A stretch of DNA of 46,698 nt, from positions 1-46,698 of the IMG/VR virus record IMGVR_UViG_3300042945_000819. The stretch is one strand, 5' to 3'. Positions 1-46,698 of this stretch are shown here, piece by piece. Origin of the DNA: a virus. The position numbers and the translations under genes are program-made. Under the pieces are notes generated by a model, which was not told where the DNA came from, made no database searches, and saw nothing but the letters and a program-made list of their open reading frames with translations. The first letter of the stretch is position 1, and every line of letters begins with the position of its first letter.

Positions 1-2003
1 CAAATGGAAACTTTGAGCAAGCAATTCGCCAAACCAGAAGATATTTTCGTTATCAATCTGGTAAAGGTATTCAAGTCAGTTCTGGTACTATTTTAAAACC
101 AAGTTTGCAGATTGATAGTTTAACTTCTTCTGGAACAACTGTTACTGTTCAAACAAAAGAACAACATAATATTCAGGCAGCAACACCAGGAACTCAAGTT
201 ACAATTTCTGGTGCAAATGAATCTGCGTATAATGGAACTTTTACAATTACTTCTGTTACTGGATACAATACTTTCCAATATACTGCATTATCAACTCCTT
301 CCGCATCACCAGCATCTGGAACTTATAATTGTTCTGTTTCAAGTTGGTATGGATGCTCAAACCGTCTTGGAAGTTTTGATGCTCAAAATGGAATATTCTT
401 TGAGTTTGATGGGCAAACACTTTCTGCGGTTCGTAGAAGTTCTACTTATCAACTTGCAGGAAAAGTGAGTGTTACAAACGGAAGCAATACTATAACACAA
501 ACTAATGCAACATTCCCAACTGTATTTTCAAAACAACTAAACATTGGAGATTTTATTGTTCTTCGTGGTCAGTCATATCGTGTTGTTGATATTGCAAGTG
601 ACACTTCTATGACGATTTCTCCTTCATATAGAGGAGCAACGGCATCGTTTGTAATCATTTCAAAAACACAAGACACAAAATATCCACAATCATCTTGGAA
701 TATTGATAAGTGTGATGGTACAGGTCCTTCTGGATATAATATTGACCTCACCAAGATGCAGATGTTTTATATTGATTATTCTTGGTATGGTGCTGGATTT
801 ATTCGTTGGGGATTTAGAGGTCCAACTGGCGATGTAATTTACTGCCATAAAGTACCAAATAATAATGTCAATACAGAAGCATATATGCGTTCTGGAAACT
901 TACCAGCACGATATGAATCTGAAAGTCTTCCACCAACAACTAAAATTACTGGCAATGTGGGAGCATCCGATACAACTATTGGTATTGCAAGTACTGCAGG
1001 ATTCCCAACTGCCGGTACAATCGTAGTTCGTAATGCAAATACTTATGAGTATATGAATTATGCTGGTATTGGTACAACAGCATTTACTGGAGTTACAAGA
1101 GCAAGATCTGGTAGTACTTCTCTTGCACTTACGGTTGCCTCTGGTTCTAATGTGGCAACTGCAACCACCACAAATTTACAAGTAGGTCAGAGAGTTATTG
1201 GTGGATTCCCAGAAGGAACATACGTCAGTGCAATTGGTGTTGGAAATATTACGTTAAGTCAAGCAGCAACAACGGCAAACCCAACAGTAATTATTCCCCC
1301 AATGGGGGCATCAACGGGTCAGGCATTTACTTTCTCTGCTACAGACCCAGTTGCCGTTGAACTTGCATTCCCAACTTATGGACCTTCTATATCACACTGG
1401 GGTACAAGTGTGATTATGGATGGTCGATATGATGATGATAAATCTTTGGTCTTTACTTATGGTCAAAGAACTGCTACTACTATTTCTCCTGGTGCAACAC
1501 GGGCACTACTTGCAATTCGTGTTGCACCATCGGTGGATAATGGTATTGCTGCGGCATTCGGACAAAGAGAATTAATTAATAGAATGCAATTGGTTCTTAG
1601 AAATCTGGGAATTTCAATTCGTGGTAGTAATACATCAAATATTCTTGTGCAAGCATTTTTAAATGCGACTCCATCAACTACAAATACTTGGACGAATGCT
1701 ATTGGTAATGCTACGGGACAACAAAATTCCAGTTTGGCACAAATTGTTGATTATGGTGGTGGTTCTACCACAGTAACAGGTGGTGAAGTTACTGCAGGAA
1801 TATTTTCTGCTGGTACTGACACACTTGATTTAAGTACTGTAAGGGACTTGGGTAATTGTATTCTTGGTGGAGGTGGCACCACTTCAAATAGTGGAATATT
1901 CCCAGACGGTCCTGATACATTAACGATTACTGTAACTAATATTGCCGCCACTGGTGATGTTAATGTAACTGCAAGAATTTCTTGGACGGAGGCACAAGCA
2001 TAA
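1..2003 (+). CDS. Large virion structural (tail/baseplate-type) protein, 5' partial
   Basis: The reading frame is open from position 3 at the left edge, so the gene begins upstream; the TTG at 105 is not its start. The visible ~667 residues are rich in Ser, Thr, Gly and Ala with short beta-type segments (several Ig-like or carbohydrate-binding-like stretches such as VTVQTKEQHNI and GVTRARSGST). The first visible residues read RQTRRYFRYQSGKG, a phrase I associate with large T4-like cyanophage structural proteins that carry a repeated beta scaffold. It is followed after 3 nt by the collagen-like fibre gene, which supports a tail or baseplate role. The exact structural position cannot be assigned. 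Confidence 0.75.
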   Translation, partial: NGNFEQAIRQTRRYFRYQSGKGIQVSSGTILKPSLQIDSLTSSGTTVTVQTKEQHNIQAATPGTQVTISGANESAYNGTFTITSVTGYNTFQYTALSTPSASPASGTYNCSVSSWYGCSNRLGSFDAQNGIFFEFDGQTLSAVRRSSTYQLAGKVSVTNGSNTITQTNATFPTVFSKQLNIGDFIVLRGQSYRVVDIASDTSMTISPSYRGATASFVIISKTQDTKYPQSSWNIDKCDGTGPSGYNIDLTKMQMFYIDYSWYGAGFIRWGFRGPTGDVIYCHKVPNNNVNTEAYMRSGNLPARYESESLPPTTKITGNVGASDTTIGIASTAGFPTAGTIVVRNANTYEYMNYAGIGTTAFTGVTRARSGSTSLALTVASGSNVATATTTNLQVGQRVIGGFPEGTYVSAIGVGNITLSQAATTANPTVIIPPMGASTGQAFTFSATDPVAVELAFPTYGPSISHWGTSVIMDGRYDDDKSLVFTYGQRTATTISPGATRALLAIRVAPSVDNGIAAAFGQRELINRMQLVLRNLGISIRGSNTSNILVQAFLNATPSTTNTWTNAIGNATGQQNSSLAQIVDYGGGSTTVTGGEVTAGIFSAGTDTLDLSTVRDLGNCILGGGGTTSNSGIFPDGPDTLTITVTNIAATGDVNVTARISWTEAQA

Positions 2004-2006
2004 AAA

Positions 2007-3533
2007 ATGGCAAAACTTAAGTCTGGCACTAGAGTTTATGGGAATTTTAAACTTGATGGTGGTCTTTATGATTTTAATAATCAAGTAGGGTCTGCAAGTT
2101 CGGTTCTTATTTCTACTGGTGCTGGAGTTAGTTGGACTCCAATTTCAACAGCAGCACTTCAAGGTCTTCAGGGACTTCAAGGAACTCAGGGAACTCAAGG
2201 AAGACAAGGTACTCAGGGAACAACAGGTACAGGTACTCAAGGTCTTCAGGGACTTCAAGGTACTCAAGGCACTCAAGGCACTCAAGGTACTCAGGGAACA
2301 CAAGGTACTCAGGGAACTCAAGGTACTCAAGGTACACAGGGCACACAGGGAACTCAAGGTCTTCAAGGTCTTCAGGGTACTCAGGGAACTCAAGGTACTC
2401 AGGGAACACAAGGTACTCAGGGAACTCAGGGAACTCAAGGTACTCAAGGTCTTCAGGGACTTCAAGGAACAACAGGTACAGGTACTCAAGGTACTCAGGG
2501 AACACAAGGAACACAAGGAACACAGGGCACTCAAGGTACTCAGGGAACTCAAGGCACACAAGGAACACAAGGTACTCAGGGAACTCAAGGCACACAAGGA
2601 ACCACAGGAACAGGTACACAAGGTACACAAGGAACCACAGGAACAGGCACACAAGGTACACAAGGTACACAAGGAACCACAGGAACAGGTACTCAAGGTC
2701 TTCAGGGAACTCAAGGTTCTAGTGCTGCAGGTGGTGGAGGTGGTTCTGGAACTTTTGACACTGGAATTACAACTTCTGTTTACATCTCTGCTATTTCTGG
2801 AGTTGGTATAAATACTGCACAAAATAACGACATTTTTACTGGTCCTGGAGTTGCTGGAACTTCTTTTGGAATTGGTCTTTCATTCCCATCAACAGCAAGT
2901 AGAGAATATGTAATTGAATCAATTCACGTCACCAATACATATTCAAATGAATTATATTTAACTGCAAGACAAGATTTTTATGTTTCTGGAACTACTTGGA
3001 GAGCAGTTCCGATTACGCAAAGACTTATAGTTCCTTATCAAGGTTCTGTGGAACTTATTAATCAACCAATGATTGCTTCACCGAATGACCACCTAAGATT
3101 CCAAGCACTTTCTGGAACTGGTTCAACTGCAACAGGAATTGATGGTGGTTTGGATGTATTTACCGTTTATTCCACAAAAACTGATACAAACTTTGTTGGT
3201 GTTGGTTCAACAGTAGCAAGTACAACTGGTGCAGAAGTTTATCGTTCAATAACTTATCCTTCAGTTGTTCAATCTATTCGTCTTTGTAATTATAATTTGA
3301 ATATTGATGTTGATGCATCTGTTTCTATCTATCGTGGAGGAACTGCAGGTTCTGTTGTATCTACCGGAGTACGACTTGGATACTTGACATATAATATGAC
3401 TATACCTAAAAACAGTGTTGTTGAAATACTTGATAAACCAAAATATCTTGCAATAAATGATACGATTGTTGCCGTTGGTTCTACAATTAACTCACTCTCT
3501 GCCTGTGTTGCTGCAAAACAAATAACATCGTAA
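2007..3533 (+). CDS. Collagen-like GXY-repeat tail fibre protein
   Basis: 508 aa. Residues ~1-50 form an N-terminal attachment segment (YGNFKLDGGLYDFNNQVG). Residues ~51-237 are about 62 Gly-X-Y triplets, mostly GTQ and GLQ, broken by GTTGTGTQG. A Gly-rich hinge (SSAAGGGGGSG) leads to a ~260-aa globular C-terminal head, probably beta-rich. Collagen-like triplets in phage tail proteins form trimeric stalks, so this is most likely a trimeric fibre or adhesin. There is no proline in the repeat, so stability cannot come from hydroxyproline; every GTQ triplet offers a Thr in the X position. The next gene is a glycosyltransferase and a prolyl-hydroxylase-like gene lies 10 kb downstream. Confidence 0.85.
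   Translation: MAKLKSGTRVYGNFKLDGGLYDFNNQVGSASSVLISTGAGVSWTPISTAALQGLQGLQGTQGTQGRQGTQGTTGTGTQGLQGLQGTQGTQGTQGTQGTQGTQGTQGTQGTQGTQGTQGLQGLQGTQGTQGTQGTQGTQGTQGTQGTQGLQGLQGTTGTGTQGTQGTQGTQGTQGTQGTQGTQGTQGTQGTQGTQGTQGTTGTGTQGTQGTTGTGTQGTQGTQGTTGTGTQGLQGTQGSSAAGGGGGSGTFDTGITTSVYISAISGVGINTAQNNDIFTGPGVAGTSFGIGLSFPSTASREYVIESIHVTNTYSNELYLTARQDFYVSGTTWRAVPITQRLIVPYQGSVELINQPMIASPNDHLRFQALSGTGSTATGIDGGLDVFTVYSTKTDTNFVGVGSTVASTTGAEVYRSITYPSVVQSIRLCNYNLNIDVDASVSIYRGGTAGSVVSTGVRLGYLTYNMTIPKNSVVEILDKPKYLAINDTIVAVGSTINSLSACVAAKQITS
2157..2718 (+). repeat. 9-bp periodic repeat coding for Gly-X-Y triplets
   Basis: About 62 near-identical 9-bp units (GGNACTCAR / GGTCTTCAR variants) in tandem. The units drift at third positions, but blocks of several units recur exactly, a sign of slippage or unequal recombination. 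The tract explains the long ORFs in all other frames here, which are shadows. Confidence 0.9.
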
Positions 3534-3566
3534 ATATATAGTATAATAATATAAAATGGAGAAATT

Positions 3567-4226
3567 ATGTCTATCTTGATTGCGATGCCTTGTTATGGTG
3601 GATTAGTAAGTGATAAGACAGCAAAGGGACTATTTAATCTTGGAAAGGAATTAAGAACTGCTGGATTAGACCACGGATTATTGACAACTGCAAATGATAG
3701 TTTGATTACTCAAGCACGTTCAAGAATTGTTAATTTCTTTATGAACAATACAGAATATGAAAGAATTCTGTTTATTGATGCTGATATTGGATTTACACCA
3801 GAAGATGTTTTCAATCTCTTAAGACAAGATAAAGATATTGTATGTGGTGCTTATCCTATGAAAGGAATTCCATTGAGATATAATTATAATATTACAAAAC
3901 CAGAAGTTGTTGAAGGTGAACTGGTAAAGATTGAAAATATTGGATTTGGATTTTCTCTAATTAAAAGAAAAGTATTTGAAGATATTGTAAAAAGATATGG
4001 AGAAGAGTTGAAGTATTATCCACCAACAGATAATAGTTCAACTCCACCAACAGAAAAAGAATATCATAATTCTTATCATTACTTTTTGGAACTCAAGAAA
4101 GAAATGAGATATTTACCAGAAGACTTTTCATTCTTTGAAAGAGCAAGAAGTGTTGGGTATGATGCTTGGTTAAATACTAATATTAGATTAGCACACGTTG
4201 GTTCTCACGTTTATCAAGAAGGATAA
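3567..4226 (+). CDS. GT-A fold glycosyltransferase
   Basis: 219 aa. The N-terminus ILIAMPCYGG is a GT-A nucleotide-sugar strand, residues ~45-60 (SLITQARSRIVNFF) match the helix seen in phage and Anp1-type enzymes, and DADIGF at residues 71-76 gives the metal-binding DxD. GAYPMK at ~93-98 is also typical of this phage-borne family. It probably transfers a sugar to a protein or glycan. It lies between the collagen-like fibre and the first propeller gene, with an RBS-like GGAG upstream and a 4-nt gap to the next gene. The acceptor is unknown; fibre glycosylation is an inference from position. Confidence 0.75.
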   Translation: MSILIAMPCYGGLVSDKTAKGLFNLGKELRTAGLDHGLLTTANDSLITQARSRIVNFFMNNTEYERILFIDADIGFTPEDVFNLLRQDKDIVCGAYPMKGIPLRYNYNITKPEVVEGELVKIENIGFGFSLIKRKVFEDIVKRYGEELKYYPPTDNSSTPPTEKEYHNSYHYFLELKKEMRYLPEDFSFFERARSVGYDAWLNTNIRLAHVGSHVYQEG

Positions 4227-4230
4227 TTAA

Positions 4231-6084
4231 ATGGCAACTGGGGTCTTCAGTCTTCGTAAGGTTTATATTAAACAATACCAAAATGTAACTAATAATAATT
4301 TTGCGAGTTGGCCTGAATATTCATCAGATTATGGGTATTATGGTGGAGGTTACTCTGTCAATTTTGATAGTACTATTGCAGCGCATGATTATTCTACTTC
4401 AACAGTCTATAGCGTTAGTTCTAGTCTTTCAAATACTAGAGATATGGGAACAACATCAAATTCTAATTATGGTTACTTTGTAGGAGGTACAGCAACTTCT
4501 TCATCTTTTATAACATATGCAGTACAAAGATTTGATTTTTCATCCAGAACAGTCAGTCTTCCTGGTAAAAATTTACCACCAACTTCACAAGCAACATCAA
4601 TGGGTTCAACAGAAAATGATTCCTATGGATATTTTGTTGGAGGGCAAACTTATGTTTTTCCTGGGTTATTTCCTACATTTAGTACTGTTTTAAGATTTGA
4701 TTTTTCTAGTGAAAATATAAGTCTTCCTGGAAAAAATTTACCTGGAGGAATTACACGGACAAAAACATCCTGCAAAAATCAAAACTACGGTTATTTTGCT
4801 GGTTCTGCTAATTCCACTTCCGCCATATTTAGACTTGATTTTTCAAGTGAAACAATAAATAACCCCGGAAAAAATTTATCAACAGCAACAACTAAATTAG
4901 GAGCAGTTTCAAACAATTCTTATGGTTACTTTGGTGGTGGATACACCCCCACACTACCTAATCTAAGTACAATCACAAGACTTGATTTTTCAAGTGAAAC
5001 TATAAGTGATCCTGGAAAAAATCTACCTGAAGGTTTAGCATTTGATGCTGATGGCAATTCTTCAATAAGTTATGGTTTTCTTTATTCACGAACTCTATTA
5101 TGTCGATTAGATTATTCTACAGAAAATATAACACCAGTAATTTCAAACATAACACTATCTCCAGGATCACAAAGCAGAGACATAGGAACATTTGATGGTC
5201 CAAGGAAGATATTTAGGGGTTCTAAGACTTATGGATATTTTGGTGGTGGTCTCACACCTTTTGTAATAAATACGATCATAAGACTTGATTTTTCTAATGA
5301 AACTGTAAGTTTTCCTGGAAAAAATTTACCAACATTAAGAGGGTATTTAGCAACAACATCAAGTAATTATTATGGTTACTTTGGTGGTGGATTTGCACCT
5401 CCTTTTATTAATACAATTTCAAGACTTGATTTTTCGACAGAAAATGTAAGTAATCCTGGAAGAAATTTGCCAACATCAAGAGCATATTTGGCAGCAACCT
5501 CAAGTAGTTCTTATGGTTACTTTGGTGGTGGTTCTACACCTACTATAATTAACACAATTACAAGACTTGATTTTTCGAATGAAACTATAATTGATCCAGG
5601 AAAAAATTTACCAGGATCAAGAGAAAGATTGGCAGCAACCTCAAGTAGTTCTTATGGTTATTTTGGTGGTGGAAGCACTGGTACTGCAATTAATACTATT
5701 AGTAGACTTGATTTTTCGAATGAAACCACAAGTGATCCAGGAAAGAATTTATCAGTTGCAAAATTTAGTTTAGCAGCAACCTCAAGTAGTTCTTATGGTT
5801 ATTTTGGTGGTGGATATGCTCCTCCACTTGTATTTTATAACACTATAACGAGAATTGATTTTTTTAATGAAACTGTTAGTGATCCAGGAAAGAATTTGCC
5901 AACAGTAAGATCAAATTTAGCAGCAACCTCTAGTGCTTTTTATGGTTACTTTGGTGGTGGTTTTATACCTCCTTATATTTGTACAATCACAAGACTTGAT
6001 TTTTCGAATGAAACCACAAGTGATCCAGGAAAAAATTTACCAACGGTAAGAGCAGATTCAGCAACAGTTTCAAACTCAAACTAA
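4231..6084 (+). CDS. YGYFGGG-repeat beta-propeller tail protein, copy 1
   Basis: 617 aa built of twelve ~45-50-aa blades, each with a core such as YGYFGGG, then NTITRLDFSNET, then DPGKNLP. The blades fall into two sets of six, separated near residue ~330 by a linker ending FRGSKTYGYF, which suggests two six-bladed kelch-like propellers in tandem. The first set is more diverged (YGYFVGG, YGYFAGS, YGFLYSR) and the second is nearly uniform. A ~30-aa N-terminal segment precedes blade 1. It is paralogous to the genes at 6915 and 11340. The likely role is a virion receptor-binding or decoration protein; no enzymatic motif is seen. Confidence 0.75.
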   Translation: MATGVFSLRKVYIKQYQNVTNNNFASWPEYSSDYGYYGGGYSVNFDSTIAAHDYSTSTVYSVSSSLSNTRDMGTTSNSNYGYFVGGTATSSSFITYAVQRFDFSSRTVSLPGKNLPPTSQATSMGSTENDSYGYFVGGQTYVFPGLFPTFSTVLRFDFSSENISLPGKNLPGGITRTKTSCKNQNYGYFAGSANSTSAIFRLDFSSETINNPGKNLSTATTKLGAVSNNSYGYFGGGYTPTLPNLSTITRLDFSSETISDPGKNLPEGLAFDADGNSSISYGFLYSRTLLCRLDYSTENITPVISNITLSPGSQSRDIGTFDGPRKIFRGSKTYGYFGGGLTPFVINTIIRLDFSNETVSFPGKNLPTLRGYLATTSSNYYGYFGGGFAPPFINTISRLDFSTENVSNPGRNLPTSRAYLAATSSSSYGYFGGGSTPTIINTITRLDFSNETIIDPGKNLPGSRERLAATSSSSYGYFGGGSTGTAINTISRLDFSNETTSDPGKNLSVAKFSLAATSSSSYGYFGGGYAPPLVFYNTITRIDFFNETVSDPGKNLPTVRSNLAATSSAFYGYFGGGFIPPYICTITRLDFSNETTSDPGKNLPTVRADSATVSNSN

Positions 6085-6087
6085 TTT

Positions 6088-6915
6088 ATGAAAACTTTTT
6101 ATTTTATGTCTGGACTTCCACGTTCAGGTTCAACTTTATTAACAGCACTACTCAATCAAAATCCAGAGATACACGCATCTACAAACTCACCACTTCTGGA
6201 TACGATACATTATACGGAAGAGTATCTTTTATATAAATCCGAACAATATAAAGCACATCCAAAACCAGAGTGTGCTCATAAGGTCTTGTCTTCTATTGCT
6301 CCCAACTATTATTTTAATACATCACAGAATATTATTGTAGATAAATCAAGAGGTTGGGTGAATCAAATACAACATATTCAAGATTATATTACATCAGAAC
6401 CAAAGATTATTTGTCCTGTAAGAAGTATTCCTGATATTATATCTTCATTTTTAAATCTCATTTATCATTCCAAAACAACTTCATTCATTGATGAAGGACT
6501 TATAGCAAACAAGTTGGAAATTAGTAATGATAATCGTGCTGACTATTTAATGTCCCCCCAAGGTATTATCGGACAATCTCATCACGCACTTGCTGAAGCA
6601 TTTCGTAAAGGTAATGATAAGTATTTGTTATTGGTTGAGTATGATGATTTAGTTCAAAATCCACAACAAGAACTGAACCGAATTTATGACTTCTTACAAC
6701 TTCCAAGATTTACTCATACTTTTGAGAATGTAAAACCAAAGTTTGATGAGAATGACGATGTTTATAAGTTAGAGAATATGCATACTGTAAGAAGCAAAGT
6801 AGAAAAAATACATCGTGACAATTCAAAGTTTTTAAGTGACTATGTAATCAATAAATATAAGCATATGGAGTTCTGGAAAAAGGGGACTCAAAGATATTCT
6901 ATTTTTGGTTTATAA
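6088..6915 (+). CDS. Sulfotransferase-like protein
   Basis: 275 aa. MKTFYFMSGLPRSGSTLL contains the PAPS 5'-phosphosulfate loop (GLPRSGSTLL, residues 9-18), and CPVRSIPDIISSFL at ~110-123 resembles the 3'-phosphate binding region. Such enzymes move sulfate from PAPS to sugars or tyrosines. Its stop overlaps the start of propeller copy 2 (ATAATG), so it is co-translated with tail genes. The substrate could be fibre tyrosines (YGYF repeats are Tyr-rich), a glycan or a host molecule; this is inference. Confidence 0.75.
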   Translation: MKTFYFMSGLPRSGSTLLTALLNQNPEIHASTNSPLLDTIHYTEEYLLYKSEQYKAHPKPECAHKVLSSIAPNYYFNTSQNIIVDKSRGWVNQIQHIQDYITSEPKIICPVRSIPDIISSFLNLIYHSKTTSFIDEGLIANKLEISNDNRADYLMSPQGIIGQSHHALAEAFRKGNDKYLLLVEYDDLVQNPQQELNRIYDFLQLPRFTHTFENVKPKFDENDDVYKLENMHTVRSKVEKIHRDNSKFLSDYVINKYKHMEFWKKGTQRYSIFGL

Positions 6916-8726
6916 TGCCAGTATTTTCTCTAAAAGAAGCAAAAGAACTTCAAGTAAAAAATGTTTCTGAAAATACTTTTAAGTATTGGGGAGAAAGTGC
7001 GATTTATGGGTATTTTGGTGGTGGTGGGCCATTTCCTTATATGAATACAATCACAAGACTTGACTTTTCCAGTGAAACTATAAGTCTTCCTGGAAAAAAT
7101 TTACCTTCGTCAAGAGGTAATTTAGCAGCAGTCTCAAGTAGTTCTTATGGATACTTTGGTGGTGGATATAATTTTCCAGGAATAGTTATATCTACAATCA
7201 CAAGACTTGATTTATCTAATGAGACTATAAGTGATCCAGGAAAAAATTTACCAGTAGCAAATATTAATATAGCAGCAACCTCAAGTAGTTCTTATGGTTA
7301 TTTTGGAGGAGGTGGATCGGGAATAACTGCATATCTTTGTACAATCACAAGACTTGACTTTTCCAGTGAAACTATAAGTCTTCCTGGAAAAAATTTACCA
7401 GCAATAAGAAATAATCTAGCAGCAACCTCAAGTAGTTCTTATGGTTATTTCGGTGGTGGATTTGATCTTAGTATTAGATTGTGTGTAATATCAAGACTTG
7501 ATTTTTCAAGTGAAACTATAAGTGATCCTGGAAGAAATTTACCAACATCCAGACAAACTCTGGCAGAAACCTCAAGCAATTCTTATGGATACTTTGGTGG
7601 TGGATTTGCACCTCCTATAATTTGCACAATCACAAGACTTGATTTCTCTAATGAAACCGTAAGTGATCCAGGAAAAAATTTACCAGGATCAAGAGAAAGA
7701 TCAGTAGCAACCAAAAGTAGTTCTTATGGTTACTTTGGTGGTGGTTATACTCCTGGTGCAATTTCTACAATTACAAGACTTGATTTTTCAACCGAAAATG
7801 TAAGTAATCCTGGAAATAATTTTTCAACAGGAAGGGCATCTTTGGCAGCACTTTCTGGAGGTCAATCAATCTATCGTGGTTCAAAGACTTATGGGTATTT
7901 TGGTGGTGGAGGATCACCATACATCAATACAATCACAAGACTAGAGTTTTCTAATGAAACTGTAAGTGATCCTGGTAAAAATTTACCAGGGCAAGTGTCT
8001 TTATCTGCAGCAGTGGCAAGCAATTATTATGGGTACTTTGGTGGTGGATATATACCCTATATCTGTACAATTACAAGACTTGATTTTTCTAATGAAACCA
8101 TTAGCAATCCTGGTAAAAATTTACCAACAGCACGAGGTTATTTAACATCAGTTTCAAGTAGTTCTTATGGTTATTTTGGTGGTGGTGAAACTTCTGGTGG
8201 TAATATCTCTACAATCACAAGACTAGAGTTTTCTAATGAAACTGTAAGTGATCCTGGTAAAAATTTACCATCAATAAGACGTAGTTTAACAGCAACCTCA
8301 AGTAGTTCTTATGGTTACTTTGGTGGTGGATTCCCAAATATCAACACAATTACAAGATTAGAGTTTTCTAATGAAACTGTAAGTGATCCTGGTAAAAATT
8401 TACCATCAGCAATAAATTCTTTAGCAGCAGCATCAAGTAATTCTTATGGTTACTTTGGTGGTGGGTTTAATATTAATACAATCACAAGACTTGATTTTTC
8501 AAATGAAACGATAAGTCTTCCTACAAAAAATTTACCAACACAAAGATTTTCTTTAACTGCAACTTCAAGTGCTTTTTATGGTTATTTTGGTGGGGGATAT
8601 TCTGGTTCTTTCTCTCTTGTTAATACAATATCAAGACTTGATTTTTCTAATGAAACGGTGGGTAATGCGGCAAATAATTTACCAACAGCAAGAAGCAATT
8701 CAGCAACACTTTCGAACTCAAACTAA
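6915..8726 (+). CDS. YGYFGGG-repeat beta-propeller tail protein, copy 2
   Basis: 603 aa with a short ~30-aa N-terminal segment followed by twelve YGYFGGG blades in two sets of six, the second set opening with YRGSKTYGYFGGG after an ALSGGQS linker. The blades are more uniform than in copies 1 and 3; at DNA level the string TCTTATGGTTACTTTGGTG recurs almost unchanged, which makes intra- and intergenic recombination likely. Its start shares a base with the sulfotransferase stop. The role is inferred to be receptor-binding or virion decoration. Confidence 0.75.
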   Translation: MPVFSLKEAKELQVKNVSENTFKYWGESAIYGYFGGGGPFPYMNTITRLDFSSETISLPGKNLPSSRGNLAAVSSSSYGYFGGGYNFPGIVISTITRLDLSNETISDPGKNLPVANINIAATSSSSYGYFGGGGSGITAYLCTITRLDFSSETISLPGKNLPAIRNNLAATSSSSYGYFGGGFDLSIRLCVISRLDFSSETISDPGRNLPTSRQTLAETSSNSYGYFGGGFAPPIICTITRLDFSNETVSDPGKNLPGSRERSVATKSSSYGYFGGGYTPGAISTITRLDFSTENVSNPGNNFSTGRASLAALSGGQSIYRGSKTYGYFGGGGSPYINTITRLEFSNETVSDPGKNLPGQVSLSAAVASNYYGYFGGGYIPYICTITRLDFSNETISNPGKNLPTARGYLTSVSSSSYGYFGGGETSGGNISTITRLEFSNETVSDPGKNLPSIRRSLTATSSSSYGYFGGGFPNINTITRLEFSNETVSDPGKNLPSAINSLAAASSNSYGYFGGGFNINTITRLDFSNETISLPTKNLPTQRFSLTATSSAFYGYFGGGYSGSFSLVNTISRLDFSNETVGNAANNLPTARSNSATLSNSN

Positions 8727-8751
8727 ATAAAATCACCTACATCATTTTGAT

Positions 8752-10455
8752 ATGAAATCTGGAGCAACTGAAAGTTCTTTTTATTATCTCAATCAATATT
8801 ATTCATTTCCAAATAATGTTGAAGTTTCAAGAAGCATAGAAGTCTTAGCACAATCAAATAAGCAATATAAAATACTCTGGGCACACGATAATTGTGACCA
8901 ACCACAACTTTTAAGACTTCCAGAACTTGTATCGCAGATTGACTTGATTGTCTGTGTATCAAACTGGGAAGCAGAGCAATACATTAAATACAACAGAGCA
9001 CCCGCAGAAAAGATTGTAGTTATTCCAAATGGTGTTGCGGATATTTTTCATCTCAAAACACCAAAATCAAAGACGGCAATTTTCTTTTCTGGACCACATA
9101 AGGGCATCACACCACTTCCAAAAATCTGGAAACAAGTCATTAAAAATCATCCAGATGCAAAATTAAAAGTATTTTCTTCTCATAATCTTTATGGGGAACA
9201 ATACGAACAGCATTTTAAAATACCAGAACACTTAGAAGCAATTGAAGAACTTAAGTCTCTTCCTGGAGTAGAATATTCTCCTTGCATTGACCGAGAACAA
9301 CTTCTTCCACACATACAAGATGCTGCATTCTTCGTGCATCCTAATGTCTGGGAAGAGACCTTCTGCGTGTCTATGGCAGAAGCAATGGTTTGTGGTTGCT
9401 ACCCCATCACGAGTGATATAGGGGCACTGAGAGAGGTCTCATTCAATCGTGGTAAGTATATTCCAATGACTGGAAAAAATACCCAAGTTGGTTGGGAACC
9501 ATCTCCAAAGTTTATTAATGAGTTCGCACAAGAACTTTCAAGATGCTTTGAGTTTTTTGATAAGGAACCTCAAACATTTTATGCTGCGACAAAAGAACTT
9601 TCACAAATCACCAAAGAAACTTATGATTGGAAAAAGATTGCAGTTGGTTGGGAAAAACTTATTCAAGGTCTTCAAGGTTCAACTCAGCAAAGACCAAGAT
9701 ATTATTGTATGACGACAATGCAGTCTTCTGAAAAATACACTCATTATGCTTTAGATACATTCTTTAGAAATAGTATTTTCGGAAAACAAGATAAGTTTTT
9801 CTTAATTGATAATGACAAAACATTTTCAAAAGACTATGATAATGTTACAGTGGTTTCAAATTCTTCATCAAAATCATTTGCCGAGAATATGAACTTTATT
9901 CTTAAGCAAGCAATTATGGATGGTGCCGATTTTATCGGATTGAATAATGATATTATCTTTACAAAAAACTGGAATCAAAATTTAGGAGATTTAAATTCAG
10001 TTTCTATTCCTTTATGCAATCAACACTTGCAGGGTGATTGGATAAAGGGGGAAATGGAACTTGAAGAATTTATTGGTAAAGAAGAATCATTAAATCAAAT
10101 TGCTTCTCAAATTACATCTCAACTACAGAACGTGGCACCAAACTTAATCAAAGCATTCTATTGTTTTTATGTTCCTTATGAAGTCAGTTCAAAGGTTGGT
10201 TTATTGGATGAAGAGTTTGGAAAGGGTGGTGGTGAAGATATTGATTATGGACTAAGAGCAGAACAACTTGGATTTGAAACAAAGTTTAATCATCAGTCTT
10301 ATCTTCTTCATTTTTCTCATAGAACTTTAGAGCACGAAACTAAAGAAGAGAAAGATAAAAGAACAGAGCAGTTATACTTACACTTCTGTAAAAAGTGGGG
10401 AAAGGAAATTGCCGATAAAAGATTGTCTCTTGCAGTAACGCAAAGGTTTTCTTGA
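8752..10455 (+). CDS. Two-domain glycosyltransferase (GT4-like plus GT-A)
   Basis: 567 aa. Residues ~1-300 look like a GT-B (GT4) enzyme: AHDNCDQPQLL, VSNWEAEQYIKY, VVIPNGV and the C-terminal donor-site signature EETFCVSMAEAMVCGCYPI with its spaced Glu residues. From ~310 a second domain has GT-A character, with a DNDKTF strand, NNDIIF near residue 400 as the acidic metal site, and GGGEDIDYGLRAEQLG, a C-terminal GT2 motif. A single chain may therefore add two sugars. Downstream of propeller copy 2 and upstream of a late-type promoter. Confidence 0.75.
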   Translation: MKSGATESSFYYLNQYYSFPNNVEVSRSIEVLAQSNKQYKILWAHDNCDQPQLLRLPELVSQIDLIVCVSNWEAEQYIKYNRAPAEKIVVIPNGVADIFHLKTPKSKTAIFFSGPHKGITPLPKIWKQVIKNHPDAKLKVFSSHNLYGEQYEQHFKIPEHLEAIEELKSLPGVEYSPCIDREQLLPHIQDAAFFVHPNVWEETFCVSMAEAMVCGCYPITSDIGALREVSFNRGKYIPMTGKNTQVGWEPSPKFINEFAQELSRCFEFFDKEPQTFYAATKELSQITKETYDWKKIAVGWEKLIQGLQGSTQQRPRYYCMTTMQSSEKYTHYALDTFFRNSIFGKQDKFFLIDNDKTFSKDYDNVTVVSNSSSKSFAENMNFILKQAIMDGADFIGLNNDIIFTKNWNQNLGDLNSVSIPLCNQHLQGDWIKGEMELEEFIGKEESLNQIASQITSQLQNVAPNLIKAFYCFYVPYEVSSKVGLLDEEFGKGGGEDIDYGLRAEQLGFETKFNHQSYLLHFSHRTLEHETKEEKDKRTEQLYLHFCKKWGKEIADKRLSLAVTQRFS

Positions 10456-10461
10456 TAAATA
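10454..10461 (+). promoter_or_regulatory. T4-type late promoter (GATAAATA)
   Basis: Seven of eight bases match the T4 late box TATAAATA. It sits 31 nt before the ATG at 10493, which is the usual spacing for late genes. Confidence 0.6.
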
Positions 10462-10492
10462 CAAACAACACTATTAGTTAAATTGGATAAGT

Positions 10493-11332
10493 ATGTCTAA
10501 CAATTATGAAGCAATTGCACTTGCAACATCTAAAGAAGTTTTAGGTGATGATAATGAGTTTATGCTTAAGGTTCTTCAAGAGGCAACTCGTTGGGAACAA
10601 AGTGAAACTGAACTCGCACAAGGTCGTTCAGATTTCCAGATTGAAAAGTTTATCATTCACGATAATTTCACAATTCCATCAGCATTTAAGGCAGCACTTG
10701 TCAATCGTAGAAGTGTAGCAGAAGGTCTTCTACAGCAAGTCATTGATGCAAAAAGAGCAGCAAGAGAATTTCATTATAAGTGGGACGGAAAAGATAAGAC
10801 ACAACCAATTTGGTGGAAAACAAGACAAGGTGGTGAAGAATTATCTTGGTATGATATTGATGAGTTTCATTTTCATCGTATGCTTGAGGGTTTGAATCGT
10901 GGGTTCAAAGCTTGTGTAGAAGAACTGGAGTGCTTTGATAAACTCATTAATCGTTTGGTTGAACTGAATGGTGGTAAGTTAATTACCAGAGAACAATATA
11001 ATGAAGACCAACCAAACTACTGGGAACGCAGACTTGCGAATCAATCACTTGATGATTTACTTGCCGCAAGAACTGGAGTAAATGCTGGTAATATTCGTTC
11101 AATGAGACGTGCAAGTGCTCCTACGGTTCTTACAGATGATGTCAATCGTACCAAAGGAACTTTTGGTGATCCAAATAATCCTATGGATTTCCTGAATAGT
11201 CTTCAGCAGGCAGTTGCTTCTGGTATTGAGGAGATTACTGGTATGGATCAACAACTTCTTCGTGGTGTTGAAGAACAAGAGCAAAAGCAAATTCCTCAAT
11301 CGTTATTCAATCCAGACCTTAAGATAGAGTAG
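10493..11332 (+). CDS. Conserved phage protein of unknown function, likely late
   Basis: 279 aa, largely alpha-helical and charged, with an N-terminal half rich in Lys/Glu/Arg helices (VIDAKRAAREFHYKWDG) and a Pro/Gln-rich tail. There is no signal peptide, membrane segment or catalytic motif that I recognise. It lies between a glycosyltransferase and a propeller gene, with its own late-type promoter, so a virion or assembly role is likely. A chaperone or adaptor for the propeller proteins would fit but is not shown. Confidence 0.65.
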   Translation: MSNNYEAIALATSKEVLGDDNEFMLKVLQEATRWEQSETELAQGRSDFQIEKFIIHDNFTIPSAFKAALVNRRSVAEGLLQQVIDAKRAAREFHYKWDGKDKTQPIWWKTRQGGEELSWYDIDEFHFHRMLEGLNRGFKACVEELECFDKLINRLVELNGGKLITREQYNEDQPNYWERRLANQSLDDLLAARTGVNAGNIRSMRRASAPTVLTDDVNRTKGTFGDPNNPMDFLNSLQQAVASGIEEITGMDQQLLRGVEEQEQKQIPQSLFNPDLKIE

Positions 11333-11339
11333 AAACCAA

Positions 11340-13223
11340 ATGCCTTTTGTAGGAGATGTTTTTGGATTAAATTCTGTTTATGACAGACAGTCTTTAAACG
11401 TAGAGCAAAGAAATTTATCAAATTGGCCCGAATATCCTACTTATGGGTATTTTGTTGGTGGCACTACGGTCAATGCTCCTACTCAGTCAAGTACGATTAC
11501 GAGATTAGATCTTGCAACCAATACAACAGGTAACCCGGGAAAAAATCTTCCAGTAGCAAGAGTTCAAATAGCAGCAGTCTCAAACAATTTTTATGGTTAT
11601 TTTGGTGGTGGATATTTAAATACTTTAGTGAGAATTGATTTTTCAAATGAAACATTAAGTCTTCCTGGAAAGAATTTTACTGCTGTCTCAAGAGCATCTC
11701 AAGCAGCAGTGTCAAATAGTCTTTATGGATTTTTTGGTGGAGGATATGCTCCCGGTCTAGCATCTATTATATCAAGACTTGAATTCTCCAGTGAGACGGT
11801 AAGTAACCCAGGCACTAATTTTTCCCCAAGTAGAGCAAGGTTTGCAGGAGCATCAAGTAATCTTTATGGATATTTTGGTGGTGGATATACTCCAACTCTT
11901 GTAAGTACAATCACAAGACTTGATTTTTCCAATGGAACTTTAAATCTTCCCACAAGAAATTTGCCTGCTGGAGTTGGTGACCATTCTGCAGTATCAAATA
12001 TATCTTATGGATATTTTGGTGGTGGAACTGGTGTTTGTTTAATATCAAGACTTGATTTCTCTAATGAAACTGTAAGTGCTCCTGGAAAAAATTTACCATC
12101 GGTAAGAAGGGGACCACTTGCATTTTCAAGTTCTCCGGCAACCAGTTCTTTAAATGGTGCTTATGGTTATTTTGGTGGTGGTGGAACTCCTGGAGGTAGT
12201 GGTATTATCAATACTATACAACGACTTGATTTTGCAAATGAGACTATATCTACCTTAACCGCAACGTTGTTAAATCAAAGTAGATCAGGTTCTGCAGTTG
12301 CAAATAGTGGGTCATCTTTTAGAACAAGTTCTAAGACTTATGGGTATTTTGTCGGTGGATATTCACCTACTTTTTCTGGAAATACTTGTACTATTGATAG
12401 ATTGGATTTCTCAAATGAATCTATATCAGCATTGTCAAATACATTAACTATTGCAAAAAATAGACTTGCATCATTTTCCAATAATTATTATGGTTATTTT
12501 GGTGGACAATATTCTACAAATATTGATCGTTTAGATTTTTCTAATGGAACTACGGCACCCAGTGGAAAAAATTTACCTCAAGCAAGAATTGACCTTGGTG
12601 GATCGGAATTAGGAGGTTTATCCAATTCAAATTATGGTTATTTTGGTGGTGGTTATGGTACTTGCAAAATTGACCGTTTAGATTTTTCCAGCGAAACTAT
12701 ATCAGAACCAACAACAACTATGTTAAACGTTTGTTCAAGTTTTGGTGTAGTTTCCAATTCAATATATGGGTATTTTGGTGGTGGATATTCAAATTCTGTT
12801 GTAACTTGTTCTTTTAAAAGACTTGATTTTTCTACAGAAATTGTTTCCTTCACACCAACAGCAAATTTTCCATTATCAAAACAAAAAATGGGAGCAACAT
12901 CAAATAGTAATTATGGATATTTTGGTGGAGGCGTAACTGCAACAAATAATATATCTAATATGAGCCGACTTGATTTTTCAAATGAAACTGTGGGTGATCC
13001 AGGTTCAAAATTAGGAAGTAATCGATATTGGTTAGCAGCAGTTTCAAGTATTTCTTATGGTTATTTTGGTGGTGGATATCGTGCTCTTCCTCCACTTGTA
13101 ATTGGATATTTTTCTACTGTTATGAGACTTGATTTTTCAAGTGATACTACTTCTACTCCAACATTGACAGCAAGGTTGACTGCTGCTAAATCTGAATTAA
13201 CAGCAGTTTCAAACTCAAACTAA
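11340..13223 (+). CDS. YGYFGGG-repeat beta-propeller tail protein, copy 3
   Basis: 627 aa, the most diverged of the three paralogues. It has the same plan: an N-terminal segment with LSNWPEYPTYGYF (compare ASWPEYSSDYGYY in copy 1), six blades, a linker SGSSFRTSSKTYGYF, and six more blades. The end VSNSN is shared with copy 1 (and LSNSN with copy 2), so the C-terminus is conserved. This shared ending suggests that the ends of the three genes exchange or are under common constraint. Confidence 0.75.
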   Translation: MPFVGDVFGLNSVYDRQSLNVEQRNLSNWPEYPTYGYFVGGTTVNAPTQSSTITRLDLATNTTGNPGKNLPVARVQIAAVSNNFYGYFGGGYLNTLVRIDFSNETLSLPGKNFTAVSRASQAAVSNSLYGFFGGGYAPGLASIISRLEFSSETVSNPGTNFSPSRARFAGASSNLYGYFGGGYTPTLVSTITRLDFSNGTLNLPTRNLPAGVGDHSAVSNISYGYFGGGTGVCLISRLDFSNETVSAPGKNLPSVRRGPLAFSSSPATSSLNGAYGYFGGGGTPGGSGIINTIQRLDFANETISTLTATLLNQSRSGSAVANSGSSFRTSSKTYGYFVGGYSPTFSGNTCTIDRLDFSNESISALSNTLTIAKNRLASFSNNYYGYFGGQYSTNIDRLDFSNGTTAPSGKNLPQARIDLGGSELGGLSNSNYGYFGGGYGTCKIDRLDFSSETISEPTTTMLNVCSSFGVVSNSIYGYFGGGYSNSVVTCSFKRLDFSTEIVSFTPTANFPLSKQKMGATSNSNYGYFGGGVTATNNISNMSRLDFSNETVGDPGSKLGSNRYWLAAVSSISYGYFGGGYRALPPLVIGYFSTVMRLDFSSDTTSTPTLTARLTAAKSELTAVSNSN

Positions 13224-13248
13224 ATAAAAACATCTACAGTATTCTACT

Positions 13249-13908
13249 ATGAATGATATTCTTGCGAATGTTTTGATTCAACCTAAAGTTGTTACACCAG
13301 AAGGGTTGAAGTTTTTAACGGATTATATGAGAAAATCTCATAAAGAACAAATGTCCGTTTTTGATGCTGAAAATAGTGATAAGACTAGAGAAAGACAATC
13401 AAAAATTGACTTATCGGCAAGAAATGTAAAGTGTGCCGATTTACTTCCAGTTTTTCCACAAGTCAAAGAGTTACTTGATAATGTGGTAAAAAATGTAATC
13501 AATCCTTTTTATGGATTTGAAGTGAGAGATAGTGAAGAACCACAACTACTTTGCTATGAACCAGGAGGACACTATAAACCTCACAATGATGCCGAAGGTT
13601 TATGGACAAATCCAGATGGAACTCAGGTTTGGAAGAAGACAATAGACCGTGATGTATCTACTGTTCTTTTTCTAAATGATGATTTTGAAGGTGGATATTT
13701 TTCTTTTCCAGATTTAAGAATTAAAATTAAACCAGAACCAGGTCTTCTTGTTTGCTTTCCATCTTCAAGGTGGTTTACGCATATGGTAGAACCTGTGATT
13801 TCTGGAAATCGTTATACTCTTGTAACTTGGATGAGAGTCAAAGGATTTAAAACAAAAGATGAGATGGACAAAGAGATTGCCGATAAATATAACATAGAGG
13901 TTTATTAA
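13249..13908 (+). CDS. 2OG-Fe(II) oxygenase, prolyl-4-hydroxylase type
   Basis: 219 aa. The iron ligands are visible: H112-N-D114 in GGHYKPHNDAE and distal H178 in RWFTHMVEP, followed by R188 in GNRYTLVTW for the 2-oxoglutarate carboxylate. The spacing and flanking strands (STVLFLNDDFEGG, PGLLVCFPSS) are those of the P4H family. It hydroxylates a protein side chain, probably Pro or Lys. Position directly after the propeller genes suggests a structural-protein substrate. The collagen-like repeat itself has no Pro or Lys, so it is not an obvious target. Confidence 0.85.
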   Translation: MNDILANVLIQPKVVTPEGLKFLTDYMRKSHKEQMSVFDAENSDKTRERQSKIDLSARNVKCADLLPVFPQVKELLDNVVKNVINPFYGFEVRDSEEPQLLCYEPGGHYKPHNDAEGLWTNPDGTQVWKKTIDRDVSTVLFLNDDFEGGYFSFPDLRIKIKPEPGLLVCFPSSRWFTHMVEPVISGNRYTLVTWMRVKGFKTKDEMDKEIADKYNIEVY

Positions 13909-13910
13909 AG

Positions 13911-14618
13911 ATGTCTCAACTTCTTAAGCACTATTGGATTAATCGTGATACTGGTGGATGGGCAACAGATACACCTTATGGTTTAATGATGCCCAATATT
14001 AAGGGGTTGGAGGTTAAGTATAATTTATTTACTGAAGATAATATACAATATTGTTTATCCACTATTCCTGAGTATTTTGAATATGAGGTTACAGTTTCTC
14101 AAGAGCAATTAACTGAATATCAAAACAATTCAAATATCACAGTAGTTAGTTTCACAGAAAAACAAGTTGAAGTTCCTAATCGTCCTGGTTTAGAATCAAC
14201 TGAAGAAACAAGAACAGAAACTGTTTATGATGTTGTCTACCAAGAATCATACATTATTCAAGAAACTGAAGGTGAAGGTCTTAAAATTATCACTCAACAA
14301 GAATGGGATACTGAAATTGAAGAATTTGATAATCGTCAGCAAGAAAAAAGATATGACATTTTAAGAGAAATTCGTGATAAAATACTTGAAATTACTGATT
14401 GGATGGCAATTAAATCCTTAGAGCAAGAAACCCTTTCAGCAGAATTTAAAACTTGGAGACAAACTTTAAGAGATTTGCCAAACTCAAGTACATTCCCAAC
14501 AAGTTTTCCAACTCTTCCAACTGAACTTCAAAATCATACAGAAATTCAAGAACTTTATAATAGATTTGATGAGGTTAGATCTATTTTTATGATTCAAGAT
14601 CCATTGAGTAGGTCATAA
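13911..14618 (+). CDS. Tail fibre assembly chaperone-like protein
   Basis: 235 aa. The C-terminal part (residues ~150-215) has the pattern of phage tail-assembly chaperones: RYDILREIRDKILEITDW, then FKTWRQTLRDLP, then a Pro/Phe stretch FPTSFPTLP. The N-terminal part (HYWINRDTGGW, ~residues 5-17) looks like a separate small domain. Such proteins help fibres fold or trimerise. It follows the hydroxylase by 2 nt and overlaps the 3' end of the opposite-strand gene by 25 nt. Confidence 0.6.
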   Translation: MSQLLKHYWINRDTGGWATDTPYGLMMPNIKGLEVKYNLFTEDNIQYCLSTIPEYFEYEVTVSQEQLTEYQNNSNITVVSFTEKQVEVPNRPGLESTEETRTETVYDVVYQESYIIQETEGEGLKIITQQEWDTEIEEFDNRQQEKRYDILREIRDKILEITDWMAIKSLEQETLSAEFKTWRQTLRDLPNSSTFPTSFPTLPTELQNHTEIQELYNRFDEVRSIFMIQDPLSRS

Positions 14619-15175
14619 CATTTTTGATTTTTATCATACGCATACTCAGCACAAGGACCATTTTTTCTTACAAAGTGCAGAAAGAGTTGCATAAATCTAT
14701 CATTCTTGTGAGTCCTCATAGGACTTCTCCAATGAGGAACGGTCATTCCAAGATAAGCAAGACCACAACCAACAGGAGTTACAACTGATTGTTTGTTGCC
14801 TTCTAAATCTTTAAGTTTAATTGGCCAAGCAGCATCACCACAGATATTCATTGTGACTGATATTTCACAGGAAGGACGGTCGGTATGGCAATTCATCCAT
14901 CCTTTATTGTGATATGTTGTAGAAAACCAGTATGATGGTATAAGTTCTTCACCAACTAATTGTTCTAATGTTGGTTGAATTCTTTTCATAACAAAAGCAC
15001 AAGCAGGTGGTGCATAACAAGTTAATACATTTCCTCTTTCTGGGTCAAAGTGAGTTTTTAATCCTCCTAAATCTTGTATCGCGCCCATTAAATTTTTATA
15101 TTTGACTTGCAATGCGTCTTCTTTTGTAATTATATCTGGTATATAATACCAACCCTTTCTTAAAAATTCACTCAT
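14594..15175 (-). CDS. 2OG-Fe(II) oxygenase-like protein on the minus strand
   Basis: 193 aa, the only convincing minus-strand gene in the window. Residues ~97-105 (CHTDRPSCE) give an HxD iron site, PHWRSPM at ~147 gives the distal His, and R160 in KNDRFMQLFLHF may bind 2-oxoglutarate. It resembles the short phage hydroxylases that accompany tail genes. It runs convergent to the chaperone-like gene and divergent from the GH130-like gene. A late-type box lies 31-38 nt upstream on its own strand, which supports it as real and late expressed. The substrate is unknown. Confidence 0.75.
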   Translation of the reverse strand: MSEFLRKGWYYIPDIITKEDALQVKYKNLMGAIQDLGGLKTHFDPERGNVLTCYAPPACAFVMKRIQPTLEQLVGEELIPSYWFSTTYHNKGWMNCHTDRPSCEISVTMNICGDAAWPIKLKDLEGNKQSVVTPVGCGLAYLGMTVPHWRSPMRTHKNDRFMQLFLHFVRKNGPCAEYAYDKNQKCYDLLNGS

Positions 15176-15205
15176 TTTATCTATGTTAAATAGTCATATA
15201 TTTCA

Positions 15206-15213
15206 TATTTATT
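15206..15213 (-). promoter_or_regulatory. Late-type promoter on minus strand (AATAAATA)
   Basis: The reverse complement of TATTTATT gives AATAAATA, seven of eight matches to the T4 late box, placed about 31 nt before the minus-strand start codon at 15175. Confidence 0.45.
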
Positions 15214-15223
15214 TTGATAGTTT

Positions 15224-16198
15224 ATGAATAATTTTGTTAAACTCGCACTAGAAAATGGTGGAATAATAAAACCTTTAATATTTGATTCAAAGGATTTTAC
15301 TGGTCCTTCTTTAAATAATCCTTCTATTTTAATTTTAAATGAAAAAATAATAGTTAATATTAGAAATGTTAATTATACTTTATATCATTCGGAATTGGAT
15401 AGGTTTGAGCATATCTGGGGTCCCTTAACATATGTTCACCCTGAAGATGATATGCATCTTAGAACTTGGAATTATATTGCACAACTAGATGATGATTTAA
15501 ATGTAGAATACTATTCAAAAATAGATACTTCCAAATTTCCAGATCAAGAACTTTGGGAATTTGTTGGTCTTGAAGATGGTCGTTTGGTAAATTGGGAAGA
15601 TAAAATTTACTTATGTGGTGTCAGAAGAGACACAACATCTAATGGTGTTGGGAGAATGGAAATGTGCGAACTTGAATTTGATGATGAATCTGTAAGGGAG
15701 GTATCAAGATACCGAATTCCAGGACCACCACCAGACGATGAATATTGTATGAAAAATTGCACTCCAATAGAAGGAAAACCATTTCATTTAATTAAGTGGA
15801 CGAATCCAACTTGTATTATGAAATTTGACCCAAATGGAGGTGAAACAATAGTCCAAGAAACTACTTCTTATGTTCCTGGATATAATGATATGAGAGGTGG
15901 TTCTCAAGTTATTAAATACAAAGATGGATATTTAACGATAATTCACGAAACTGATTTATATGATTCGGTTCAAGGTAGGAAGAACGGAACATATAGGCAT
16001 AGATTTGTATATTGGAATCATGATTTTACAGAACAAAAATTTTCTAAATTATTTTCTTTCTTAAACATGAAAATAGAATTTTGTTGTGGTTTGACAAAAT
16101 ATAAAAATGATTACCTAATTACATTTGGTGCATCAGATAATGCTGCATATATTTTAAAAATTTCTGAGTCTTTTCTGGAGGATTTTATCAATGAATGA
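15224..16198 (+). CDS. GH130-like five-bladed propeller glycoside enzyme
   Basis: 324 aa. GLEDGRLVNWEDKIYL (residues ~115-130) resembles the acidic repeat of the GH130/GH43 propeller fold, and CGLTKYKNDYLITFGASDNA near the C-terminus matches the ending CGL...D.LLIYYGAAD of GH130 mannoside phosphorylases. Together these suggest a glycoside phosphorylase or hydrolase-like protein acting on an oligosaccharide. The LEDGR motif replaces the more usual EDPR, so activity is uncertain. Its stop overlaps the next start by 8 nt, tying it to the methyltransferase fusion. Confidence 0.55.
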   Translation: MNNFVKLALENGGIIKPLIFDSKDFTGPSLNNPSILILNEKIIVNIRNVNYTLYHSELDRFEHIWGPLTYVHPEDDMHLRTWNYIAQLDDDLNVEYYSKIDTSKFPDQELWEFVGLEDGRLVNWEDKIYLCGVRRDTTSNGVGRMEMCELEFDDESVREVSRYRIPGPPPDDEYCMKNCTPIEGKPFHLIKWTNPTCIMKFDPNGGETIVQETTSYVPGYNDMRGGSQVIKYKDGYLTIIHETDLYDSVQGRKNGTYRHRFVYWNHDFTEQKFSKLFSFLNMKIEFCCGLTKYKNDYLITFGASDNAAYILKISESFLEDFINE

Positions 16199-18077
16199 AC
16201 TAATTGATTTTTGTTTGGATACAGAAAATCCTGAAAAAAATTATAAACTAGCTCAGTGGTATGAGAAGCAAAATCATACCGCATCAGCACACGTTTATTA
16301 TTTTAGAGCAGCAGAAAGGACAGAGAATAAAAATTTTGCATATACTTCACTTCTTCGTTCTTCCGTTTGCTATAAAAGTCAAGGAAAACGAGATGCAACT
16401 GAAAAATTATTAATTCATGCTGCTTTATCTTTTCTGACAGAAAGACCAGAGGCATACTATTTTCTTTCTTTGTTTTATGAAAGAAAAGAAGAATGGGACC
16501 AATGTTATTTGTATGCAGACTTTGGATTGAAATGTTATGAAAATGAGGTTGAATCAATAGATTTGCCAGAATATCAAGGAAAGTATGCACTTATTTACCA
16601 AAAAGCACTTGCCTCCTGGTGGTGGGGACGAGGAGAAGAAAGTAAAAAACTTTTTCAATCTCTTAAGAATGATTATTGGAATGTGATGAATGATAATTAT
16701 AAAAATCTTGTTAATGAAAAATTATTTACTTTTTTTAAGCAAGAAAGTGCAAAATACTCCAAGGAAGTAATAAACGTTGATAATGCAATTTTAGAAAAAT
16801 ATACTCTTGAAAATAAAGATTTAAAGGTCAGCAATAATGAAGAAGTCGTGGAACCAAATACAATAAGAAAAAAAATAGGTTTTGATGTTGGAGCATGTGT
16901 TGGTGAAACAATCTCTAAATTTGATGGGTTTGATAAAATCTATGCATTTGAACCAGCTCCTCATGTATTTAATATTCTTGTTGAAAAACATAAAAATGAT
17001 CCAAGAATTGAATTTTATGAGATGGCAATATCTGATGAAGATGGGGTAAAATCTCTAAAGTATCATTACAATTATGGTTATTCTTCATTTTTAGAAATTG
17101 ATAAAGAAGGAGAATTTGCAAAAAAATGTCAAGAGTTTGATCCAGGTTTTGATAATATCGTATCAATAATTGATGTCCAAACGAAAAGGATTGATACTTT
17201 TATGCAAGAAAATTGCATTGAACATATAGATTTTCTCAAAATAGATACACAAGGAAATGATTTAAATGTAATTAAATCTCTTGGTAAAATGATTGATAAA
17301 GTTGATACTATAGAGTTGGAAGTTCAGATTAAACCTTTGTATAAAAATTCAAGTTCTAAAGAAGAAATTGTAGATTTTATGCAAAAGAATAATTTTAATC
17401 TCATATCAGAAGAATCAAATAATTTTTTACTAAAAGATTATGAAGAACGACTAACTTTTAAACAAAAAAAAGATAAATCTTGTTTTTCTATTAATGAATA
17501 TAAAAAATCAACTTCTTGGATTGTAGATAATTTTTATGATAACCCTGATGAGATTCGTAAATTTGCTTTGGAACAAGAATTTGGAGATGAAAGTGTAATT
17601 ACTGGATTTGTTGGAAGAAGAACATTTAATCAATTCTTATTCCCTAAATTAAAAGAAGCATTTGAATCTGTGATGGGTAAAAAGATTACAAAATGGGAAG
17701 AACACGGAATGAATGGAAGGTTTCAAATTTGCTGGTCTGGAGAAAGATTGGTCTATCACTGTGATAGTCAAAGATGGGGAGGTATGATTTATCTCACACC
17801 CAATGCTCCATTTCAATGTGGAACTACATTATATGCTGATAAGAAAAATAGAGCAAGAACTTATTATGACCAAGGATGGGATGAATATTGGGCTAATACC
17901 CCAGGAGATTGTCATTTAGACAGAACACCATTTGAACCTGTAGATGTATTTGGAAATGTATATAATCGTCTTGTAATTTTTGATGCAAGTTGTATTCATT
18001 CTGCTTCAGAATACTTTGGAACTAATAAGGAAAATGCAAGACTATGGCAAATGTTCTTCTTTGATACGGAGGATTGA
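16191..18077 (+). CDS. TPR - FkbM methyltransferase - 2OG oxygenase fusion
   Basis: 628 aa, three parts. Residues ~1-190 are TPR-like helices (YKLAQWYEKQNHTASAHVYYFRAAE; YYFLSLFYERKEEWDQCYLYADF). Residues ~226-400 are an FkbM-type SAM methyltransferase: IGFDVGACVGET, YAFEPAPHVFNILVEKH, DFLKIDTQGND, VDTIELEVQ. Residues ~430-628 look like a 2OG-Fe(II) oxygenase with an HCD iron site near 523 and a distal His in IHSASEYFG near 602. The N-terminal TPR-like section is like those of glycan-synthesis proteins. A methylation and a hydroxylation step on one substrate is the simplest reading. Confidence 0.75.
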   Translation: MNELIDFCLDTENPEKNYKLAQWYEKQNHTASAHVYYFRAAERTENKNFAYTSLLRSSVCYKSQGKRDATEKLLIHAALSFLTERPEAYYFLSLFYERKEEWDQCYLYADFGLKCYENEVESIDLPEYQGKYALIYQKALASWWWGRGEESKKLFQSLKNDYWNVMNDNYKNLVNEKLFTFFKQESAKYSKEVINVDNAILEKYTLENKDLKVSNNEEVVEPNTIRKKIGFDVGACVGETISKFDGFDKIYAFEPAPHVFNILVEKHKNDPRIEFYEMAISDEDGVKSLKYHYNYGYSSFLEIDKEGEFAKKCQEFDPGFDNIVSIIDVQTKRIDTFMQENCIEHIDFLKIDTQGNDLNVIKSLGKMIDKVDTIELEVQIKPLYKNSSSKEEIVDFMQKNNFNLISEESNNFLLKDYEERLTFKQKKDKSCFSINEYKKSTSWIVDNFYDNPDEIRKFALEQEFGDESVITGFVGRRTFNQFLFPKLKEAFESVMGKKITKWEEHGMNGRFQICWSGERLVYHCDSQRWGGMIYLTPNAPFQCGTTLYADKKNRARTYYDQGWDEYWANTPGDCHLDRTPFEPVDVFGNVYNRLVIFDASCIHSASEYFGTNKENARLWQMFFFDTED

Positions 18078-18079
18078 TA

Positions 18080-18850
18080 ATGAACGAAAAATTAATAAAT
18101 TTTCCCCCAGTTTATTATATTTCTTTAAGTGATTCTACCGACAGACAACAATCATTTGAAAATCAATTTATTTTAAATGGAATTGAAAATGTAAAAATGA
18201 TTGAAGCATATGATGGTAGGAAAGAAGATTATAGGAATAAACCCGATATTGTTGATGGTCTTCATTTTGAGTCTATGGATTCTGGTGCAATTGCTGCTAC
18301 AATTTCCCATTTAAAAGCAATATCAGAGTGGTATTATAATTCAGATTCTGATTATGCAATCTTTTTTGAAGATGATATGGCAATAGAATCTATAAATTAT
18401 TGGAATTTCAATTGGCAAGAATTTGCTAAAGAATTACCAAAAGATTGGAATGTAATTCAATTATCATTAATTAAATCAGAGATTCAAGAAAGTGATATGA
18501 AATTGAATCATAGAAATTGGGATATAAATTGGTCTGCAGGAAGTTATTTAATTAAAAAAACTTATGCTAAAAAATTAATAGATTTATATTTTAATAATGA
18601 AAAATATTTTTTAAAAGTTGAATATAATGAGGAAACAATTCCTTATATAGAAACTATTTTGTTTTCTCCTGCAGTTAAAAATGCATATACAATTCCCTTA
18701 TTTTATGAAAATATAAATTTTGCTTCAACTTTTTACCCACATTTTATTCAATCAACTCATAAAGGAACTCAAATTGACTCTTCAAATTATGTTCGTTATT
18801 GGTGGAAAATAAAAGGGAAAGAATTAACTTTAAATGATTTAAAGTTATAA
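18080..18850 (+). CDS. Glycosyltransferase family 25-like protein
   Basis: 256 aa. PPVYYISLSDSTDRQQSFENQF is the GT25 N-terminal signature (LPS galactosyltransferases and collagen Hyl-galactosyltransferases share it), EAYDGR follows at ~45, and FFEDDM near residue 97 is the acidic metal site. The ATG at 18080 is chosen because GGAGG lies 7 nt upstream; a TTG six bases earlier is in frame. It is the last gene of the glycan operon and overlaps nothing. GT25 also modifies collagen in animals, which is suggestive beside a collagen-like fibre, but the acceptor is unknown. Confidence 0.75.
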   Translation: MNEKLINFPPVYYISLSDSTDRQQSFENQFILNGIENVKMIEAYDGRKEDYRNKPDIVDGLHFESMDSGAIAATISHLKAISEWYYNSDSDYAIFFEDDMAIESINYWNFNWQEFAKELPKDWNVIQLSLIKSEIQESDMKLNHRNWDINWSAGSYLIKKTYAKKLIDLYFNNEKYFLKVEYNEETIPYIETILFSPAVKNAYTIPLFYENINFASTFYPHFIQSTHKGTQIDSSNYVRYWWKIKGKELTLNDLKL

Positions 18851-18863
18851 TTTATCTTCAAAC

Positions 18864-18891
18864 CTAACAGAGTGATTTTAGTTAGATTTTT
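18864..18891 (+). terminator. Weak intrinsic terminator after the GT25 gene
   Basis: CTAAC and GTTAG form a 5-bp stem with a 12-nt loop, followed by ATTTTTAT. The stem is short, so termination is probably partial. Confidence 0.4.
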
Positions 18892-18906
18892 ATGTCTTGT
18901 CAACAC

Positions 18907-18935
18907 TTGACACTCAAAAGTTGTTGATGTATGAT
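18907..18935 (+). promoter_or_regulatory. sigma70-type promoter for a small RNA
   Basis: TTGACA at 18907-18912 and TATGAT at 18930-18935 are separated by exactly 17 nt. No start codon with a good RBS follows before the strong terminator at 19015; transcription would begin near 18942, at the base of the first hairpin. Confidence 0.7.
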
Positions 18936-18941
18936 GAAAAG

Positions 18942-19037
18942 GTCTTCGCAACTTCGTAGCTTTGAGTTGCAAGACCCGTCCTGTGGTGGGGACGGATTTC
19001 AAGGTGGAACAACGGGGGTCTCTGACCCCTTTTTTTT
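18942..19037 (+). ncRNA. Putative ~95-nt structured small RNA
   Basis: The segment lies between a consensus promoter and an intrinsic terminator and carries no plausible ORF. Hairpin 1 pairs 18941-18953 with 18965-18976 (12 bp with one bulged C, 11-nt loop). Hairpin 2 pairs CCGTCC (18976-18981) with GGACGG (18990-18995). The terminator is a third stem. A single-stranded linker (about 18996-19013, ATTTCAAGGTGGAACAAC) could be a target-binding region. It does not fold as a tRNA. I do not recognise a known RNA family. Confidence 0.6.
19015..19037 (+). terminator. Strong intrinsic terminator
   Basis: GGGGTC and GACCCC enclose a TCT loop and are followed by eight T residues. It ends the small RNA and insulates the endonuclease gene downstream. 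Confidence 0.85.
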
Positions 19038-19044
19038 ATAAATA
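19037..19044 (+). promoter_or_regulatory. T4-type late promoter (TATAAATA)
   Basis: An exact late box that begins in the last T of the terminator, 24 nt before the ATG at 19068. Confidence 0.7.
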
Positions 19045-19067
19045 ATAGTGTATAGTGTGTGTCCCTG

Positions 19068-19763
19068 ATGAAAAATACTTATTATACTTATGCTTGGTTA
19101 AGAGAAGATAAGACCCCTTACTATGTTGGTAAAGGTATTGGTAATAGAGCATATCGTTCTCATAAAAGAGGCAATAAATATATGCCTTCTCCACCAAAAG
19201 ATAGAATAATATTTTTAAAGAAAAATCTAACGGAGTTTGATGCATATAAGCACGAAAATTATATTATCACTATTTTGGGTTTAAAAAGTGAAGGTGGTTT
19301 ATTGATTAATATGTCTTATGGTGGAGAAGGAAGTTCTGGAAGAAAACCTAGTGAATATTGTATTGAAAGAACTAAACAAGCAAATATAGGGAAAACTCTT
19401 ACCGAAGAACATAAGAAAAAGGTTTCGCAACAAGTATCTCAAAGGAGATGGTGGAATAATGGAGAAATAGACAAGCATACTATTGAATGTCCTGGTGATG
19501 GATGGGTTCTTGGTAGATTATTTAATTCTAAAAGTGAGAAATACAAAACAAAAGATTTTGCTGAAAAGTCAAGAAGAACCAATTTGGGGAAAATTGTTAG
19601 TGATGAAACAAAAATGAAACAAAGTCAAAAAAGAAAAGGAAGAAAGTGGTGGAATAATGGAGATAAAACAAAGTTATGTTATGAATGTCCTGGTGATGGT
19701 TGGGTTCAAGGAAGACCTGGACCACTTTTCCAAGTGTCCATTCGGGAATCCCAAGAGCAGTAG
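19068..19763 (+). CDS. GIY-YIG homing endonuclease
   Basis: 231 aa. YYTYAWLR and YYVGKGIGNR form the GIY-YIG catalytic start, and HENYIITILG near ~65 supplies the later acidic and aromatic residues. NUMOD3-like IGKTLTEEHKKKVSQ follows, and the WWNNG...ECPGDGWVxGR motif occurs twice (near 130-150 and 195-220). The ATG at 19068 is preferred over the GTG at 19059 because it is the one matching the sister gene at 27532. The last ~14 codons read through a regulatory cassette of the next operon. It makes a DNA break to spread itself. Confidence 0.85.
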   Translation: MKNTYYTYAWLREDKTPYYVGKGIGNRAYRSHKRGNKYMPSPPKDRIIFLKKNLTEFDAYKHENYIITILGLKSEGGLLINMSYGGEGSSGRKPSEYCIERTKQANIGKTLTEEHKKKVSQQVSQRRWWNNGEIDKHTIECPGDGWVLGRLFNSKSEKYKTKDFAEKSRRTNLGKIVSDETKMKQSQKRKGRKWWNNGDKTKLCYECPGDGWVQGRPGPLFQVSIRESQEQ

Positions 19764-19767
19764 TCTC

Positions 19768-19788
19768 TGGTATGATTACGGAGTAGTC
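19768..19788 (+). promoter_or_regulatory. Extended -10 promoter with GATTAC palindrome
   Basis: TGGTATGAT is an extended -10 element. It runs into GATTAC-GGA-GTAGTC, a palindrome with one mismatch that would overlap the transcription start. The ATG of the metallopeptidase is 26 nt after the -10. Confidence 0.6.
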
Positions 19789-19801
19789 AAAAGCAAACCA
19801 G

Positions 19802-21991
19802 ATGTCGGTAAATCTAGAAGTTAAAGGAATGCTGGCTAAATGCCTTGCGATGGAAAATATTATCATTGAGCATAAAAAAGTTCCAACTGCTATGTTTGAT
19901 GTTGAACGTAGGGTATTGACTTTACCGACTTGGGACAAAGCAAGTGATACGGTATATACACTTTTGGTTGCCCACGAAGTGGGCCATAGTTTGCATACCG
20001 ATAATATTGACTGGACAAAAGATTACCCAGAAGTGCCCAAAGACTTCGTAAATGTTCTGGAAGATGTTCGTGTAGAACGTCTGATGAAGAAGAAGTATCC
20101 TGGTCTGTCTAGGACTTTCTATAATGGTTATAATGAACTCAACAACGATGATTTCTTCTCCACCAAAGATGAGAAACTGGATGATTTGAGTTTTATTGAC
20201 CGAATTAATCTCTACTTCAAGATTGGTGCATTTCACAACATTGCCTTCAATGATGAAGAAAATGAGTTTCTGACTCGTGCTTCATTGACGGAAACCTTTG
20301 ATGAAGTTCTGCAACTTTCCCGTGATATTGTTGAGTTTGTAAAATACAAAAGGCAAAAAATCAGCAATATGCCCACTCCTGGTGGTAGTGAAGAAATGTC
20401 TGGTCCTGGTGGGGAAGAAGTAGAAACTCCTCAACAAACGTCTTCATCTGAAGATGGTGATAATTCTAACGGAAAGAACAAAACTGAATTGGATCAAGAC
20501 TCACAGGGACAGTCTCAATCTGAAGGTGAATCTTTCGGTGAAGAAATGTCCAAGTCTATTGAAGCACCAGAGGGTGGTGGATTCGGGCAAGACCCAAGTG
20601 ATAAGCACGGAAAAACTCTTGAAGATGAACTGTCATCTAAAACTTCTCGTTCTTTTGATGAAAAGTCTAAAGATTTGGTGGATAAGTATGCTCAAGAAAC
20701 TCATTATGTGGAACTTCCTAAGATGAATCTTGAGACAATGATTATTCCCAATAATTATATTCATTATAAAGCAAAAGAGCATTACGCAAGTGTTGGTTCT
20801 TGGGTTCGTGATGCTTATGACCTTGCTTGTAAGGAATATAATACCTACAAGAAATCAGCAGAGAAAGAAGTTTCTTATCTGGTAAAGGAGTTTGAGTGCA
20901 AGAAGTCTGCTGACCAGTATGCTCGTTCTAGTGTTGCTAGAACTGGTGTTCTTGATACACAGAAACTTCATACTTACAAGTTTAACGAAGACCTGTTTAA
21001 GAAAGTTTCTGTAGTCCCTGATGGCAAGAATCACGGTCTTATCTTCATTCTTGACTGGTCTGGTTCAATGGGTGAATTCATTCTGGATGCATACAAGCAA
21101 CTTCTAAATCTCATTTGGTTCTGCCGTAAGGTGAATATTCCTTTTGAGGTTTATGCTTTTACTCTTGATTGTCATTCTTATGCAGAACTTCAACCAAATC
21201 ATCCTCCTGTCTATGAAAGGGTTGCAAATGTTCTATCACCTGAGAATTCTTTCCGTTTGATGAACTTCTTCACCAGCAAAACAAATACTCGTGTTCTTGA
21301 AGAACAACTGAAAAATATTTGGGTTGCTTGTTACTTCTTTCAAAAGAAAATGGGTTCTGTTCCTCGTCATCTTGACCTTTCTGGTTCTCCTATTGGTGAA
21401 TCTCTGATGGCACTACACTCTTTGATTCCTGATTTCCAGGCAAAGAATAAACTACAAAAGGTCAATGTCATCTTTCTGACTGACGGGGAAGGGTATCAGA
21501 ATTCAGTGACAACTGAAAGAAAACTTGGAGATGGTACAACCAGAATTGGTCATACCAAACACTCTCGGACTTCAATTCGTGATCGTAAGACTGGTAGAAT
21601 CTATCAACCTTTGAATTACGATAACTTCCCTTTGTATGCTAAAGTTCTTCTTCAAACAGTCAAAGATAAGTTCCCTATGGTGAATGTGATTAACTTCCGT
21701 ATCACCCCTAGTCGTGATTTTTCAAACTGTTATCGTTGGTATGGTGGGGGTCAGTCTTCGGAATACGAAAAAATCAAAACTGATTATCGTAAGGAAGGTT
21801 GTGTTCAATTTCAAAACACTGGGTTTGACCAATTCAATGTGGTTCTTGCATCTTCTCTTGCTCAAGATGAAGAGTTCTCTGTTCCTGAGAATGCAACAAA
21901 GTCCCAGATTAAATCATCATTTGTGAGGATGTTGGGTAAGAAGAAAACTAACAAGAAACTGCTCAGCAATTTTATTACTCTAGTTGCCTGA
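19802..21991 (+). CDS. Zn-metallopeptidase / vWA-domain (CobT-like) protein
   Basis: 729 aa. HEVGH at 58-62 is a gluzincin-type zinc site in an N-terminal domain. Residues ~185-280 are an acidic, Ser/Gln/Glu-rich linker. DWSGSMGEF (~418) is the MIDAS metal site of a von Willebrand A domain, with LTDGE further on. In T4-like cyanophages this gene neighbours cobS. The arrangement of a MoxR/CobS AAA ATPase with a vWA partner is that of the CobS-CobT pair and of MoxR-vWA chaperones. Cobalt chelation is not shown; a remodelling or assembly role is an alternative. Confidence 0.75.
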   Translation: MSVNLEVKGMLAKCLAMENIIIEHKKVPTAMFDVERRVLTLPTWDKASDTVYTLLVAHEVGHSLHTDNIDWTKDYPEVPKDFVNVLEDVRVERLMKKKYPGLSRTFYNGYNELNNDDFFSTKDEKLDDLSFIDRINLYFKIGAFHNIAFNDEENEFLTRASLTETFDEVLQLSRDIVEFVKYKRQKISNMPTPGGSEEMSGPGGEEVETPQQTSSSEDGDNSNGKNKTELDQDSQGQSQSEGESFGEEMSKSIEAPEGGGFGQDPSDKHGKTLEDELSSKTSRSFDEKSKDLVDKYAQETHYVELPKMNLETMIIPNNYIHYKAKEHYASVGSWVRDAYDLACKEYNTYKKSAEKEVSYLVKEFECKKSADQYARSSVARTGVLDTQKLHTYKFNEDLFKKVSVVPDGKNHGLIFILDWSGSMGEFILDAYKQLLNLIWFCRKVNIPFEVYAFTLDCHSYAELQPNHPPVYERVANVLSPENSFRLMNFFTSKTNTRVLEEQLKNIWVACYFFQKKMGSVPRHLDLSGSPIGESLMALHSLIPDFQAKNKLQKVNVIFLTDGEGYQNSVTTERKLGDGTTRIGHTKHSRTSIRDRKTGRIYQPLNYDNFPLYAKVLLQTVKDKFPMVNVINFRITPSRDFSNCYRWYGGGQSSEYEKIKTDYRKEGCVQFQNTGFDQFNVVLASSLAQDEEFSVPENATKSQIKSSFVRMLGKKKTNKKLLSNFITLVA

Positions 21992-21998
21992 CCACCTG

Positions 21999-22022
21999 GG
22001 GGAGTATTTAATACTCCCCTCT
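21999..22022 (+). terminator. Intrinsic terminator after the vWA peptidase gene
   Basis: GGGGAGTAT and ATACTCCCC form a 9-bp stem with a 3-nt loop. Only a short TCTT follows before a late box, so it may act as a partial terminator. Confidence 0.6.
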
Positions 22023-22030
22023 TATAAATA
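22023..22030 (+). promoter_or_regulatory. T4-type late promoter (TATAAATA)
   Basis: An exact late box 20 nt before the ATG of the internal-protein-like gene at 22050. Confidence 0.7.
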
Positions 22031-22049
22031 ACTAAAAAGTATTTGTAAA

Positions 22050-22877
22050 ATGGACGCTAAAGACATTCGCAATCTTCATGAAGCATATTTGGAAGTTTAT
22101 CAAGAACAGCAACTTGATGAAGGACTCAAAAAGGCATTTATAAAAGCATATGGTAGAGCATATGCTACTGCGGGTGATGATTATGCGGATGAAGATGATT
22201 TTGAACGAGAAGCAAAAATTAGATCACATATTGAAAGAAGATATGGACCTGAAACTGCAAAACACGCAGATGAACATGGATATGTTCAAAGCACAGGAAG
22301 AAGATATGGAAGACCTGAACCAAGAATTCAACCAAATAGAAAGTTTAAGACTACAAAAGCAGGAAAAATGCCTAAAAATGCTCAAAAAGCATTTAAGAAT
22401 GAGTTGATTCTTAATAAATCCGAAAGAGATAGTCCAACGATTGGTGGAGTACGTAAACCCAAACATTGGGGTAAAGTTGGTGGGGAAAAAGGACTTCCTG
22501 AACAAGTAGACCTCTACGACATCATCCTCTCACACCTTCTTGATGAAGGGTATGCTGAAACTCAAGAAGCAGCAGAAGCAATCATGGTGAATATGAGTGA
22601 AGATTGGAGAGATAGTATTTGTGAAGCAATGGTTGATTCTGGACTAAAAGGTCAAGAAAAGAAAAAAATTAGAAATGAAAGAAACTTTGAAACAAATACA
22701 TTATCTAAATCCAAATCCACCAAAGAAAGACATAAAAAGCATAGAGAAATACGAGGTATGAAAAAAATAAAAGGTGATAAAACTGGAGAAAAAGAATCTT
22801 CAATTTTAGCACAAAGTTCTAGGGTTCATAAGTCATATAATAATGGATATAATAGAGATGGTAGTTATATGGGTTGA
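22050..22877 (+). CDS. Internal-protein-like cyanophage protein with LLDEGYAET module
   Basis: 275 aa. The N-terminus MDAKDIRNLHEAYLEVYQEQQLDEG has the look of prohead-protease substrates (hydrophobic-x-Glu sites). The middle is basic and Gly-poor. Residues ~150-190 (VDLYDIILSHLLDEGYAETQ... NMSEDWRD) form a helical module found again in the genes at 36773 and 33717. The C-terminal ~70 aa are very Lys-rich and could bind DNA. It has its own late promoter and is followed directly by a terminator cassette. Packaging in the capsid is an inference. Confidence 0.6.
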   Translation: MDAKDIRNLHEAYLEVYQEQQLDEGLKKAFIKAYGRAYATAGDDYADEDDFEREAKIRSHIERRYGPETAKHADEHGYVQSTGRRYGRPEPRIQPNRKFKTTKAGKMPKNAQKAFKNELILNKSERDSPTIGGVRKPKHWGKVGGEKGLPEQVDLYDIILSHLLDEGYAETQEAAEAIMVNMSEDWRDSICEAMVDSGLKGQEKKKIRNERNFETNTLSKSKSTKERHKKHREIRGMKKIKGDKTGEKESSILAQSSRVHKSYNNGYNRDGSYMG

Positions 22878-22898
22878 GACCACTCCCCAAACTGTCCC

Positions 22899-22924
22899 AA
22901 GGTGTCCCAGAGGCACCTTTTTTT
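22899..22924 (+). terminator. Intrinsic terminator (terminator-promoter cassette A)
   Basis: AAGGTG and CACCTT close a 9-nt loop and are followed by a run of T. The sequence from 22878, immediately after the stop codon, is nearly identical to the cassette at 32979. Confidence 0.8.
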
Positions 22925-22925
22925 G

Positions 22926-22946
22926 TGCTATGATTACGAAGTAATC
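22926..22946 (+). promoter_or_regulatory. Extended -10 promoter with perfect GATTAC-N3-GTAATC palindrome
   Basis: TGCTATGAT is the extended -10. GATTAC (22932-22937) and GTAATC (22941-22946) form a perfect inverted repeat across the expected start site. No -35 consensus is visible. cobS starts at 22957. Confidence 0.65.
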
Positions 22947-22956
22947 AAACAAACCG

Positions 22957-24090
22957 ATGCCTACAAAATCTAACATTATGACTGACCAAGCAATCTCTAT
23001 TCTGAAAGAAAAGTTTGGCACCGAGTTTGGTGTCGATGCTGTAAAAGAAGTGGCAGCAGAACTGGGCACTTCGTATGCGACTCTTTCTAAGTATCTGAAT
23101 CAATACAAGACTGGTCGTGGTAAATGGAATCTGGAGGCAACTGTGCAAGAACTTGAAGAAACTTACAACTCTCCTGCTGCAGAAGGTTCCGATACGGTTC
23201 CTGGTGTGGCAACTATGAATTCTGTTGTTCAAAATCTTATTCCTAAAAAAGATGATACCTTCGTCAGCTTTGGTAATTTCTCTGATATTAAGAAAGTTAT
23301 TCAGTCTGGTCTATTCTATCCTGCTTTCATCACTGGGCTTTCTGGTAATGGTAAAACTTTTGGTGTTGAGCAATCTTGTGCCCAACTGAAACGAGAACTT
23401 ATTCGTGTTAATATCACGATTGAGACTGATGAGGATGACCTGATTGGTGGTTTCCGACTCGTCAATGGGGAAACCGTGTGGCACAATGGTCCTGTTGTGG
23501 AAGCAATGGAACGTGGTGCAATTCTTCTGCTTGATGAGATTGACCTGGCATCTAATAAGATTATGTGTCTGCAATCTGTCCTGGAAGGCAAAGGTGTCTT
23601 TCTGAAGAAAATTGGTAAGCACGTTGTTCCTAAAGCAGGATTCAATGTGATTGCAACTGCAAATACCAAAGGTAAGGGTTCTGATGATGGACGTTTCATT
23701 GGCACCAATGTTCTCAATGAGGCATTTCTAGAACGATTCCCAATTACCTTTGAGCAGGATTATCCTACTCTTGCAACGGAAACCAAAATTTTGACAAAGG
23801 TGGCAGAATCACTTAACATTCCTATGATTGGTGAGCATACTGATTTCATCAAGCATCTCTGTACTTGGTCTGAGATTATTCGTAAGACCTTTACTGATGG
23901 TGGTATTGATGAAGTAATTTCTACTCGTCGTCTGGTTCATATTATCAAAGCATATTCTATCTTTGGTAAGAAAGACAAAGCACTAAAAGTTTGTCTGAAT
24001 CGTTTTGATGATGAGACTAAAAGTACCTTTGTTGAACTTTACGACAAGATTGATGCTGAATTTCAGCAAAATAAAACAGAAGAGGGGTGA
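22957..24090 (+). CDS. cobS: CobS-like AAA+ ATPase
   Basis: 377 aa. GLSGNGKT at ~127-134 is Walker A, ILLLDEID near 189-196 is Walker B, and ATANTKG at ~229 is sensor 1 of the MoxR/CobS class. The N-terminal ~100 residues carry a KFGTEFGVDAVKEVAAELG helix-turn-helix-like unit. cobS is a common cyanophage gene, usually named after the cobaltochelatase subunit. It pairs with the vWA peptidase upstream; the two could act as a chelatase or chaperone. The start fits a 21-nt leader from the palindromic promoter. Confidence 0.85.
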   Translation: MPTKSNIMTDQAISILKEKFGTEFGVDAVKEVAAELGTSYATLSKYLNQYKTGRGKWNLEATVQELEETYNSPAAEGSDTVPGVATMNSVVQNLIPKKDDTFVSFGNFSDIKKVIQSGLFYPAFITGLSGNGKTFGVEQSCAQLKRELIRVNITIETDEDDLIGGFRLVNGETVWHNGPVVEAMERGAILLLDEIDLASNKIMCLQSVLEGKGVFLKKIGKHVVPKAGFNVIATANTKGKGSDDGRFIGTNVLNEAFLERFPITFEQDYPTLATETKILTKVAESLNIPMIGEHTDFIKHLCTWSEIIRKTFTDGGIDEVISTRRLVHIIKAYSIFGKKDKALKVCLNRFDDETKSTFVELYDKIDAEFQQNKTEEG

Positions 24091-24106
24091 AACTCCCCTT
24101 TTCTTT
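24083..24106 (+). terminator. Intrinsic terminator after cobS
   Basis: AGGGG and CCCCT form a stem with a 7-nt loop that overlaps the cobS stop codon, followed by TTTTCTTT. Confidence 0.65.
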
Positions 24107-24145
24107 GATATATAAGAACAAGTCCTCTACCCCTATTGATTTTCT

Positions 24146-24274
24146 ATGACTTCAATTTTTTTGGAAAAAGATTCGGACACAATTTACGAAGAATTTCAAG
24201 ATACAACTGAAGACACTCAAGAGGAAGAATATAGAGAGGATAGGTTGGATCAAATGATTTCTAAGTACGGTTGA
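24146..24274 (+). CDS. Small acidic protein (42 aa)
   Basis: A 42-aa ORF starting MTSIFLEKD, rich in Glu and Asp (TEDTQEEEYRED) and predicted helical in its second half. It is the first of a chain of small early-type genes, 55 nt after cobS. No known family. The regular codon use and tight packing with the next ORF (11-nt gap) argue that it is real. Confidence 0.5.
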   Translation: MTSIFLEKDSDTIYEEFQDTTEDTQEEEYREDRLDQMISKYG

Positions 24275-24285
24275 TATGAGGTCTT

Positions 24286-24426
24286 ATGATTCAAAATATG
24301 GAACAAATTATCAAAAAAGAACATATTGAAGAGCTTGAAAATTTTGCTAATTATTTGGGAGTTGATTTTGAAGATTACATAGAGTATCTTCATCCAGATG
24401 TAGATTTTGATGACTATTCTAGATAA
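24286..24426 (+). CDS. Small acidic protein (46 aa)
   Basis: 46 aa, MIQNMEQIIKKEHIEELENF...; an N-terminal amphipathic helix and a C-terminal acidic end (HPDVDFDDYSR). The downstream gene starts 1 nt after its stop. No motif recognised. Confidence 0.5.
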   Translation: MIQNMEQIIKKEHIEELENFANYLGVDFEDYIEYLHPDVDFDDYSR

Positions 24427-24427
24427 A

Positions 24428-24598
24428 ATGGAAGAATCACAAATTGATGGGTACATTAGTTCAGATAGAATGTGGGCAGCAGTGCCCTGGCACAAAAATA
24501 AGTATATCTCCATTTATAATGGACAACAAATATGTGTTCATCATTCCCTTGAAACCGCAAAGAAATTCATTCAAAAGGAAACTCGTAGAAAAAAATGA
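24428..24598 (+). CDS. Small phage protein (56 aa)
   Basis: The ATG at 24428 directly follows the preceding stop and gives 56 aa: MEESQIDGYISSDRMWAAVPW... and a basic end KETRRKK. It has a two-strand, one-helix look (KYISIYNGQQICVHHSLETAKKFIQ). The ATG at 24407 would overlap the previous gene and is less likely. Confidence 0.55.
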   Translation: MEESQIDGYISSDRMWAAVPWHKNKYISIYNGQQICVHHSLETAKKFIQKETRRKK

Positions 24599-24858
24599 TT
24601 AGTGCAATTGAAACCTTTCAACAAAACGAAAATCACATCTATGTTCGTGGTATTGTGGAAGATATGGTGGAAGTATATCCTCCGACTCTTTATGACCCAC
24701 CAGAATATGGTCCAGCACTTTGTGAAGCAAGTTTTGAATTGGATGAAGATGAAGTTCTTCCTGAAGGTGAAGATGCTTTGCTTGATTATCTAAATGAACT
24801 TTACCTTGATTGGAGGATTATAGATACTAGTGATTATAATCTTGGTTTTACTGAATGA
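24595..24858 (+). CDS. Small acidic phage protein (87 aa)
   Basis: 87 aa with an ATGA overlap at both ends, so it is translationally coupled with its neighbours. The sequence is acidic (EASFELDEDEVLPEGEDALLDYL) with a beta-type N-terminus (HIYVRGIVEDMVEVYPPTL). It resembles short unnamed cyanophage proteins; function unknown. Confidence 0.65.
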   Translation: MISAIETFQQNENHIYVRGIVEDMVEVYPPTLYDPPEYGPALCEASFELDEDEVLPEGEDALLDYLNELYLDWRIIDTSDYNLGFTE

Positions 24859-25085
24859 CTTCCTACTATTTTTGGTTTGGAATTTTTATGTTTGTTGGAT
24901 ACTTGATAGCAACAGATGATAGTGTTGCTTATGCTGTTGTATTAGTATCTAAAATTGTAAAGTTCCAATACGAAAAAACAAAGTGGTGGATACTCCATAA
25001 TCCTGCAAATCCAATTGTGAAGTACCTAATATGGCGTCGTGCATTAAGACTTGCGAAGGAACTTGAAAAAGAATTCAAGAAGTGA
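24855..25085 (+). CDS. Small membrane protein (76 aa)
   Basis: 76 aa. Residues ~4-34 are hydrophobic (YYFWFGIFMFVGYLI and VAYAVVLVSKIV), giving one or two membrane segments, then a basic cytoplasmic tail (RRALRLAKELEKEFKK). It is coupled by ATGA to the gene before. Probably acts at the host inner membrane; no family recognised. Confidence 0.6.
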   Translation: MTSYYFWFGIFMFVGYLIATDDSVAYAVVLVSKIVKFQYEKTKWWILHNPANPIVKYLIWRRALRLAKELEKEFKK

Positions 25086-25091
25086 TATAAT
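25083..25091 (+). promoter_or_regulatory. Extended -10 promoter (TGATATAAT)
   Basis: TGA plus TATAAT overlaps the stop of the preceding gene and lies 26 nt before the ATG at 25118. No clear -35. Confidence 0.45.
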
Positions 25092-25117
25092 TAGTATTGT
25101 GTTTATTCGCACACATT

Positions 25118-25348
25118 ATGGCTAGAACTCATCGCAATCTTGAAGGAATGCATAGGGGAGCACTTCGTTTTCCACATACCTTCAACGAAATTAAACAGTT
25201 GGATGGAATCTTACACGAAGAAGACTTGGAGGGTCTTCCAGTTTCTGGATTGAATCATATGAAAGCACGAGAGCACCAGTTGCCGACTGCTTGGGATGAT
25301 AGAGTTGTAAGTGGGTATTATCAAGAAGATTATGAAACAGACACCTAA
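25118..25348 (+). CDS. Small conserved-looking phage protein (76 aa)
   Basis: The ATG at 25118 gives MARTHRNLEGMHRGALRFPHTFNEIKQ..., 76 aa, while an in-frame TTG 21 nt upstream would fall too close to the -10 box. His/Arg-rich start and acidic end (YYQEDYETDT). A hairpin and new promoter follow. No motif recognised. Confidence 0.6.
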   Translation: MARTHRNLEGMHRGALRFPHTFNEIKQLDGILHEEDLEGLPVSGLNHMKAREHQLPTAWDDRVVSGYYQEDYETDT

Positions 25349-25360
25349 TTAAGTGTCCTT

Positions 25361-25395
25361 CACCCTTTCCCAAGAACGGGGAAGGGTGTTATAAT
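25361..25395 (+). promoter_or_regulatory. Stem-loop plus extended -10 promoter
   Basis: CACCCTTTCCC and GGGGAAGGGTG pair over 11 bp (one G-T) with a 6-nt loop. Directly after comes TGTTATAAT, an extended -10 that starts inside the right arm. There is no T-run, so it is more a cassette than a full terminator. Confidence 0.55.
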
Positions 25396-25418
25396 ATGGA
25401 GAGAACACAGGAGCATCT

Positions 25419-25541
25419 ATGACCGAGGAACATCCCACCCACGAAGAAATGTTGGAAATCGCAGCACAACGAGAAGCAGAAAACAAAGAGCAAAAAGAAG
25501 AACAACAAAACACAGAAAACCTTGTTATTCATACACTCTAA
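25419..25541 (+). CDS. Small Glu/Gln-rich peptide (40 aa)
   Basis: 40 aa, MTEEHPTHEEMLEIAAQ... then a run of Glu, Lys and Gln, ending NLVIHTL. Mostly one charged helix. AGGAG lies upstream and its stop shares bases with the next ATG (TAATG), which supports translation. Function unknown. Confidence 0.5.
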   Translation: MTEEHPTHEEMLEIAAQREAENKEQKEEQQNTENLVIHTL

Positions 25542-25789
25542 TGGCATCCAAAAAAGAAGAAACAAAACCAGATTTTCCTCATATACAGTTTCCTATTCTT
25601 GTTATACATAAAGATGGAAAAGAATTGAAAGACACTAAAAAGTGTTATTTTCAAAATATGAATCACGCAGAGAAATACATCTCTAAGTGCAATTTCAAAC
25701 AAAAAGATTATCAACTATTCATTAAACCTGGAACAAATGTGGAGACTGTGGTGCAAGGCACTGGGAGAAAAAGTAGGAAAAAACAATAA
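25541..25789 (+). CDS. Small basic phage protein (82 aa)
   Basis: 82 aa: Lys-rich ends around a central beta/helix unit (FPILVIHKDGKELKDTKKCYFQNMNHAEKYISKC). The C-terminus GRKSRKKQ is strongly basic, so nucleic-acid contact is possible. It is coupled to the peptide upstream by TAATG. Confidence 0.6.
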   Translation: MASKKEETKPDFPHIQFPILVIHKDGKELKDTKKCYFQNMNHAEKYISKCNFKQKDYQLFIKPGTNVETVVQGTGRKSRKKQ

Positions 25790-25943
25790 AGAGGCAGATA
25801 AGATTGCACTAATTAGAACAATTCTGTTCGCAACCTATTTGATTACTAATTTATTCATATGTGCTGGTGTAATTCGTCATTGGAATGACAGCACAGAAAT
25901 TTATATTCAAGTTGATGAAGTTAAAAGTGGAACAACTTTATGA
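25737..25943 (+). CDS. Small single-pass membrane protein (68 aa)
   Basis: 68 aa, overlapping the previous gene by 53 nt. Residues ~24-46 (IALIRTILFATYLITNLFICAGVI) form one membrane helix, flanked by a basic N-terminus and an acidic outer tail. The overlap is long, and translation may start later, but only ATG 25737 is a standard start. Probable. Confidence 0.45.
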   Translation: MWRLWCKALGEKVGKNNKEADKIALIRTILFATYLITNLFICAGVIRHWNDSTEIYIQVDEVKSGTTL

Positions 25944-26136
25944 TGATTGCTTTTATGTAAAGCAAATGAAATGGGGAACTTGGGACAGTTACGATAAAGA
26001 TGGCAGACCAATTATTACTTCATTGACTGAAGATAATTGTGTTAGGGCAACAAGACAATACTTGAAGTGGAAACAAGAAGGTATCCTAAATGATGTAGGA
26101 GTTTCCTACGAGGGCACAGTAGGTGGAAAACTTTAA
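25915..26136 (+). CDS. Conserved-looking cyanophage protein (73 aa)
   Basis: The core EQLYDDCFYVKQMKWGTW, then TSLTEDNCVRATRQYLKWKQEG looks like a small conserved phage family. I chose ATG 25915; GTG 25927 is possible, and ATG 25885 would add ten residues of no clear relation. It overlaps its neighbours at both ends by 14-29 nt, as elsewhere in this operon. Confidence 0.6.
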   Translation: MKLKVEQLYDDCFYVKQMKWGTWDSYDKDGRPIITSLTEDNCVRATRQYLKWKQEGILNDVGVSYEGTVGGKL

Positions 26137-26332
26137 ACATGGAGATAAAGTAATTTACATTGGTTGTACTCAAGAACAAATTAATTGGGGGACCAATGAT
26201 GATCCAAGAAAAATCTTATTTGAAAATACTGTGTATTACGTAGAAAAAGTCAACGTTCGTTCTCAACATACAAAATTGACTTTAAGGGGGGTTTGTGGTA
26301 ATTTTAATAGTGTCTGCTTTAGGAAAATATGA
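26123..26332 (+). CDS. Small beta-rich phage protein, GTG start (69 aa)
   Basis: Starts with GTG. 69 aa: FKHGDKVIYIGCTQEQINWG, then YYVEKVNVRSQHTKLTLRGVCGNF, a small SH3-like or beta-barrel profile. The pattern GDKV.YIG..; VRSQHTKLTL suggests a KOW/SH3-type fold, but this is a guess. ATGA overlap with the next ORF. Confidence 0.6.
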   Translation: MENFKHGDKVIYIGCTQEQINWGTNDDPRKILFENTVYYVEKVNVRSQHTKLTLRGVCGNFNSVCFRKI

Positions 26333-26466
26333 CTAAAAGAACTTATACGCAAAAAGATGGAACAATTTGGGAATGGAACGAAACTGCAGAACTTTCTAAG
26401 TTCATTAAACAACTACACACAAAAGAGCCAATTCCCCCAATTAGACCCAACAACACCGTGGTTTGA
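26329..26466 (+). CDS. Small cyanophage protein (45 aa), possibly 5' part of a frameshifted gene
   Basis: 45 aa, MTKRTYTQKDGTIWEWNET..., ATGA-coupled to the gene before. The start looks conserved in style with short cyanophage proteins. The frame ends at a TGA, while the +1 frame continues as a sensible protein (WFEFNSYIECCNSLGRPVRVGG), so these may be two overlapping genes or one gene with a +1 shift near 26455-26463. Confidence 0.5.
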   Translation: MTKRTYTQKDGTIWEWNETAELSKFIKQLHTKEPIPPIRPNNTVV

Positions 26467-26569
26467 ATTTAATAGTTACATTGAATGTTGTAACAGTTTG
26501 GGAAGACCAGTAAGAGTTGGTGGGTTTATGAGGTATCAAGCATATCTTAAAGAAATAGGAGTAATATGA
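26357..26569 (+). CDS. Small protein (70 aa), N-terminal part uncertain
   Basis: The second half (from ~26459) reads WFEFNSYIECCNSLGRPVRVGGFMRYQAYLKE, which looks like a real conserved phage domain; the first ~34 residues overlap the preceding gene out of frame and look like noise. It ends with an ATGA overlap into the next gene. Either ATG 26357 starts it, or it is reached by a +1 frameshift from 26329. Confidence 0.4.
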   Translation: MEQFGNGTKLQNFLSSLNNYTQKSQFPQLDPTTPWFEFNSYIECCNSLGRPVRVGGFMRYQAYLKEIGVI

Positions 26570-26793
26570 GTGATTCTTATTGGTTTAATAAAAAATGGGG
26601 TCTTAAACAGAATACTCCTATGGATGATGTTTATGAACGTTTAACTCAACTTGAAAATGAAGTCAACAAACTAAAAGAAGAAAATATAGAATTGACAAAT
26701 TCGTTGTATGAGGTTGAACACAGATTACAAGCAAAGATTGACAATATTCATCCAGTAACCTACAATTTAAGTAATTATACTCTAGACAAATGA
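26566..26793 (+). CDS. Small coiled-coil protein (75 aa)
   Basis: 75 aa. Residues ~23-58 form a coiled coil ([34 protein letters not shown], heptad leucines). Coupled by ATGA on both sides. Role unknown; dimerisation is likely. Confidence 0.6.
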
Positions 26794-27080
26794 CTTTTAA
26801 TGTAACTCTCCGTTCCGCTGACGGAACCGAACAAACTATTCAATGCCCCGAAGACCAATACATTCTTGATGCTGCCGAATACGCAGGCATCGACCTTCCT
26901 TCGTCCTGCCGTGCTGGTGCTTGCTCTGCTTGCGTTGGTAAAGTTGTGGAAGGTGAAGTGGATAATTCCGAACAATCCTTCCTTGATGATGACCAAATGA
27001 ATGAGGGGTTCTCTATGCTTTGTGTTGCATATCCTCTGAGCGATTGTGTGATTGAAACAGAGCAAGAGGAGAATCTCTGA
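26790..27080 (+). CDS. petF: Plant-type [2Fe-2S] ferredoxin
   Basis: 96 aa, the usual length. Cys40, Cys45, Cys48 and Cys78 ([13 protein letters not shown] ... SMLCVAYP) bind the cluster. It is of the photosynthetic PetF type found in many cyanophages and would accept electrons from photosystem I to feed phage-directed reductive steps. The GC content is a little higher than its neighbours, as in other host-derived metabolic genes. It is coupled with small genes on either side. Confidence 0.95.
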
Positions 27081-27280
27081 TGTACAATGACCTCACAGAA
27101 TATGAACGGGCACTCGCACGATTTGGTGATAAAGTTGGACTCATTGCAGGACTTGAAATTGCAGATAAAATCTCACCAGAGGATGCTTATCAACAAATTC
27201 GTATCCTCTTTAAAGAACTTAAGAAACTTCGTAAAGTTGAAAAGAAATCTTGGGAATCTGATATTCATATTGATATGTGA
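27080..27280 (+). CDS. Small helical protein (66 aa)
   Basis: 66 aa, helical (LTEYERALARFGDKVGLIAGLEIADKISPEDAYQQIRILFKELKKLRK). It shares the A of the ferredoxin stop (TGATG). The SPEDAYQQIR helix-helix pattern is common in small cyanophage proteins. Function unknown. Confidence 0.6.
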   Translation: MYNDLTEYERALARFGDKVGLIAGLEIADKISPEDAYQQIRILFKELKKLRKVEKKSWESDIHIDM

Positions 27281-27438
27281 TGGAAGATACTCTAAAAATC
27301 ACTCAAAATGAAGATGGGTCTTATACAGTAGATTGGTCTCCAGATGATCCCAAATGGAAGTTTATGAATAATCTTACTAGTAAAGAGGTGCAGATTATTA
27401 TTGAGCAAGCGATTCAAGATTATCTTGCCAATAAATAA
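27280..27438 (+). CDS. Small phage protein (52 aa)
   Basis: 52 aa, MEDTLKITQNEDGSYTVDWSPDDPKWKFMNNL... with a strand-turn-strand front and a C-terminal helix (KEVQIIIEQAIQDYLANK). It shares TGATG with the previous gene. It resembles many short cyanophage proteins with the same DGSYTV.WSPDDP phrase style. Unknown function. Confidence 0.65.
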   Translation: MEDTLKITQNEDGSYTVDWSPDDPKWKFMNNLTSKEVQIIIEQAIQDYLANK

Positions 27439-27441
27439 TAT

Positions 27442-27530
27442 TGCTTTTGTTTGTGGTTATTCAGAAGCAAAGAGTGGGAGCAGAAATGCTCCTTTTCTTG
27501 TATAAATACTATTACCACAAACAAAAAGCA
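27442..27530 (+). promoter_or_regulatory. Long hairpin enclosing a late promoter, upstream of endonuclease
   Basis: 27442-27457 pairs with 27514-27530 (16 bp, one bulge). Inside it lie a terminator-like hairpin (GGAGCA-GAAA-TGCTCC plus TTTT, 27477-27496) and the late box at 27501. The ATG at 27532 directly abuts the right arm. Read-through transcripts would fold and hide the RBS, while late transcripts start inside the loop and do not. Confidence 0.6.
27501..27508 (+). promoter_or_regulatory. T4-type late promoter (TATAAATA)
   Basis: Exact late box, 24 nt before the endonuclease ATG and inside the loop of the long hairpin. Confidence 0.75.
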
Positions 27531-27531
27531 G

Positions 27532-28128
27532 ATGGAATACTACACTTACGCTTATTTGCGTGAAGATGGCACACCTTATTATATTGGTAAGGGGAAGGGT
27601 AATAGAATGTATAAAAAAGGAAAGGGTGAAGTTTATCCACCAAAAAATAAAGGTAAAATAATTAAATTAAAACAAAATCTAACTGAAAAAGAGGCATTTA
27701 AGCACGAAAAGTATATGATTTCCGTGTTTGGTAGAAAGGATTTAGGGACTGGTATTTTAAGAAACAAAACTGGTGGTGGAGATGGACCTTCTGGTTATAT
27801 TATGAGTGAGGAGCAAAAAATGCTTTTAAGTAGGATACACTCTGGTAAAAATCTTACAGAAGAACATAGAAAAAAAATAAGTGAAGCAAATAAAAGACGA
27901 GATGCTGGAAAATATAAAAGAACTCCAGAAACTTTGTTAAAGATGAAAAATTCCAGAAAACTTATCAAGTATTACTTAAAACATAAGGATGGGACTGAAT
28001 TGATAATTGATAGTATGAATGAGTTTTGTAAAAAATATCCACATTTGGATAGGAGTGCTATGAATAGAGTTGGGCGTGGAAAAAATAAAACACACAAGGG
28101 ATGGACAGTTAAAAAATTGGAACAATAA
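27532..28128 (+). CDS. GIY-YIG homing endonuclease
   Basis: 198 aa. YYTYAYLR and YYIGKGKGNR carry the catalytic GIY-YIG start, KHEKYMISVFG is the second part, and NUMOD3 (GKNLTEEHRKKISEAN) plus a C-terminal HTH-like unit (NEFCKKYPHLDRSAMNRV) bind DNA. It is a relative of the enzyme at 19068, similar over the first ~110 residues. The ATG at 27532 is used because the ORF upstream of it lies in the regulatory hairpin. Its stop falls just before the promoter of the next gene. Confidence 0.85.
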   Translation: MEYYTYAYLREDGTPYYIGKGKGNRMYKKGKGEVYPPKNKGKIIKLKQNLTEKEAFKHEKYMISVFGRKDLGTGILRNKTGGGDGPSGYIMSEEQKMLLSRIHSGKNLTEEHRKKISEANKRRDAGKYKRTPETLLKMKNSRKLIKYYLKHKDGTELIIDSMNEFCKKYPHLDRSAMNRVGRGKNKTHKGWTVKKLEQ

Positions 28129-28149
28129 CTGGACACATCTTGAAACTTG

Positions 28150-28158
28150 TGATATGAT
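28150..28158 (+). promoter_or_regulatory. Extended -10 promoter (TGATATGAT)
   Basis: TGA plus TATGAT, 26 nt before the ATG at 28185. The same spacing is seen for other cassettes in this window. Confidence 0.5.
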
Positions 28159-28184
28159 GGAACAAGCAATCGAGGACTTTATTA

Positions 28185-28643
28185 ATGGACTTTAATTACA
28201 AAAAGTACTCACTTGAACAACTTGAAAACTGGGTACACGATGCAGTAAATGGTGAGGCATCTCCACAAGAAATCTATGATGTCATCAAAGGTGTTGTAGA
28301 TGAGCAATATCATTACCATAAACATCATACTGGTCGTTGTTATGATCTTCTTGCTCTTCTGAATGGTAATGGTAAAGGTCATATTCAAGCATATGATGAT
28401 TTTCTAAGCAAAGATCGCAATAGCAACTTTCCAGGTGAAAATACAATAAAAGATAAAGTAACCAAGTGGCAACTTCCCATTGAAGTTGATGGTCCAAGTG
28501 GTGAATACTTTATTACTTTCCCTGATGATCTGCTAGAGGCAGCAAATCTTAAAGAAGGGGATCAAATTGAGTGGGTAGATAATGGAGATGGTTCTTATAC
28601 CATCTGTAAAGTGACTAAAGAAATTAAAATGGAGCAATGTTGA
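28185..28643 (+). CDS. Cyanophage protein with AbrB-like C-terminal domain
   Basis: 152 aa. The N-terminal ~75 residues are a helical unit (YSLEQLENWVHDAVNGEASPQEIYDVIKGVV). Residues ~105-147 (GEYFITFPDDLLEAANLKEGDQIEWVDNGDGSYTICKV) have the swapped-hairpin look of AbrB/MazE DNA-binding domains. It could regulate transcription. The next ATG follows the stop immediately. Confidence 0.6.
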   Translation: MDFNYKKYSLEQLENWVHDAVNGEASPQEIYDVIKGVVDEQYHYHKHHTGRCYDLLALLNGNGKGHIQAYDDFLSKDRNSNFPGENTIKDKVTKWQLPIEVDGPSGEYFITFPDDLLEAANLKEGDQIEWVDNGDGSYTICKVTKEIKMEQC

Positions 28644-28877
28644 ATGGCACTATCACAATCAGTTGAAGAATCTCTCAAAGAAGCAGAAGCATCTCTTAGG
28701 AATGCATTAGCATATGCTGCTCGTCAAGAACGTCCAATGGTTTGCAGTGTCATTGCGGATATGATTTCTCGCATTCAAACTCTACAAAATACTGATGCCC
28801 TTTTGGATAAACTAGAAAATCGTAAACCAGGAAGTAGTGGTTTCTTTGGAACATTTTTTGGAAAAGAAGATGAGTGA
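28644..28877 (+). CDS. Small helical protein (77 aa)
   Basis: 77 aa; an amphipathic helix (VEESLKEAEASLRNALAYAARQERP), a second helix with VIADMISRIQTL, and a Gly/Phe-rich end (GSSGFFGTFFGKEDE). A typical small cyanophage protein. Coupled directly to the gene before. Confidence 0.6.
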   Translation: MALSQSVEESLKEAEASLRNALAYAARQERPMVCSVIADMISRIQTLQNTDALLDKLENRKPGSSGFFGTFFGKEDE

Positions 28878-29235
28878 AAAACAACCAAATGAATTCGGAA
28901 AAGCAATGCAAGAGTGGTGGGACTCTGATGCTTGTAAGCAATTGCAGAAGTCTCATAAGGAAGCAAAGGAACGAGCAGTAGGAAAGTATTTTATGCTTTC
29001 TGAAGAAGATAAACTAGATATGGTTGATGCAATTTGCACAATTATGTGCAAAGCAGAACAAGAAGGAACCAGTCATCGTGGTCTACAAGATAAACTTGGA
29101 ATCTATCCTGCTGGTTTCTGGATTGATAATCTTATGGACGTGCATAATGCTTTGTGGTCTTATTATCACGATAAGAAGCAAGAAAAGGAACTTGAAGAGG
29201 ATATCAAAACTTTACAAGACTTTACAGAAACCTGA
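28870..29235 (+). CDS. Conserved-looking cyanophage protein (121 aa)
   Basis: The ATG at 28870 is used; it overlaps the preceding gene by 8 nt. 121 aa with EFGKAMQEWWDSDACKQLQKSHKEAKERAV, YFMLSEEDKLDMVDAIC and GIYPAGFWIDNLMDVHNALWSYYHD. Entirely helical, no recognised catalytic site. Tight coupling suggests an early role with the AbrB-like gene. Confidence 0.65.
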   Translation: MSEKQPNEFGKAMQEWWDSDACKQLQKSHKEAKERAVGKYFMLSEEDKLDMVDAICTIMCKAEQEGTSHRGLQDKLGIYPAGFWIDNLMDVHNALWSYYHDKKQEKELEEDIKTLQDFTET

Positions 29236-29303
29236 AGACAATATTAAGGAATCAGTGATTGTCTAGATAGTATGTTAGGATATGCTCATCAATTGAGGCT
29301 AGT

Positions 29304-29468
29304 ATGACTTATTCGGAGAATTTCAATTCACAACTTTCTAATGATGAGTGGAATGAGTTAGTTGCACTTAAAAATGTAATCAATCAAAACCCAGCAGCAG
29401 TCCATCCAGAAAAAATGGAACTTTTTACTGCACTTCTTGTTAAAACTCTTGAGGGTAAAGGTGATTGA
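29304..29468 (+). CDS. Small phage protein (54 aa)
   Basis: 54 aa: MTYSENFNSQLSNDEWNELVALKNVINQNPAAVHPEKMELFTALLVKTLEGKG. The NPAAVHPEKMELFTALLV phrase, a Pro-rich turn followed by a helix, is of the style found in short cyanophage proteins. A possible weak promoter lies just upstream in the 68-nt gap. It is followed by a terminator and late box. Confidence 0.6.
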   Translation: MTYSENFNSQLSNDEWNELVALKNVINQNPAAVHPEKMELFTALLVKTLEGKGD

Positions 29469-29474
29469 TTTTGA

Positions 29475-29502
29475 CCTCTGATAAATAGTCAGAGGTTTTT
29501 TT
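29475..29502 (+). terminator. Intrinsic terminator with a late box in its loop
   Basis: CCTCTGA and TCAGAGG pair over 7 bp with TAAATAG as loop, followed by seven T. GATAAATA (29480-29487), a 7/8 late box, occupies the loop. The gene at 29511 starts 23 nt later. One element thus ends early transcription and starts late transcription. Confidence 0.7.
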
Positions 29503-29510
29503 GTATTCAA

Positions 29511-30311
29511 ATGCTTGATGAGGCAAAGAAAAGAGAGAAAATTGCCAATGCATTTTTAGCAGCAACAATGGCTGCATCTGCTGCTCAATCACCAAAAGAT
29601 TTTGTAAGAACAGGAAATATTGAAGCACCAGGAACTGCTCTTATGCAAATGTGGGCAAAGAAGAGAGGAGAAGCAGAAAGAAACTTAGACCACGGAAGAG
29701 TTGTCGCAAGAAATGTAAAGAAGAAAACATTCAAAGAGTTTGTAGAAGAAGCATATTTAATTGAAGCAAGACAACCAACATTTTCAAGTCGTGCAGAACT
29801 TGAAAAGCATCACGGTGGAATCCCATCAGGATATTATGCAAATAATGCTAATAGTAGTGAAAACCCAAAGTGGAGATTAAAACCAAAAGAGGGTGGTGTT
29901 AAGGAAAGACAAGTAAGAGCAGAAAGAATTGCAACTTTAAGTTCCGATGAAGATAAGAAATCAGCAACAAAAAAAGCAAATAAATTAAAAAGAGCAGGAC
30001 TTGACACACATCATATTACTCCATTACATTATTCTTCAAAATTAAAAGCATCTATGACTGATGCTGAGTGGCAGGAAAGGGTGAAAAAAGATGCAGCACA
30101 AGGAGTATATCACGGGCATCATCCTAAAAATATAATGGGAGCAGTAACTAATAAAACTCCAGAGAGTAGAAGCAGAAGAGGTATTCTTCATAGAGCAGGT
30201 GGAGCACACGAATTAGAAGGAAAAACAAGAGATATTGCACACGTTGGACATAAAGGATTGCTTGCTGCAGCACATAAACAAAGACTTAGAAAAGAAAAGG
30301 GAAATAAATAA
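29511..30311 (+). CDS. Putative internal (capsid-packaged) protein with HNH-like motif
   Basis: 266 aa. Near residues 72-88 there is a KKKTFKEFVEEAYLIEA segment like the T4 capsid-targeting sequence (MKTYQEFIxE), preceded by a 70-residue Ala-rich helical arm. The C-terminal half has THHITPLHYSS, HHPKNIMGAV and HRAGGAHELEGKT, spaced like the His/Asn/His residues of HNH nucleases (toxin-type). If correct, a nuclease would be packed in the capsid and released on infection. The late promoter in front and three following CTS-bearing genes support a virion role. Confidence 0.6.
   Translation: MLDEAKKREKIANAFLAATMAASAAQSPKDFVRTGNIEAPGTALMQMWAKKRGEAERNLDHGRVVARNVKKKTFKEFVEEAYLIEARQPTFSSRAELEKHHGGIPSGYYANNANSSENPKWRLKPKEGGVKERQVRAERIATLSSDEDKKSATKKANKLKRAGLDTHHITPLHYSSKLKASMTDAEWQERVKKDAAQGVYHGHHPKNIMGAVTNKTPESRSRRGILHRAGGAHELEGKTRDIAHVGHKGLLAAAHKQRLRKEKGNK
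30303..30310 (+). promoter_or_regulatory. Late-type promoter (AATAAATA)
   Basis: Seven of eight matches to the late box, 18 nt before the ATG at 30329. It lies in the end of the previous gene, so it could be chance; the repeated placement before CTS genes argues otherwise. Confidence 0.4.
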
Positions 30312-30328
30312 AAGAAAACCATAAGCAT

Positions 30329-30772
30329 ATGAAAACTTTCAGAGAGTTTATAGAAGAAGCATATCTTATTGAGATGCGTAAAGAGGATAAAGTTAAAGGA
30401 AGAACAAAAACTCCTCTTACAATTGACCGCACCAGAACATATAGTACTCCAGGTTCAGCTAGACGAGCACCAGAAGGTAGTGGCAAAAAATGGATTGTAA
30501 CTCCATCAAAAACAGAAACTCATACCGATAAGGCTATTAACCCAACAGTATCAGGAGGAAGATTTAAACAAGGTGGTAGTGGAGGGAGCGAATATAATTA
30601 TAGGAGACACGCACACGGAGGCGCTGCAAGTTGGCAAGATAGACCAGGTGCAGGAGCAGCAAGAGGAGTTAAGAAAGTCAAAGGTGAAAAGAAACCAGAA
30701 GTAGGGCATCTGACACCAGCATATCGAGTTGCATCTAGAAGAAGAAACGCAGAATACCTAGGAAGAAGATGA
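30329..30772 (+). CDS. Putative internal protein (MKTFREFIEEA start), 147 aa
   Basis: Starts MKTFREFIEEAYLIE, close to the T4 internal-protein signal and to residues 74-87 of the preceding gene. The rest is highly basic and low in complexity: Lys, Arg, Gly, Ser and Ala (GRTKTPLTIDRTRTY, GGSGGSEYNYRRHAHGG). Such an unstructured basic chain is typical of DNA-bound capsid proteins. Coupled by ATGA with the next gene. Confidence 0.6.
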   Translation: MKTFREFIEEAYLIEMRKEDKVKGRTKTPLTIDRTRTYSTPGSARRAPEGSGKKWIVTPSKTETHTDKAINPTVSGGRFKQGGSGGSEYNYRRHAHGGAASWQDRPGAGAARGVKKVKGEKKPEVGHLTPAYRVASRRRNAEYLGRR

Positions 30773-31149
30773 AGACCTTTAGGCAGTTCCTAGAAGAAGC
30801 AAAGGCACCAAAACCTGATGCCCTAGAAACGATTCAAAGAAAAACAAAAGGAAGAACACCAGGAATGAAGTATGTTGTTCATACTACAAGTTCTGGTGAT
30901 ATTCGTGTAGATAACATTGAAGTTCCAGAGAATCAAAGAGGCAAAGGAATTGCAAAAAGAACATTTAAAGGACTTCATAAATATGCAGATAAGATTGGTA
31001 AAAATGTTTCTTTGACCCCAGTTGCAAAACCAGGATATAAAGAAAAATTAGATAAGATGTATAGAGATCTAGGTTATCGAGACCGCACATCTTTGGATAA
31101 AATTGCTGGTGCAGATACAATGATTCGTACTCCCAAGGAGAAAAAATGA
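30769..31149 (+). CDS. Putative internal protein with GNAT acetyltransferase-like domain
   Basis: 126 aa. MKTFRQFLEEAKAPKPDAL is again the targeting-like start. It is followed by strands YVVHTTSSGDIRVDNIEVPENQRGKGIAKRTFKGL, where QRGKGIA is the GNAT acetyl-CoA pyrophosphate loop (Q/RxxGxG/A), and a C-terminal KMYRDLGYRDR that matches the last GNAT strand. A packaged acetyltransferase could modify host proteins or the phage genome-binding proteins on entry. ATGA overlaps at both ends. Confidence 0.65.
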   Translation: MKTFRQFLEEAKAPKPDALETIQRKTKGRTPGMKYVVHTTSSGDIRVDNIEVPENQRGKGIAKRTFKGLHKYADKIGKNVSLTPVAKPGYKEKLDKMYRDLGYRDRTSLDKIAGADTMIRTPKEKK

Positions 31150-32978
31150 AAACCTATCAAGAGTTTATTTCAGAAGCAAAGAAGTGTTGGCCTGGATATA
31201 AGAAGAAAGGCACACAAAAACTCTTTGGAAAGACTTATAATCGTTGTGTGAAAGAAGAAGTTGAACTTGAAGAAAGTTCAATGGGTGAAAGAAGTGGCAG
31301 AAGAACAAGAGGAAATGTCACACTCGCAAGAGGCAGAGGTGCTGATATGGATAAAAGTGAAAGAACCACTGCTGCTATTGCAAAGAAAGCAGGACTTAAA
31401 GGAACTGGTAAGTATTCCACTAAAGATTTGAGAACCCCATCAAGATTATATACAACCAGTAACCCTGATGGTTATGGAGATAAAGGCAGCACAAAGGTAA
31501 GTCATTACATCACAACTCACGCATCTCCAAGAAGTGCAGCAACATCACCGGATTTAGAAGTTATTAATAAAAAAGAATTTGCTGGTATTAAAGATGGAAA
31601 GGTAAAATTTAAATATCATCCATCCGCAGATAGTGTAAGAAAAGCAAAAGATTTTAGAAAAGCAATTACTCGTTCGGGTGGAGATAAACGAGGAAAAGTT
31701 CACGATGTAAGTATTATGCCAGATGATGCTTTTAGAGAAAAAAATCAAAATAAAGGTAGAATGCCTTTAGGAAGAAATTTAGTTAAAGGTGTTAAAGATA
31801 TTCCTAAACATCTAAAATCAGCAGGAGCAAAAAAAGATGAAATAGTTACGGGGAAACCAGCTGCTGTATTGCCAGATGAGGATAAAAAAACTGGTGCAGA
31901 AAAAAGAGGAAAACTTTATGGTAAGATTTTAGGCTCTCGTGCTTCTAAAAGAAGTGAAAAAACTGGAGTAATGGTGGGATCCATTAAAGAAGTTTTGGAA
32001 ATAATGCAAGAACTTGAAGAAAGTTCAATGGGTGAAAGAAGTAGAGGTAGAGCAACTCTCGCAAGAGGTCGTGGTGCTGATATGACTCGTCAAGAAAGAA
32101 CCACTGCTGCTATTGCAAAGAAAGCAGGTCTTAAAGGAACTGGAAAATTTTCAACAAAAGATTTGAGAACAAAGTCCAAAGATTATAAAACTTATGATAG
32201 TGAAGATACTGAAGATGATTATGGAAGCACAGAACAAGACCATTTTATCCGCACTCATTCATCAGCAAGAAAAGCAGCAAAAGGTGAGCAACTAATTAAG
32301 AAGTTCAAACCAGCAGGAAGAACTCCATCTGGAATGACTAAACTCAAAACTGCACCTTCAAGTGAAAGTGTAAGAAGAGTGAAAGACTTGAAAAAGCAAA
32401 TGACAAAAACAGGTGCAAATAAAACAGGAAAAGTCCATACCGTAGATATTATGCACCGAGATAGTGAAGTTGGAAAAGGTGATAAACATCAACAAATGGA
32501 AAGAGGAAGAAACTTTATTCAAGCACTTAAAGATACTCCAAAACATTTAAAGAAAGCAGGAGCACAGAAAGGTGATACTGTTGTTGGAAAACCAACTGCT
32601 GTTATGTCTGGTGAAGATATGAAAACTGGTGAAGCAAAAAGAGCAAAACTTTATAAGAAAGCATTCGGCAAAAGAAGCACTGAAAGGTCTGCAAAAACTG
32701 GATTGATGACGGGAGCCGTTGATGAAGAATTTAAGCAAATGCCTGGTGAATTAATGAATCAGCAAATAAGAAAACTGAGTCAAAGTCAATCTAATTTGAG
32801 AAAAGGAAGACAAACTGAAAAAAAAAGAGATAGAGAAATTAAATATGATATTCAAATAAAAAGAATTCAAATGGCAGGAAAACAAGATTATAATAATGGA
32901 AAGGATTCTTATGATGTATTTTACAAAAATCCATTAGAAACTGGAAAAATTGTCAATCATAGATTTAGAAAAAAATAA
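31146..32978 (+). CDS. Putative internal protein with a tandem duplicated domain, 610 aa
   Basis: MKTYQEFISEAKK is almost the T4 IPIII start MKTYQEFIAEA. After a 40-residue front, a ~240-residue domain is present twice (from L41 and from L290): EESSMGERS, LARGRGADM, RTTAAIAKKAGLKGTGK, STKDLRT, then VRxxKDxxKxxTxxG, and a MVGSI or MTGAV end. ELEE sites at both copy starts fit a prohead-protease cleavage (hydrophobic-x-Glu). Last gene of the internal-protein operon; very Lys/Arg rich. No fold recognised. Confidence 0.6.
   Translation: MKTYQEFISEAKKCWPGYKKKGTQKLFGKTYNRCVKEEVELEESSMGERSGRRTRGNVTLARGRGADMDKSERTTAAIAKKAGLKGTGKYSTKDLRTPSRLYTTSNPDGYGDKGSTKVSHYITTHASPRSAATSPDLEVINKKEFAGIKDGKVKFKYHPSADSVRKAKDFRKAITRSGGDKRGKVHDVSIMPDDAFREKNQNKGRMPLGRNLVKGVKDIPKHLKSAGAKKDEIVTGKPAAVLPDEDKKTGAEKRGKLYGKILGSRASKRSEKTGVMVGSIKEVLEIMQELEESSMGERSRGRATLARGRGADMTRQERTTAAIAKKAGLKGTGKFSTKDLRTKSKDYKTYDSEDTEDDYGSTEQDHFIRTHSSARKAAKGEQLIKKFKPAGRTPSGMTKLKTAPSSESVRRVKDLKKQMTKTGANKTGKVHTVDIMHRDSEVGKGDKHQQMERGRNFIQALKDTPKHLKKAGAQKGDTVVGKPTAVMSGEDMKTGEAKRAKLYKKAFGKRSTERSAKTGLMTGAVDEEFKQMPGELMNQQIRKLSQSQSNLRKGRQTEKKRDREIKYDIQIKRIQMAGKQDYNNGKDSYDVFYKNPLETGKIVNHRFRKK
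31266..31985 (+). repeat. Intragenic duplication, copy 1
   Basis: ~240 codons that are repeated from 32013 to about 32725 in the same gene, with the best conserved parts at the start (ESSMGERS, LARGRGADM, TTAAIAKKAGLKGTGK) and in the basic middle. Confidence 0.75.
32013..32725 (+). repeat. Intragenic duplication, copy 2
   Basis: Second copy of the domain in the 610-aa internal protein. It is diverged (a gap of several residues after KDLRT, and an insert of an acidic run EDTEDD), so the duplication is old. Confidence 0.7.
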
Positions 32979-32999
32979 GACCACTTGCCAAACTGTCCC

Positions 33000-33025
33000 A
33001 AGGTGCCCCATAGGCACCTTTTTTT
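33000..33025 (+). terminator. Intrinsic terminator (cassette B)
   Basis: AAGGTGCC and GGCACCTT pair over 8 bp with a 5-nt loop and are followed by a T run. From 32979 the sequence is a near duplicate of cassette A at 22878. Confidence 0.85.
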
Positions 33026-33026
33026 G

Positions 33027-33035
33027 TGCTATACT
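33027..33035 (+). promoter_or_regulatory. Extended -10 promoter (TGCTATACT)
   Basis: TGC plus TATACT directly after the terminator, 21 nt before the ATG at 33056. The GATTAC palindrome of the other cassettes is missing here. Confidence 0.55.
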
Positions 33036-33055
33036 ATTGGAAACACAAGACTATT

Positions 33056-33463
33056 ATGGAACTTACAGTTGTAGCAATCAAACGAGACGACAATCTTTAT
33101 CACTTCAATCATCCACACAATGATACTGTTGAAGAACTTTTGATGAATGGAACTGAAGAAGCAATTGACGAACATTGCTACTTCAAAACTGGAAAGTATC
33201 CAATTGAAGGTGATGAAGTTGAGATTTCTCTTTTCCTCCAAGAACCTGATAATTGTGATACTCTTCTCGTGAAAGAAGTGTCTGATGAAGAAGGTACAAC
33301 TTATACTGATACAACGATGTGTCTTCCCGTGTGGTTGTGTCCTTGGTTGCAAGGATACTTTGGTGAAGTTCCTGAAGAAATTTACATCAAAGTGCGTCCA
33401 ATTAACAAAGGACTTGAATCATTTGTAAAAGCAACTGGTATGCGAGGGTTTCTCAATAAATAA
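33056..33463 (+). CDS. Cyanophage protein of unknown function (135 aa)
   Basis: ATG 33056 is chosen because the in-frame ATG at 33026 lies in the -10 region. 135 aa: MELTVVAIKRDDNLYHFNHPHNDT... and a C-terminal LPVWLCPWLQGYFGEVPEEIYIKVRP, which I think is a conserved phage phrase (predicted mixed alpha/beta). Cytoplasmic, no catalytic residues recognised. It heads the short operon ending in the CTS gene. Confidence 0.65.
   Translation: MELTVVAIKRDDNLYHFNHPHNDTVEELLMNGTEEAIDEHCYFKTGKYPIEGDEVEISLFLQEPDNCDTLLVKEVSDEEGTTYTDTTMCLPVWLCPWLQGYFGEVPEEIYIKVRPINKGLESFVKATGMRGFLNK
33455..33462 (+). promoter_or_regulatory. Late-type promoter (AATAAATA)
   Basis: Seven of eight matches, ending just at the stop of the gene before and 11 nt before the ATG at 33473. 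The short spacing makes it doubtful. Confidence 0.35.
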
Positions 33464-33472
33464 AAGTAAAAA

Positions 33473-33712
33473 ATGAAAACCTTTCAAGAGTTTATGAGTG
33501 AGCATTGCGGTTGTGTAGATAATGCAGTCAATGAACTTGAAAGTGGATTAAAAAAACTGAATGATACTTCTTATGATTCAATTGATAAATTGATGCGTAA
33601 GATTATGAAAAAGCATAAGATGACTGCAAAACAACTACACAATGCTTTTGTTGATACTCACGGTAAAATACCAGATGAGTGGATAAAAGAAATAAATAAA
33701 AGAAAAAAGTAG
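33473..33712 (+). CDS. Putative internal protein (MKTFQEFMSE start), 79 aa
   Basis: 79 aa. MKTFQEFMSE again matches the capsid-targeting type. Followed by helices (VNELESGLKKLNDTSYDSIDKLMRKIMKKHKMTAKQLHNAFVDTHG) and a basic end NKRKK. Helix pair with Cys9-Gly-Cys11-like pair (HCGCVD). Function unknown; likely packaged. Confidence 0.55.
   Translation: MKTFQEFMSEHCGCVDNAVNELESGLKKLNDTSYDSIDKLMRKIMKKHKMTAKQLHNAFVDTHGKIPDEWIKEINKRKK
33691..33698 (+). promoter_or_regulatory. Late-type promoter (AATAAATA)
   Basis: Seven of eight matches inside the 3' end of the previous gene, 19 nt before the ATG at 33717. Confidence 0.35.
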
Positions 33713-33716
33713 TTAG

Positions 33717-33875
33717 ATGAAACCAACACCAAGAGAATTGCAGGAAACCTATAAGATTCATTCACAACTTATAGAGCATCTCATCTCAGAGGGTTATGCA
33801 GATGATAATGAATCTGCAAATAAAATCATTGAGGGTATGAGTGAGACTTGGTTCAGTACAATTATTAAGGACTGA
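33717..33875 (+). CDS. Small helical protein with LISEGYADD module (52 aa)
   Basis: 52 aa, MKPTPRELQETYKIHSQLIEHLISEGYADDNESANKIIEGMSETWFSTIIKD. This whole protein equals the helical module of the genes at 22050 and 36773 (LLDEGYAET...NMSEDW and LIDEGYAET...NMSEGW). It lies right after a CTS-bearing gene and before another promoter cassette. Confidence 0.6.
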   Translation: MKPTPRELQETYKIHSQLIEHLISEGYADDNESANKIIEGMSETWFSTIIKD

Positions 33876-33919
33876 CACTTCTCAAACCGTCCACTCCCCT
33901 TGCCACGCAGCAGCATCCG

Positions 33920-33940
33920 TGGTATGATTACTAGGTAATC
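33920..33940 (+). promoter_or_regulatory. Extended -10 promoter with perfect GATTAC-N3-GTAATC palindrome
   Basis: TGGTATGAT (33920-33928) runs into GATTAC (33926-33931), TAG, GTAATC (33935-33940), the same arrangement as at 22926. A small CCACG/CGTGG hairpin lies just before. The ATG at 33952 is 24 nt after the -10. Confidence 0.65.
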
Positions 33941-33951
33941 GAGAGAGACAG

Positions 33952-34170
33952 ATGGAAGTTCTTGAATTTACTGATTCTTCTGCTATCGCAAAGATTCAGT
34001 TTGATTATGCTGAAAATCAGGTAGGTATTGCTTATACTTACAAACCAGAGCAAGTTTATGTCTTCAAGTGCAATGACTTGACTTTGGTGAAAGAACAGGT
34101 TAAAGTTACTGATAGTGTTGGGAAACTTATTTCTCAATTTCGTAAAGATGGGACTTTGATTTCTGTTTGA
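33952..34170 (+). CDS. KTSC-like small protein (72 aa)
   Basis: 72 aa: SSAIAKIQFDYAENQVGIAYTYKPEQVYVFKC then DSVGKLISQFRKDG. The pattern S..I....FD......V.Y.Y.....VY.F......GK.I....R is that of the KTSC family, which is frequent in phages and often near lysyl-tRNA-related or RNA genes. The exact role is not known. Its stop precedes the tRNA promoter by no gap at all: the TTGACA begins in the stop codon. Confidence 0.6.
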   Translation: MEVLEFTDSSAIAKIQFDYAENQVGIAYTYKPEQVYVFKCNDLTLVKEQVKVTDSVGKLISQFRKDGTLISV

Positions 34171-34203
34171 CAAAGAGTTCCAGATCCTCTATAATTGATC
34201 TGG
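34167..34203 (+). promoter_or_regulatory. Consensus sigma70 promoter with palindromic -10 region
   Basis: TTGACA (34167-34172) and TATAAT (34190-34195) with 17-nt spacing: a perfect host-type promoter, driving the first tRNA at 34209. The -10 is flanked by CCAGATC and GATCTGG (34180-34186, 34197-34203), a perfect inverted repeat that contains two GATC sites. Confidence 0.85.
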
Positions 34204-34208
34204 TTCAA

Positions 34209-34296
34209 GCGAGTGAGACTTGGTAGTCAGAGGAGTCTTATAAACTCTTTCCGCCAGATTAGCGGCTTTGACCTGGTTCGAATCCAGGCACTCGTA
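34209..34296 (+). tRNA. tRNA, class II, apparent anticodon UAU
   Basis: Acceptor GCGAGTG/CACTCGT (one G-T), D arm with GGTA, anticodon stem GGAGT/ACTCT with loop CTTATAA, long variable arm (CCGC-CAGATTA-GCGG), T arm CCTGG/CCAGG with TTCGAAT, A73. A long variable arm implies Leu, Ser or Tyr identity, yet UAU would read Ile AUA. Identity left open. Confidence 0.75.
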
Positions 34297-34298
34297 TT

Positions 34299-34359
34299 GC
34301 TATTCGTTATTTGCGAATAGCGAATAACTCATAATTTATATAAATAGTTATGAGTTATT
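34299..34359 (+). promoter_or_regulatory. Double hairpin with late promoter in loop, upstream of HNH endonuclease
   Basis: GCTATTCG (34299) pairs with CGAATAGC (34314) and AATAACTCATAA (34323-34334) with TTATGAGTTATT (34348-34359), both perfect. TATAAATA (34339-34346) occupies the second loop. Transcripts from the tRNA promoter would fold; late transcripts starting near 34352 would not. Same design as at 27442 and 39160. Confidence 0.7.
34339..34346 (+). promoter_or_regulatory. T4-type late promoter (TATAAATA)
   Basis: Exact late box in the loop of the second hairpin. A transcript starting 5-7 nt downstream would begin inside the right arm, after the ATG at 34350, leaving ATG 34371 as the first start. 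Confidence 0.75.
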
Positions 34360-34370
34360 TACAATTTAAT

Positions 34371-34745
34371 ATGCCTAGAAAAAGAAAAACTTCTGCTGAT
34401 TGTGATATAATACGAGAGTATCAACGCAATTGGTTGAAAGACAAACTTAAAAATGACCCCGAGTACAAAGCAAGGCATTATGCCAACAGGCAAAATCGAG
34501 CAAAACAAAACAAAGAAAATTTAACTAATTTAAAAGAAAATATTTCTTGTTCTGCTTGTGGAGAATATCATCCCTCGTGTTGTATGGACTATCATCATTT
34601 AGATCCAAGTGTAAAAGAAAAGGGTGTGTCTCAAATGATACAAGGAAATTCTTGGCAAAAAATTGAAGAAGAAATTTCTAAATGTATTTTAGTATGTTCA
34701 AATTGTCATCGTAAAATACATGAAGGTCTAATCACGCTCGTTTAG
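34371..34745 (+). CDS. HNH homing endonuclease (124 aa)
   Basis: The ATG at 34371 (MPRKRKTSAD) is preferred over 34350, which lies in the hairpin arm and probably upstream of the late start site. The motif CSACGEYHPSCCMDYHHLDP...CILVCSNCHRKIHEG gives two CxxC zinc knuckles and the H-N-H active site (DYHHLDP, CSNCHRKIH). A basic N-terminus (RKRKT; RQNRAKQNKEN) binds DNA. The stop codon (TAG) is formed by bases 8-10 of the following tRNA-Met, with a 10-nt overlap. It is a free-standing homing enzyme between tRNAs. Confidence 0.85.
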   Translation: MPRKRKTSADCDIIREYQRNWLKDKLKNDPEYKARHYANRQNRAKQNKENLTNLKENISCSACGEYHPSCCMDYHHLDPSVKEKGVSQMIQGNSWQKIEEEISKCILVCSNCHRKIHEGLITLV

Positions 34746-34807
34746 CAATCTGGGAATGCAATCGTCTCATAAACGATAGAAGGTCGGATCGTAACCGACA
34801 ACGAGCA
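34736..34807 (+). tRNA. tRNA-Met (CAU)
   Basis: Acceptor GCTCGTT/AACGAGC, anticodon stem ATCGT/ACGAT with loop CTCATAA, T arm GTCGG/CCGAC, T loop ATCGTAA (an A instead of the usual T), A73. All pairs perfect. The 5' end overlaps the HNH endonuclease stop. Confidence 0.85.
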
Positions 34808-34808
34808 C

Positions 34809-34837
34809 TTGACAATCAAAGCACACTCTGCTATGAT
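34809..34837 (+). promoter_or_regulatory. Consensus sigma70 promoter for tRNA-Ile/Leu
   Basis: TTGACA (34809-34814), 17 nt, TATGAT (34832-34837). The next tRNA begins at 34848. A second tRNA promoter just after the mobile endonuclease would restore transcription of the downstream tRNAs. Confidence 0.85.
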
Positions 34838-34847
34838 TGTCTTATAA

Positions 34848-34922
34848 GGGACTGTTGCTTATTGGTTAAAGCCCACTGCTTATAACGGTGTGAACAGAGT
34901 TCAATTCTCTGCAGTCCTACCA
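34848..34922 (+). tRNA. tRNA-Ile (UAU)
   Basis: Acceptor GGGACTG/CAGTCCT (G1-U72), anticodon stem CACTG/CGGTG with loop CTTATAA, T arm CAGAG/CTCTG with TTCAATT. Unlike most of the array it encodes CCA (34920-34922). UAU reads AUA; most bacteria use a lysidine-modified CAU instead. Confidence 0.8.
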
Positions 34923-34923
34923 A

Positions 34924-35266
34924 GCGAGTATGGTGGAATCGGTAGACACACCAGACTTATGAAAATTGAGCCTCATTTGAGAAATCTTATGAGTGTAATT
35001 CCTCAAATTCGGTGAAACCTGTAAAATGGCAATACCGAGCGAAGTTGCAAGACAGTTGGAAAGACAACGGCTACCCAATGTGCTTCTAGAGAGGGTTGGA
35101 ATTATCTAGAAAATGCAAAACGTGTAGAGACTAGACGGGGAACACCTAAACTGAAAGGTATGGTGAAGGTATAGTCCAGACCACAAACCGAAAGGGTAGT
35201 GAAAACTATAGTGGTAAGAAAATCTGTTGGGCATTGCCCGTGGGAGTTCAAGTCTCCCTACTCGCA
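34924..35266 (+). tRNA. tRNA-Leu (UAA), interrupted by a group I intron
   Basis: Exon 1 is 34924-34958 (GCGAGTA ... CCAGACTT), exon 2 is 35219-35266 (AAAATCTG ... TACTCGC A). Spliced, the anticodon loop is CTTAAAA with UAA, the variable arm is long (TTGGGC-ATT-GCCCG), and T arm GGGAG/CTCCC is perfect. The intron lies between U34 and A35. Confidence 0.92.
34959..35218 (+). other. Group I intron (IC3-like), 260 nt
   Basis: It follows U (5' exon CTT) and ends with G (GGTAAG). Conserved elements are in order: ATTGAGCCT start, P/Q pair (TTCGGTGAAACC and GGCAATACCGAGC), R element GTGTAGAGACTAGACGG (~35123-35139) and S element AAGGTATAGTCC (35166-35177), with P7 formed by GACTA/TAGTC. From memory, the order and wording match the Anabaena and chloroplast tRNA-Leu introns closely. 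No ORF lies inside. Confidence 0.9.
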
Positions 35267-35267
35267 C

Positions 35268-35283
35268 TTGCCCGAAAGGGCAA
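35268..35283 (+). other. GNRA hairpin after tRNA-Leu
   Basis: TTGCCC-GAAA-GGGCAA, a perfect 6-bp stem with a GAAA tetraloop 2 nt after the tRNA. No T-run; it may stabilise the 3' end or guide processing. Confidence 0.55.
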
Positions 35284-35310
35284 ACACACATTATTTCAGT
35301 TATTAGTATT

Positions 35311-35895
35311 ATGATTGAACAGTTTATTTCCGATTTGAAAACTATTCCCTCTGAGGAATATAAAAAATTCTTCATTCAAGCAAATAAAGTTGCTGCGATG
35401 TATCCCCTAAATGAAGGGATTGATTGTTTTGCTAGGGGTGAATCAATTGAATTTGGATTCATTGAAACCTTCTCAAAATATATTGATATTAAAGCATCAG
35501 AAAAGAAAGAAAAAAATGACCCAGATGGTCTTTATCGCACAAAACATCTTTGGGATGCAAAAACGAAAAAATTTGGTTTGGAACCCCAAGAAAAGAAATC
35601 TTGGTTGATCAAATCAAAAACTTGGGATTTCAAAAAAACTCAGTCGGGAGTTTCTGAGTTCAAAACTAGGTCCGAATGGTTTGTTTTGATTGATCCTTGG
35701 ACTCACCGACTTGCCGTTCTTGACGCAAAACTTCTGTTTTCTAAAAACTTTACTGAAGGTAAATCGAGAATTACTTTCTCAGTTTCTCAGGAAGATATTA
35801 CAATGATTTATGATGGCATAAATGATGTAGAAGAAGTTAATGTTGTACCTGAGAGCAAAACTCTGCTAAAATACATTTGGGAACAAGCACAATAG
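35311..35895 (+). CDS. Possible nuclease partner of the Dam-type methylase
   Basis: ATG 35311 is used; the upstream in-frame ATG at 35227 lies in the tRNA. 194 aa: MIEQFISDLKTIPSEEYKKF..., then RSEWFVLIDPWTHRLAVLDAKLL (~residues 120-142), where D-x(n)-DAK could be the PD-(D/E)xK catalytic pattern, preceded by WLIKSKTWDFKK. It sits 5 nt before a Dam-like methylase. A restriction enzyme is a reasonable guess; without the search it stays a guess. Confidence 0.45.
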   Translation: MIEQFISDLKTIPSEEYKKFFIQANKVAAMYPLNEGIDCFARGESIEFGFIETFSKYIDIKASEKKEKNDPDGLYRTKHLWDAKTKKFGLEPQEKKSWLIKSKTWDFKKTQSGVSEFKTRSEWFVLIDPWTHRLAVLDAKLLFSKNFTEGKSRITFSVSQEDITMIYDGINDVEEVNVVPESKTLLKYIWEQAQ

Positions 35896-35900
35896 ACTAA

Positions 35901-36740
35901 ATGAAACAATTTCCATTAAAGACAATGCTCCGTTACCCCGGAGGAAAGAGTAAAGCACTTAAAACTCTTGCTCCTTGGTTTCCTACTGACTTCAAAGAAT
36001 TCAGAGAACCATTCTTGGGTGGTGGAAGCATTTCTTTAATGGTATCACAAAACTATCCAAAAGTTCCCATCTGGGTCAACGACAAGTATTATTACTTGTA
36101 TAACTTTTGGATTCAACTAAGAGATAATGGTCAAACATTATCTGAGAAGTTGAGAGCAATCAAAGAAGAAGTGAATGGTGACGATGAGGCACATAAAGAC
36201 TTGTTTAATAGGTATCAGAGTGACATTGAAACTCTGGAACCTTTTGAACAAGCAATTGCTTTCTTTATTTTAAATAAGTGTTCTTATTCAGGTTTGACTG
36301 AAAATTCTACTTTCTCAGTTCAAGCATCACGTTCCAACTTCTCTTTGGTTGGAATTGATAAACTTCCAAAGTATTCTTATATCATTAAGAATTGGAAGAT
36401 TACGAACATTGATTATGCCGAGGTAATGAATGACCCTGGTGAGGAAGTATTTGTCTTTCTTGACCCTCCTTATGATATTAAAGATTTCCTGTATGGAACA
36501 GGGAGAAAACTACACTCATCATTCTCTCACGAAAGATTTGCAGACGATGTGGATGCGTGTCCGCACCGTTTTATGATTACTTACAATCTAAATGATTGGT
36601 TATTGAATCGTTATAAAGAGTATAATTTAAATGAATGGAAACTTAGATACTCTATGGTTCATCGTGGTGAAAAAGGAACTCAGGATAATGTAAAGACTGA
36701 ACTTTTGGTTACAAATTATGATTTAAATTCAGTTTTATAA
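35901..36740 (+). CDS. DNA adenine methylase (D12 class, Dam-like)
   Basis: 279 aa. RYPGGKSKALKTL (residues ~11-24) is motif X, FREPFLGGGSISL is motif I for SAM, and FVFLDPPYD (~187) is the catalytic DPPY. This order (X, I, IV) is that of the alpha class with Dam/DpnM, which methylate N6 of adenine, often in GATC. It may protect phage DNA from host restriction, or work with the gene before it. Confidence 0.9.
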   Translation: MKQFPLKTMLRYPGGKSKALKTLAPWFPTDFKEFREPFLGGGSISLMVSQNYPKVPIWVNDKYYYLYNFWIQLRDNGQTLSEKLRAIKEEVNGDDEAHKDLFNRYQSDIETLEPFEQAIAFFILNKCSYSGLTENSTFSVQASRSNFSLVGIDKLPKYSYIIKNWKITNIDYAEVMNDPGEEVFVFLDPPYDIKDFLYGTGRKLHSSFSHERFADDVDACPHRFMITYNLNDWLLNRYKEYNLNEWKLRYSMVHRGEKGTQDNVKTELLVTNYDLNSVL

Positions 36741-36743
36741 ATA
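36736..36743 (+). promoter_or_regulatory. T4-type late promoter (TATAAATA)
   Basis: Exact late box overlapping the methylase stop, 30 nt before the ATG at 36773. Confidence 0.7.
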
Positions 36744-36772
36744 AAAGTATATAAAACACAATTTTTGGATCA

Positions 36773-37456
36773 ATGAACTATAAGGACCTTCAGAACATTT
36801 CCGAACTTTCTCAACAAATTCTTACAGAAGCTGCTTCAGAAGAGCACAATGTGATGAATCGTTGGCCTTACACTTCACCTTATCTTCAAGAGGAAAGAGC
36901 ACCTGGTGTAAAACCCTATCGTGCAAATCCAACTCAAGCAGAAGTTAGAGCAGATGCTGCAAAAGCAGCAAAGAAAAAGGCAGAAGCAGGAAAGGACAAA
37001 CCAGGTTATGGTCCTGAAGAGAAGTTCAAAGATTGGAAAGACAGAGCAACCCCAACTTCAACACTCAAGAGAAAGGGTGGAGAAGAAGAAACTGTTTCTC
37101 AAAGAATGAACCGTGAAAAACCTTATGCTAAGAGAATGACTGGTCAAATGGCAAGAGAGTACGGAAGCCGTCATGCTGCTGAAGTTACTCGTGTCGTCAA
37201 AGGTGCTGGTGAACCACAAGCAGTTACATATCCAAGACAGGGCAGAGAAGAAGAAAAACCAAAAGCAAAGGCAAGACTCTCAAGAGAGATTATTCGTAAA
37301 GGTAAGCAAGAAGAAGGTTTTGACCTTTATGATTTAGTTCTCGCACACCTCATTGATGAAGGTTATGCAGAGACTCAAGAAGCAGCAACTGCAATTATGG
37401 CAAATATGAGTGAAGGATGGGTTGATGCCATCGTTGATTCTTATATTCAAGACTGA
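36773..37456 (+). CDS. Internal-protein-like cyanophage protein with LIDEGYAET module
   Basis: 227 aa. N-terminus NISELSQQILTEAASEE has prohead-protease-like sites (ILTE). The middle is highly charged (KAAKKKAEAGKDKPGYGPEEKFKDWKD). Residues ~183-222 (FDLYDLVLAHLIDEGYAETQ...IMANMSEGWVD) match the module of the genes at 22050 and 33717. Late promoter in front. It is probably a virion or prohead core component; its precise place is not known. Confidence 0.6.
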   Translation: MNYKDLQNISELSQQILTEAASEEHNVMNRWPYTSPYLQEERAPGVKPYRANPTQAEVRADAAKAAKKKAEAGKDKPGYGPEEKFKDWKDRATPTSTLKRKGGEEETVSQRMNREKPYAKRMTGQMAREYGSRHAAEVTRVVKGAGEPQAVTYPRQGREEEKPKAKARLSREIIRKGKQEEGFDLYDLVLAHLIDEGYAETQEAATAIMANMSEGWVDAIVDSYIQD

Positions 37457-37460
37457 GAAT

Positions 37461-37489
37461 TTGACAATTTTAAACTAATAATTTAAAAT
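37461..37489 (+). promoter_or_regulatory. sigma70-type promoter (TTGACA-17-TAAAAT)
   Basis: TTGACA at 37461-37466, 17 nt, TAAAAT at 37484-37489. It starts 4 nt after the previous stop, only 7 nt ahead of a late box, so the gene at 37531 may be expressed both early and late. Confidence 0.6.
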
Positions 37490-37495
37490 TACATA

Positions 37496-37503
37496 TATAA
37501 ATA
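37496..37503 (+). promoter_or_regulatory. T4-type late promoter (TATAAATA)
   Basis: Exact late box, 28 nt before the ATG at 37531. Confidence 0.7.
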
Positions 37504-37530
37504 ATAATTATTTTATTTTTTATAGAAATT

Positions 37531-37728
37531 ATGTCTGATACTGTAAATCAAATTGCCTCTGCTTTTGAAACTTGGAAACAAGAAGATGAAAAGTTTGAGA
37601 ATGGAAATGGTTCTGCTGGAACTAGAGCAAGAAAAGCACTTCAAGAAATTGCAAAACTTGCCAAAGTTCGTAGAGCAGAAATCTCAGAAACAAAAAATTC
37701 AAGAAAAGAAGAAAAAGCAGACTCTTGA
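37531..37728 (+). CDS. Histone H1/Hc1-like DNA-binding protein (65 aa)
   Basis: 65 aa, MSDTVNQIASAFETWKQEDEKFENGNGSAGTRARKALQEIAKLAKVRRAEI... The AGTRARKALQEI..L.K..R motif is that of the bacterial Hc1-type histone family (GNKAAGTRARKAS..I). It is helical with a Lys/Glu tail. It probably binds phage or host DNA and may act in the nucleoid or in the capsid. It has early-type and late-type promoters together. Confidence 0.7.
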   Translation: MSDTVNQIASAFETWKQEDEKFENGNGSAGTRARKALQEIAKLAKVRRAEISETKNSRKEEKADS

Positions 37729-37731
37729 TTT

Positions 37732-37739
37732 TATAAATA
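37732..37739 (+). promoter_or_regulatory. T4-type late promoter (TATAAATA)
   Basis: Exact late box, 22 nt before ATG 37761, just after the histone-like gene stop. Confidence 0.7.
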
Positions 37740-37760
37740 AACACATACGATATTAAAACA

Positions 37761-37862
37761 ATGACTTACCTTCATACACAATCTAAGAGTGATTATCGTC
37801 CCATTACCTGCTGGTTTATGGGCGAATCCCTCTTGGTTGCGAATATGGTAAGTCAAAGTTAA
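37761..37862 (+). CDS. Tiny late gene (33 aa)
   Basis: A 33-aa ORF, MTYLHTQSKSDYRPITCWFMGESLLVANMVSQS, closely following a perfect late box and closely preceding a strong terminator, so it is a one-gene late transcription unit. It could be amphipathic in its second half. Not recognised; but the DYRPITCWFMG centre does not look like random sequence. Confidence 0.5.
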   Translation: MTYLHTQSKSDYRPITCWFMGESLLVANMVSQS

Positions 37863-37887
37863 AAGAACAAACCATAAAAGCAATCAA

Positions 37888-37921
37888 GAGGGAGAATCCA
37901 AAAGGTTCTCCCTCTTTTTTT
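37888..37921 (+). terminator. Strong intrinsic terminator
   Basis: GAGGGAGAA-T-CC pairs with GGTTCTCCCTC (11 bp with a bulged T, loop AAAA), followed by seven T residues. Confidence 0.9.
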
Positions 37922-38110
37922 ATGCCTTGTGCCACTTGTTCAACTGGTCGTATCATTTTCCGCTGGGGTCCAAACCCTGGTATATTACTTGAGTCGGTGG
38001 GGGAACGAGACCCCAAGTGCCTGGGACCACTTCTGGAACTGGCACAAACCACTTGCCCCGCAACGGGTTCCGTGGTATTCTTAAGGGGTGGTTGAGAGAC
38101 CACCAGCACC
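37922..38110 (+). other. Non-coding spacer with decayed promoter-cassette pieces
   Basis: No credible ORF. It contains TGGTATATTACTTGAGTC (37978-37995) and CCGTGGTATTC (38070-38080), which look like worn copies of the TGGTATGATTAC cassette, a GCCACTTGTTCAACTGG piece like the start of the other cassettes, and a GGTGGT-TGAGAG-ACCACC hairpin near 38085-38102. Confidence 0.5.
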
Positions 38111-38137
38111 TTGACAACTGAATAATTACCACATTAT
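38111..38137 (+). promoter_or_regulatory. Possible promoter for the main tRNA block
   Basis: TTGACA at 38111-38116 is exact, but the -10 is weak (CATTAT at 38132-38137, 15-nt spacing). The first tRNA starts at 38139, which would make the leader very short or the tRNA the 5' end. Confidence 0.4.
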
Positions 38138-38138
38138 T

Positions 38139-38210
38139 GGGACATTAACTCAGCGGTAGAGTATCCGGCTTTTAACCGGTTAGTCCTCGGTTCGAATCCG
38201 AGATGTCCCA
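38139..38210 (+). tRNA. tRNA-Lys (UUU)
   Basis: Acceptor GGGACAT/ATGTCCC, D arm ACTC/GAGT, anticodon loop CTTTTAA (one T-T mismatch at 27-43), T arm CTCGG/CCGAG, A73. Confidence 0.9.
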
Positions 38211-38214
38211 TCGT

Positions 38215-38305
38215 GGGAGAGTGGCTACTGCTGGCAATATGTGTGGCTGCGGTCTGTAAAACCGTTACATAAGAACCATCGGGGGTTCAATTCCCTCCTC
38301 TCTCA
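38215..38305 (+). tRNA. tRNA-Tyr (GUA)
   Basis: Acceptor GGGAGAG/CTCTCTC, anticodon stem GCGGT/ACCGT with loop CTGTAAA, long class II variable arm, T arm GGGGG/CCCTC, A73. The D region is unusually long. Confidence 0.8.
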
Positions 38306-38309
38306 CCTT

Positions 38310-38382
38310 GGCCTCTTAACTCAGCGGTTAGAGTGTCTGCCTGTCTAGCAGAAAGTCAGGGGTTCGAATCCCCTAGGGGTCG
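38310..38382 (+). tRNA. tRNA-Asp (GUC)
   Basis: Acceptor GGCCTCT/AGGGGTC with G-T pairs, anticodon stem TCTGC/GCAGA, loop CTGTCTA, T arm AGGGG/CCCCT, G73. Confidence 0.9.
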
Positions 38383-38439
38383 TTGGAGATTTATCTCCAT
38401 ATTCCAGGTAATCTAACATTATTTTAGATTACTCTGCGT
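38383..38439 (+). other. tRNA spacer with two hairpins
   Basis: TGGAGA/TCTCCA (38385) and GTAATCTAA/TTAGATTAC (about 38408-38431) form clean stems between tRNA-Asp and tRNA-Glu. No promoter or ORF. Probably processing-related. Confidence 0.5.
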
Positions 38440-38511
38440 GGTCCCATCATCTAAGGGTTAGGATACCAGATTTTCAATCTGGGCATACGGGTTCGAATCC
38501 CGTTGGGACTA
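38440..38511 (+). tRNA. tRNA-Glu (UUC)
   Basis: Acceptor GGTCCCA/TGGGACT, anticodon stem CCAGA/TCTGG, loop TTTTCAA, T arm ACGGG/CCCGT, A73. Confidence 0.9.
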
Positions 38512-38515
38512 CCTT

Positions 38516-38589
38516 GGGAACATAGCTCCAACTGGTAGAGCACAGGGCTGAAGACCTTGGTGTTGTCGGTTCGAATCCGACTGTTCCCA
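38516..38589 (+). tRNA. tRNA-Phe (GAA)
   Basis: Acceptor GGGAACA/TGTTCCC, anticodon stem CAGGG/CCTTG, loop CTGAAGA, T arm GTCGG/CCGAC, A73. Confidence 0.9.
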
Positions 38590-38710
38590 CTTGACCTTTA
38601 TGGTCACGGAGATTCACTTCCTCCGTTATGAAACTTTGGTTGGTTAGTGATAGGTTTTTCAGTCCGAAAACTGAAACTGGTAGGTTGTTGATATCGACTC
38701 CTACCTTGAT

Positions 38711-38782
38711 GGAATCGTAGCTCAGTGGTAGAGCACTCGGCTGATAACCGAGCGGTCACAAGTTCAAATCTTGTCGGTTCCA
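38711..38782 (+). tRNA. tRNA-Ile (GAU)
   Basis: Acceptor GGAATCG/CGGTTCC, anticodon stem CTCGG/CCGAG, loop CTGATAA, T arm ACAAG/CTTGT, A73. The 121-nt spacer before it (38590-38710) has only small hairpins such as GGTAGG/CCTACC. Confidence 0.9.
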
Positions 38783-38783
38783 T

Positions 38784-38832
38784 TGTTGTCTTGAAGCAAC
38801 TTAAATCGCACTTAGGATGCTTCAAGACAACA
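38784..38832 (+). other. Perfect 15-bp inverted repeat between tRNAs
   Basis: TGTTGTCTTGAAGCA (38784-38798) and its exact complement (38818-38832) flank a 19-nt loop between tRNA-Ile and tRNA-Ser. No T-run, so not a terminator; possibly a processing or RNase III site. Confidence 0.75.
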
Positions 38833-38836
38833 TTAA

Positions 38837-38925
38837 GGAAGTGTGGCAGAGTGGCTTATCGCAGAATCCTGCTAAGATTCCGTGTCAAGTAATTGGCACC
38901 GTTGGTTCAAATCCAACCACTTCCG
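38837..38925 (+). tRNA. tRNA-Ser (GCU)
   Basis: Acceptor GGAAGTG/CACTTCC, anticodon stem GAATC/GATTC, loop CTGCTAA, long variable arm, T arm GTTGG/CCAAC, G73. Confidence 0.9.
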
Positions 38926-38927
38926 TT

Positions 38928-39012
38928 GGAGAGTTGTCCGAGTGGTTTATGGTGAGATCTTGGAAAGGTCTTGTGTGTAACAGCACCAGAGGTTCGAATC
39001 CTCTACTCTCCG
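38928..39012 (+). tRNA. tRNA-Ser (GGA)
   Basis: Acceptor GGAGAGT/ACTCTCC, anticodon stem AGATC/GGTCT, loop TTGGAAA, class II variable arm, T arm AGAGG/CCTCT, G73. Two bases after the preceding tRNA. Confidence 0.9.
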
Positions 39013-39014
39013 TT

Positions 39015-39086
39015 GGCAGTGTAGTTCAGTGGTAGAACAAGAGATTCATACCCTCTATGTCGGTAGTTCAATTCTACCCACTGCCT
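39015..39086 (+). tRNA. tRNA with CAU anticodon (Met or Ile2)
   Basis: Acceptor GGCAGTG/CACTGCC, anticodon stem AGAGA/CCTCT (A-C at its base), loop TTCATAC, T arm GGTAG/CTACC, U73. With three CAU tRNAs in the array, one may be a lysidine-type tRNA-Ile. Confidence 0.8.
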
Positions 39087-39087
39087 T

Positions 39088-39159
39088 GTGTCGTTAGCCT
39101 AGTGGTTAAGGCAGTAGTTTGTGGAACTACCTAGATGGGTTCAATTCTCATACGACACA
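39088..39159 (+). tRNA. tRNA-His (GUG)
   Basis: Acceptor GTGTCGT/ACGACAC, anticodon stem GTAGT/ACTAC, loop TTGTGGA, T arm ATGGG/CTCAT. Position -1 is T and 73 is A, not the usual G-1:C73 of His tRNAs. Confidence 0.85.
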
Positions 39160-39193
39160 TTGAATTCTAATAAATAATGTTATTAGGGTTCAA
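39160..39193 (+). promoter_or_regulatory. 14-bp hairpin overlapping a late box, upstream of HNH endonuclease
   Basis: 39160-39173 pairs with 39180-39193 (14 bp including two G-T pairs), loop ATAATG. AATAAATA (39169-39176), a 7/8 late box, spans the left arm and loop. The ATG at 39202 lies 8 nt after the right arm, so tRNA read-through RNA would sequester the ribosome site while late transcripts would lack the left arm. Confidence 0.6.
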
Positions 39194-39201
39194 TTTTTAA
39201 A

Positions 39202-39741
39202 ATGAAACATCATCATCATATTATACCAAAACATATGGGAGGTTCTGATTCTACAGAAAACTTAATCGAATTGAGTATTACTCAACACGCAATGTTTCAT
39301 TATTGTAATTGGAGATTGTGGGGTAAAGTAGAAGATGAATTGGCTTGGAGGGGGTTGGTAAAATATTTACCAAAAAAAGAAATTATTTCCAAACTTATTG
39401 CGGAAAGTAATAGAAATAGACCCCACTCCCAATTATCTAAAGATGTTAGTAGTAAACTTCTTAAGGAAAGGTGGAATGACCCAGAATTCAAAATAAAACA
39501 AATAGAATTATTGAGAAAAATGTCTCCTAATGCAAGATTGTTGGCTTGCACTCCTGATGCTATTGAAAAGAAAAAAAAGACATTACAGAGAATAGGACAT
39601 CAACAAGGAGAAAAAAATTCTATGTATGGTAAAATGTGGATTACTGATGGAACAAAAGAAGGTTCTTATCGAATAGATAAAAATCAAGATATTCCAGAAG
39701 GGTTTAGAAAAGGTAGAGTATTATCAAATCCCGCCCGATAA
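39202..39741 (+). CDS. HNH-type homing endonuclease (179 aa)
   Basis: 179 aa. HHHHIIPKHMGGSDSTENLIELSITQHAMFH is the HNH core (HHIIPKHMGGS...NLIEL...QHAMFH), followed by a NUMOD3-like ending MYGKMWITDG. The rest is basic and helical. It lies inside the tRNA array; its stop TAA uses bases 7-9 of the following tRNA-Thr (overlap of 9 nt). It probably spread by homing into the tRNA locus. Confidence 0.85.
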   Translation: MKHHHHIIPKHMGGSDSTENLIELSITQHAMFHYCNWRLWGKVEDELAWRGLVKYLPKKEIISKLIAESNRNRPHSQLSKDVSSKLLKERWNDPEFKIKQIELLRKMSPNARLLACTPDAIEKKKKTLQRIGHQQGEKNSMYGKMWITDGTKEGSYRIDKNQDIPEGFRKGRVLSNPAR

Positions 39742-39803
39742 GCATTGTGGTGATGCAGCAGTTTAGTAAACTGCAGAGAACAGTTCAATTCTGTTATTGG
39801 GCT
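39733..39803 (+). tRNA. tRNA-Thr (AGU)
   Basis: Acceptor GCCCGAT/ATTGGGC, D arm GCAT/ATGC, anticodon stem GCAGT/ACTGC with loop TTAGTAA, T arm AACAG/CTGTT with TTCAATT, U73 as in the second Thr tRNA. Anticodon A34 is rare in bacteria outside Arg(ACG). Confidence 0.8.
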
Positions 39804-39806
39804 CTT

Positions 39807-39831
39807 AACTATCTGGAAATTCCAGATAGTT
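39807..39831 (+). other. Perfect 11-bp hairpin between tRNAs
   Basis: AACTATCTGGA and TCCAGATAGTT around an AAT loop, between tRNA-Thr and tRNA-Cys, without a T-run. Confidence 0.7.
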
Positions 39832-39836
39832 CAAAT

Positions 39837-39910
39837 GTTCAGGTGGCAGAGTGGTCAAATGCGGAAGTCTGCAAAACTTCTTATCGTGGGTTCAAATCCC
39901 ACCCTGAACT
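39837..39910 (+). tRNA. tRNA-Cys (GCA)
   Basis: Acceptor GTTCAGG/CCTGAAC, anticodon stem GAAGT/ACTTC, loop CTGCAAA, T arm GTGGG/CCCAC, U73 as expected for Cys. Confidence 0.9.
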
Positions 39911-39915
39911 CCTAA

Positions 39916-39987
39916 TCCAGAATCGACTAACTGGCAGGTCAGCACCCTTTGAAGGTGTACGTCTAGGTTCGAATCCTAGTTCTGGAA
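39916..39987 (+). tRNA. tRNA-Gln (UUG)
   Basis: Acceptor TCCAGAA/TTCTGGA, anticodon stem GCACC/GGTGT, loop CTTTGAA, T arm CTAGG/CCTAG, A73. Gln-type U1-A72 start. Confidence 0.9.
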
Positions 39988-39991
39988 CTAT

Positions 39992-40065
39992 GCCCGATTG
40001 ATGGAATTGGTATACATACTTGCCTTAGAAGCAAGGTTTTACAGGTTCGAGTCCTGTATCGGGCA
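39992..40065 (+). tRNA. tRNA-Leu-like (UAG) with short variable loop
   Basis: Acceptor GCCCGAT/ATCGGGC, anticodon stem CTTGC/GCAAG with loop CTTAGAA, T arm ACAGG/CCTGT, A73. The D arm looks Leu-like but only 5 nt (GTTTT) separate anticodon and T stems, so the long Leu arm is missing. Confidence 0.8.
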
Positions 40066-40069
40066 CCTA

Positions 40070-40141
40070 GCAGGATTGGTGTAATTGGTAGCACGAGAGT
40101 CTCCAAAACTTTTAGTAGAAGTTCAAATCTTCTATCCTGTG
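40070..40141 (+). tRNA. tRNA-Trp (CCA)
   Basis: Acceptor GCAGGAT/ATCCTGT (G1-U72), anticodon stem AGAGT/ACTTT, loop CTCCAAA, T arm AGAAG/CTTCT, G73. Confidence 0.9.
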
Positions 40142-40145
40142 CCTT

Positions 40146-40219
40146 GTCCTCTTAACTCAGTGGAATAGAGTGCTTGGCTACGAACCAAGAAGTCGCAAGT
40201 TCGAATCTTGCAGAGGACG
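40146..40219 (+). tRNA. tRNA-Arg (ACG)
   Basis: Acceptor GTCCTCT/AGAGGAC, anticodon stem CTTGG/CCAAG, loop CTACGAA, T arm GCAAG/CTTGC, G73. A34 is normally edited to inosine. Confidence 0.9.
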
Positions 40220-40248
40220 TTGACTTTCCTTAGAAAGTCATATATACT
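40220..40248 (+). promoter_or_regulatory. sigma70-type promoter (TTGACT-17-TATACT)
   Basis: TTGACT (40220-40225), 17 nt, TATACT (40243-40248). A GACTTTC-CTTA-GAAAGTC hairpin overlaps the -35 region. It drives the small gene at 40335 and perhaps the tRNAs after it. Confidence 0.6.
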
Positions 40249-40334
40249 ATTGATAGAGGTTAAGTCCCTGTTATATCCTTATGAGATATATCACACTTAA
40301 TCCATCAAACACACAAACACACAGGAGTAAAAGA

Positions 40335-40538
40335 ATGTCACCTTACGAACTACGATTTGAGATTTTTAAGCAAGCATATGCATTTGCTAACGATAAGTTT
40401 AGCATTGAATATGATACTGCCCGTTGTTGGAATGAAAATTCTATGAATACGGTTAAGATGGATTATCCAGATTTTCCTACATATGAGTATATTGAGCAAC
40501 TTGCAGAGAAAATCAACACTTTTGTAAGTTCTAAATGA
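40335..40538 (+). CDS. Small phage protein in the tRNA array (67 aa)
   Basis: The ATG at 40335 has AGGAG 9 nt upstream; the in-frame ATG at 40281 lies before the RBS. 67 aa: MSPYELRFEIFKQAYAFANDKFSIEYDTARCWNE... and EYIEQLAEKINTFVSSK, a helix-rich fold similar in style to short T4-like phage proteins. Function unknown. Followed by a hairpin AGGGTG-ATAA-CACCCT at 40545-40560. Confidence 0.65.
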   Translation: MSPYELRFEIFKQAYAFANDKFSIEYDTARCWNENSMNTVKMDYPDFPTYEYIEQLAEKINTFVSSK

Positions 40539-40544
40539 TAAAAT

Positions 40545-40562
40545 AGGGTGATAACACCCTTT
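40545..40562 (+). terminator. Short stem-loop after the small gene
   Basis: AGGGTG-ATAA-CACCCT followed by TT only; a weak terminator or an RNA-processing hairpin ahead of tRNA-Ser. Confidence 0.4.
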
Positions 40563-40577
40563 AAAGATAGATTATAA

Positions 40578-40664
40578 GGAAGGTCAATCCGATTGGTGAC
40601 GGAACCGCTCTTGAAAAGCGTTGAGGTGTTAAAGCCCTTGGGAGTTCGACTCTCCCACCTTCCG
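40578..40664 (+). tRNA. tRNA-Ser (UGA)
   Basis: Acceptor GGAAGGT/ACCTTCC, anticodon stem CCGCT/AGCGT (C-T at 27-43), loop CTTGAAA, long variable arm, T arm GGGAG/CTCCC, G73. Confidence 0.9.
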
Positions 40665-40685
40665 TTGCTTCTTATGAAGCATAAT

Positions 40686-40757
40686 GCCCTTGTAGCACAA
40701 TGGTAGTGCATCTCACTTGTAATGAGAAGGTTGCAAGTTCAAATCTTGTCGGGGGCT
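40686..40757 (+). tRNA. tRNA-Thr (UGU)
   Basis: Acceptor GCCCTTG/CGGGGGC, anticodon stem TCTCA/TGAGA, loop CTTGTAA, T arm GCAAG/CTTGT, U73. Confidence 0.9.
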
Positions 40758-40758
40758 T

Positions 40759-40778
40759 GACAGAATTTCGATTCTGTC
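40759..40778 (+). other. UUCG-capped hairpin between tRNAs
   Basis: GACAGAAT-TTCG-ATTCTGTC, perfect 8-bp stem with a UUCG loop; very stable, no T-run. Confidence 0.7.
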
Positions 40779-40793
40779 TTACAATCAAATAAT

Positions 40794-40865
40794 GCGAAAT
40801 TAATTCAGCGGTAGAATGTCTGCCTTCCAAGCAGAACGTCAGGAGTTCGAATCTCCTATTTCGCT
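40794..40865 (+). tRNA. tRNA-Gly (UCC)
   Basis: Acceptor GCGAAAT/ATTTCGC, anticodon stem TCTGC/GCAGA, loop CTTCCAA, T arm AGGAG/CTCCT, U73. Confidence 0.9.
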
Positions 40866-40868
40866 CCA

Positions 40869-40940
40869 GGGTGATTAACTCAGTGGTAGAGTTTCTCGTT
40901 TACACCGAGACAGTCGGGGGTTCGAATCCCTCATCACCCA
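40869..40940 (+). tRNA. tRNA-Val (UAC)
   Basis: Acceptor GGGTGAT/ATCACCC, anticodon stem TCTCG/CGAGA, loop TTTACAC, T arm GGGGG/CCCTC, A73. Confidence 0.9.
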
Positions 40941-40943
40941 CCA

Positions 40944-41017
40944 CGGGATGTAGCTCAACTTGGTAGAGTGCTTGATTTGGGTTCAAGATGTTGCAGGTTC
41001 AAATCCTGTCATCCCGA
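40944..41017 (+). tRNA. tRNA-Pro (UGG)
   Basis: Acceptor CGGGATG/CATCCCG (C1-G72, typical Pro), anticodon stem CTTGA/TCAAG, loop TTTGGGT, T arm GCAGG/CCTGT, A73. Confidence 0.9.
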
Positions 41018-41056
41018 CTTGGAGAACTAAATATCTCCAAATACTACAAATTCATT

Positions 41057-41212
41057 ATGTCCTTAATTTCACAAAGAGATAGAGAAGTTGTAATTGAAGC
41101 ACTGGACTTTTATCTTTTCAATAAAAAATTTGATTTTACTGAAGAAAAAAGAATGGAGTTAAATTCACTTCTGAATTGGATTAAAATCGAATACAATAAG
41201 AATGAAAATTAA
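41057..41212 (+). CDS. Small helical protein in the tRNA array (51 aa)
   Basis: The ATG at 41057 avoids overlap with tRNA-Pro. 51 aa: MSLISQRDREVVIEALDFYLFNKKFDFTEEKRMELNSLLNWIKIEYNKNEN, two helices. Overlaps the next ORF by 11 nt. Function unknown. Confidence 0.55.
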   Translation: MSLISQRDREVVIEALDFYLFNKKFDFTEEKRMELNSLLNWIKIEYNKNEN

Positions 41213-41363
41213 TCTTTGGTACTGTAAAGAAATGAAGCAATGGAGATGGACTTTATGTGAAGATTCTCGTCCAATTGTTAAACAAGAATCAGGACAAAGA
41301 GAAGATTTACGAGATGCTATGAATGACGTAGCAAATACTGTTGAGTATTTAATGAATACTTGA
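41202..41363 (+). CDS. Small Trp-rich phage protein (53 aa)
   Basis: 53 aa: MKINLWYCKEMKQWRWTLCEDSRPIVKQESGQREDLRDAMNDVANTVEYLMNT. The strand NLWYCKEMKQWRWTL followed by a helix is a compact alpha/beta unit typical of conserved short cyanophage proteins. It overlaps the previous gene and ends 9 nt before tRNA-Asn. Confidence 0.6.
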   Translation: MKINLWYCKEMKQWRWTLCEDSRPIVKQESGQREDLRDAMNDVANTVEYLMNT

Positions 41364-41372
41364 CATTCTTAT

Positions 41373-41444
41373 TCCCCTGTAGCTCAGCGGTAGAGTCGTC
41401 GGCTGTTAACCGATTTGTCGCAAGTTCGAATCTTGCCGGGGGAG
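41373..41444 (+). tRNA. tRNA-Asn (GUU)
   Basis: Acceptor TCCCCTG/CGGGGGA, anticodon stem GTCGG/CCGAT, loop CTGTTAA, T arm GCAAG/CTTGC, G73. Confidence 0.9.
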
Positions 41445-41467
41445 TTGGATATAAATTATCCAAATAT

Positions 41468-41542
41468 CGTGGGGAAGTGTAACGGTTGCACAGAAATCTC
41501 ATAAGCTTCAGGTTGGTGGTTCGATTCCACCCCCCGCCACCA
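41468..41542 (+). tRNA. tRNA with CAU anticodon and mismatched 1-72 (initiator-like)
   Basis: Acceptor CGTGGGG/CCCCGCC leaves C1 opposite C72, the unpaired end typical of initiator tRNA. Loop CTCATAA, T arm GGTGG/CCACC, A73 and an encoded CCA. It lacks the three GC pairs of an initiator anticodon stem (GAAAT/GCTTC), so it may instead be Met or Ile2. Confidence 0.75.
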
Positions 41543-41546
41543 AAAT

Positions 41547-41619
41547 GGGGGATTAGCTCAATTGGTAGAGCAGAGTCTTTGCAAGGCTAAGGTTAGGAGT
41601 TCGAGTCTCCTATCTTCCA
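41547..41619 (+). tRNA. tRNA-Ala (UGC)
   Basis: Acceptor GGGGGAT/ATCTTCC, anticodon stem GAGTC/GGCTA (G-A at 27-43), loop TTTGCAA, T arm AGGAG/CTCCT, A73. Last tRNA of the array. Confidence 0.88.
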
Positions 41620-41648
41620 CTTTACAAAAATCAGATTCTTTGATACTA

Positions 41649-41654
41649 TATAAT
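41649..41654 (+). promoter_or_regulatory. -10 element of the tmRNA gene (TATAAT)
   Basis: TATAAT in an AT-rich stretch 30 nt after tRNA-Ala. TTTACA at 41621-41626 is 22 nt upstream, too far for a good -35. Transcription would start near 41661. Confidence 0.5.
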
Positions 41655-41660
41655 AAGTTC

Positions 41661-41714
41661 AAGAGGATGTGACCTCTATATTCCAGGACATCGGGGCAGT
41701 ACCGATTATCTCCA
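41661..41714 (+). ncRNA. ssrA: Permuted tmRNA, acceptor piece
   Basis: It starts with a hairpin AGAGG/CCTCT, then TTCCAG (3' strand of P2, pairing with CTGGGG of the coding piece), then a T-arm ATCGG-GGCAGTA-CCGAT, then the acceptor strand TATCTCC and discriminator A (41714). TATCTCC pairs over 7 bp (one G-T) with GGGGATA that opens the coding piece downstream. The T loop is unusual (GGCAGTA, not TTCAANN). Only 6 nt (TTTCTT) separate it from the coding piece. The order acceptor-before-coding is that of two-piece tmRNA of picocyanobacteria. The CCA must be added after processing. Confidence 0.85.
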
Positions 41715-41720
41715 TTTCTT

Positions 41721-41880
41721 GGGGATAAATTAGAATCGACTGGGGTTTATGTTGTATCTGTTGACGGGACAAAAAACAAACGCAAACAAAATTGTTGCAT
41801 TCACTCGTCAGACTGCTTTAGTCTGACCTAAAATGAGTGAAGGGGGTTTGTAAGTTTCCTTCTGATCCAAAACTTGTACT
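41721..41880 (+). ncRNA. ssrA: Permuted tmRNA, coding piece with tag ORF
   Basis: GGGGATAAATTAGAATCGACTGGGG is the conserved 5' tRNA-like start of tmRNA. The tag reading frame begins at GCA 41782 and ends at TGA 41824-41826: ANKIVAFTRQTALV. Picocyanobacterial tags, as I recall them, read ANKIVSFSRQTAPVAA, so 11 of 14 residues match, but the end PVAA is replaced by LV. The stop lies in hairpin TCAGACT/AGTCTGA, enclosed by TTCACTC/GAGTGAA (P5). A further 8-bp stem follows (41850-41857 with 41870-41877). Confidence 0.88.
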
Positions 41881-41883
41881 GGA

Positions 41884-41910
41884 GGACACTTTATCAAGTG
41901 TCCTTTTTTT
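41884..41910 (+). terminator. Strong intrinsic terminator after tmRNA
   Basis: GGACACT-TTATCA-AGTGTCC, 7-bp perfect stem, and seven T residues. It ends the tmRNA transcript. Confidence 0.9.
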
Positions 41911-41930
41911 GCTTCAGGGGCACTGAGAGG

Positions 41931-41951
41931 TGCTATGATTACTAGATAAAC
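41931..41951 (+). promoter_or_regulatory. Extended -10 promoter with partial GATTAC palindrome
   Basis: TGCTATGAT (41931-41939) overlaps GATTAC, then TAG and ATAAAC, a worn copy of the palindrome. The ATG at 41962 is 22 nt after the -10. Confidence 0.55.
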
Positions 41952-41961
41952 AAAAAAATCA

Positions 41962-42543
41962 ATGTTTGAATCTCTTGTTCCTTTCATTAAAGAACGTCTC
42001 ACTAAGCATCACGAACTTTATAGTGCTCAATGTAAAGCAGAACTCTGGGAAGAAAATCTTTGTTGGGCATTAAAACAGGCGGGTTTTGGTAGTGATTGGA
42101 AACCAGACTTCAATCATAAAAGTGGACTTGATCAAACTACAGACGAAGGTATTCGTATTGGCAATAAGGGAGGAAATGTAATTAAAAATATTGTTGAAAT
42201 TAGTGGATCACGATTGACTAAACACAAAACAATTCAAGATAAACTCAATTTCTTGAGTATAAAAAAAGAGGATTATATTTTTTGTTTGGGTACTGAAAAG
42301 GATGAATGGAAAAAAGGAATCAAACGTTATTATTTCATTGTAATTAAGTCAGATATTCTTGATTATCATAATCAACTCTGGGAAGAAACCTATGGAAAAC
42401 AAACAAATATTGGTCAACTTGTTGGATGGAAATGTTCTTCCGAAGTATTTAATGCTAAAATTATCAGATCTAACTCTGATCAACTTTGGACAACTGTTAA
42501 ATTAGATTACTGCGAAGAAATACATGACATTACTATTGGGTGA
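41962..42543 (+). CDS. Putative restriction endonuclease partner of methylase
   Basis: 193 aa, MFESLVPFIKERLTKHHELYS... GFGSDWKPDFNHKSGLDQTTDEGIRIGNKGGNVIKNIVEISGSRLTKHKTIQDKLNFLSIKKEDYIFCLG. It overlaps the methylase ORF by 20 nt, a layout common for restriction-modification pairs. The acidic/Ser-Gly centre (NIVEISGSRLTKH) may be an active-site strand, but no certain PD-(D/E)xK motif is visible. Call by context. Confidence 0.5.
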   Translation: MFESLVPFIKERLTKHHELYSAQCKAELWEENLCWALKQAGFGSDWKPDFNHKSGLDQTTDEGIRIGNKGGNVIKNIVEISGSRLTKHKTIQDKLNFLSIKKEDYIFCLGTEKDEWKKGIKRYYFIVIKSDILDYHNQLWEETYGKQTNIGQLVGWKCSSEVFNAKIIRSNSDQLWTTVKLDYCEEIHDITIG

Positions 42544-43285
42544 TTGTTTGGAAATTCTACCAACACTTGCAGATAATTCTGTAGATATGGTTTTGGTAGA
42601 TTTACCGTATGGCACAACTGCTTGTAAATGGGATAGTATTATTCCTTTGAATAAGTTGTGGGAACAGTATCATAGAATTTGTAAAAAGAATGGGGCGATG
42701 GTATTCACTGCCGCTCAACCATTTACAACGATTCTTGCTGCTTCTAACATAGAAAACTTTAGGTATGAATGGATTTGGGAAAAACCACAAGGAACTAATC
42801 CTATGAACGCAAAGGTGATGCCTTTGAAATCACATGAAAATATTTTGGTTTTTTATCGCACCAAACCCACATATAATCCTCAAATGTGGTATTCAACTCC
42901 TTATTCTGGTTTCTCATCAGAGACCAGCAAGATTGGTGAGGTTTATGGTAAAGCACAGAGCAAGCATCGTGACAATCCAGATGGGTCAAGATATCCCAAA
43001 ACGATACTTAAGTTTAAGCAAGAGAAGGGATTGCATCCAACACAGAAACCAGTAGAATTGATGGAATACTTGATTAAAACATACACCAATGAAGGTGACA
43101 CCGTGTTGGACAATACAATGGGAAGTGGGTCTACTGGTGTTGCTGCAGTTCGTTGTAAAAGAAATTTTATTGGTATTGAAATGGATTCTGAGTATTATCA
43201 AGTTGCTGAAAAACGGATACAAGAAACTGTGCTAGTTTCTGAACTGGCACACAATACCTCCAATGCCCTTGCAGACCTGCTATAA
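42524..43285 (+). CDS. DNA methyltransferase, N6/N4 beta class
   Basis: 253 aa. DMVLVDLPYGTTACKWDSIIPLNKLWEQY is motif IV (DLPY in place of DPPY) with flanking phage-typical residues, and VLDNTMGSGSTGVAA near residue 195-210 is the SAM motif I at the C-terminal side, so motif order IV-I marks the beta class. LHPTQKP precedes it. It likely methylates A or C in a short site, protecting phage DNA or pairing with the gene upstream. Confidence 0.88.
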   Translation: MTLLLGDCLEILPTLADNSVDMVLVDLPYGTTACKWDSIIPLNKLWEQYHRICKKNGAMVFTAAQPFTTILAASNIENFRYEWIWEKPQGTNPMNAKVMPLKSHENILVFYRTKPTYNPQMWYSTPYSGFSSETSKIGEVYGKAQSKHRDNPDGSRYPKTILKFKQEKGLHPTQKPVELMEYLIKTYTNEGDTVLDNTMGSGSTGVAAVRCKRNFIGIEMDSEYYQVAEKRIQETVLVSELAHNTSNALADLL

Positions 43286-43286
43286 T
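43278..43286 (+). promoter_or_regulatory. Extended -10 promoter (TGCTATAAT)
   Basis: TGC plus TATAAT inside the methylase stop region, followed by GGTAATC, the remnant of the palindrome. ATG 43310 is 24 nt further. Confidence 0.6.
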
Positions 43287-43309
43287 ACAAAGGTAATCAA
43301 CGGAAATCT

Positions 43310-43714
43310 ATGGCAACACGTTCTCGAATTGGAATCCAACTTTCTGATGAGTCTGTTCTCTCTGTGTATCATCATTGGGACGGGATGCCTTCTTGGTTGG
43401 GTCGTATTCTGAATACTCACTACAATACCAGAGAGAAAGTTGCAGAACTGATTGATGGTGGTGATATGAGTTCTTGCTGGACTGATACTCCATTTAATTA
43501 TGATGGAACTCCATCTGAGTATGGTCCTAATTATTACTCTTATCGTGGTGATGATTGTCCTCCTCGGCACGATGCAAATAAGTATGATTATCTTGCCGAG
43601 GGTGAAGAGTATGCCTATCTCTACACTCTGAATGATGAGTGGGTATGTTATGCTCTTAATGAGAATGATTATCCCACAGTTGTTGAAATTCCTTCTGGTG
43701 CCCTTGCGGTTTGA
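43310..43714 (+). CDS. Conserved phage protein (RSRIG...HWDG family), 134 aa
   Basis: 134 aa: MATRSRIGIQLSDESVLSVYHHWDGMPSWLGRILNTHYNTREKVAELIDGGDMSSCW. The RSRIG....SVY.HWDG.P...G..L..HYN...KV..LI..GD pattern recurs in many unrelated large phages, as I recall. It is followed by an acidic half (EGEEYAYLYTLNDEW). Probably early; function not known. Confidence 0.75.
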   Translation: MATRSRIGIQLSDESVLSVYHHWDGMPSWLGRILNTHYNTREKVAELIDGGDMSSCWTDTPFNYDGTPSEYGPNYYSYRGDDCPPRHDANKYDYLAEGEEYAYLYTLNDEWVCYALNENDYPTVVEIPSGALAV

Positions 43715-43717
43715 TAT

Positions 43718-43909
43718 ATGAAAACTTCTACTGCTCTTGGTGTTGCTTTTGGTGCGATTGTTTTTGCAGTTGTCTTCCTATTCTTTGAAGCATGGTTGCT
43801 TGGACTGATTCTGTCTTGGTTTAATGTTTCTTTGACTATTTGGCAAAATCTTGCTATTGTAGTTCTTGCTAATATGATTTTCAAAAACACTGGAGTCTCT
43901 TCAAAATGA
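43718..43909 (+). CDS. Small membrane protein (63 aa)
   Basis: 63 aa with two hydrophobic segments (residues ~5-33 VAFGAIVFAVVFLFFEAWLLG and ~40-55 IWQNLAIVVLANMIF). Short C-terminal tail. Coupled to the SPFH-like gene by ATGA. Probably an inner-membrane partner of that gene. Confidence 0.65.
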   Translation: MKTSTALGVAFGAIVFAVVFLFFEAWLLGLILSWFNVSLTIWQNLAIVVLANMIFKNTGVSSK

Positions 43910-44310
43910 AACCTGATAACACTCTTCGTAACGCTAGTATCATTGGCGTTTCTTTCCTCGTCTCTCTGGTAATTATCAATGCTGTTGTTGGTCCGATCTA
44001 TAATGTATGGGCACAATCCCTTGCAGGTAAAGCAGAACTTCAGAAAGCAGAATATACCCGTCAAGTTGCAGTTCTTGAAGCACAAGCAAAGAAAGATTCT
44101 GCACAACAACTTGCCGATGCTGAAGTGATTCGTGCCACTGGTGTTGCAAAAGCAAACCAAATCATTGGTGATTCACTGAAAGATAATCGTGAGTATCTTC
44201 AATATCTTTATATCACTGGACTGGAAGATGGTAGCAAGAATGGTAATGTAACCATTTATGTTCCTACAGAAAATGGTATGCCTGTTCCTACTCTGCAAAT
44301 GAACAAATGA
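43906..44310 (+). CDS. SPFH/prohibitin-tail-like membrane protein
   Basis: 134 aa. An N-terminal membrane anchor (IIGVSFLVSLVIINAVVGPIY, ~12-32) precedes a long charged helix (AGKAELQKAEYTRQVAVLEAQAKKDSAQQLADAEVIRATGVAKANQIIGD) and NREYLQYLYITGLEDG...VTIYVPTENGMPVP. This order matches the C-terminal coil and end of SPFH/HflC proteins (LYIEAL...VIYVPTENGLPI), but the SPFH head is missing. It may cap or disturb host SPFH-protease assemblies. Coupled by ATGA on both sides. Confidence 0.7.
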   Translation: MKPDNTLRNASIIGVSFLVSLVIINAVVGPIYNVWAQSLAGKAELQKAEYTRQVAVLEAQAKKDSAQQLADAEVIRATGVAKANQIIGDSLKDNREYLQYLYITGLEDGSKNGNVTIYVPTENGMPVPTLQMNK

Positions 44311-44513
44311 CAACAAAAGTGAAACGTAAAATGGTAAATGTGGAACCTGTTTCTTCAAAAGCAAAAAACAGGTTTGTGAATATTATGGATAGTCTTCACG
44401 GTTGTGTAGTGGAGCAAGAGAAGGACAATCTTATTTTTCTTGCTTCTATCAACCGTAAATACTTTATGTGGTTGCCAAAAGAAGGAAACGAACATTGGAA
44501 AATTGTAAAATGA
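44307..44513 (+). CDS. Small phage protein (68 aa)
   Basis: 68 aa, beta-rich: MVNVEPVSSKAKNRFVNIMDSLHGCVVEQEKDNLIFLASINRKYFMWLPKEG. It looks like a conserved short cyanophage family with a basic front (TTKVKRK). Coupled by ATGA on both sides. Confidence 0.65.
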   Translation: MTTKVKRKMVNVEPVSSKAKNRFVNIMDSLHGCVVEQEKDNLIFLASINRKYFMWLPKEGNEHWKIVK

Positions 44514-44800
44514 AACCAATTAAATTTTTTCAAGTTGCTAAATGGTCTCATCGTGAAGACTTTGGGCACGAGTGGTATATACAACTATTTTTTACAGACC
44601 GTTGGGCACTTCTTCAGGCATCGATTTCTTGGAATGACTTTCCTGGTTGGCCTTACATTCAAATCAAATCTGGAACTGGTAGTCTTTTGAGTATTATTTT
44701 CTGGGCATATAAATTTGGATTTGATATTGGTTTTATTGAGTACACTTGGAACTGGGAACGATTGGAAGAGATAGATGAAGACGAAACTGAACTGGTTTGA
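44510..44800 (+). CDS. Small phage protein with aromatic core (96 aa)
   Basis: The ATG at 44510 overlaps the previous stop by four bases (ATGA). 96 aa: MKPIKFFQVAKWSHREDFGHEWYIQLFFTDRWALLQASISWNDFPGWPYIQIKSGTG..., with a hydrophobic middle (LLSIIFWAYKFGFDIGFIEYTW) that could touch the membrane. Trp/Phe rich. Unknown function. Confidence 0.6.
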   Translation: MKPIKFFQVAKWSHREDFGHEWYIQLFFTDRWALLQASISWNDFPGWPYIQIKSGTGSLLSIIFWAYKFGFDIGFIEYTWNWERLEEIDEDETELV

Positions 44801-45137
44801 GTATTATTTTGGACACTGCTTTCAGACTGGTTGGAGAGAAATCTGGAACAATTTCAAGATGTGGAGAGACCTCATCAGTGGAAACTATAAGGACTATGCT
44901 CTTTTAAAAAATGATGACCCATATGAAGAATGTTATAATTGGTTCTGGACTTCTATCAATCTAGATGAAACATATCCCAAAGAGTTTCTTGAATACCTGA
45001 TGGAAATGTGTGATAGAATTGATAGAGGTGAAGAGAAACTGATTCCATTCACCAAAGAAATGTTTGATGACCTTGATGACCTTGTAGGTAATTTGATTGA
45101 TGATTTGAAACTTGATGAGGAGTTGGACAAAGAATGA
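44775..45137 (+). CDS. Acidic phage protein (120 aa)
   Basis: 120 aa: an aromatic start (LNWFEYYFGHCFQTGWREIWNNFKMWRD) and a very acidic C-terminal half (DDLDDLVGNLIDDLKLDEELDKE). It overlaps the preceding gene by 26 nt. No family known to me. Confidence 0.55.
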   Translation: MKTKLNWFEYYFGHCFQTGWREIWNNFKMWRDLISGNYKDYALLKNDDPYEECYNWFWTSINLDETYPKEFLEYLMEMCDRIDRGEEKLIPFTKEMFDDLDDLVGNLIDDLKLDEELDKE

Positions 45138-45445
45138 TTGGATTGATTGCTGGACTGACTTGTGGAATTGCAACTTACTATGGAGTAGGTGATGGTTTTG
45201 ATGGTCAGAGAACTGCATCAGGAAAAAGATTTGATGCTTATGCCCATACCGTAGCCCATCCTTATCTTAAGTTTGGAACACGACTTCGGATTACAAATCA
45301 AGACAATATGAAACAAGTTTATGTGACCGTGACTGATAGAGGTCCATATTCTCACGCTGATATGGATATGAGTTATGGAGCATTTCGTAAGATTGCAAAT
45401 GTTAATAATGGAAATGCAACTATTTGTTGGAGAGTAGTTGGATGA
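45134..45445 (+). CDS. RlpA-like double-psi beta-barrel protein
   Basis: 103 aa. GIATYYGVGDGFDGQRTASGKRFDAYAHTVAHPYLKFGTRLRITNQDNMKQVYVTVTDRGPYSHADMDMSYGAF is the full RlpA pattern (AT.Y......G..TASG..FD...A.H..LPFGT...VTN....VVV.DRGP...D.S..A). RlpA proteins are septal lytic transglycosylase-related peptidoglycan enzymes. The conserved Asp (TDRGPYSHADMD) is present. There is no clear signal peptide beyond a short hydrophobic start (MIGLIAGLTCGI), so export is uncertain. It may help cell-wall passage or release. Confidence 0.8.
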   Translation: MIGLIAGLTCGIATYYGVGDGFDGQRTASGKRFDAYAHTVAHPYLKFGTRLRITNQDNMKQVYVTVTDRGPYSHADMDMSYGAFRKIANVNNGNATICWRVVG

Positions 45446-45606
45446 TAAAGAAACTACCTGATAAAAAAGAACTGGATATTATATGGACGGTGGCAACCAG
45501 TTCCGCAATTGAATGTAATGACAAACCTCATATTATCTTTGCCCGACTGCTGTATTATGAGTTGTCGGATGAAGAGTTCCCTTACAAACTTGCTGATCCA
45601 AAATGA
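45442..45606 (+). CDS. Small phage protein (54 aa)
   Basis: ATG 45442 overlaps the RlpA stop (ATGA). 54 aa: MIKKLPDKKELDIIWTVATSSAIECNDKPHIIFARLLYYELSDEEFPYKLADPK; helical. Coupled also to the next gene. Unknown. Confidence 0.55.
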   Translation: MIKKLPDKKELDIIWTVATSSAIECNDKPHIIFARLLYYELSDEEFPYKLADPK

Positions 45607-45887
45607 GTTTTTCTAAAACAATTTCAGTCTTTGCTGCTCTCGCAAGTATCTTTGCTGCTGGAGCAACTGGTTGGAAACTTGCAGATTCACAAAAAGAAGT
45701 TCCTTTGAGTCCATTAGACCAAAAGGTAATGGAGTTGGAAAAGAAACTTGACCAAGCACAACAACCACAAGTTGCTCCAGAACCAGTCAAACTTCCACCA
45801 CCTACAGTTCAAACAGTAGCACCACAACCTGCTATACTGCCACCAGTAACACCTCCTCCTCCTGTTCCTGAAAATGTCACTCCTTGA
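45603..45887 (+). CDS. Proline-rich membrane-anchored protein (94 aa)
   Basis: 94 aa. Residues ~4-22 (SKTISVFAALASIFAAGATGW) form an N-terminal membrane anchor or signal; the rest is a short coiled segment (LDQKVMELEKKLDQAQQ) and a proline-rich tail (KLPPPTVQTVAPQPAILPPVTPPPPVPENV). This spanin-like or TonB-like build spans the periplasm. Directly after RlpA-like gene, so a cell-envelope role is likely. Confidence 0.65.
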   Translation: MSFSKTISVFAALASIFAAGATGWKLADSQKEVPLSPLDQKVMELEKKLDQAQQPQVAPEPVKLPPPTVQTVAPQPAILPPVTPPPPVPENVTP

Positions 45888-46065
45888 TACTCTCAACTAC
45901 TTCATACAAGACCAAGAAGGACACCTACAATGTCTTGAATGGGACATCAGAGAGGAAACCAATTATGAGAACAATAATCTTGATTGGTATACTGAACAAT
46001 ACGACCTTACTAAACAACGAATAGAAGACCTCAAACAAATCAAAATCATTATTGAAAATCAATGA
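45874..46065 (+). CDS. Small helical protein (63 aa)
   Basis: 63 aa with a coiled-coil-like C-terminus (YDLTKQRIEDLKQIKIII). MSLLDTLNYFIQDQEGHLQCLEWDIREETNYENNN... overlaps the Pro-rich gene by 14 nt and the next by four (ATGA). Unknown. Confidence 0.55.
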   Translation: MSLLDTLNYFIQDQEGHLQCLEWDIREETNYENNNLDWYTEQYDLTKQRIEDLKQIKIIIENQ

Positions 46066-46499
46066 AAACCTACAATCTCACCATCACTGAAAAGCAGGCA
46101 CGAGCACTTGTAGATGCTACTGATTTGCTTCAAAGAGTTCAACTTGGTCAGTGGAGAGAAATTCAAGATAATCTACCTCTTCAAAAACCAATTGATTATG
46201 AGGAATTTCATCAGGATATGAAAATTATTGGAGCAATTCTATCCAAACATATGATTGATGGTATTGATGGTGGTGCTTCCTCACTTGGAGTAGGACATCC
46301 AAACCTTCCAGAAAGTAATGGTATTCTTTATGACCTTCATCGGGTCATTCGTAGGAAACTTTCTGTGGAAAGGGCAGTAGAACAGGGCATTATTGAGAAT
46401 GAAAATGTTTCCAGAAATGAGATGCCTATCACTGTGGATTTTGATTTACCTATGAAATGGGGAACTGAACCACTTGCTAAACTGGAAAGGGTCAGTTGA
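46062..46499 (+). CDS. Conserved-looking phage protein (145 aa)
   Basis: 145 aa: MKTYNLTITEKQARALVDATDLLQRVQLGQWREIQDNLPLQ is of a type found in many phages (short regulator-like helical proteins). GHPNLPESNGILYDLHRVIRRKLSVE follows. The gene ends an operon that is closed by a terminator 13 nt further. Confidence 0.6.
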   Translation: MKTYNLTITEKQARALVDATDLLQRVQLGQWREIQDNLPLQKPIDYEEFHQDMKIIGAILSKHMIDGIDGGASSLGVGHPNLPESNGILYDLHRVIRRKLSVERAVEQGIIENENVSRNEMPITVDFDLPMKWGTEPLAKLERVS

Positions 46500-46511
46500 G
46501 AAACTGGCACA

Positions 46512-46536
46512 GGGCATCTCCACAGGTGCCCTTTTT
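46512..46536 (+). terminator. Intrinsic terminator
   Basis: GGGCA and TGCCC pair with a 10-nt loop, followed by five T. Confidence 0.7.
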
Positions 46537-46537
46537 G

Positions 46538-46546
46538 GTCTATAAT
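46538..46546 (+). promoter_or_regulatory. Promoter (-10 TATAAT) of the last gene
   Basis: GTCTATAATA follows the terminator; TATAAT at 46541-46546. Same terminator-then-promoter cassette pattern as elsewhere. AGAGGA lies upstream of ATG 46573. Confidence 0.55.
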
Positions 46547-46572
46547 ACTCTCATACACACAGAGGACTGCTG

Positions 46573-46698
46573 ATGACTTACCAAATCACCAAAGAAATCC
46601 GTATTCACCACGAAGATGGTTGGTTTTACCAATTTACTGATGATGGTGAAGGTTGTATTGAGGTTTCTTCTTATGAAACACACGGTATTCAAGAAACA
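46573..46698 (+). CDS. Small phage protein, 3' partial
   Basis: 42 codons seen before the window ends: MTYQITKEIRIHHEDGWFYQFTDDGEGCIEVSSYETHGIQE. The strand-turn-strand design is typical of the short cyanophage families here. Starts from the TATAAT cassette with AGAGGA as RBS. Incomplete, function unknown. Confidence 0.55.
   Translation, partial: MTYQITKEIRIHHEDGWFYQFTDDGEGCIEVSSYETHGIQET

Follow-up and report, generated by a model that had tools for sequence, protein, structure and literature searches.

A candidate family of free-standing, structured small RNAs in T4-like cyanophages

Few small RNAs have been described in cyanophages, and in the accessible literature none is apparently free-standing and trans-acting. 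The cyanophage RNAs listed there are CfrI, PhotoRC-II, wcaG, manA, glnA, a glutamine riboswitch and abiF. Cyanophage S-PM2 encodes the antisense RNA CfrI (Millard et al. 2010, cited from PMC12197685), which is about 225 nt long and lies in cis-antisense orientation between psbA and the endonuclease gene F-ChpI. Both CfrI and the small RNA that we describe here are non-coding, come from T4-like cyanophages and adjoin a homing endonuclease gene; the present RNA, in contrast, is shorter, at about 96 nt, and lies in an intergenic position away from psbA. The wcaG, manA, glnA, PhotoRC-II and abiF RNAs have been detected in cyanophages by Rfam, and the first three are classed as cis-regulatory (PMC9964418). 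These are also structured RNAs in cyanophage genomes, but none of them matches the present site at Rfam gathering scores. Among phage small RNAs more broadly, AgvB/EcOnc01 and 24B_1 target host RNA or metabolism in trans, with AgvB working as a decoy (PMC12197685). They share with the role proposed below that they are small, phage-encoded and trans-acting, but they come from enterobacterial prophages or temperate phages and have no known sequence relation to the present RNA. Yfr1 and Yfr2 are small RNAs of picocyanobacteria, the likely hosts, and like the phage RNA they are short hairpin RNAs with conserved exposed motifs. To our knowledge their motifs differ from those of the phage RNA; neither is matched by Rfam at the site, and a scan of about 85,000 genomes with one pattern returned no host homologue.

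The stretch of DNA analysed here (the window) comprises 46.7 kb of a T4-like cyanophage genome. The original prediction had placed in it a free-standing structured RNA that has a promoter and a terminator to itself and may be regulatory, and this reading is now supported by conservation of the hairpins in relatives. A search of Rfam 15, which had been proposed as a check, returned no family for the window's site or for six other loci, at either gathering or relaxed thresholds; the best weak match at the site scored 19 bits against a cutoff of 50. No small RNA of this form is among the RNAs described for cyanophages in the literature that we searched, mostly non-subscription papers, and the genome paper of the freshwater Synechococcus phage S-SRM01, an isolate that carries a copy, does not mention non-coding RNA. 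We assign the RNA to an undescribed family within the phage small RNAs. The unit and its neighbours in the window are as follows.

18080-18850: glycosyltransferase family 25 gene, the upstream neighbour
18875..18880, minus strand: -10 box TAAAAT of a divergent promoter, spaced 17 nt from its TTGACA
18898..18903, minus strand: TTGACA, the -35 box of the divergent promoter, which adjoins the small-RNA promoter in the opposite orientation; present also in L001, L014, L121 and other IMG/VR loci
18907..18912, plus strand: -35 box TTGACA of the small-RNA promoter
18930..18935, plus strand: -10 box TATGAT of the small-RNA promoter, at a spacing of 17 nt
18942..19037, plus strand: predicted small RNA of about 96 nt, with +1 at G18942 and its end in a T run; covariance model score 103 bits
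18942..18975, plus strand: hairpin H1, with a covarying stem and a nearly fixed base, GUCUU/AAGAC
18952..18966, plus strand: H1 loop motif CUUCGUAGCUUUGAG, family form CUUYGYRNCUUUGAG
18976..18995, plus strand: hairpin H2, with two-sided changes at all 6 conserved pairs in the family
18983..18988, plus strand: H2 loop motif GUGGUG, invariant or nearly so in the family
18996..19013, plus strand: single-stranded linker of 18 nt with GGUGG (19003-19007), GUGG or AGUG in most members
19014..19037, plus strand: intrinsic terminator, made up of GC hairpin H3 (19014-19029) and eight T
19037..19044, plus strand: TATAAATA box of T4 type, overlapping the end of the T run and preceding the homing endonuclease gene; we take it to be a late promoter from what is known of T4-like phages
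19068..19763, plus strand: homing-endonuclease-like gene (matches to homing and HNH endonuclease families), an insertion that separates the small RNA from the core peptidase gene
19802..21991, plus strand: core peptidase gene (phrog_459, called cobT-like), the usual downstream neighbour

Folding of 18942-19037 as RNA gives three consecutive hairpins with an energy of -37.2 kcal/mol, in agreement with the two hairpins, linker and strong terminator of the original prediction. In the minimum-energy fold H1 has 13 pairs and a 1-nt bulge, with 11 pairs kept in the conserved structure, and H2 has 7 pairs, 6 of them conserved. This fold is moderately unusual by itself (z -2.5, or -3.0 for a longer piece). 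Promoter-like sites are frequent in the AT-rich DNA of the window, and in the 20 kb scanned they are not enriched as a class (87 found versus 76.6 +/- 7.9 expected); four sites in those 20 kb match at 11/12, the small-RNA promoter among them, and its terminator ranks first among the terminator-like sites listed there. If a complete unit is defined as an exact TTGACA, 16-18 nt, TANNNT and a GC-rich terminator downstream, the window has one and 100 shuffles have none. The evidence from the window alone, before relatives are compared, is modest; given its conservation in those relatives, the unit is beyond chance.

Relatives were sought in IMG/VR, beginning with neighbour-guided loci, and eight other loci of this kind have the same promoter-hairpins-terminator unit at the same place. 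Two degenerate loop patterns returned 23 and 66 contigs, and a covariance model (R1) gave 70 searched loci a score of at least 51.9 bits. By this model, homologues are present in at least 65 distinct IMG/VR contigs in addition to the window and the isolate S-SRM01, and a pattern based on H2 adds about nine further members. The S-SRM01 copy (10977-11074), the nearest annotated match to the window at this site, lies in an unannotated gap ahead of the glutaredoxin gene. Each searched record holds one strong copy, including those of S-SRM01 (241 kb) and G002 (247 kb). To examine promoters, 59 instances were chosen by their H1 and H2 letters alone, with no constraint on the promoter, and all 59 have an exact TTGACA, 17 nt and TANNNT, with the first base of H1 as +1. 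The promoter that the original prediction had read as TTGACA-17-TATGAT, with 6 nt between TATGAT and the start (G18942), is present in the window as described and is a property of the family. Promoters of this form are of the host sigma-70 type and serve as early phage promoters in T4-like phages.

Beyond IMG/VR, matches were few. BLAST of the 146-bp element against annotated phages gave no convincing match because the sequence diverges fast. A homologue scan of about 85,000 genomes, using one exact pattern only, gave 13 matches, which is about chance level; none exceeded 17 bits and none was titled as a cyanobacterium. Among the reference cyanophages scored, only Prochlorococcus phage P-SSM3 scored besides S-SRM01, at 30 bits; its element (HQ337021, 123910-124004), possibly a distant relative, combines a stem resembling H1 with a GUGGUG H2 but lacks a TTGACA promoter. 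P-SSM4 (AY940168, about 43340-43441) and P-RSM3 share only the 3' half of the P-SSM3 element, with H2 changed. The P-SSM3/P-SSM4 element is structured, RNA-like and intergenic, and lies ahead of a helicase gene in these Prochlorococcus phages. Matches of 16-27 bits elsewhere were rejected, being mostly a common cyanophage terminator-promoter module and not the small RNA.

The cleaner test of covariation is a plain MAFFT alignment of 19 members made from sequence only (A2), since our two larger alignments, of 51 and 47 rows, were fitted to the structure and the 51-row set includes a few low-scoring spurious rows. In A2, 92.5% of cells are paired, compared with 40-55% in slid controls, and two-sided changes number 25 versus 11.3 in shuffles. 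The 51 distinct model-aligned rows are 93.8% paired, with two-sided changes at 16 of 21 pairs and in 156 cells, versus 46.6 in shuffles; the 47 curated, model-fitted rows have 139 two-sided changes versus 42.6. Conservation of the hairpins in related phages, one of the checks that the original prediction had proposed, is strong, with covariation and a kept promoter together. Judged by these compensating changes, the structure of the small RNA is under selection.

The most conserved columns are the loops and the base of H1. Because our search patterns prescribed the letters of the H1 loop and some of those at the H1 base, their conservation is in part an ascertainment effect; the broader loop pattern left the H2 stem and changes in mid-H1 free. 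Members found without the loop pattern (the window, S-SRM01, L009 and L235-L244) keep the H1 loop, and their changes are almost all transitions. A GUGG motif recurs within the RNA, in the H2 loop and again in the linker or, in some members, the terminator loop. The linker at 18996-19013 had been put forward as the region for target prediction; it is conserved only in part (GUGG), and the H1 and H2 loops are better candidates for the active parts.

The RNA does not appear to encode a peptide. The earlier statement that the site contains no ORF is literally wrong, as a 36-codon ATG frame at 18931-19041 overlaps the small RNA, but it holds in the sense that there is no conserved coding frame. This ATG falls within the -10 box and so precedes the predicted +1; as the frame is not conserved either, we reject a peptide-coding reading. 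We found no internal reading frame common to the 51 distinct members, only 3 of which have an internal ATG frame of at least 12 codons, and the lengths of the RNA in relatives fall in all three classes modulo 3. With few internal ATG frames and no length constraint to multiples of 3, non-coding status is well supported by comparison of the family. A tRNA or tmRNA reading is also rejected, as the original prediction had it.

Conserved loops on covarying stems, free-standing signals and changing neighbours together suggest a trans-acting RNA. The RNA very probably functions as a regulator and belongs to a family that neither Rfam nor the accessible literature describes, and we lean towards a reading in which this phage-encoded, non-coding small RNA is made early by the host polymerase and acts in trans through its exposed loops. 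Early in infection, host RNA polymerase would recognise the TTGACA/TATAAT-type promoter and transcribe the unit up to the terminator, giving a stable RNA of about 96 nt. Less certainly, CUUYGYRNCUUUGAG in H1, GUGGUG in H2 and GGUGG in the linker may form the working surface, with the stems serving only to display the loops. The G-rich GUGGUG loop and the linker could then pair with C/A-rich, ACCACC-type sites close to mRNA start codons, whether in host or phage transcripts, and this pairing would block or redirect translation.

Comparison of the loops and linker with start regions in the window, the 247-kb G002 and S-SRM01 gave no target shared by the three phages, and no ACCACC site was found in phage psbA start regions of S-SRM01 and four other phages. 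In S-SRM01, the H2 loop can form a 14-nt duplex (-21.9 kcal/mol) with two identical leader hairpins. These belong to a conserved 5' leader hairpin, AGTTCACACCACTGAACCATG, that follows -10-like boxes and precedes several genes in 20 IMG/VR contigs (L248-L267) and in S-SRM01 (MW015081, about 89331 and 90315). None of the 20 contigs has a convincing copy of the small RNA, and since the leader is this widespread outside the family we do not claim the duplex as a target.

A protein partner fits the conserved loops equally well as an RNA partner. It is possible, if on balance unlikely, that the RNA is a protein-binding decoy akin to CsrB or RsmY, an abundant early transcript in which the GUGG and CUUUG loops, being repeated, would sequester an RNA-binding protein or a nuclease of host or phage. 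Such a decoy would account for conserved sequence held in loops by covarying stems, for the repetition of GUGG and for the lack of an antisense target common to the three phages; its motif, however, is not the GGA of CsrA sponges and occurs only two or three times, and no protein emerged as a candidate. We also entertain, as a rather doubtful proposal, a role in host takeover: the RNA would be made by the host immediately, and the GUGGUG kissing loop and the CUUUG loop would silence host mRNAs with ACC-ACC-rich starts, psbA-type genes being one guess, or disarm a host RNA-binding protein. If true, this role would explain why a single copy is retained across very different phages.

This single-copy family, spread over distinct cyanophage lineages, offers a direct handle on phage control of cyanobacterial cells, and it comes with a defined start, defined loops and a covariance model. 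Because the RNA is present in a cultured phage-host pair, S-SRM01 and Synechococcus KCZYC6, both its expression and its target are directly testable.

Across relatives the genes upstream of the small RNA are highly variable, and the downstream core gene is the peptidase or the glutaredoxin gene, usually about 40-45 nt past the small RNA. The order of promoter, structure, terminator and gene, and a start codon usually at that distance, are what one would expect of a cis-acting leader or attenuator, in which a conditional terminator sets read-through into the peptidase or glutaredoxin gene. We consider this very unlikely, as the two core genes are unrelated and occur in different phages, leaving no consistent downstream function, and a promoter-like box, TGNTATNAT or TATAAATA, directly follows the T run; an alternative pairing with the terminator was not apparent on inspection of the sequence. 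Endonuclease genes have, moreover, become wedged between the small RNA and the core gene with the small RNA kept: endonuclease-type or other inserts lie exactly 3' of the small RNA in the window, L100, L117, L124, L138 and L148. The same homing-endonuclease-like gene follows the terminator in the window and in L100. L088, which has no endonuclease gene, matches the window at 770 of 771 positions of the glycosyltransferase gene and differs at two positions of the H1 loop, and in L010 the small RNA is 93% identical to that of the window and the neighbouring glycosyltransferase gene 84%.

At the corresponding site, L002 has a terminator and a promoter-like box but no small RNA. A common cyanophage intergenic module, found at L002:4827-4913 and in L230, L153, L228 and L065, consists of GACAGTT-N6-AAGTGNCACA, a GC hairpin with a T run, and an extended -10 box, TGNTATNAT. 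The terminator of the small RNA, together with the box that follows, represents a variant of this module, and the small RNA therefore looks like a cassette of promoter, H1 and H2 placed before a common terminator-box module.

The divergent promoter at 18875-18903 on the minus strand is strong and is conserved together with a CACTCTGTTRGG leader; minus-strand genes start there in L001, L091 and L093, and none lies close by in the window. Many members (L096, L143, L003 and others) also have an inverted repeat around the -10 box, formed by the first 8-10 transcribed bases and their reverse complement within the promoter spacer (CCCTCAAGAC / GTCTTGAGGG). That the divergent promoters and hairpins form a DNA element, serving as a replication start, recombination site or landing pad, is highly improbable in our judgement. 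The inverted repeat, the position at the edge of highly variable upstream genes and the endonuclease genes inserted alongside would suit such an element, but the inverted repeat is missing in many members, the terminator is strand-specific, the pair changes are of RNA type and include G-U, and the spacing of promoter and start is kept. An antitoxin RNA of a type III toxin-antitoxin pair, which would share the order of structured RNA, terminator and gene, has next to no likelihood and is largely refuted by our survey of neighbours, as the small RNA has no tandem repeats and the genes downstream are core phage genes and not a toxin.

Elsewhere the window carries tRNA genes at 34736-35200 and 38139-41820, with a group I intron match at 34949-35200; the second region is a large cluster that includes a tRNA-Sec-like match (40578-40663) and a permuted tmRNA (41665-41820). 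Between 4230 and 13300, large ORFs, probably tail-fibre or adhesin genes, contain repeats of 141-147 bp in very long runs (TATGGTTATTTTGGTGGTGG, coding for Gly/Tyr-rich sequence).
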